A stretch of DNA of 20,467 nt from IMG/VR virus record IMGVR_UViG_3300029448_000434, positions 3,636-24,102 of that record; one strand, 5' to 3'. The position numbers were made by a program, and so were the translations under genes. The notes under the pieces were generated by a model. That model did no database searches. It saw nothing but the letters and a program-made list of their open reading frames with translations, and was not told where the DNA came from. The first letter of the stretch is position 1, and each line of letters begins with the position of its first letter. Of this stretch, positions 1 to 20,467 are shown one piece after another. This DNA comes from a virus.

Positions 1-55
1 TACTGTCTGCCTCCGCAATTGGTGATTCTGCGGTCGTTATATTATCATTCGACAT
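1..55 (-). CDS. Start of an unidentified gene, cut by the left edge
   Basis: An ATG at 55 opens a frame that runs leftward to the window edge without a stop (MSNDNITTAESPIAEADS). It is the next start downstream of the portal and its 85-aa follower. The polar, acidic beginning would suit a scaffold-like or head-assembly protein, but only 18 residues are visible, so no function can be claimed. No clear Shine-Dalgarno (SD) sequence precedes it. Repeat element 1 lies about 60 bases upstream. The call rests on gene order and the open frame only. Confidence 0.35.
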   Translation of the reverse strand, partial: MSNDNITTAESPIAEADS

Positions 56-113
56 GCTGTTGCTGACGGGTCGCAAGAAACCCTGGACATGGTATAACGG
101 TACCAAGAACCGG

Positions 114-128
114 AGGTGTGGGTCACCT
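114..128 (+). repeat. Module-border element copy 1
   Basis: AGGTGTGGGTCACCT, with a further G113-C129 pair, gives a 6-bp dyad around a 5-nt centre. It lies in the gap between the 85-aa gene and the next leftward gene. It is one of seven same-orientation copies of GGTGTKGGTCACC in the window. Confidence 0.75.
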
Positions 129-156
129 CAAGGAAATATGTTCGCAATTTGGAATC

Positions 157-414
157 TTATGTCAAGGGGCCTGGCTTGTTTGCGTCCTTGAAAAGGTTTT
201 CAAATCCAAAAAACATGTCCTGAACCATTGCAAGTCTACCGGCATGGTAGTGACGGTCACTGTCCGACATCCCCTTTGGGGCAACTCCGAAGGACTCGGT
301 TTTCATGGCCTCGTTCAGCACGTAAAGTATACCCTGGCGGACAGGGTGTTCTTCTGGCAACTGAAAGGCTTTTAAAAACTCAGGAGGGTATCCGCTGAAT
401 TCAAAATCATCCAT
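157..414 (-). CDS. Small conserved-type phage protein downstream of portal
   Basis: This 85-aa protein is translationally linked to the portal: its ATG (414) lies 8 bases inside the portal 3' end. An AGGAGT SD sequence at 423-428 sits 8-9 bases upstream and fixes the start. The C-terminal half contains a DSDRHYHAGRLAMVQDMFF-type stretch, which resembles small charged helical proteins found near phage portal and terminase genes; I know no assigned function for these. There is no signal peptide or membrane segment. Position suggests a head-assembly or accessory role, which is inference from neighbours only. Confidence 0.75.
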   Translation of the reverse strand: MDDFEFSGYPPEFLKAFQLPEEHPVRQGILYVLNEAMKTESFGVAPKGMSDSDRHYHAGRLAMVQDMFFGFENLFKDANKPGPLT

Positions 415-2488
415 TCGGGTTGACTCCTATTCTGCCTATCTGTTTGTTCTGTTGCTGCATCATGCTCATGTTTAAGTTCTGAGAAAATGTCTTCACCAGT
501 TCCTGGAACTGCTCGTCAGTCTGCAGGAGTTCCTGGTACTTCGGATTGCTTTGAATGATTTGCTGAATGAACTGCAATTTAACTCCAGCGGATGGGTCGT
601 TCTCAACGAAGTTCGGCTGATTCCCAAGTGCCATGAGTGCTACCTGCTGATTGATGTCATCAAACATCTTCTGGGTTGCTTCTGCCTCCTCGGTGACCAG
701 GTCTGTTGCCAGGGTTGGGTCAATGACTTGTAATTTCTTTCTTATTAACTTTGTCCGATCCACGATGCCCATGGTGTCTTCGGGAAGGACAAATTGGCTG
801 ATGGCTTGAAGCTTTTTCTGGACGAATTCATTGTCCAATTCCCGGATGTCGAAGTGCAGTGAAAAGTTGTATTTATTAGGGTCCCTGGGCATCGGCATTT
901 CCGTGCCGGTGACGGTTGCGAATCGTTCGTCAGAATCAAATTTTTGAGTCAGTTCCCAGATCCGACCAACCACCGTGGACATGTGTCTCAGCCATCGATG
1001 AACAAAGGCCTGCTGGTGCAGTTGTGTCTCCACTTGAGGTATTCCCCCATTGGGTCTGCCAAAGTAACGATCCGTCCTGAGCATTATGTCGTTGATCAGT
1101 TGGAATGCCAGTTCACTTCCTCTCCCTGGAGGTTCCATCCAACTGATGTCGTTTGCTCGTTGTTCGGCAACCTGGACACCTGGGCCAATTTTTATTCTCT
1201 GACCGTACCTGAGAGGTACTTTCAGCGGAGGCAGAATCTCAAAACTGGATCTGTCTGTGAGTGAGTCGGACTGTACCTTGATTTCATTCTGCCAGGTCTT
1301 GCATATCTCCGGGATGCCTCTGCTTTCCAGGGGACTTCTTCTGGTCTTTTCCCGGGTGTAGCATTCGAAGGGATACTTGTCCCCGGCCTCTTTTATCAAC
1401 CGGTGTTCTCCGTATATCTCCTGGCCTCTGGTATCAGTCTGCTTGTAGGGTGAGAATACTGTCAGATAGATTCCTGGCATGCCACTGTCAGTGGTCCGCC
1501 TGGAGTATGCGTGTATGACTTCGACCAGGTTGGTCTTGTCTTCAATTATCTCAGCGTTACCGGCAACAGGTGAAATACCGTACTCAAAGGTGCTGGCGTT
1601 TTGCCCTGCAGTGTTTTTTATTTCGTCACAAAAAGTCTGGTCCCATTCTCCGCTCGCTGACTTCTCCTCAATTTCAGCGATGGTATAAAAATCTCTCCTG
1701 AATATTGCCCTGGCTCGATGCCAGTCAGTTGTCTCAGGTGGGAATAAAATTTCATGATAAGGTCTCAAGGCAACAATGCTTGGTTGGTTCCTGGTCGTCT
1801 CAGGAGACTCAAATGTAGTCTTCCCGTTTTCAACGATTTCCCGGATGTGCTTCAAGGCCTTTGATCTTGTCAATCCCTTGTTACCGGCAACCAGGAGGTC
1901 TGCCAGGTATTCCTGCTCGTTTTGCAATGCAGCGGTCAGTGCTTCAACTTGAGGTGGGTTATCGACTCCTAAATAGCCGGTGAGGGTCTGGAGATTAATT
2001 TCCCGTGAGACCTGGGTGTAACATCTGTCCCAGGTTATGTGGAGGACGGACCAACCGTACTGCATTGCATATTCCGAGTGCAGTTCCAACTCTTCTTCAT
2101 AGTCAGGCTGCAAAAGTGTTCCCAGCATCCACCTGAGATAGAGACCAACCGCACCAGATGCCTTTACGTCCTTTGACTCAATTCCATCAACATTCAGTGC
2201 AGCCTTGGAGATTGCGGAGGTCGATAGGTTGACCATGAAATTACATACCTCATCCGCCAGGCGGATCCTGCCATCAGCAGCACCTTCCCAGGGGAATGGT
2301 TGACTTCCTATTTCCGAGGCATGTTTTTTGCCGTCACTCGATTGACCGTTCCAGTAGCTGAACCTGGTATTGTCCGCATCCTGGACCCTGGACGTTATTC
2401 TCCGGTCTGTCTGTGAACGAGAGAAGTCGTTGTGTAACTCTTTAATGTTTGGACTGGTACTTTCAGCCAATTGATCGGTGTTCTGCAT
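407..2488 (-). CDS. Portal protein (head-tail connector)
   Basis: The portal forms the dodecameric ring at the capsid vertex through which DNA is packaged and ejected, and onto which the tail is built. Length (about 693 aa), position directly after the large terminase, and the N-terminal block SQPFPWEGAADGRIRLADEV fit large phage portals with an early PFPWEGA-like motif. The C-terminal part is rich in Gln and Asn (MMQQQNKQ), as is common in portals. I chose the ATG at 2488, one base after the terminase TAA. An in-frame ATG at 2536 would add 16 residues (MCPGNRSTALNQALIK) and overlap the terminase by 47 bases; neither start has a strong SD. The family call is by motif and synteny; no signature was computed. 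Confidence 0.85.
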   Translation of the reverse strand: MQNTDQLAESTSPNIKELHNDFSRSQTDRRITSRVQDADNTRFSYWNGQSSDGKKHASEIGSQPFPWEGAADGRIRLADEVCNFMVNLSTSAISKAALNVDGIESKDVKASGAVGLYLRWMLGTLLQPDYEEELELHSEYAMQYGWSVLHITWDRCYTQVSREINLQTLTGYLGVDNPPQVEALTAALQNEQEYLADLLVAGNKGLTRSKALKHIREIVENGKTTFESPETTRNQPSIVALRPYHEILFPPETTDWHRARAIFRRDFYTIAEIEEKSASGEWDQTFCDEIKNTAGQNASTFEYGISPVAGNAEIIEDKTNLVEVIHAYSRRTTDSGMPGIYLTVFSPYKQTDTRGQEIYGEHRLIKEAGDKYPFECYTREKTRRSPLESRGIPEICKTWQNEIKVQSDSLTDRSSFEILPPLKVPLRYGQRIKIGPGVQVAEQRANDISWMEPPGRGSELAFQLINDIMLRTDRYFGRPNGGIPQVETQLHQQAFVHRWLRHMSTVVGRIWELTQKFDSDERFATVTGTEMPMPRDPNKYNFSLHFDIRELDNEFVQKKLQAISQFVLPEDTMGIVDRTKLIRKKLQVIDPTLATDLVTEEAEATQKMFDDINQQVALMALGNQPNFVENDPSAGVKLQFIQQIIQSNPKYQELLQTDEQFQELVKTFSQNLNMSMMQQQNKQIGRIGVNPNG

Positions 2489-2489
2489 T

Positions 2490-4157
2490 TTAATAAGTGC
2501 CTGGTTCAGTGCTGTACTCCTGTTCCCTGGGCACATGTATTGGATCCATGAGAATCATGTATCGCAGGGCATCGACAGGATCCTTGGACGCACCCTTGTC
2601 TCCATCTGCATTGGTCCAGGTTCGGAGTGAGTAAATTAAGTTGTTGCAACAACTCGAAACATAAAGTTTCGGTTCGTTCAGAACAGACACCTCCTCGGAG
2701 AGATTATACGAAAATAGATTGTTAACAAGGGCACAAGACTCATCAATGTGGGTCATGGGTGCCGGGTGAAAAATAAGTCCATCTTTGGTGACCTTCCCTC
2801 CTGCACCTCTGTCTGGTTGAGCCAGGAGATCGATCAAACTCTGGTTATGTTCTCTCTGGGAAAGAACTGCTGTTCGTCCTGCCCGGGGATCAATGTATCG
2901 TTCGTGTATCCCTCCATCTGTCCTCTCCAGTTCCCGTATGAGTTGCTTGTATTGATGCAGGTTCCTCCCACAATCAGCAGTCTGGGCCGGGCCTTTTTTC
3001 CCATCCATTTTCGATGATGGAAGTGCCCACTCTCCGTAATCGTCGAAGTTGGGCCACTCCCGGTATATAAAGGCTCGACCAAGTTCGTCCACCTTCAGCC
3101 AAAGCATGAACCAGTTACGGTCCCCTGGAGTTGGGTCAACGACCATGTAGTTAGTTCCCTGGATAGGGATCTGACTTGGTGCCACAATATTTCTGTCAGT
3201 GAACCTTGGAAATTTTCCAACCACCGGGTTTGACACATATCCGTATGCACGGATCTCAACCTCCTCCCTGGTTCTGCCCTTCAAGGTCTTTTGCATGGCA
3301 TCAAAGGGTGAGAATGGATTCCATTCACTGAAGAACCAGAAAAGCTTTCCACTGCCATTCCTGGTCCTTGCCTGGTAGGGCATGTGCCCTTTGGGGACAC
3401 CGGCAATGGTTGAGGGAGTCTTGTCGTCAATCAACCTGGCAGGTCTGGTCTCTTCAATGATCGCACCTTCACAGGCATCTTTTACGGTTGGAGTGTAGCC
3501 ATCTATTGGTGTAAAAGTTACGACCATTTTGCCTCTTCGACTGATTAAACGGTAGCGAAGTGTAGTGATCCAGGACATGGGGACCAACTCATCCATCCAG
3601 ATCAAATCCAATTCTGTCCCCTCCAGGGTGCCTAAGTCCTGGGTATAATTTTTAAACCAACACTGGGATCCGTTCGGCCCAACGAAGGTTCGGTTTGAGA
3701 AACCATTCTTCTGGGAGAAGGCTACATTGACAACTGACCTGACACTCCGCTTCTGTTCCTTCCATTGTAGTGGGAGATAGGTGTGAACGTATGGTTGCTG
3801 GACTTGGATCGAGGAATCATTGCTTGAATGGCAGCACCAGACGCTTTTCCTGGGGGAGTTCACCATTGCCCTTACAACCCTCGATGCCACATACCGGGAC
3901 TTGCCTCCCCTGTTACCACCAAACAGGTAAACAATGTCAATCCCTGGATCGTCCAAGGCCTTGTCTGCATCCTCCCAGTGACTGAACACTCCAGTGGTGT
4001 TGTGCCAGTCCGCACCGTAACTGTAGGGATCCAATTCCTCCAGGCGGATGAGTTCCTCCCGTTTGGCGTAAAAAGCCTCCAGGGTTCCTGAGTCAATCAG
4101 GTCCTGGACCTGGGACTTGGTTGGTGTTGGGATTATAGGGTGCGGAGTCCAGTTCAT
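2490..4157 (-). CDS. terL: Terminase large subunit (packaging ATPase-nuclease)
   Basis: This is the motor and headful or site-cutting nuclease that pumps DNA into proheads through the portal. The ATPase domain shows Walker A GGNRGGKS (residues 80-87), Walker B LDLIWMDE (183-190) with catalytic E190, and the coupling motif VVTFTP (212-217). The RNase H-like nuclease domain shows the expected acidic set: D341 in MVVDPT, D423 in YIDPRAG, and D527/D530 in KDPVDALRYM. At 555 aa it is full length. The ATG follows the upstream gene's TGA by three bases, with a weak GGTGA SD. Its position between a small-subunit candidate and the portal completes a standard packaging module. Confidence 0.96.
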   Translation of the reverse strand: MNWTPHPIIPTPTKSQVQDLIDSGTLEAFYAKREELIRLEELDPYSYGADWHNTTGVFSHWEDADKALDDPGIDIVYLFGGNRGGKSRYVASRVVRAMVNSPRKSVWCCHSSNDSSIQVQQPYVHTYLPLQWKEQKRSVRSVVNVAFSQKNGFSNRTFVGPNGSQCWFKNYTQDLGTLEGTELDLIWMDELVPMSWITTLRYRLISRRGKMVVTFTPIDGYTPTVKDACEGAIIEETRPARLIDDKTPSTIAGVPKGHMPYQARTRNGSGKLFWFFSEWNPFSPFDAMQKTLKGRTREEVEIRAYGYVSNPVVGKFPRFTDRNIVAPSQIPIQGTNYMVVDPTPGDRNWFMLWLKVDELGRAFIYREWPNFDDYGEWALPSSKMDGKKGPAQTADCGRNLHQYKQLIRELERTDGGIHERYIDPRAGRTAVLSQREHNQSLIDLLAQPDRGAGGKVTKDGLIFHPAPMTHIDESCALVNNLFSYNLSEEVSVLNEPKLYVSSCCNNLIYSLRTWTNADGDKGASKDPVDALRYMILMDPIHVPREQEYSTEPGTY

Positions 4158-4160
4158 AAC

Positions 4161-4520
4161 TCACCATCTCGATAGTTGCCTGGGTCTCCCCTTGCAGTAC
4201 ATTCTCTCTCCCTCTGGTTCCCTCCATACGGGTACCTGGAGACCTTTCTGAAACCATTTGCTGTCACTCACGTGAACCATGCCCAGGTCCGTCTTAATCA
4301 TCCTGGAGTTGAGGGGCCTGTCCAGGACAGTGCCAACCCTGGACTCCTTGCCCGCCTTCCAACGGAGGTCTGGGGTCTCCAGCATGGTTCGACGTTTGGA
4401 CTTCTTGTTCCTCTTAAAGGCAGGCTTTTTAGGGGTCTCTTTTGTCATTTTATTTGCCTGTGGGGATGCGTTCCAGATCGGGCCTTCTGGAGTTCGAATG
4501 ACCCCCCCCTCCCCCTTCAT
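4161..4520 (-). CDS. Small basic protein of unknown function upstream of terL
   Basis: This 119-aa Lys/Arg-rich protein is not recognised. It lies between the small-terminase candidate and terL, three bases before the terL start, in the same direction. The ATG at 4520 has an AGGA SD six bases upstream. The internal ATG at 4448 (MTKETPKKPAFKRNKK) is a credible alternative with AGG eight bases away. The first codons contain a run of eight G residues on the coding strand (8 C at 4502-4509), which could be a slippage point or an assembly error and would shift only the upstream start's frame. The middle is strongly basic (KPAFKRNKKSKRR), suggesting nucleic-acid contact, but no domain is evident. 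Confidence 0.6.
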   Translation of the reverse strand: MKGEGGVIRTPEGPIWNASPQANKMTKETPKKPAFKRNKKSKRRTMLETPDLRWKAGKESRVGTVLDRPLNSRMIKTDLGMVHVSDSKWFQKGLQVPVWREPEGERMYCKGRPRQLSRW

Positions 4521-4575
4521 CTGGTGTCCTATTAAACATATTCTATATTGTGCGAAGATTTATGTCGTCCCCTGG

Positions 4576-5064
4576 TTATTGTTCTACCACTTCTGCTTCA
4601 ATGACTTGTGGATCTTTCTTAGCATTGTCCAGGAGGGACTGAATGCCATTTGCGTCCAGGGAAACGGTCTCATGTCGGATGACTGCAGAGGGTAAACCCT
4701 GAACCTGGACCTCTTTGTCAGTCAAGATGCCCACTGCCACGGGTAACTTATCTGCCTTCACTTCATCGGCTTGAACTGCCTCCTTGAACTTGGTGAGGCA
4801 GAGGTTCCGTGTTGATCTAAGGTTGTGGAGAAGACTCTCTTGTGACTGGGCCGGGATGTCCTCGGTCTTGGCTATCCCGTCAACTGTCTGAGCTGAACTC
4901 TTGAAGATGGTCGCTATGGACTCGGACGAGATCCCCTCTCGTATTGCCCTGACCATGCAGTCATATCGTTTGGGGTCTTTGGCTTTGATCTGACTCCCAT
5001 CGTAGTTCCTGGTTCCCAGGGACGGGTCACGCTGGTTGAATTGTGTGAGACTTCCTTTAGGCAT
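4576..5064 (-). CDS. terS: Probable terminase small subunit (HTH protein)
   Basis: Small terminase subunits recognise the phage packaging site and hand DNA to TerL. Residues about 32-68 (YDCMVRAIREGISSESIATI, followed by SSAQTV) form a helix-turn-helix-like segment. It is followed by an Arg/Lys-containing helical part (LRSTRNLCLTKFKEAVQAD) and a C-terminal acidic tail ending EAEVVEQ. The stretch KLPVAVGILTDKEVQVQG matches the pattern of HTH proteins that precede TerL in other phages. The 162-aa length suits the family. Identity rests on the HTH and on lying one gene upstream of terL. The ATG at 5064 has no strong SD but overlaps a possible upstream frame ending at 5057, so coupling is possible. 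Confidence 0.75.
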   Translation of the reverse strand: MPKGSLTQFNQRDPSLGTRNYDGSQIKAKDPKRYDCMVRAIREGISSESIATIFKSSAQTVDGIAKTEDIPAQSQESLLHNLRSTRNLCLTKFKEAVQADEVKADKLPVAVGILTDKEVQVQGLPSAVIRHETVSLDANGIQSLLDNAKKDPQVIEAEVVEQ

Positions 5065-5263
5065 GTCTCAGGGAGTGGAAGGTGGTTGTATGTAATCTTC
5101 CAACCGCCCTTCCAATTATCTGTCGATTTAAGCGTCTGTCAAGGTGTTGGTCACCTGGAATGCTTTCGACTGTTGATGTTGTTATGTTTCCGATCCTTGG
5201 AAAGTACAGGACTCCTGGGAGGCCTGCAAGGGGCCTGGAAGTGCCTGTAACCCCATCCGCCAC
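5057..5263 (-). CDS. Doubtful 68-aa frame between zinc ribbon and terS
   Basis: A GTG-initiated frame overlaps the zinc-ribbon gene in another phase and ends eight bases inside terS, an arrangement that would allow coupling. It has no SD, and its start lies inside the second zinc knuckle of the neighbour. The translation (PGVLYFPRIGN and RRLNRQIIGRAVGRL) is not low-complexity, so it could be a real small gene or the product of a frameshift from the zinc-ribbon frame. It is included because nothing else covers 5065-5150. Confidence 0.28.
   Translation of the reverse strand: MADGVTGTSRPLAGLPGVLYFPRIGNITTSTVESIPGDQHLDRRLNRQIIGRAVGRLHTTTFHSLRHA
5142..5156 (+). repeat. Module-border element copy 2
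   Basis: AGGTGTTGGTCACCT is a 5-bp dyad with a 5-nt centre. It overlaps the stop codon (TGA at 5153-5151) of the zinc-ribbon gene and lies about 80 bases before terS. Same orientation as the other six copies. Confidence 0.8.
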
Positions 5264-5330
5264 AGGTAGGGCATACCTGGACGGTGGGGCGTGTCACGTA
5301 CCCTCTACCGTTGCATACAGGGCAGATCAT
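5151..5330 (-). CDS. Small zinc-ribbon protein (DnaJ-type CxxC knuckles)
   Basis: This is a 59-aa protein. Its ATG (5330) overlaps the TGA of the upstream gene (ATGA), a classic coupled start. Residues 3-11 read CPVCNGRGY and residues 20-27 read CPTCGGWGY. The two CPxCxGxGY-like knuckles, about 14 residues apart, are what DnaJ cysteine-rich domains and small phage zinc ribbons use to bind one Zn(II). The C-terminal half is basic (RPPRSPVLSKDRKH) and has no recognisable fold. The partner is unknown; such proteins are often nucleic-acid or protein-binding adaptors. It sits among small accessory genes, and its stop lies inside repeat element 2. An out-of-phase frame at 5057-5263 overlaps it. Confidence 0.75.
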   Translation of the reverse strand: MICPVCNGRGYVTRPTVQVCPTCGGWGYRHFQAPCRPPRSPVLSKDRKHNNINSRKHSR

Positions 5331-5662
5331 TCAAAACCGATGATGTCCCCCTTGAATACCTGTTTGAGGGATGCTGCCTGGTTCCTTGAGTTGAGTGCCA
5401 GGAGAACCTTTTCAGCCTCACTGAGAATGTAGAACCGGAGTGACTCATGCCCTGGTAGTATGATGGGTGTGGACACTCCTTCGATGGTCTCTGTCCCTGA
5501 CCAGGGGCCTGCCAGGTAGGTCAGGCCTGTGAACCCATCCTTCTGCCTGGAATACATGGCCATGACCATGCGGTTGTTGGGTATGTCATGCCATTGTGCT
5601 GTGTACCCATACTTGTGTTTAATTACTACTGTTGGCTTAATCGTTTTCATTGTCGTTGTCAT
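5327..5662 (-). CDS. Hypothetical protein, 111 aa
   Basis: Not recognised. The start is placed at ATG 5662, which has an AAGGA SD six bases upstream. A TTG at 5665 and an ATG at 5650 are alternatives. The N-terminus overlaps the preceding gene's last codons, and the C-terminus overlaps the zinc-ribbon start, so it is part of a tightly coupled string. Content is mixed alpha/beta (TVVIKHKYGYTAQWHDI, then LRFYILSEAEKVLLALNSR) with no membrane segment. The role is unknown. Confidence 0.7.
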   Translation of the reverse strand: MTTTMKTIKPTVVIKHKYGYTAQWHDIPNNRMVMAMYSRQKDGFTGLTYLAGPWSGTETIEGVSTPIILPGHESLRFYILSEAEKVLLALNSRNQAASLKQVFKGDIIGFE

Positions 5663-5915
5663 CAAATGTCCTTACGTGAATTGGTGTGTATTCTCCCACG
5701 TATGCACCCAGGGTATTGAACTCGTAATACTCCCTGGCTTCATGGTAGGTCATGCCGTGGCTTTGCAGGATCCCCAGACACTTGCCTGAGTCATACACGG
5801 CAATGCTTGCCTGTTCATCTATTCCCAGGAGGGCATCATCCATTCCGTCCAGGAACAGTGCCTCCGGGTTTTCATTTGCCAGGCTGATCTTTATTTTTTC
5901 GATTCTTGTCATCAT
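5637..5915 (-). CDS. Conserved phage protein of unknown function (LFLDGMDDALLGI type)
   Basis: The 92-aa protein carries ALFLDGMDDALLGIDEQ at residues 19-35, then VAVYD-like AVYDSGKCLGIL, MTYHEAREYYEFN and LGAYVGEYTPIHV. This order matches a family of small proteins I recognise from many tailed phages (LFLDGFDDALIG, VAVYDYNKC, GMTYEEAVEYFEFNV, GAWVGEHTPIF), which has no established function. It starts at tandem ATG codons (5915 and 5912). The 3' end overlaps the next gene. Its neighbours are small early-type genes. Confidence 0.8.
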   Translation of the reverse strand: MMTRIEKIKISLANENPEALFLDGMDDALLGIDEQASIAVYDSGKCLGILQSHGMTYHEAREYYEFNTLGAYVGEYTPIHVRTFDDNDNEND

Positions 5916-6069
5916 CTCTGTTCTTTCGTTTCTGCCAGTGAAGTGTTTTCGTCATTCCTCGTTTTTCGAAGAACCTGTCACAGGCTTCACTGATGCTGTT
6001 CATGTCTCCTATTGCCAGTCCAGGACCAGCGGTGTCGTAATCTGCTTGCGGTATGTTTTCGTCATTCAT
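5872..6069 (-). CDS. Small hypothetical protein, 65 aa, coupled
   Basis: The ATG (6069) overlaps the TGA of the upstream PD-(D/E)XK-like gene (ATGA), and the 3' end overlaps the next gene by about 44 bases. The N-terminal half is acidic (MNDENIPQADYDTAGPG). The middle, ISEACDRFFEKRGM, looks helical. The C-terminus is highly charged (QKRKNRDDDKNRKNKDQ). No domain is recognised. The coupled start is the main evidence that it is translated. Confidence 0.6.
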   Translation of the reverse strand: MNDENIPQADYDTAGPGLAIGDMNSISEACDRFFEKRGMTKTLHWQKRKNRDDDKNRKNKDQPGK

Positions 6070-6524
6070 ATCTCTAATTCCTCCCTGGGCACCATGTAGA
6101 TCAGATCAGATCCTCTGGGTTCCAGGTACTTGTCTTGTGTCATTGTTTCTGCATCGATGGTACCAACCAGGGTGTACTCATTACCCACCTCCTCAACCAT
6201 GGCTATGAGGTCCACCTCCTGGTAAGATTTCCGACATGCCATGAGGTCTGAATCCACCATGGAAGTTGTCTTGACATCGACCTTCTCTCCTGTTGGCAGA
6301 ATGCAGTCCCACTTGTCCGGGCCAGGTGTAAGGTCCGGGAATATGTTGTGCATCTTGCAAAAAGCTATTTCTCCCCTGGCACCTTGCTTGTCGTACTCAA
6401 CAAACTTGGCCGGGGTGTGGTTTGTGTTCTTCTGACAGTGACCACGTGCGTCCGAGAATGAAGTCCTGGCAGTGCCTATTGCGTTCGCTATGTTCACCTC
6501 ATATTCGTTCAGTTTTATTTTCAT
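6066..6524 (-). CDS. PD-(D/E)XK nuclease-like phage protein
   Basis: The 152-aa protein carries GARGEIAF at residues 48-55 (candidate E52), WDC (D73) after a GPD turn, and KVDVKTT (D83-V-K85). Together these make an E...D...(D/E)xK pattern as in PD-(D/E)XK nucleases. The following DLIAMVEEVGNEYTLVGTID block fits the remaining beta strands of small phage proteins with this layout. It may act as an endonuclease in recombination, repair or host-DNA breakdown; the substrate cannot be told from sequence. The start overlaps the dNMP kinase stop (ATGA) and the stop overlaps the next gene's ATG. Confidence 0.7.
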   Translation of the reverse strand: MKIKLNEYEVNIANAIGTARTSFSDARGHCQKNTNHTPAKFVEYDKQGARGEIAFCKMHNIFPDLTPGPDKWDCILPTGEKVDVKTTSMVDSDLMACRKSYQEVDLIAMVEEVGNEYTLVGTIDAETMTQDKYLEPRGSDLIYMVPREELEI

Positions 6525-7018
6525 AGTAACAGGGTGTTGGTCACCTTGGTTAAAAATGCTTCCTCACTTGCGTCATTGATGAGGGTGATGTGAGGTGCTA
6601 CACGATCCACGCTGGTCTCACTGGTGTGACCGTCTCCAGAGTCGTCCGTTGACGGTCGGATGATGCGGACCACCGTCCCACCTGAACTTCGTACCCAGTC
6701 CGCTTCGAACGGGAACCTGATGTCATCGATCACAACCAGGTCGCTTTGTGGGGCATTCAATTCAATGCGGTCCTTCAGCATGTTAAGGAATATTTCATTC
6801 CCAAATTTCTGCTTCAATGCCTCACCCAATGTCTGCATGACTGGTCTCAATACCGGTTTCGGAGTTTCCTCCAGGGGACCAAAAATATTGACCACATACT
6901 CCTTGATGGGAGACGCTAGACTGTCCCTGTGAACAAGGCCTGGGTGATTCGCTTCCAGGTGCCTGGCCGCACTTGTCTTGCCTGACCATTTCCTTCCTAC
7001 CAGTCCAACTATCTTCAT
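6521..7018 (-). CDS. Deoxynucleoside monophosphate kinase
   Basis: Phosphorylates dNMPs to dNDPs with ATP to feed phage DNA synthesis. The P-loop is at residues 8-15 (GRKWSGKT). The VVIDDIRFPFEA block (about 95-106) and the HTSE motif (131-134) are typical of T4 gene-1-like and related phage dNMP kinases. At 165 aa it is a compact, complete family member. The ATG shares one base with the preceding stop (TGATG). The last codons (VTNTLLL) are formed by repeat element 3, so the C-terminus may have been reshaped by that element. It opens the replication module together with the helicase upstream. Confidence 0.85.
   Translation of the reverse strand: MKIVGLVGRKWSGKTSAARHLEANHPGLVHRDSLASPIKEYVVNIFGPLEETPKPVLRPVMQTLGEALKQKFGNEIFLNMLKDRIELNAPQSDLVVIDDIRFPFEADWVRSSGGTVVRIIRPSTDDSGDGHTSETSVDRVAPHITLINDASEEAFLTKVTNTLLL
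6532..6546 (+). repeat. Module-border element copy 3, inside a gene's last codons
   Basis: GGGTGTTGGTCACCT, read on the coding strand, supplies codons for VTNTL near the C-terminus of the dNMP kinase. Copy 4 encodes the same VTNTL near the end of the unrelated RlpA gene. An A-rich run follows (TTGGTTAAAAAT). Confidence 0.8.
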
Positions 7019-7191
7019 CAGTTTCTATCGTGTTGAGTGTCGTCTGCGATGATGAATTCAAACTCCTGATCCTCCATGGCGACAGCAGGCAATGTGAACA
7101 TGAATTGCCCCATTTCCGCCGGTGTATTAATTTCGTGAACAATGGTTACATCGTCACCCGTCATATCGTAGTATTGCACTCGTATTTCCAT
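7018..7191 (-). CDS. Small hypothetical protein, 57 aa
   Basis: The start is placed at ATG 7191, one base after the helicase TAA. The open frame extends further upstream to 7290, but that part is antisense-like overlap with the helicase gene. The sequence (MEIRVQYYDMTGDDVTIVHE, then EFEFIIADDTQ) is acidic and looks beta-rich. It is not recognised. The stop overlaps the dNMP kinase start, so it belongs to the same transcript. Confidence 0.6.
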   Translation of the reverse strand: MEIRVQYYDMTGDDVTIVHEINTPAEMGQFMFTLPAVAMEDQEFEFIIADDTQHDRN

Positions 7192-7192
7192 A

Positions 7193-8557
7193 TTAAAAAG
7201 GTGGTGTTTTGGTTTCGATCTCTCCGTCAAACTGGGTGAATTGCCCACAATATTTTGTCCACTGAAGTGAGACCTTTCCCTCAGGCCCATGCCTGTTTGC
7301 CTTGACCATAAGCTGGGTTAGATCAGGCAATGTTTCCGGGTCAGGTTGGTGCAGGAACCCAACCATGTCCGCATCCTGTTCGATGCTTCCTGACTCCCTG
7401 AGATCAGCCAGGCGAGGTTCAGCGTTTGGTCCCCGGGTCTCTATCGACCGGTTGAGTTGTGACAAGACAACGAAGGGTGTGTTCGTTTCCATTGCTGCCA
7501 TCTTGAGTTGCCTGGATAGGACTGACACCTCGTTCGTCCTGGACTCATACCGCTTGCCTGAGTTAACGAGTTGAAGGTAATCGACGATGAACAAGTCAAT
7601 GCCCTTCTCTTTCACGTACCTCCTGGCCTGGGATCTTATTGCAGTGATGGTGAGTCCTACGTTGTCTTCAATTGTGATCGGGAGTTCCATTGCCTTCTTG
7701 GTTGCATTGACCATGGTCTCGATTCCTCCAGGCACGTTGCCTGTCTCCATGTAGTCTGCTACGTCAAGGCCTGAGTCCGCCGATATAAGCTTCTTGGCTA
7801 TCTGTGCGAATGGCATCTCAAAGGACCAGTAGACAACTTTCTTGCCCTGCCTTGCTGCCTGGACGGCAAGCCACAATGCAAATGATGTTTTCCCTCTCTT
7901 GGGCCTGGCTGCAATGATGTTGAGTGATCCACCTTCGAACCCCTTGATGACCTTGTCCAGGGATGGAAGTCCGGTACGTATGCCTGTGACAGGTGACCCG
8001 TTTGGCCAGGCCTTACCCATGCCATCCAGGACCTCTCTCCATCCGTCCTTCTGGGATCTCAAAGTTGAGGCGTTGGTGGTGACATCGAAAAAGTTCTTCT
8101 CCATCTCCCTGAGGAGGTCTGGAGTGTCTATGCCTGGATCCGTTACCCGGGAGATACCGTCATAGTAACGGGACCAGATACGTCTCCTTACTGCGACATC
8201 TTTCAACTTGGGGACCCAGTAATCAACATTACTGGCAGAGGGTGCAGACTCGGTCGCATTGTGGACCCACAGGGCACCCATCTTGACCTCCTGCACCATG
8301 GTCACCTCGTTGATCTCCATTGACGCCTCAGAGAGGGTACCAAGGGCTTTCCAGGCCTTCCTGGGTACTTCATGGTAGAACAGGTCCTCAGATACTCCTG
8401 CCTGAATTGCCCTTTCATACCCTCCCAGGACACAACAACCAATCAAGGCTAACTCTGCCTGTTCATCTGCAGGTATCTGGGCAGGCAATGCAAAGGTCTT
8501 GGTTTCCTCCGCCTTCTTCCTGGAGGCCCATGCCTGGGTATCAGCCGAACTCTGCAC
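7193..8557 (-). CDS. dnaB: Replicative DNA helicase, DnaB type
   Basis: This hexameric 5'-3' helicase unwinds the fork and recruits primase. Numbered from an upstream GTG at 8605, the motifs are: N-terminal domain LALIGCCVLGG (53-62); Walker A ARPKRGKTS (233-241); SFEM with catalytic Glu (261-264); Walker B DLFIVDYLQL (337-346); LSQLNR (381-386); LRESGSIEQDAD (402-413); arginine finger near NRHG (437-440). The start is better placed at GTG 8557 (codon 17 of the long frame). AGGAGGTGG at 8569-8561 lies about five bases before it and is the strongest SD in the region, whereas the 8605/8602 starts have theirs too close. This leaves 454 aa and a 17-base overlap with the initiator gene. A phage-owned helicase next to an initiator suggests a self-sufficient loading system. 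Confidence 0.95.
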   Translation of the reverse strand: MQSSADTQAWASRKKAEETKTFALPAQIPADEQAELALIGCCVLGGYERAIQAGVSEDLFYHEVPRKAWKALGTLSEASMEINEVTMVQEVKMGALWVHNATESAPSASNVDYWVPKLKDVAVRRRIWSRYYDGISRVTDPGIDTPDLLREMEKNFFDVTTNASTLRSQKDGWREVLDGMGKAWPNGSPVTGIRTGLPSLDKVIKGFEGGSLNIIAARPKRGKTSFALWLAVQAARQGKKVVYWSFEMPFAQIAKKLISADSGLDVADYMETGNVPGGIETMVNATKKAMELPITIEDNVGLTITAIRSQARRYVKEKGIDLFIVDYLQLVNSGKRYESRTNEVSVLSRQLKMAAMETNTPFVVLSQLNRSIETRGPNAEPRLADLRESGSIEQDADMVGFLHQPDPETLPDLTQLMVKANRHGPEGKVSLQWTKYCGQFTQFDGEIETKTPPF

Positions 8558-9026
8558 TGTCCACCTCCTCTCTCCACTGACGGTCTTCCTTGGTCGGACC
8601 ATCACCTCTCATCTCAGACCCTGCGTTGTAGACCAGGGCAAAAAGCTTGTCTTTAGTTATTTGATCAGTTCTTTGATTAGTTGCTTGATTAGTTAGTGTA
8701 TCTGTTTTGCGACAGGTAATGTCCCTATTTTGCGACACGTAGTGTATCTCTTTTGATACAGGTAATGTATCTCTTTTGATACACTTCCCTGAGTTCGTTG
8801 CCGTCAATGTTCTACTCCTTCCTCTCCATCCCTGGGTGATCCAACCGTTTTCGATCAGTCCTTCCAGGTGACGGTAAAATGTGTTTTTTGACATGCCCAG
8901 GGTCTTTGAAATCTTCGCTTTGTTTTCAAAGCACTGTCCTCTCATGCATATGTAGCAGTAAATGGATACCTGGGTATGGGTCCAACCCTGTTCAAATATC
9001 CATTGTGGAATGTAAGGTTTTTTCAT
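8541..9026 (-). CDS. Winged-helix replication initiator (lambda O-like role)
   Basis: The 161-aa protein probably binds the origin and loads the downstream helicase. Residues about 15-70 form a winged helix: THTQVSIYCYI, then ISKTLGMSKNTFYRHLEGL and ENGWI. The start is ATG 9026, which overlaps the preceding TGA (ATGA); upstream in-frame ATGs would overlap the previous gene by more than 90 bases. Residues about 79-122 are encoded by tandem DNA repeats (four 23-bp iterons, then three 12-mers). Because 23 is not a multiple of three, the peptide there is a non-repeating linker. This matches the plan of lambda gene O: binding domain, origin inside the gene, then a helicase-contact tail. The role is inferred from fold, origin and synteny. 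Confidence 0.8.
   Translation of the reverse strand: MKKPYIPQWIFEQGWTHTQVSIYCYICMRGQCFENKAKISKTLGMSKNTFYRHLEGLIENGWITQGWRGRSRTLTATNSGKCIKRDTLPVSKEIHYVSQNRDITCRKTDTLTNQATNQRTDQITKDKLFALVYNAGSEMRGDGPTKEDRQWREEVDSAEFG
8661..8696 (+). repeat. Three AT-rich 12-mers beside the iterons
   Basis: There are three head-to-tail 12-bp units: TTGATCAGTTCT (8661-8672), TTGATTAGTTGC (8673-8684) and TTGATTAGTTAG (8685-8696). They directly abut the 23-bp iterons and encode TNQA, TNQR and TDQI on the - strand. Such AT-rich short direct repeats are typical DNA-unwinding elements. Confidence 0.85.
8697..8788 (+). repeat. Four 23-bp iterons inside the initiator gene
   Basis: Units start at 8697, 8720, 8743 and 8766 with an exact 23-bp period. 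All share TGT..CT.TTTTG..ACA, and units 1 and 3 end in GGTAA. Units 3 and 4 contain the dyad TGTATC-N6-GATACA; units 1 and 2 carry GCGACA as the right half. About two helical turns per unit would place sites on one DNA face. The pattern is that of initiator-binding iterons. Confidence 0.88.
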
Positions 9027-9355
9027 CTCCGCAACACTTTCTCCTTTATAAATTTTATTAACTCCAGGCCTTCTGGACCACATACTCTGAGTCCCTGCAT
9101 GGTGCTTTTTAATTGACCTGGGTCTTTGCACCCGGCCGCTAGTTTCTCCCTGACATACGACACATAGTCTTTCTCATTATCGGTGCGTTCATCTGGGTGG
9201 TAGTGGATCCCCCTGGGAGAACCAGGGGGCAATTCATAGGGTGTCTCTGGGTAGTATATTTTCTGGATTGAAAACTCCCTGACTGCTCGTTGAAGCAGGT
9301 CAGGAAGTTTGTTCCAGGCATCCCTAGCCAGGACCTTGTTTTTAAGCTGAGTCAT
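9023..9355 (-). CDS. Hypothetical protein, 110 aa, in the replication operon
   Basis: Not recognised. It lies between the exonuclease and the initiator, overlapping the exonuclease by 14 bases at its start and the initiator ATG by four at its end. The N-terminus is helical and basic (MTQLKNKVLARDAWNKLPDL). The middle is Pro/Gly-rich (YYPETPYELPPGSPRGIHY). The C-terminus reads LELIKFIKEKVLRR. It has no signal peptide and no metal-binding cluster. Tight coupling suggests a helper in replication or recombination, without direct support. Confidence 0.7.
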   Translation of the reverse strand: MTQLKNKVLARDAWNKLPDLLQRAVREFSIQKIYYPETPYELPPGSPRGIHYHPDERTDNEKDYVSYVREKLAAGCKDPGQLKSTMQGLRVCGPEGLELIKFIKEKVLRR

Positions 9356-10193
9356 ACAGGCTCAACTGCATCGGCTCGGATGGTGTGTGACTGGGCCAAA
9401 CCCCGGTGGAAAGGCAGCCTTCCAGCTTGATGTAAGTCTCCTCAAGTTCATGGTTAGCCATCAAGAGGTCGTGAGGTTTGTACGTGTAGATCCCGGTCTC
9501 ATAAGGGGCCTCCGTTTCAACCACAACCCAGTACCAGTTCTCAATGGGGAACCCGGCCTTTTCGCAGATCCGTTTGTAGTTCGCTTCCTGCCAGTGGTAA
9601 TATAGACGCTTGCTGGTGTACTTATACTCCCTGGGGGAAGCACCACCTTCCCTGGTCGTTTTGATGTCCAGGACAGATCGTTTACCATTGTCGTTATGTA
9701 GGATGTCGATCCGACATTTCAGGTCTATGCCCTTGCGAAGGTTTTTAGCAAACACGCTGACCTCAGTGGCTGCAGTCTCTAACACTTTGCCTACTGTTGG
9801 ACCACCGTGATAAAGTGGCAGTTTAGACAGTTGGTCATGCATACCGATCACCGCTTGCAATTCTGATTCCTTGATGACAGTGACTCCAGGCTTTGCGTGG
9901 CTTGCCCACCATTCCTTTGATGCCTTCTTCCTCTTGTCAGCAAATTCATCTGGGCAGCACATTACCTCCTCGTCCCACCTGTCCCGTTCAAGGGCATACT
10001 GATGGTAGAGTCTACCCAGTCGCATGCTGGGTGTATCTCCCCTGGAGGTGACACCTTTCTTCTCCATTGCAAACTTAAATGCAGATCTTTTGAAGGTCTT
10101 GAGATCGGAGGTTGAAAGGGCAGGGTCCGCCCGATAGACGGACTCCTGCAAGTTGTTAACCAAACCAGTTGCGTAATTAGAATGGAACTTCAT
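9342..10193 (-). CDS. RecB/RecE-like exonuclease (PDDEXK, DUF3799 type)
   Basis: Likely resects double-stranded DNA for phage recombination or processes replication ends. Motifs, numbered from ATG 10193: RLYHQYAL (H64), TEVSV (E144), KCRIDIL (D163), SVLDIKTT (D176-I-K178) and WQEANYKRI (Q202). This is the H...E...D...DxK...QxxxY order of the RecB-like family that includes exodeoxyribonuclease VIII C-terminal domains. The frame could also start at TTG 10202; ATG 10193 is preferred. It overlaps the upstream ssDNA-binding-like gene by 17 bases. Such nucleases are usually paired with an annealing or ssDNA-binding protein, and the upstream neighbour is the obvious candidate. Confidence 0.88.
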   Translation of the reverse strand: MKFHSNYATGLVNNLQESVYRADPALSTSDLKTFKRSAFKFAMEKKGVTSRGDTPSMRLGRLYHQYALERDRWDEEVMCCPDEFADKRKKASKEWWASHAKPGVTVIKESELQAVIGMHDQLSKLPLYHGGPTVGKVLETAATEVSVFAKNLRKGIDLKCRIDILHNDNGKRSVLDIKTTREGGASPREYKYTSKRLYYHWQEANYKRICEKAGFPIENWYWVVVETEAPYETGIYTYKPHDLLMANHELEETYIKLEGCLSTGVWPSHTPSEPMQLSLYDSA

Positions 10194-10788
10194 TGGTCGC
10201 AACTTCCGGTTTAGTTTCGCTATTGCCGTTCAGGTGTGCCAACTCATCACATGCCAGAATCTCTTCTCTCATCCAGGCAGGGACTCGGTCAAAGTTCTTT
10301 GGATGTTCGTCAACATCGTAAGTGAACAATTCATTTACTGCTGGGGTGCTTGGCATGTCCTCTGGCACTGAACTCAACCCAGAGATACGGTCCACGGTCT
10401 GACCGTCCCTGCCCTGGACATGTACAATGGTTGCCAGGCACGGATGCCCCAGGACAGAGGCCAAATCAAACGATAAAAGTTCATCTGCAGTGAAACTCTT
10501 TCCTCTCCATTTTTCCAGCTCAGGACGAAGTCTCCCTTTCTGGGAGAAACCATTGGTGTACTTGACTGACCTTCCCAGTGGTTGGGGTCCGTCCTCCTCC
10601 CGAAACACTGCAGTGTGCTTGGGAAATTCGAAAGTAAACCTTACGGTTTTTCTTTTCTTAACTTGACCCTGCCACTCAGCGTCAGCAGTACCCATGTCCA
10701 CAACGGAGATGCATCTTGCATAGTGTGTGCCCTCAGGGATTAATGTTCTTGTTTTGTTGTTTGTTGTTGTTCCAACGATTAGTGACAT
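10177..10788 (-). CDS. Candidate single-stranded DNA-binding protein of phage recombination operon
   Basis: The 203-aa protein begins with a flexible segment and then LIPEGTHYARCISVVDMG (residues about 16-33), followed by KKRKTVRFTFEFP, YTNGFSQKGRLRPELEKWRG, DLASVLGHPCLATIVHVQG, and an acidic C-terminal region ending NEVPF. The beta-rich core followed by a disordered acidic tail is the layout of phage ssDNA-binding proteins, and this pattern recurs next to RecB-like exonucleases in phages. No OB fold can be proven by eye. There is no clear SD; the upstream sequence is A-rich. It partly overlaps a possible 35-aa peptide gene. Confidence 0.65.
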   Translation of the reverse strand: MSLIVGTTTNNKTRTLIPEGTHYARCISVVDMGTADAEWQGQVKKRKTVRFTFEFPKHTAVFREEDGPQPLGRSVKYTNGFSQKGRLRPELEKWRGKSFTADELLSFDLASVLGHPCLATIVHVQGRDGQTVDRISGLSSVPEDMPSTPAVNELFTYDVDEHPKNFDRVPAWMREEILACDELAHLNGNSETKPEVATNEVPF

Positions 10789-10886
10789 GTTGTTCTTTCT
10801 TTTTTTGTTTTATGTTGTTGTCCGGTTTTCCGGTCTGAGGTCACCTCGACCTCAAATTTTTCTTCAGTCCAGGAATCGATTGACAT
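10779..10886 (-). CDS. Possible 35-aa charged peptide gene
   Basis: ATG 10886 has AGGA nine bases upstream and reads MSIDSWTEEKFEVEVTSDRK followed by TGQQHKTKKERTTCH. It stops 10 bases inside the next gene, so it could couple translation to it. It fills the only gap between the RlpA-like gene and the ssDNA-binding candidate. Alternatively this is a leader region; weak dyads occur here (GAGGT-N7-ACCTC near 10839-10855 and ATTGA-N8-TCAAT near 10879-10896). Confidence 0.38.
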   Translation of the reverse strand: MSIDSWTEEKFEVEVTSDRKTGQQHKTKKERTTCH

Positions 10887-10891
10887 GTCCA

Positions 10892-11266
10892 TCAATCCTG
10901 GCCTTTCAGGGTGTTAGTCACCCGTCTTAAAATTCTGTATTCGACCTTAATCAGACCTGCCTCTTTTTCTGCCAGTCTCTCAAATGCTGCCCGGGAAAGA
11001 TCAAGATCCCTGCCCTTCACAAACGGACCTCGATCGGTCACTGTGACGATCACGTGGTTGGGCCCCAGGGTTACCAGGAGGACGGTCCCGAATGGCAAGG
11101 ATCGGTGGGCAGTTGTCAATTTTCTTGGATCAAAAACCGATCCCGATGCGGTCAACATTCCCTTGTACCGGTCTCCATACCAGGAGGCTGTACATTGTTT
11201 TGGTTTGCTTCCCCCGTTAACTGCAACAATTGTTGCAACAACTATTAATGCTATTATTTTCTTCAT
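10892..11266 (-). CDS. Exported RlpA-like double-psi beta-barrel protein
   Basis: RlpA-fold proteins cleave peptidoglycan glycan strands lacking stem peptides. The 124-aa product starts at ATG 11266 (ATGA overlap with the upstream gene) with a Sec-type signal MKKIIALIVVATIVAVNGG. The fold then appears: TASWYG (26-31), LTASGSVFDPRKLTTAHRSL (38-57, H54), PFGTVLLVT, DRGPF (78-82, putative catalytic Asp) and GRDLDLSRAAFERL. There is no lipobox and no SPOR domain, unlike cellular RlpA, so it should be a soluble periplasmic or secreted enzyme. It could serve in lysis or envelope remodelling; no other endolysin is visible here. The last codons overlap repeat element 4. Confidence 0.85.
   Translation of the reverse strand: MKKIIALIVVATIVAVNGGSKPKQCTASWYGDRYKGMLTASGSVFDPRKLTTAHRSLPFGTVLLVTLGPNHVIVTVTDRGPFVKGRDLDLSRAAFERLAEKEAGLIKVEYRILRRVTNTLKGQD
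10909..10923 (+). repeat. Module-border element copy 4, inside a gene's last codons
   Basis: GGGTGTTAGTCACCC is a 5-bp dyad with a 5-nt centre and the only copy with A in the centre. On the coding strand it encodes VTNTL near the end of the RlpA-like gene, as copy 3 does in the dNMP kinase. TTAAAAT follows four bases later. Confidence 0.78.
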
Positions 11267-11625
11267 GGTTTTTTGGTCTGTATTAATTCCTCCAGTTGCT
11301 TTAGATCGCAGGTCTGCAGGATCGTTAACAAGTGTTCTGCTTGTAAGATTGCTATCCACTTGCCGTGATTTTTCTTCCAGGTTACACAAGGTATTTCATA
11401 GTCCTTTGCGTCTCCCTCGGATTGTGCAAGCCAATCCCTAATTAAAGCTTTTTCCGTATTCTTAACTTCCCAATGTACCGGGAGATCTTTGCAGGTAACG
11501 TCCGCTGACTCGCACCCCATCTGGCTTTGATGAAAACCTGTTCGCTGAGACTCCCATCCAAATTCAGCTAATTTCTTCACCCAGGCACGTTCACCTCGGG
11601 CACCTTTTTGCCGTGCATTGGTCAT
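11263..11625 (-). CDS. Holliday-junction-resolvase-like PD-(D/E)XK nuclease
   Basis: The 120-aa protein starts at ATG 11625 (ATGA overlap with the upstream gene); the longer frame to 11706 would overlap the neighbour. It reads MTNARQKGARGERAWVKKLA (E12), then SADVTC (D42) and HWEVKNTE (E53-V-K55), followed by a helical C-terminus. The E...D...ExK spacing and small size are those of archaeal Hjc-like and phage resolvases, or of VRR-NUC-like nucleases. The likely job is to trim branched DNA before packaging or during recombination. It is the third separate PD-(D/E)XK-type protein in the window. Confidence 0.78.
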   Translation of the reverse strand: MTNARQKGARGERAWVKKLAEFGWESQRTGFHQSQMGCESADVTCKDLPVHWEVKNTEKALIRDWLAQSEGDAKDYEIPCVTWKKNHGKWIAILQAEHLLTILQTCDLKQLEELIQTKKP

Positions 11626-11879
11626 ACCACCTGACCTCCATGGGAATGAATAACCACTGGCCTGTCCTTGGTGATGCATACCCACTGATCGATGACGGCA
11701 ACCCAATTGGTTAACCCTCCCTCAGAGGCCTCGTTCATCCGGGTTGCTTCCAACTGAGACCAGACCAGGTTGCTTACCTTCCCATACTGAGACCTCAACA
11801 TGGTCTCCTTCTCGGACCACCTGGTGACCTGCTTGGGTAGGTCCAGTGGCATAATTCGGTTTGATATTTTCGGAGGCAT
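11622..11879 (-). CDS. Hypothetical protein, 85 aa, first gene after the regulatory gap
   Basis: Not recognised. MPPKISNRIMPLDLPKQVTRW is followed by a helical, charged middle (EKETMLRSQYGKVSNLVWSQL) and WVAVIDQWVCITKDRP. The ATG is preceded by nine T residues on the coding strand and no SD. It is coupled to the resolvase by an ATGA overlap. It stands at the head of the leftward string next to the regulatory region, which would suit an early-expressed protein. Confidence 0.68.
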   Translation of the reverse strand: MPPKISNRIMPLDLPKQVTRWSEKETMLRSQYGKVSNLVWSQLEATRMNEASEGGLTNWVAVIDQWVCITKDRPVVIHSHGGQVV

Positions 11880-11981
11880 AAAAAAAAATGTTTACATAAA
11901 ATGTTACTGGTCTATCGCTTGCCTTGGGTGTTGGTCACCTCGTTAAAAAAAAGTGTTGAGGTGACTAAGATTGCAATCATA
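11880..11981. promoter_or_regulatory. Regulatory gap with dyads left of the RHH pair
   Basis: This gap holds an A9 tract (11880-11888), a short dyad ATGTTTACAT (11888-11897), repeat element 5, and an 8-bp perfect inverted repeat GTCACCTC (11934-11941) / GAGGTGAC (11958-11965) separated by 16 bases containing A8. The dyads suggest repressor binding or an RNA hairpin. I cannot assign a convincing -35/-10 pair on either strand. Confidence 0.45.
11926..11940 (+). repeat. Module-border element copy 5
   Basis: GGGTGTTGGTCACCT lies between the leftward genes and the integration module. Its right arm also forms half of a larger 8-bp inverted repeat ending at 11965. CGTTAAAAAAAA follows, as after copies 3 and 4. 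Confidence 0.8.
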
Positions 11982-12194
11982 ATGTCGGTTATGGCTAACA
12001 TGAGACATCCTGACAAACGGTGTCTCGGTGCTTGGGTGGACAAGGATCTTTACCTGGATTGGCAGGCAGAGGTTGAGTCCCTGGGGCAGACTTTGACTGA
12101 GAGGGTGACAACCCTTCTGCACCGAGACTTGAAAATACTAACTCAGAAACGACTTCAGAAGAAGTCAGGTCCAGGTGATTCGCCAGGTGTTTAA
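11982..12194 (+). CDS. Ribbon-helix-helix (CopG-like) regulator, + strand
   Basis: The 70-aa product reads MSVMANMRHPDKRCLGAWVD and continues KDLYLDWQAEVESLGQTLTERVTTLL: a beta strand, helix, TLT turn and helix, as in MetJ/Arc/CopG-type DNA-binding dimers. A basic tail follows (KRLQKKSG). Several Met codons (11982, 11991, 12000) are possible starts and none has a good SD. The strand-helix-turn-helix is also seen in the 57-aa protein at 14330-14503. Its 3' half is antisense to another RHH-like gene. Likely a repressor of the lysogeny or early region. Confidence 0.5.
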   Translation: MSVMANMRHPDKRCLGAWVDKDLYLDWQAEVESLGQTLTERVTTLLHRDLKILTQKRLQKKSGPGDSPGV

Positions 12195-12261
12195 TCGCTT
12201 CCATGGTGTCTTGTGAAATCATCAATCGCACATTTTCATTTTCCGTCAAATTATTTTCCAT
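11995..12261 (-). CDS. Ribbon-helix-helix-like regulator, - strand, antisense to its neighbour
   Basis: The first 47 residues have a clear RHH pattern: ENVRLMIS (strand), QDTMEAIKHLANHLD (helix), LT turn, SSEVVSELVFSSL (helix). An AAGGGA SD lies a few bases before ATG 12261. The remaining about 40 residues (SPSQSKSAPGTQPLPANPGK) are Pro/Ser-rich and antisense to the + strand RHH core, so the tail may be unimportant. It would head the leftward transcript. Either both genes are real and mutually antisense, or one is a shadow; the SD favours this one, while the other has the better full-length sequence. Confidence 0.5.
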   Translation of the reverse strand: MENNLTENENVRLMISQDTMEAIKHLANHLDLTSSEVVSELVFSSLGAEGLSPSQSKSAPGTQPLPANPGKDPCPPKHRDTVCQDVSC

Positions 12262-12396
12262 GATTCCCTTTTCCCATCAATAACGAATTTTGATTACCGG
12301 AGGGGCCAGATTATTTTTAAAAAGAATAACTGAACCCCTAGGACAATGACAGTCCAACCGTTTTTTTTTAAATTATAATATTAACTCAGTTTTGTA
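12262..12396. promoter_or_regulatory. AT-rich divergent control region upstream of attP
   Basis: A gap between the leftward RHH gene and the integrase frame. It contains TTATTTTTAAAAAGAATAA (12311-12329) and a T-rich/AT stretch around 12360-12385 (AAATTATAATATTAA), suitable for promoters on either strand or for IHF-like bending next to an attachment site. No single promoter can be fixed by eye. Confidence 0.4.
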
Positions 12397-13332
12397 ATGA
12401 CCGCACAATGGCATTGTGGGGGTCTGGGGTTCGACTCCCCACGGCTCCACCATACAAAACCGGCAGTCAATCTGTCAGATCAAGACCTAGATGTCATCAG
12501 TGACATGTGGTCCAAAGGCATCTCATTGGCTCAAGTCTGGTCAGATTGGCGGAGGTTGTATCTTGCTAGTGACCAACAAGTCAAGACTTGTATTGAATTA
12601 TTTTTAAGTCACCTCAAAGCGTCAGGCAGATCTCCGCAATACATTAAGGAATTCGGTTGGGTTTTAAACAAGCTCGACTCCTATGTAGACACCTCCATTC
12701 CGCTTTGCCAGGTCACCACAAAAAGTTGGTGGCGTGCCCTCGATTCTATGAGGGCAGGAAATACGGCAAGACGTAAAGTTTCAGTGTTTTTAAATTGGTG
12801 TTTGAAGCAAGGTTTCATAAAGGAGTCTATTAACATTCCCAGCAAACCTTCCTACCCATCTGGTGAGATCGAAGTGCTTTCAAATGACGAGGTCTGCTCG
12901 TTAATCAAAACCTGTCCTTTAGATTTACAAGGACATCTATGGTTGTGTTTATGCATGGGGTTAAGGGTGGCAGAAGCGTCCAGGGTCCAGCACTTGGCGA
13001 TAACAGACACTCACCTGGTCGTTGGTGCCCAGGCTTCAAAAACAAAGTCCAGGCGAGTCCTGGACGTTCCTGAGGGACATCAAAAGTATACCAGGCTAAT
13101 TAGACCCCAGGTCAATCTCAGGAAGCGAATGGAATGCCTGAGGGTGGAAGCAGGTTTGTCCAGGTGGCCCAGGAACTGTATGCGGCATACTGCAGCCTCC
13201 CATTGGCTCAATAGACTTCAGTCAGCAGAGTCTACCTCACTCCACCTGGGCAATTCTCCGGTCATGTTACACCGGCACTACAAGGCCTTGGTGACACGGG
13301 ATGAGTCAGAGGAATTCTTCAGTCTCTGGTAG
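12397..13332 (+). CDS. int: Tyrosine recombinase integrase
   Basis: Catalyses site-specific integration and, with a directionality factor, excision. The core-binding domain covers about residues 45-140. The catalytic domain shows GLRVAEAS (R190), SKTKSRR (K215/K217), NCMRHTAAS (R263, with Asn260 where His is usual), LGNS (N286 for the usual His or Trp) and HRHY with nucleophile Y295. LGNSP.M..RHY is a known variant form in phage integrases. From ATG 12397 the first 20 residues are simply the translated tRNA core. ATG 12505 (MWSKGIS) would give 275 aa with the folded domains intact and is a strong alternative. No SD supports either. Integration would place this gene directly behind an intact host tRNA-Ala. 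Confidence 0.92.
   Translation: MTAQWHCGGLGFDSPRLHHTKPAVNLSDQDLDVISDMWSKGISLAQVWSDWRRLYLASDQQVKTCIELFLSHLKASGRSPQYIKEFGWVLNKLDSYVDTSIPLCQVTTKSWWRALDSMRAGNTARRKVSVFLNWCLKQGFIKESINIPSKPSYPSGEIEVLSNDEVCSLIKTCPLDLQGHLWLCLCMGLRVAEASRVQHLAITDTHLVVGAQASKTKSRRVLDVPEGHQKYTRLIRPQVNLRKRMECLRVEAGLSRWPRNCMRHTAASHWLNRLQSAESTSLHLGNSPVMLHRHYKALVTRDESEEFFSLW
12403..12452 (+). other. attP: attP core: 3' half of tRNA-Ala(GGC)
   Basis: The sequence folds as a tRNA 3' half. Anticodon stem: GCACA (12403-12407) against TGTGG (12415-12419), with one mismatch at the base. Loop: ATGGCAT with anticodon GGC at 12410-12412. Variable loop: GGGTC. T-arm: TGGGG-TTCGACT-CCCCA (12425-12441). Acceptor strand: CGGCTCC, then A and encoded CCA at 12450-12452. 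T at position 70 fits the alanine G3:U70 identity pair. No D-arm or 5' acceptor strand exists upstream, so this is not a functional tRNA gene but a phage-borne crossover core. The host target would be the 3' end of tRNA-Ala(GGC). Confidence 0.85.
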
Positions 13333-13360
13333 GCTTTTAAATTAATTTCATTTTATTTGT

Positions 13361-13397
13361 CTGTTTGTGTTGACAAACAGTTGAGGTATTGTATTGT
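13361..13397 (+). promoter_or_regulatory. Promoter with operator dyad over its -35 box
   Basis: A perfect inverted repeat CTGTTTG-N6-CAAACAG (13361-13380) overlaps a consensus TTGACA at 13370-13375. TATTGT at 13392-13397 is 16 bases further on. A second, wider dyad, GTTGAG (13380-13385) / CTCAAC (13406-13411), brackets the -10. This looks like a repressible promoter for the two-gene operon that follows. Confidence 0.65.
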
Positions 13398-13436
13398 GTT
13401 CATGTCTCAACTAACGAGGCATAACCGAAAAACAAT

Positions 13437-14333
13437 ATGAAGAAAAATTACAAAGTCACAATCAACGGAGTCACCCACACCAGAAACTCACACCGCGATT
13501 ACGCATTCGCAGGGGAATGGGTCAGCAGAAAAACAGGCAAAGGGAACGGACAGGTCACCTACTACGGTCCCGGTATTGAAGTGAAACCACGCTGGAAGAT
13601 GGACGAGAAGGAATGGAAATTCATTTCTTCCGAAGTGGAGATTGTGACCAAGGCCAAACACGTAGCAAAAGCGAAAGATTTTATACCAACTCGTCGGTCG
13701 GTCAAAGATGACAAAAAACCTGTCAAAAAAGTCTCAAAAACTCAGCAAATTATGGACGAATACAATGTGGACAAGCTTTCTGCTGAAAAAATAATGAGGG
13801 CAAAGACAAGCAAGGCTGCACTGGAAGCAGTTACTGATATTTTTTCGAAGAAAGGTCTGTCCGACCTTCAGGCAAACCAGGCAGGCAAAAATCTTAAAGG
13901 AGTGATTCAGGCTTTGCATGGAAAAATAGAAGTCCAAGGAGGTCTGTTTAACATTGCCAAGCAACGCCGGGCAGTGATCAGGGAAGCAGTTATCAAAGCA
14001 TGTGGGCACCGCTTCAGTGGTCGATACATCATCGAGACTCTGTCCAGGGTATTCCGCGAAATCGAACTGCGAGATAACCCTGTAAAAGTTCTAAGCAAGC
14101 CTGCCAGCAAACGCCAAAACACGGGTGCCGTCCAATTAGTAAAAACATTCCAGTCGAAACATAAGGACATCAGCCTTGCTGAGATGGCTAAACTGTTTCG
14201 GGCAGCATCCACCCTGGCAGCGAAAATGGCCCAGGAAGAAGATGCCCTGGCTAACAGTGAGATTCACCCCAGGTATCGGCTGCAGAGTGATAGAGAAACT
14301 CACAAAGTTGCTGCAACAACCAAAGCAGCATGA
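13437..14333 (+). CDS. Basic 298-aa protein of unknown function
   Basis: Not recognised. The N-terminal 60 residues (YKVTINGVTHTRNSHRDYAF, then GEWVSRKTGKG and QVTYYGPGIEV) look like a small beta domain. They are followed by a Lys-rich linker (RSVKDDKKPVKKVSKTQQ) and a long helical region to the C-terminus (RRAVIREAVIKACGHRFSG, then FREIELRDNP). There is no signal or membrane segment. The gene is expressed from the dyad-controlled promoter and its stop overlaps the ATG of an RHH gene. Its first 440 bases contain no CCWGG, unlike almost everything around it, suggesting separate origin. It could be a DNA-binding regulator or the partner of the RHH protein; no function is claimed. Confidence 0.75.
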   Translation: MKKNYKVTINGVTHTRNSHRDYAFAGEWVSRKTGKGNGQVTYYGPGIEVKPRWKMDEKEWKFISSEVEIVTKAKHVAKAKDFIPTRRSVKDDKKPVKKVSKTQQIMDEYNVDKLSAEKIMRAKTSKAALEAVTDIFSKKGLSDLQANQAGKNLKGVIQALHGKIEVQGGLFNIAKQRRAVIREAVIKACGHRFSGRYIIETLSRVFREIELRDNPVKVLSKPASKRQNTGAVQLVKTFQSKHKDISLAEMAKLFRAASTLAAKMAQEEDALANSEIHPRYRLQSDRETHKVAATTKAA

Positions 14334-14503
14334 GCAGGTCAGACAATATGAAAGGGAATCTCAATGCCCAAAAAGAGATTTACCCGGCCAAGGCGAGCCT
14401 TAACATTCGGGCCAGGGCAGATAGCCTGGCCCGGTGGAAGGCCAAGGCCCAGGAGGAGGGCAAAACCCTCACTCAATGGGTAACAGATAGACTCAATAAA
14501 TAA
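14330..14503 (+). CDS. Small ribbon-helix-helix protein, coupled
   Basis: The 57-aa protein has its ATG overlapping the TGA of the 298-aa gene (ATGA). Residues 22-57 read ASLNIRARADSLARWKAKAQ and continue EEGKTLTQWVTDRLNK: a beta strand, helix, TLT turn and C-terminal helix, the CopG/Arc-type RHH fold. It resembles the + strand RHH protein at 11982 in its G-TLT turn and helix pattern. It is followed within five bases by a strong terminator, so it ends a two-gene operon. Such proteins usually bind the operator of their own operon; the dyad at 13361 is the obvious target. An internal ATG (codon 7) is an alternative start. Confidence 0.75.
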   Translation: MSRSDNMKGNLNAQKEIYPAKASLNIRARADSLARWKAKAQEEGKTLTQWVTDRLNK

Positions 14504-14507
14504 ATTC

Positions 14508-14532
14508 AGCCCGGTTCATGCCGGGCTTTTTT
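14508..14532 (+). terminator. Intrinsic terminator after the RHH gene
   Basis: A perfect 7-bp stem AGCCCGG / CCGGGCT with a 6-nt loop is followed by six T residues. It ends the rightward operon of the 298-aa and RHH genes. Confidence 0.92.
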
Positions 14533-14583
14533 GTGTAATTTTTAGCCTGTAAGCCTGGTCCTTAGAGGACAATGACTATTGCT

Positions 14584-14598
14584 TGGTGTGGGTCACCC
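14584..14598 (+). repeat. Module-border element copy 6
   Basis: TGGTGTGGGTCACCC shares the GGTGTGGGTCACC core with copy 1. It lies 15 bases before the radical SAM start codon and forms the left boundary of the radical SAM/glycosyltransferase cassette. Confidence 0.75.
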
Positions 14599-14613
14599 TC
14601 GTATGGTTCTTAG

Positions 14614-15534
14614 ATGAAAGACGGTTTGTATTGCAGTTCAGGCATGGACATGTTCTCAGTTGGTAGTGAAGGTAACGTCCATCGGTGCAATTTTATGGTC
14701 CGCAAAACGGAGACCATGATGGGCAACCTCCTGGACGACACCGTCAAAGTTAACGATGCCTACACGTATTGTCCTGTCCAAAAATGCGAGCAGATCTGCG
14801 ACCGTCACTGGTCCAGTAAAAAAGTATATGAATCAGGAGAAGAAACTGACCACCAGGGAGTCCAGGACGAAAGCGTCTATGAAGGCCTGACTAAGCCTGC
14901 CAGCATCATCTGGGCACCCTCCTGGGTGTGCAATTATAATTGTCACTATTGCGGTCTTCCAAGGGATACCAGGAAGGTTTTAGCCGATGAGTGGGTGCAA
15001 GGATTTTCCAGGTTCATAGAGGTCAACAAATTTGACGGAGGTCTGCTGCATACCAATGGAGGTGAACCTCTGTTCTATGAAGGGATCGGAAAGATTTTCA
15101 CTTACATGGCCTCCAAGAATTTTCAAATAGGATTGACCACCAACCTGTCATCGGACGTTTGGGGTAAAGTGGTCCATGCTGCCCCTCCAGAGGCCTGGAA
15201 GAGTATTAACTGCAGCATTCACCCAACGGAACCGAAGTTCTCCTGGGAGGTTTACAGTGGACGTATTCTGGCACTCCAGGCACTCGGTTACCCGGTAGGG
15301 ATGAACCTGGTTGGGCACCCCTCTCAGATAATGCTGGCACCCAGGTACGCAAAGTTCTGCAAGGACAACGGAATAAATTTTGCCCTGATCCCAATGGTAG
15401 GAAGCTTCGATGGATTCAACTTCAAGACCATTGACGACTACCCAGAGAAAATGAGGAAGATCATCAAGGACCTCTGTCCTGAGACGCTGGACGACAGAAA
15501 CAAATTCCTAAAAGGTGCCCGGGTTACAAACTGA
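14614..15534 (+). CDS. Radical SAM protein with an N-terminal SPASM-like cysteine region
   Basis: Radical SAM enzymes use a [4Fe-4S] cluster to cleave S-adenosylmethionine and start radical chemistry on a peptide or small substrate. The cluster motif is CX3CX2C at C106, C110 and C113 (VCNYNCHYCG), with the SAM-binding TNGGEPLF at 147-154. Unusually, the first 66 residues read like an auxiliary-cluster (SPASM/twitch) domain: C7SSGMDMFSVGSEGNVHRC25, MGNL, then C53, C58 and C62 (YCPVQKCEQICDRHW). Such domains normally follow the radical SAM core. A stop codon precedes the ATG in frame, so no upstream core is attached. There is no SD. It converges on the glycosyltransferase with an 11-base overlap. 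Substrate unknown; glycan, peptide or cofactor modification are all possible. Confidence 0.88.
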   Translation: MKDGLYCSSGMDMFSVGSEGNVHRCNFMVRKTETMMGNLLDDTVKVNDAYTYCPVQKCEQICDRHWSSKKVYESGEETDHQGVQDESVYEGLTKPASIIWAPSWVCNYNCHYCGLPRDTRKVLADEWVQGFSRFIEVNKFDGGLLHTNGGEPLFYEGIGKIFTYMASKNFQIGLTTNLSSDVWGKVVHAAPPEAWKSINCSIHPTEPKFSWEVYSGRILALQALGYPVGMNLVGHPSQIMLAPRYAKFCKDNGINFALIPMVGSFDGFNFKTIDDYPEKMRKIIKDLCPETLDDRNKFLKGARVTN

Positions 15535-16519
15535 ACAGGAATTTCTTCCAAAGTTTCTTGACCCTGGTTGCACTGAATTGTTCTCTGGCAACCTTGACTT
15601 GCTTCTCAGATAGGGACTGCAGCCATTCGGATGGATCCATGGTGAGGGCATCCTTCATCTTCATCTTGAGTGTCCAGGTATCCGGTGCCAATTGACTGCT
15701 GTCCAGGAGACCAGGCAGTGCTGTTTCCCACCCAGGCGATGACACCCCGAAAAGCGGAAGGCCAGTGAATAAAGCCTCCAGGAAGGCGAGTGTGTAGGGG
15801 GCAGGTTTAGTGCCTCCATACCACATGACTCGGTGCCTGGACAAATGCTTAAGGAAAGTATGGTAGTCAGGAGATCCCTGGTGGTGCTTCTCACCGTGGT
15901 TGAGAATGCCATACAGTGCTGCAGGCAGGTCGCTGGTTACATGGTCCCAGCAATGAGTTCTGCAGACCTTGGCCCGGTTGGCAATGTTGTTGCAACAACC
16001 TGCAATGACTTTTTCTTCACCTGTCCAGGTGTGGAAGTCTTCTGGGTATTTGCCGAAAGGAATAATTGCATCATGCCCCTGGTAATCCTTCCTGTCCTGG
16101 TAACCGTCCCAGTAACGGACTATTTTGACTCCACTGTCCTGGACTCGCTTAATGTGCCTCACCTCATCCTTGGGGACCGTCTGCCCTATGTCTCGCCAAA
16201 TGACTTTCTTTCCCTGGAATGCTTCCAGGTTGTTGTAAATAAAGGACCACTTGTGCATGACGATGATGGCATCATATGGTTCCAATGCCTGGGGAGTTAT
16301 GTACAGCTTGTGATCTTGCCCTGGGGATGCCGGGATAGAGTTCCATGCGTCGATCCATTCCTGGTTCCTGGGGATGTTTAAAGGGAGTCTGAGCCTGGCC
16401 CCTTTTGATGGTTTCCAGTAGGCACCTGGAGACATCACGTTGACGCCAGGTATCTCAGTGAGCATCCGTAATTCGTCATACTCCAGGACCTCATGACAGG
16501 GAAGGTACAAAATGTTCAT
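15524..16519 (-). CDS. GT-B-like glycosyltransferase
   Basis: The 331-aa protein begins MNILYLPCHEVLEYDELRML, a beta strand-turn-helix start like GT-B N-domains. A second Rossmann-like half contains VMWYGGTKPAPYTLAFLEAL and FTGLPLFG (232-258), the nucleotide-sugar-binding E-x-G-P region of GT4-like enzymes with E248 as the likely phosphate/ribose contact. There is no membrane segment, so it is cytoplasmic or peripheral. It probably transfers a sugar to a cell-surface glycan, a phage component or DNA; the acceptor is unknown. It faces the radical SAM gene, and both lie between repeat copies 6 and 7, which marks the pair as cargo. The promoter probably lies in the A/T-rich tract 16540-16570. 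Confidence 0.75.
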   Translation of the reverse strand: MNILYLPCHEVLEYDELRMLTEIPGVNVMSPGAYWKPSKGARLRLPLNIPRNQEWIDAWNSIPASPGQDHKLYITPQALEPYDAIIVMHKWSFIYNNLEAFQGKKVIWRDIGQTVPKDEVRHIKRVQDSGVKIVRYWDGYQDRKDYQGHDAIIPFGKYPEDFHTWTGEEKVIAGCCNNIANRAKVCRTHCWDHVTSDLPAALYGILNHGEKHHQGSPDYHTFLKHLSRHRVMWYGGTKPAPYTLAFLEALFTGLPLFGVSSPGWETALPGLLDSSQLAPDTWTLKMKMKDALTMDPSEWLQSLSEKQVKVAREQFSATRVKKLWKKFLFSL

Positions 16520-16572
16520 TACTCTTTTGTACGAGGTTTGCTTTCTAAAAAAAATCTTTTAAAAAAAACAAT

Positions 16573-16600
16573 TGACGGGTGTTGGTCACCCTGTGATCCT
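16573..16600 (+). promoter_or_regulatory. Possible + strand promoter over repeat copy 7
   Basis: TTGACG (16573-16578), a 16-base spacer and a TGT-extended GATCCT (16595-16600) resemble a weak extended -10 promoter. Repeat element 7 occupies the spacer, so a protein bound there would block it. No convincing + strand protein follows, but a strong terminator does at 16727-16772. Confidence 0.3.
16577..16591 (+). repeat. Module-border element copy 7
   Basis: GGGTGTTGGTCACCC, a perfect 5-bp dyad with the TTGGT centre. It lies upstream of the glycosyltransferase and downstream of the giant gene, in direct orientation to copy 6 across a two-gene cassette of about 2 kb. Confidence 0.8.
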
Positions 16601-16726
16601 GGTTGCAGTTCAGCTCATGGTTTAGTTAGCCATGGGATTATCTGGACCCGTTTTACTCATGAAGGTTTTCATAGGTTCCTTCGCAGAGTGTTGGGTTTGG
16701 AACGAGCAAAATACGACCATAGTCAC

Positions 16727-16772
16727 CCCCTCTGCCCTTGTTGAACACCCTGGGCAGGGGGGTCTTTTTTTT
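16727..16772 (+). terminator. Strong rightward terminator facing the giant gene's end
   Basis: An 11-bp stem (16727-16737 / 16752-16762, one G-T pair) with a 14-nt loop is followed by C and eight T residues. The T tract runs into the - strand stop codon of the giant gene. It works only for + strand transcripts, none of which is an evident gene here. The rest of 16592-16726 shows no convincing coding sequence. Confidence 0.8.
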
Positions 16773-19700
16773 ACTTACCTAGTTCGGCCAGGTGTCTTTC
16801 CGCTTTTTCAATGGTCCCAAACACGGCACCTATTCTTCGTCCCCCTGGGCCATAAACCCTGACCCCTGACCTGCTGCTGGTCTGCACTGCCCTGTGACCT
16901 TCGTCATTGCTGTACACTGCCCCACCACGGTCATTGAGTTTCCTGGTAGGGGAAAACTTAACCATGGCATGGTAAAGCCCGGCATGAGTTGTCTCCACTC
17001 CCTTTGCCGAATCCCAGATCCAGTGATGTATCACGTGAGGTGCCACTGCCAGGGGAATCTTGTTCCCTCCAGGGGCCACTTTTCGGAGGTCCTTTATCCG
17101 GTTGTTTATTCGGTTGAAGAGATCCTTCCTGACCGATGCCTGGCCACTGGCAACCTTACCCAGGGCAGCACGTTTCTTTGCTTCCTGGGATGCCATTGTT
17201 GTTGAGCCTTTACCGGTCAACCAGACGTTGAGTTCAACAGCATCAATGGTGGGTGCCGATCCAAGTCCCAGGAGGTGACCGATGAAACCTTTTTTGCCAT
17301 CGGCAATGCCCTTGATTTTCTTCAGCAATGGTTCCAGTTTTTTAGGATCTCCCTTCGTCTTATTGATCTCTTCGGTGAGAGGCAGGATCCGGGAAAGGTT
17401 GAACTGGTTTTTCTGTTTTATCTCACCAAGTCCACCTGCCCTGTATGTTTGGCTTTTCATTTTCCCTGACTTGTCCGGGTACATGCCTGACTCCCTGGTG
17501 CGGAAATCCTGCCTACCAAATGCATCACGCATTGCCATCCCATTCTCCCAGGCCTCCTGGTTAATGACTCCTCGTTCGATTGCCTCCAGGGCAGTTTGTC
17601 CAGGCTCAGATCCCAACCACCAGGCAGCGAGTTCTTCGGGTCTCATCTGCCATTGTTTTTTCTTGCCCCGGGTCAAGTACATCGGGTCTGGATCAAAATC
17701 GATCCCCATCTGATCCGCTTTCTTTTTCAAGGTCGTCAGATCGATGGCATCGGCACCAACACTTGCCATCGTGATCCAGTACGCTTTTGCAACATCCCTT
17801 GGGGAAATCTTGCCTTGGACCAGGTCCTGTCGTTTACCTACTATGTAGTCAACTACCGGTTCCAGGTACTCAGGGAAACTTCCAAGCAGACGAAGCATGT
17901 TGGAATTGCTGGTCAAACGAATGCTTGCCAGGGCATCTCTCAGGTCCTTTGCAGAGTGATCTGTTGCCCACTGTTTTATTTCATCGGCGGAGAGTCCCTG
18001 CCTGCTGGGAGAGTACCTCGGTAAACCTTCCTGTTTGACCTTCTCACGTACACTTTCAGGTAAGGCTACATAGTTTGACTCGATGCCATGCTGCAAGGTC
18101 TTACGGACCATCCTGAGGCGTTTTCCGTTGTCATCCTTGAGGGACTTCCAGAGACGTAAATCCCGGAACCGTTGATCGTACCATTTACGCATACCTGCAC
18201 CACCCACTTTCAATCCTTGACCGTCCAACTGTCGGACCCCAACATTGTTTGGTTTTTGTGCCAGCAGTCGTTCGGTCAGTTCCTTGCCGATCATCTCTGG
18301 GAGTTTTGACTCGGGTGCGTCTAATACTTTCGGACTTCCTTGCCGGTCATGTTGAACTGCAGTCAGCGTCTTTCCATTGTACGAGATCCTGTCGTAATAT
18401 GTTGCCAGGGAGTTTCGCCTGATTTGCTGGTCACCGGTTGTCCAGGCAATGGCATCATATCCACCCTCGGCTGCAAGGTTTAGCATCCGTTTCATGGCCA
18501 GTTCACTCCAGGACTTTTTGAATGGGGCGTTTTGGGCCTTGAGCATGGTATTGCGTTGCTTGGTCTGTAAAGTTATAAGCCTGCTTCTGTCTTCAGAAGT
18601 GAATGGCTCGTATTCTTCAGCCATGAATTTTTCGTAGGCATCATCGACTTTACTCATACGCCTTAAATGATCAGAACTTCGTGCGTGATGAACAACGCGA
18701 TCTTCAAGTCGAACTTTCTCGACCTGTCGTTGTTCATTTTTTTTCAGACGTATAAGTTCTTCTGTCTCCTTGTCGGACATTATTTCAGCATACCCCTTCC
18801 TTCCTTTCTGATGCCAGTCGGACTGTACTTCCTCCAGGAATAATACACGTTCACCATCAGGACCGATACGGTCGTCATGTCTGACATGGGCGATAATGTC
18901 TTCCTGGTCGAAGTGGTCTGCGTTTTGAAAAGTTCCATACCGCTTGTCTACCTCTTCCGACCTGTTCAAAACGATTAACTTTTCAGCGTAAGTTCCTTCA
19001 ACTTTTCCTGACTCGGTCATCGACTCCCATCTGCCTGTTGCTGTTTTGTCTGCAGGTGAGATAATGAACTGTTCCTCAAATTCTTCCCTTAGAATTATGT
19101 CTGCCTGCTTTGCTGCGTCCGTTTCGTTGTTATAAACATCCCCTTGCCAACCATAATCATCGTCAAGGTTGACAACCACATGGTCGTTCGCACGATCTTT
19201 CAAGCCGAAGTGATTCACCCAGTCATCAGGCATATCACCTACTTTTTTGATGGCAGCAAGATCACTTCTAAACATGCTTGACCACTCCTTGAACCACTGG
19301 TCACGCATGTGGACTTCAGCCTCTTCCCTTGTATCGAATGTGTGGTGACTCAGGTTCATTACTCCGTACGTGTCTTCAATAACGAATTCACCAGCCTCAT
19401 ACCCAACCGGTTCATGAACGGTCACCTGGTTTGCCTGGAGGTACTCCTGGACCTGTTCCTTTGTCACCCTGGGGTTATCAGCCAGGAAGGTGTCCAGGCC
19501 AGTGTCCTCAATTTCCTCCTGGCGTACTCCGCCTCTCTCCAATGCCTTCAGGTATTGCTGTCCGGTGCCTCGTTTCTGCTTAACCTCTGCCAGGACTTTT
19601 TCTGCTTTGGAGTAAAGACCAAGCATGTCCCTGGAGGGTGAGTATTTGACTGGACCAACCTTGAGCTTGTCGAGCATGACGCCTGAGTTCATGAAGACGT

Positions 19701-20467
19701 AGGTGTTGAGTTCACCTGCCTTGGGCCTGAATGTCGTCAGGTCCCGTGCATCCATGAAGTCTTTAAGGAAAGCTTTCTCCTTGAACCCAATGACCCACGG
19801 ATAATTCTCGTTCAGGTCAGGTCTGTAGGTGGGTTTTGATCCATCGTATTCAGCCAGGGCAAGCAGCATGTGTGGACCTATATCCCGGTAGGAAGGTTCC
19901 CTGGTCAGGTCTGCAATAGAGTCGGTGTCCAACCCTAGTTTTTTCAACTCCCCTTGAGGTATAGGAAGTCTTTTTGCGTCAAACTTTTCATAGAAGAAAG
20001 CAGACTTGTTCCAGGGGATTCTTTCAAAGTTTTCGCTAAGGTCTTTCGGGGTCTTTATGCTTGCTGCCACCTTACGGGTCTCGTCTGTGATTTTCTTAGC
20101 CTTGCTGACGACCAAGGGGCTGACTGCAGCCGTGATGTGCTTGTTTGCAAGTTTGGCTGAAACTTTTCCAGTGGCAACTGCCTCCTCCCACTTCTTCCCA
20201 AACAGTCTTCTGGCAAGCTTGGAGTTCAGGTGATTCCTGGGATGCATACTGGTCAATCCAACCAATGGGAAACCGTCTCGTCTCAGCCTGGAAATAAATA
20301 TATTGGCGGAACCTTCGTCAGTGAACCCCCACATATCAAACAGAGACAGATGACCTGCACCACCTCTGAAAGGTATAGGTTCACCGTTCGCTTCAACGTC
20401 CTTTGAAGTCGAAGAGTCCGTAGTCAAAACCTGAACGTCTCTTCCTTCAAATTCCTGGAGAGTGGCA
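16771..20467 (-). CDS. Giant polyvalent-type phage protein, 5' end beyond the window
   Basis: The frame is open to the right edge. The first possible start in view is only a TTG at 20427, with 13 more sense codons before it, so at least 1,231 residues are seen and the N-terminus is missing. Numbered from 20427: QYLKALERGGVRQEEIEDTG near 290; LFLEEVQSDWHQKGRKGYAE near 525; APFKKSWSELAMKRMLNLAA and IAWTTGDQQ at 632-667; GLKVGGAGMRKWYDQRF near 740. These blocks recur in very large phage proteins of the polyvalent (PLxRFG-bearing) kind, thought to be co-injected with DNA and to carry several effector domains. [KR][YF]SP[ST]R motifs occur near 258, 803 and 1,154. The C-terminal 400 residues are unassigned. 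It is probably an internal virion protein. Confidence 0.8.
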   Translation of the reverse strand, partial: ATLQEFEGRDVQVLTTDSSTSKDVEANGEPIPFRGGAGHLSLFDMWGFTDEGSANIFISRLRRDGFPLVGLTSMHPRNHLNSKLARRLFGKKWEEAVATGKVSAKLANKHITAAVSPLVVSKAKKITDETRKVAASIKTPKDLSENFERIPWNKSAFFYEKFDAKRLPIPQGELKKLGLDTDSIADLTREPSYRDIGPHMLLALAEYDGSKPTYRPDLNENYPWVIGFKEKAFLKDFMDARDLTTFRPKAGELNTYVFMNSGVMLDKLKVGPVKYSPSRDMLGLYSKAEKVLAEVKQKRGTGQQYLKALERGGVRQEEIEDTGLDTFLADNPRVTKEQVQEYLQANQVTVHEPVGYEAGEFVIEDTYGVMNLSHHTFDTREEAEVHMRDQWFKEWSSMFRSDLAAIKKVGDMPDDWVNHFGLKDRANDHVVVNLDDDYGWQGDVYNNETDAAKQADIILREEFEEQFIISPADKTATGRWESMTESGKVEGTYAEKLIVLNRSEEVDKRYGTFQNADHFDQEDIIAHVRHDDRIGPDGERVLFLEEVQSDWHQKGRKGYAEIMSDKETEELIRLKKNEQRQVEKVRLEDRVVHHARSSDHLRRMSKVDDAYEKFMAEEYEPFTSEDRSRLITLQTKQRNTMLKAQNAPFKKSWSELAMKRMLNLAAEGGYDAIAWTTGDQQIRRNSLATYYDRISYNGKTLTAVQHDRQGSPKVLDAPESKLPEMIGKELTERLLAQKPNNVGVRQLDGQGLKVGGAGMRKWYDQRFRDLRLWKSLKDDNGKRLRMVRKTLQHGIESNYVALPESVREKVKQEGLPRYSPSRQGLSADEIKQWATDHSAKDLRDALASIRLTSNSNMLRLLGSFPEYLEPVVDYIVGKRQDLVQGKISPRDVAKAYWITMASVGADAIDLTTLKKKADQMGIDFDPDPMYLTRGKKKQWQMRPEELAAWWLGSEPGQTALEAIERGVINQEAWENGMAMRDAFGRQDFRTRESGMYPDKSGKMKSQTYRAGGLGEIKQKNQFNLSRILPLTEEINKTKGDPKKLEPLLKKIKGIADGKKGFIGHLLGLGSAPTIDAVELNVWLTGKGSTTMASQEAKKRAALGKVASGQASVRKDLFNRINNRIKDLRKVAPGGNKIPLAVAPHVIHHWIWDSAKGVETTHAGLYHAMVKFSPTRKLNDRGGAVYSNDEGHRAVQTSSRSGVRVYGPGGRRIGAVFGTIEKAERHLAELGK

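Follow-up and report, generated by a model that had tools for sequence, protein, structure and literature searches.

An attachment site within a tRNA-Ala half lies between the predicted start codon and the body of a phage integrase gene

Introduction

What becomes of an integrase gene when the site at which its product is expected to recombine lies within its own reading frame? The question is posed by a 20,467-nt stretch of viral DNA (hereafter the window; positions 3,636 to 24,102 of IMG/VR record IMGVR_UViG_3300029448_000434), in which the integrase frame runs through the 3' half of a tRNA-Ala gene; the virus record, of 24,102 bp, carries terminase, DnaB helicase and exonuclease genes. An earlier note on this sequence had proposed that the integration state could switch expression of the integrase (int), or the start codon it uses, by placing it behind a host tRNA gene.

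Parts of this arrangement have precedents. State-dependent switching of the int promoter is described, in excerpts from a report on tRNA-borne int genes, for ICEKp1, ICEclc and ICEEc1 (PMC13023037); in Myxococcus phage Mx8, as outlined in extracts from two papers, attP lies within int and integration alters the C-terminus of the protein (PMC6070905, PMC4701971). A review, in its portion on integrases that disrupt their own gene, regards these as exclusively archaeal and mentions for archaeal pTN3 that a tRNA promoter could drive transcription of the int(C) part (PMC8371274). Excerpts from a paper on Oenococcus prophages contain no description of such an attP/int overlap (PMC8074189), and our searches of the open-access literature turned up no account of integration at attP severing a start codon. 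Here we describe the anatomy of the locus, its viral relatives and an integrated chromosomal relative, and weigh the regulatory consequences that may follow.

A tRNA-Ala(GGC) half inside an integrase frame

The integrase frame (12397..13332, + strand) opens at an ATG (12397..12399), encodes 311 residues beginning MTAQWHCGGLGFDSPRLHH, and is of the tyrosine-recombinase type. Such enzymes share the catalytic set R-K-(H/N)xxR-(H/W)-Y, and R190, K215, R263, H283 and Y295 are invariant across eight aligned integrases, residue roles having been assigned by eye. The phrog_1 integrase family is matched by the window integrase with an E-value of 9.3e-10 and by seven of nine members of the group (best E-value 1.9e-10); Pfam PF00589 is matched by only two of nine, at best with an E-value of 0.013, below the PF00589 cut-off, and PF16795 (Phage_integr_3) was not among the Pfam matches. 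A PDB search with the integrase gave no match at an E-value of 0.01, nor did tblastn against the phage collection give any, and an AlphaFold model (mean pLDDT 50) was too poor for use.

As the earlier note had recognised, the initial residues of this frame are encoded by the 3' half of tRNA-Ala(GGC), which comprises the anticodon stem-loop, T-arm, acceptor strand and CCA and measures 49 nt (12404..12452, + strand) where 50 nt had been given. The exact 47-nt pattern 12406-12452 occurs at six places in the genome collection, all in Verrucomicrobia; five are tRNA-Ala with anticodon GGC according to ARAGORN, whereas L004, the sixth, lacks the 5' part and amounts to a tRNA half. What the window shares with the host locus does not stop at the tRNA but runs past CCA into the flanking host sequence; it defines an attP core of 58 bp (12404..12461, + strand) by comparison with two Verrucomicrobia genomes (L006 and L007), or of 57 bp with L005. 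The exact Verrucomicrobia matches, the 58-bp identity and shuffles rule out a chance overlap of the tRNA half with the integrase frame. The anticodon stem-loop (12404..12418, + strand) is an inverted repeat, CACAAT-GGC-ATTGTG, and is the likely core-type site of the integrase. The phage family appears to infect Verrucomicrobia, an assignment of the kind made for marine Verrucomicrobia phage group G11, whose host was deduced, in the relevant part of that report, by matching attP to a tRNA in a Verrucomicrobia single-cell genome (PMC3861242); the likeness concerns host inference alone and implies no kinship to the window.

None of the three frames of the tRNA-Ala half contains a stop codon, and an open frame across it therefore carries no weight on its own. 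ATG 12397, for its part, begins 7 bp to the left of the 58-bp block and, because it lies outside the region of identity, parts from the integrase body wherever within the block the strands are exchanged.

Features left of the crossover and a proposed mechanism

A TATAAT (12374..12379, + strand) located 17 nt before the ATG, and kept in the viral relative L008, is the probable -10 element of a free-phage int promoter; a consensus promoter scan did not list it, and such scans were uninformative. An imperfect inverted repeat, GGACA-n5-AGTCC (12341..12355, + strand), falls in a column block kept in all seven aligned relatives, reads GGACA-n5-TGTCC in L009, and is probably an operator or arm site. 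That this promoter-like, operator-like and start region would lie across the crossover from the integrase body, as had been expected, holds true, the whole of it staying on the other side. Further left, a small divergent ORF (11995..12261, - strand) and another antiparallel to it (11991..12194, + strand) are conserved, each with counterparts in L008, L009, L012 and L014. The former is a possible regulator or directionality factor, and the pair are candidates for a putative int regulator and directionality factor; a Pfam scan of those small ORFs next to int that were scanned gave no match.

On this anatomy, which is firm, we propose that integration severs the promoter and translation start from int, thereby silencing it or leaving it with weak alternative starts, a reading to which we assign a probability of roughly 0.6. 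The attP crossover would separate the promoter, ribosome-binding site and start codon from the rest of the int gene. In the free genome an intact int, translated straight through the tRNA-Ala half, would allow the enzyme to be produced. When strands are exchanged within that half, probably at the anticodon stem-loop, attR would keep the promoter, the ribosome-binding site and the start, and at attL the int body would come to lie behind a complete tRNA-Ala of the host, with no start of its own that bears a ribosome-binding site; any int transcript in the lysogen would originate at the tRNA promoter and be expected to be cleaved at the tRNA. Integration would in this way shut down or lower the level of its own enzyme, and excision would restore int. 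Translation from the upstream starts, silencing in the lysogen and a trigger for excision are what we infer from this arrangement; the predicted severing of the start codon, and in relatives of the ribosome-binding site too, makes the proposal sharper than that of the earlier note.

An integrated relative and the starts left at attL

A search of bacterial genomes for prophages at the 3' end of tRNA-Ala(GGC), which had been suggested on the same grounds, found an integrated relative at exactly that site in SCGC AAA164-E04 (KB912012; G001:C175), and the identity of the site as attP is supported. An intact int, with 77% identity to the window integrase over its body, lies directly behind a complete tRNA-Ala, just as the earlier note foresaw for the integrated state. 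The element shows the direct repeats and whole tRNA of a tRNA-targeting integrative element: its 58-bp repeats are 15,422 bp apart, the int body stands at attL, and the second 58-bp copy is preceded by ATGGGTATTCCG. When its ends were joined in silico, the ATG in that sequence opened a single frame that crossed the block and continued into the int at the opposite end; start and body of this gene lie at opposite ends of one chromosomal element. The element is a relative and not the phage of the window; near attR it matches AAA_25 and, weakly, Toprim_2, and it may be a satellite or other element instead of a close relative of that phage. A decayed int behind the second 58-bp copy indicates that elements have accumulated at this tRNA-Ala. 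The 15.4-kb tRNA-Ala element with this int (L045, 3383-18889) has primase/ATPase-like genes at its far end and may be a phage satellite with the integrase module in common.

The exact core pattern occurs in 10 of 320 genomes of the order (12 matches in total), and int-family sequence follows the tRNA in four of these ten. In two of the four (G003 and G004) there are only decayed copies; G001 has the intact int and its decayed second copy, and the int of G396 is open from the core and interrupted near its 3' end. A 39-codon match in G002, mostly tRNA-encoded, was left out of this count. Two contigs of G396 end in the core, which fits an assembly break caused by the repeat and is no proof of excision. 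At an E-value of 1e-25, int was found in 1 of 387 genomes of the phylum sample and in 7 of 320 of the order.

We modelled a lysogen of the window by setting the tRNA-Ala 5' half of L005, as a stand-in for the window's host, before the window block. The int frame is there open from 43 nt left of the block, with no ATG, GTG or TTG until 12505. In the model, severing removes every standard start for the window int, and others keep only starts without a proper ribosome-binding site. The other two frames of the same host tRNA-Ala contain TTG/TTG/GTG and ATG/TTG at attL, so that int in members reading those frames need not be fully silent. Such codons bear on a reading in which promoter and start are switched without silencing, the tRNA promoter driving int and a TTG, GTG or ATG in or before the tRNA providing Int with a new N-terminus for excision. 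The location of int directly behind a complete tRNA-Ala speaks for it, as does L006, whose int frame stays open further upstream and has TTG codons at -33 and -12 and a GTG at +12; yet the window's frame holds no such codon, those of L006 lie in or beside the tRNA without a clear Shine-Dalgarno (SD) sequence, and tRNA processing, by established knowledge, is expected to cut the message ahead of the int body. We consider this reading unlikely, even with tRNA-driven int transcription published for ICEKp1 in the excerpted account (PMC13023037). We count in favour of the severed start a comparison with five unrelated integrases behind tRNAs in the same hosts: in four, the earliest in-frame start comes 79-721 nt past the tRNA, and in the fifth, L040, an ATG falls within the tRNA itself and the following one 99 nt beyond it.

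A frame rule across viral relatives

A protein scan retrieved nine distinct viral loci, and a scan with the tRNA half the same nine contigs, giving with the window ten members (L015 and L016 being cut by the contig end). In each of the ten, a 44-nt core (TGGCATT...CCACCA) has an in-frame ATG or TTG 8-18 nt to its left, and in eight AGGAGG stands immediately ahead of this start codon. In shuffles of six of these eight, a start with an SD match of at least 5 nt arose at 0.0005-0.003 each, values that are not independent since the members are related; an in-frame start by itself is expected within 20 nt by chance at 0.11-0.25 per sequence. The core is read as QWHCGG (window, L008), as MALWGSG (L009, L010, L015) or as HNGIVGV (L011-L014, L016), and the lengths in nt from start to core and from core to an LSxQD segment are (12,19), (18,19), (10,30), (8,29) and (11,29), the frame always being kept. 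What counts, in our judgement, is this compensation of lengths on either side of the core, and not the open frame itself.

The LSxQD segment is common to these Ala members and to a tRNA-Leu group described below, and its four fixed codons show 13, 13 and 150 differences at positions 1, 2 and 3 (all pairs among 14 sequences, the pairs not being independent). This coding-type variation indicates that LSxQD is translated and that the start lies upstream of it; no ATG, GTG or TTG occurs between core and LSxQD in any of the ten members. For the Ala group we take the upstream ATG or TTG to be the natural start, from which translation would proceed. No SD was detected before the start in the window, in L008 or in the attP of the chromosomal relative L045; an SD-like match of any kind is present at just 5 of the 23 gene starts listed in the window, so that its lack before the window int says little. 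The leader GTTTTGTA of the window and L008 can pair with TACAAAA behind the CCA (z -2.2 and -1.7). A start hidden in a tRNA-like RNA fold was rejected, since four SD-bearing members, when folded, gave nothing clear beyond shuffles (z -0.7 to 0.8).

The next in-frame ATG (Met37; 12505..12507, + strand), which the earlier note had offered as an alternative int start, is a real ATG yet is not conserved, its position being GTC in L009 and L010 (and in L015, which matches L009) and ATT in L016. It was rejected as a regular start, as it would also drop the conserved LSxQD with its coding-type variation.

A start downstream in both states, non-standard or weak, with the tRNA segment untranslated and the upstream ATG or TTG a product of chance, is rendered improbable by the SD and start in eight of ten members, by the compensating lengths, and by the lack of a standard start from core to LSxQD in all ten. 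In its favour is the sister group at tRNA-Leu(GAG), which must start downstream, perhaps at a conserved ATA at CCA|TA. Two further viral scans with alignments yielded one new relative, L060, and the tRNA-Leu pattern L061 (the G396 int, L062, was left out of alignment A4); with the chromosomal L027 and L028 these make up the sister group, in which int lies directly behind the tRNA half. A stop codon inside the half, and the absence of ATG, GTG and TTG between half and LSxQD, mean that this group cannot use the severed-start device, and a severed-start rule for all relatives was rejected. ATA at CCA|TA is the only table-11 alternative start kept in all four members; an AUA start is possible, and from its sequences the group must start by another route, retained after integration. 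ATA is also in frame in L006, where that route may apply too. Very improbable is an ordinary tRNA-targeting integrase with attP near int, an overlap of no regulatory effect and excision via other copies or factors: attP at tRNA 3' halves is a common kind (PMC3861242; see also PMC4383910), but the severing of promoter and start is geometric, the start lying outside the identity block.

Relation to known systems

The geometry fits promoter switching of the kind seen in ICEKp1, ICEclc and ICEEc1, where, in the excerpts cited, int likewise lies at the tRNA-adjoining end and the free-form promoter, at the other end, joins it on excision (PMC13023037). In the ICEKp1 type so described int keeps its own 5'-UTR behind the tRNA and the promoter alone changes, whereas here the predicted start codon and ribosome-binding site are also on the far side and the tRNA half is coding. 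Mx8, too, is a bacterial phage with attP inside int whose integration changes Int, as far as the extracts report (PMC6070905, PMC4701971); its C-terminus is exchanged, a replacement not found here, where the overlap is N-terminal and the start and first residues would be removed. Archaeal suicidal integrases of the SSV type share a recombination site within int and disruption of the gene on integration, according to that part of the review (PMC8371274), but are split into Int(N) and Int(C); no such split was found here, where the loss would be confined to the start, a few codons and the leader that the tRNA encodes ahead of the crossover.

Promoter switching at tRNA genes and attP within int are known; severing of the start by way of a coding tRNA half is a variation on them that we did not find in the open-access literature. 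With firm anatomy and a predicted functional step, control of int by integration state would extend from promoter to translation start, the crossover falling between start and body of int in a bacterial phage family in which host tRNA serves as coding sequence in three frames; integration would be coupled to enzyme shut-off simply, without a protein. We suggest only tentatively, and with some doubt, that this is a bacterial counterpart of suicidal integrases, in which a lysogen without Int of its own would have just two ways out, leftover initiation within the tRNA or Int provided in trans when a relative infects; insertion of this one-way kind would account for the tandem and decayed copies at tRNA-Ala.

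Other features of the window

A 13-nt repeat, GGTGTTNGTCACC, occurs at 115, 5143, 6533, 10910, 11927, 14585 and 16578, always on the + strand; these seven sites with at most one mismatch compare with 0.17 expected, the sequence is also repeated in the relative L014, and it may be a phage-wide operator-like repeat. Iteron-like 23-nt repeats (8694-8784) lie inside an ORF (8541-9131, - strand) that is a putative initiator gene just upstream of DnaB, an arrangement we take to resemble a lambda-O-type origin. Near int, a radical-SAM-like gene (14614-15534, + strand; PF04055, E-value 3e-5, below cut-off) is overlapped tail to tail by an unnamed gene of 331 aa (15524-16519, - strand).

Follow-up and report, generated by a model that had tools for sequence, protein, structure and literature searches.

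Operator-like 13-bp repeats and an exchangeable slot for glycan genes in a group of uncultured temperate phages

In an uncultured temperate phage a radical SAM gene and a glycosyltransferase gene are enclosed by two direct copies of a 13-bp repeat, and this arrangement raises the question of whether the repeats are the ends of a mobile unit or serve the phage in another way. The window, that is the whole stretch of DNA analysed here (20,467 nucleotides), corresponds to positions 3636-24102 of a 24,102-bp IMG/VR record. Relatives were gathered by searches with TerL and the integrase, all of them being metagenomic contigs and mostly incomplete, and gene calls followed simple ORF rules and were supported by homology.

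Results and Discussion

The locus and its surroundings

The features of the locus are listed in Table 1. As the preliminary description had proposed, a radical SAM gene and a glycosyltransferase gene lie convergently (with an overlap of 11 bp) between copies 6 and 7 of the repeat, which are in direct orientation; this observation is confirmed.

Table 1. Features of the window discussed in the text
Feature	Position	Strand	Remarks
Repeat copy 1 (GGTGACCCACACC)	115..127	-	
Repeat copy 2	5143..5155	-	abuts strong promoter-like TTGACA-16-GATAAT before the small terminase gene
Repeat copy 3	6533..6545	-	8 bp before start of ORF 6066-6524
Repeat copy 4 (GGTGACTAACACC)	10910..10922	-	
Repeat copy 5	11927..11939	-	between divergent leftward operon and RHH1
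RHH1, ribbon-helix-helix protein, 67 aa (MANMRHPDKRCLGAWVDKDL...)	11991..12194	+	profile match; candidate reader of the repeats
RHH2, second small conserved ORF	11995..12261	-	overlaps RHH1 on the opposite strand, convergent
Tyrosine integrase	12397..13332	+	5' end overlaps tRNA 3'-half-like sequence
Small RHH/HicB-like ORF	14330..14503	+	directly 5' of cargo; counterparts at that place in G001, G016, G017
Intrinsic terminator-like hairpin	14508..14527	+	5' of left repeat
Predicted leaderless sigma70-like promoter	14579..14607	+	aligned with five relatives
Repeat copy 6, left repeat (GGTGTGGGTCACC)	14585..14597	+	predicted operator, in cargo promoter spacer
rSAM-A, radical SAM protein, 306 aa	14614..15534	+	CxxxCxxC at 106-113
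GT-A, GT-B/GT4-like glycosyltransferase, 331 aa	15524..16519	-	predicted structure; convergent with radical SAM gene
Repeat copy 7, right repeat (GGTGTTGGTCACC)	16578..16590	+	58 bp upstream of glycosyltransferase start
Terminator-like hairpin	16747..16763	+	between right repeat and giant gene
Giant polyvalent protein gene, 3' part	16771..20467	-	right border of slot

A tRNA 3'-half-like sequence (GGGGTTCGACTCCCC...CCACCA) was found at about 12414-12452, over the start of the integrase gene, and this stretch is probably attP. The N-terminus of the integrase of G002 and G004 suggests another tRNA-like end. An ADP-ribosyltransferase domain of polyvalent proteins (ART-PolyVal, E=2e-15) is part of the 2717-aa giant protein encoded by G002 (L051 3438-11591). 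Searches of the window with Rfam and ARAGORN gave no matches. Among cultured phages neither cargo protein has a relative and the best TerL match was 30%, and no relative was found in the bacterial genomes searched with the radical SAM and TerL proteins.

The cargo proteins

The product of the first cargo gene, rSAM-A, matches the radical SAM family PF04055 of Pfam below threshold (E=3e-5). Its motif C106-x3-C110-x2-C113 is invariant across seven homologues and its structural model (pLDDT 78) matches PqqE, anSME, SuiB and MoaA, so that both the CxxxCxxC motif and the radical SAM fold of this superfamily are present. An unusual characteristic of this protein is a Cys-rich SPASM/twitch-like region at the N-terminus, a region normally placed at the C-terminus. 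Residues 4-59 are similar to STM4011 positions 201-252, the match to the SPASM profile being weak, and five cysteines of this region are conserved without exception in seven homologues, one of which is encoded on a 173-kb contig (L097). As the N-terminus is thus similar to the auxiliary-cluster region that other radical SAM proteins carry at their C-terminus, the order of the domains seems to be permuted.

GT-A has no match in Pfam or in any sequence family. Its model (pLDDT 91) shows a GT-B fold of the GT4-like type, with BshA and tll1591 as best matches (E about 1e-11), and by this predicted structure it is classed as a GT-B glycosyltransferase. G002 and G004 have a further GT4 glycosyltransferase gene within their block of structural genes (L051 17883-18911), hinting at virion glycosylation.

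An exchangeable slot for glycan genes

About 20 relatives carry exchangeable glycan genes in the slot between the integrase gene and the giant polyvalent-protein gene; a search with the 3' end of the latter gene returned 25 records, and 20 of these were new to the analysis. The slots that could be read contain GT-A with rSAM-A, GT-A with C347, GT-A with B188 and B213, or rSAM-B with B188 and B213. Other slot genes encode GT2-like, Gly_transf_sug and Nucleotid_trans proteins, a hexapeptide transferase and methyltransferases. Because the slots of relatives hold glycan-type genes in changing combinations, the cargo most likely serves to modify a glycan of the host or the virion, and the types of cargo genes point to one of the roles first suggested from the pair itself. 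The cargo enzymes would probably add and alter sugar on the host surface or the virion, and the 2-kb block would be the present content of a glycan-gene slot in a phage family.

It is also conceivable, although in our opinion unlikely, that phage DNA or a peptide, and not a surface or virion glycan, is the target of the cassette. The best fold matches of rSAM-A, of the PqqE/anSME/SuiB type, do act on peptides and proteins, and the window contains a dNMP-kinase-like gene (6521-7018; assigned by eye), but neither a precursor-peptide gene nor a nucleotide hydroxymethylase was recognised in the ORF list of the window, and the slot partners elsewhere are glycosyltransferases, hexapeptide transferase and methyltransferases.

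The dependence of the cassette on its flanking repeats did not hold in either direction. In L085-L090 and L096 the glycosyltransferase or radical SAM gene is present without repeats, and the relatives that lack integrase and RHH1 possess cargo and no repeats; the cargo therefore does not require the repeats. Conversely, repeats are found on both sides of other cargo in G004, G016, G017 and G009, and in G008 only a remnant of B213 is left between its two sites. No clean case of an empty site with a single repeat was seen among the slots read. Different cargo at the same place was found, between the same two repeats in G002 and G004. The proposal that the flanking repeats allow gain or loss of the cassette as a unit consequently stands in so far as the contents between them differ exactly from repeat to repeat in these two genomes; it fails in so far as the repeats belong to a genome-wide and probably regulatory family and are not the ends of the unit. 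The 38.1-kb sequence of G022 (L129-L130) is circularly permuted relative to G021, its contig ends lying inside the cargo slot.

A lineage-specific family of sites

The repeat, of which GGTGTTGGTCACC is representative, is a 13-bp near-palindrome of the form GGTG-N5-CACC. The 24.1-kb record contains 8 matches to this form where 0.65 would be expected, and seven family copies are in the window. The remaining match lies within the glycosyltransferase gene (15883), differs in its spacer, was left out of the seven-copy family and is probably due to chance. A looser search allowing 3 mismatches gave a weaker excess (8 vs 3.2). Integron-like or transposon ends were considered and rejected, no transposase having been seen and the repeats not being confined to the cargo.

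Over 9 relatives 73 sites were found, 39 of them non-coding (4.3 expected). As many as 45 of the 73 precede a start by no more than 100 nt, where 8.0 would be expected, and others are at gene ends or inside genes. The site-bearing genomes of the window's group have about 7-15 sites each, where 0.4-1.5 would be expected, and many site positions are kept between genomes. The orientation relative to transcription is weakly biased (36 same vs 19 opposite, P=0.03). Five site types exist among the relatives, each lineage with its own 5-bp spacer: GGTGACC[AC]ACACC in G000 and G015, GGTGACTAACACC in G001, GGTGACTGACACC in G002 and G004, the core TGACTAACA in G016, G017, G021 and G022, and GGTGTAATACACC in G008 and G009. 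A version of the site was found in every integrase-bearing relative examined with the exception of G020, in which no site family was found despite the presence of an integrase and an RHH1 homologue. In G012, G023 and G025-G029, which have no integrase match, a search for the site family was negative.

A candidate regulator next to the integrase

In the window's group and in the G016 group a protein of 58-70 aa, RHH1, adjoins the integrase. Single sequences of RHH1 gave no Pfam match, whereas its profile matches SvtR of virus SIRV1 best (2kel, E=6e-5), followed by ParG and NikR, which assigns it to the ribbon-helix-helix fold. RHH1, integrase and sites co-occur and all three are absent from the slots without integrase.

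The strand of RHH1 predicted to contact DNA varies together with the spacer of the sites: RCLGAWV (G000, G015) is paired with ACC[AC]A, RCISCWV (G002, G004) with ACTGA, and KCLAAWL (G001, G016, G017, G021, G022) with ACTAA. The match holds in the seven genomes with clear homologues, G021 and G022 following the G016 type, and this covariation spans few lineages (about five). Homologues are weak in G008 and G009. The case of G001 is informative, as its core genes are near those of G002 and G004 (DnaB 79% to G004) yet it shares the type of both strand and spacer with G016; DnaB of G004 and G016 are only 37% identical. RHH2 covaries together with RHH1 and, the two forming an adjacent pair, the covariation fits either of them as the binder. 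The two ORFs (11991-12261) overlap at their 3' ends, with site copies near each start in some relatives. The pair could be a lysis-lysogeny switch.

On the grounds of a genome-wide and lineage-specific family, of the covariation of spacer and RHH1 and of the left copy being placed in the predicted cargo promoter, we read the repeats as regulatory sites, that is, operators comparable to stoperators, and this explanation taken as a whole seems to us probable. Seven or more operators would be read by a phage-wide regulator, most likely RHH1, which is predicted to bind the sites, perhaps with its convergent partner RHH2.

A site inside the predicted cargo promoter

The predicted cargo promoter of the window consists of TTGCTT (14579-14584), a 17-bp spacer holding the site, TATGGT (14602-14607) and 6 nt before the ATG at 14614. 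In all six genomes checked the predicted promoter of the first cargo gene, whichever gene this is, has TAnnnT exactly 6 nt 5' of the start codon and the site just upstream, the other bases being different: TTGCTT-site-CTCG-TATGGT-TCTTAG-ATG in the window, TGGACA-site-TGTC-TAAAGT-TGATTG-ATG in G001, TGGACA-site-AGGG-TAGCGT-CTGTTA-ATG in G002, TGGACA-site-AGGG-TAGGCT-GTTTCG-GTG in G004, and TTGCAA-18-TAAATT-GGTTGT-GTG in G016, G017 being similar. A generic promoter scan of the window did not list this promoter, which is explained by its weak -35 (TTGCTT).

No Shine-Dalgarno sequence was found at the start of the first cargo gene, and the start appears to be leaderless. The left operator would be situated between -35 and -10, with transcription starting at or next to the start codon, and a regulator bound there would be expected to repress the cargo promoter. 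Any gene put into the slot would then come under the phage regulator. An operator in this position would predict a cargo that is silent in the prophage rather than lysogenic conversion.

Exchange of cargo at the sites

The DNA of G002 and G004 is 91-94% identical. This similarity breaks off precisely at the left site and picks up again precisely at the right site. Between these sites one genome has the 1.9-kb rSAM-A/GT-A pair and the other, G004, a 3.2-kb four-gene rSAM-B set. While the core genes of G004 are 95-99% identical to those of G002, its cargo is common to G016 (B188 90%, rSAM-B 74%). Swaps of other genes, likewise bounded by sites, were also seen in the pairs G016/G017 and G021/G022. 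Exchange bounded by the repeats is thus found for the cargo of G002 and G004 and partly in the other pairs. Altogether 8 edges of homology blocks are at sites, against 2.9 expected for sites at random gene junctions (P=0.005), G002/G004 being the only pair significant by itself (P=0.003). The designation of the sites as proven recombination hot spots was set aside, given that the gene-junction controls offered moderate support only.

These breaks are what would be expected if the repeats were recombination joints, with homologous or illegitimate recombination between two copies gaining, losing or swapping the cassette, and the mixed ancestry of G004, with cargo akin to G016 and core akin to G002, points the same way. 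Against this, the same cargo is carried by many relatives that have no repeats at all, the sites are genome-wide and in regulatory positions, several breaks have no site, 13 bp is short for homologous recombination, only one pair is significant alone and a clean empty site was not found. As the explanation of the repeats we regard recombination joints as possible but on the doubtful side. Such a role may add to the operator role rather than replace it, and the operators may double as exchange joints. A fuller version, which we advance tentatively, is that the operators are module joints, glycan genes being swapped from operator to operator into a standing leaderless promoter with an operator spacer, so that the cargo would be at once under phage control and the specificity would coevolve with the tiny RHH regulator.

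Two further readings concern what recognises the sites. Many of them contain GGTG(A) and precede a start codon by 1-30 nt, and GGTG could pair with CACC, so the repeats might act in RNA as start-associated translational elements or as hairpins sequestering the Shine-Dalgarno sequence (GGUG-loop-CACC). We find this very improbable: in G016, G017, G021 and G022 most sites are ATGACTAACACC, in which the stem is broken, both orientations occur, including at every cargo promoter, the site in the promoter spacer is upstream of the likely RNA start, and the spacer covaries with a ribbon-helix-helix strand. The hairpin was rejected as a general form on account of the unpaired arms in the G016 group. 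Alternatively the operators could be read by another phage protein, either the tyrosine integrase acting as repressor in the manner of MrpR of SPbeta or a protein encoded outside the known contigs. MrpR is indeed a recombinase-fold repressor that binds a dispersed 15-bp SPbeta element (PMC10516654), and the sites also track the presence of the integrase. Nevertheless the integrases of G001, G002 and G004 are 73-76% identical to that of the window and follow the core phylogeny, whereas the spacer follows the type of RHH1, notably in G001, which makes a reader other than the RHH pair rather unlikely.

Comparison with known systems

The stoperators of Cluster A mycobacteriophages such as L5 and Bxb1 are 13-bp asymmetric sites present in 20-30 copies per genome, some of them in promoters, and vary with the regulator (PMC6550527, PMC9283540). 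The operators proposed here are likewise 13 bp, many per genome, in part inside promoters and variable with the candidate regulator. Unlike stoperators, they number about 7-15, are near-palindromic and have a weak orientation bias, and where the stoperators have a helix-turn-helix repressor and an elongation block, a ribbon-helix-helix protein is predicted here. Many copies of one short site were found, with a consensus that differs with the candidate repressor RHH1, but not the prevalence of one orientation (36 vs 19, P=0.03). Because the orientation is mixed and the binding is a prediction, we did not class the sites of the window as stoperators.

The SAS of Cluster K mycobacteriophages is also a 13-bp repeat, located close before the start codons of many genes (PMC3203893), and in this many of the sites described here resemble it, others being placed at gene ends or inside genes; they differ in occurring in both orientations and in the spacer of a leaderless promoter, and in having a lineage-specific core. 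In SPbeta the 15-bp element SPBRE is scattered over promoter regions and is bound by the master repressor MrpR (PMC10516654). The sites of the window's group are similarly dispersed over promoter regions of a temperate phage, SPBRE being different in its 15 bp and in its recombinase-fold repressor where a ribbon-helix-helix protein is predicted here. As far as the PeSL of T4-like phages are described through PMC4503421, where they are cited, they are dispersed regulatory repeats at which phage genes shuffle; the parallel is in this shuffling, while PeSL combine a promoter with a stem-loop and the present sites are 13-bp, operator-like and belong to temperate phages.

The cargo itself resembles moron loci for surface glycan modification, with sugar-modifying genes including a glycosyltransferase placed between integrase and late genes. 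It differs from them in a cargo promoter with the phage's own operator-like site, in the combination with a radical SAM gene and in a slot that is always filled in the relatives seen. What appears to set this group apart from the known systems is a predicted RHH regulator, a putative operator in a leaderless cargo promoter and sites bordering exchangeable glycan genes.

For this uncultured group of temperate phages a readable code would thereby be gained, in which the 5-bp spacer of a 13-bp site predicts the type of regulator, and perhaps also immunity groups, from sequence alone. Moreover the arrangement offers a concrete route by which surface or virion glycan genes could be exchanged between phages with phage control being kept, and it suggests a use of the cargo during lytic growth and not a constitutive expression from the prophage.

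Other repeats and palindromes

A second palindrome, GTTGTTGCAACAAC, is present in about 3 copies in the window (2640-2655, 11230-11246 and 15986-16000). Next to one copy of the repeat, both G001 and G002 have a longer perfect palindrome (AGAGTTGTTGCAACAACTCT or close to it). Tandem 23-bp repeats (TAGTGTATCTNTTTTGNNACAG) are located at 8694-8784 of the window, in the gene adjoining the DnaB helicase gene, and resemble origin iterons.
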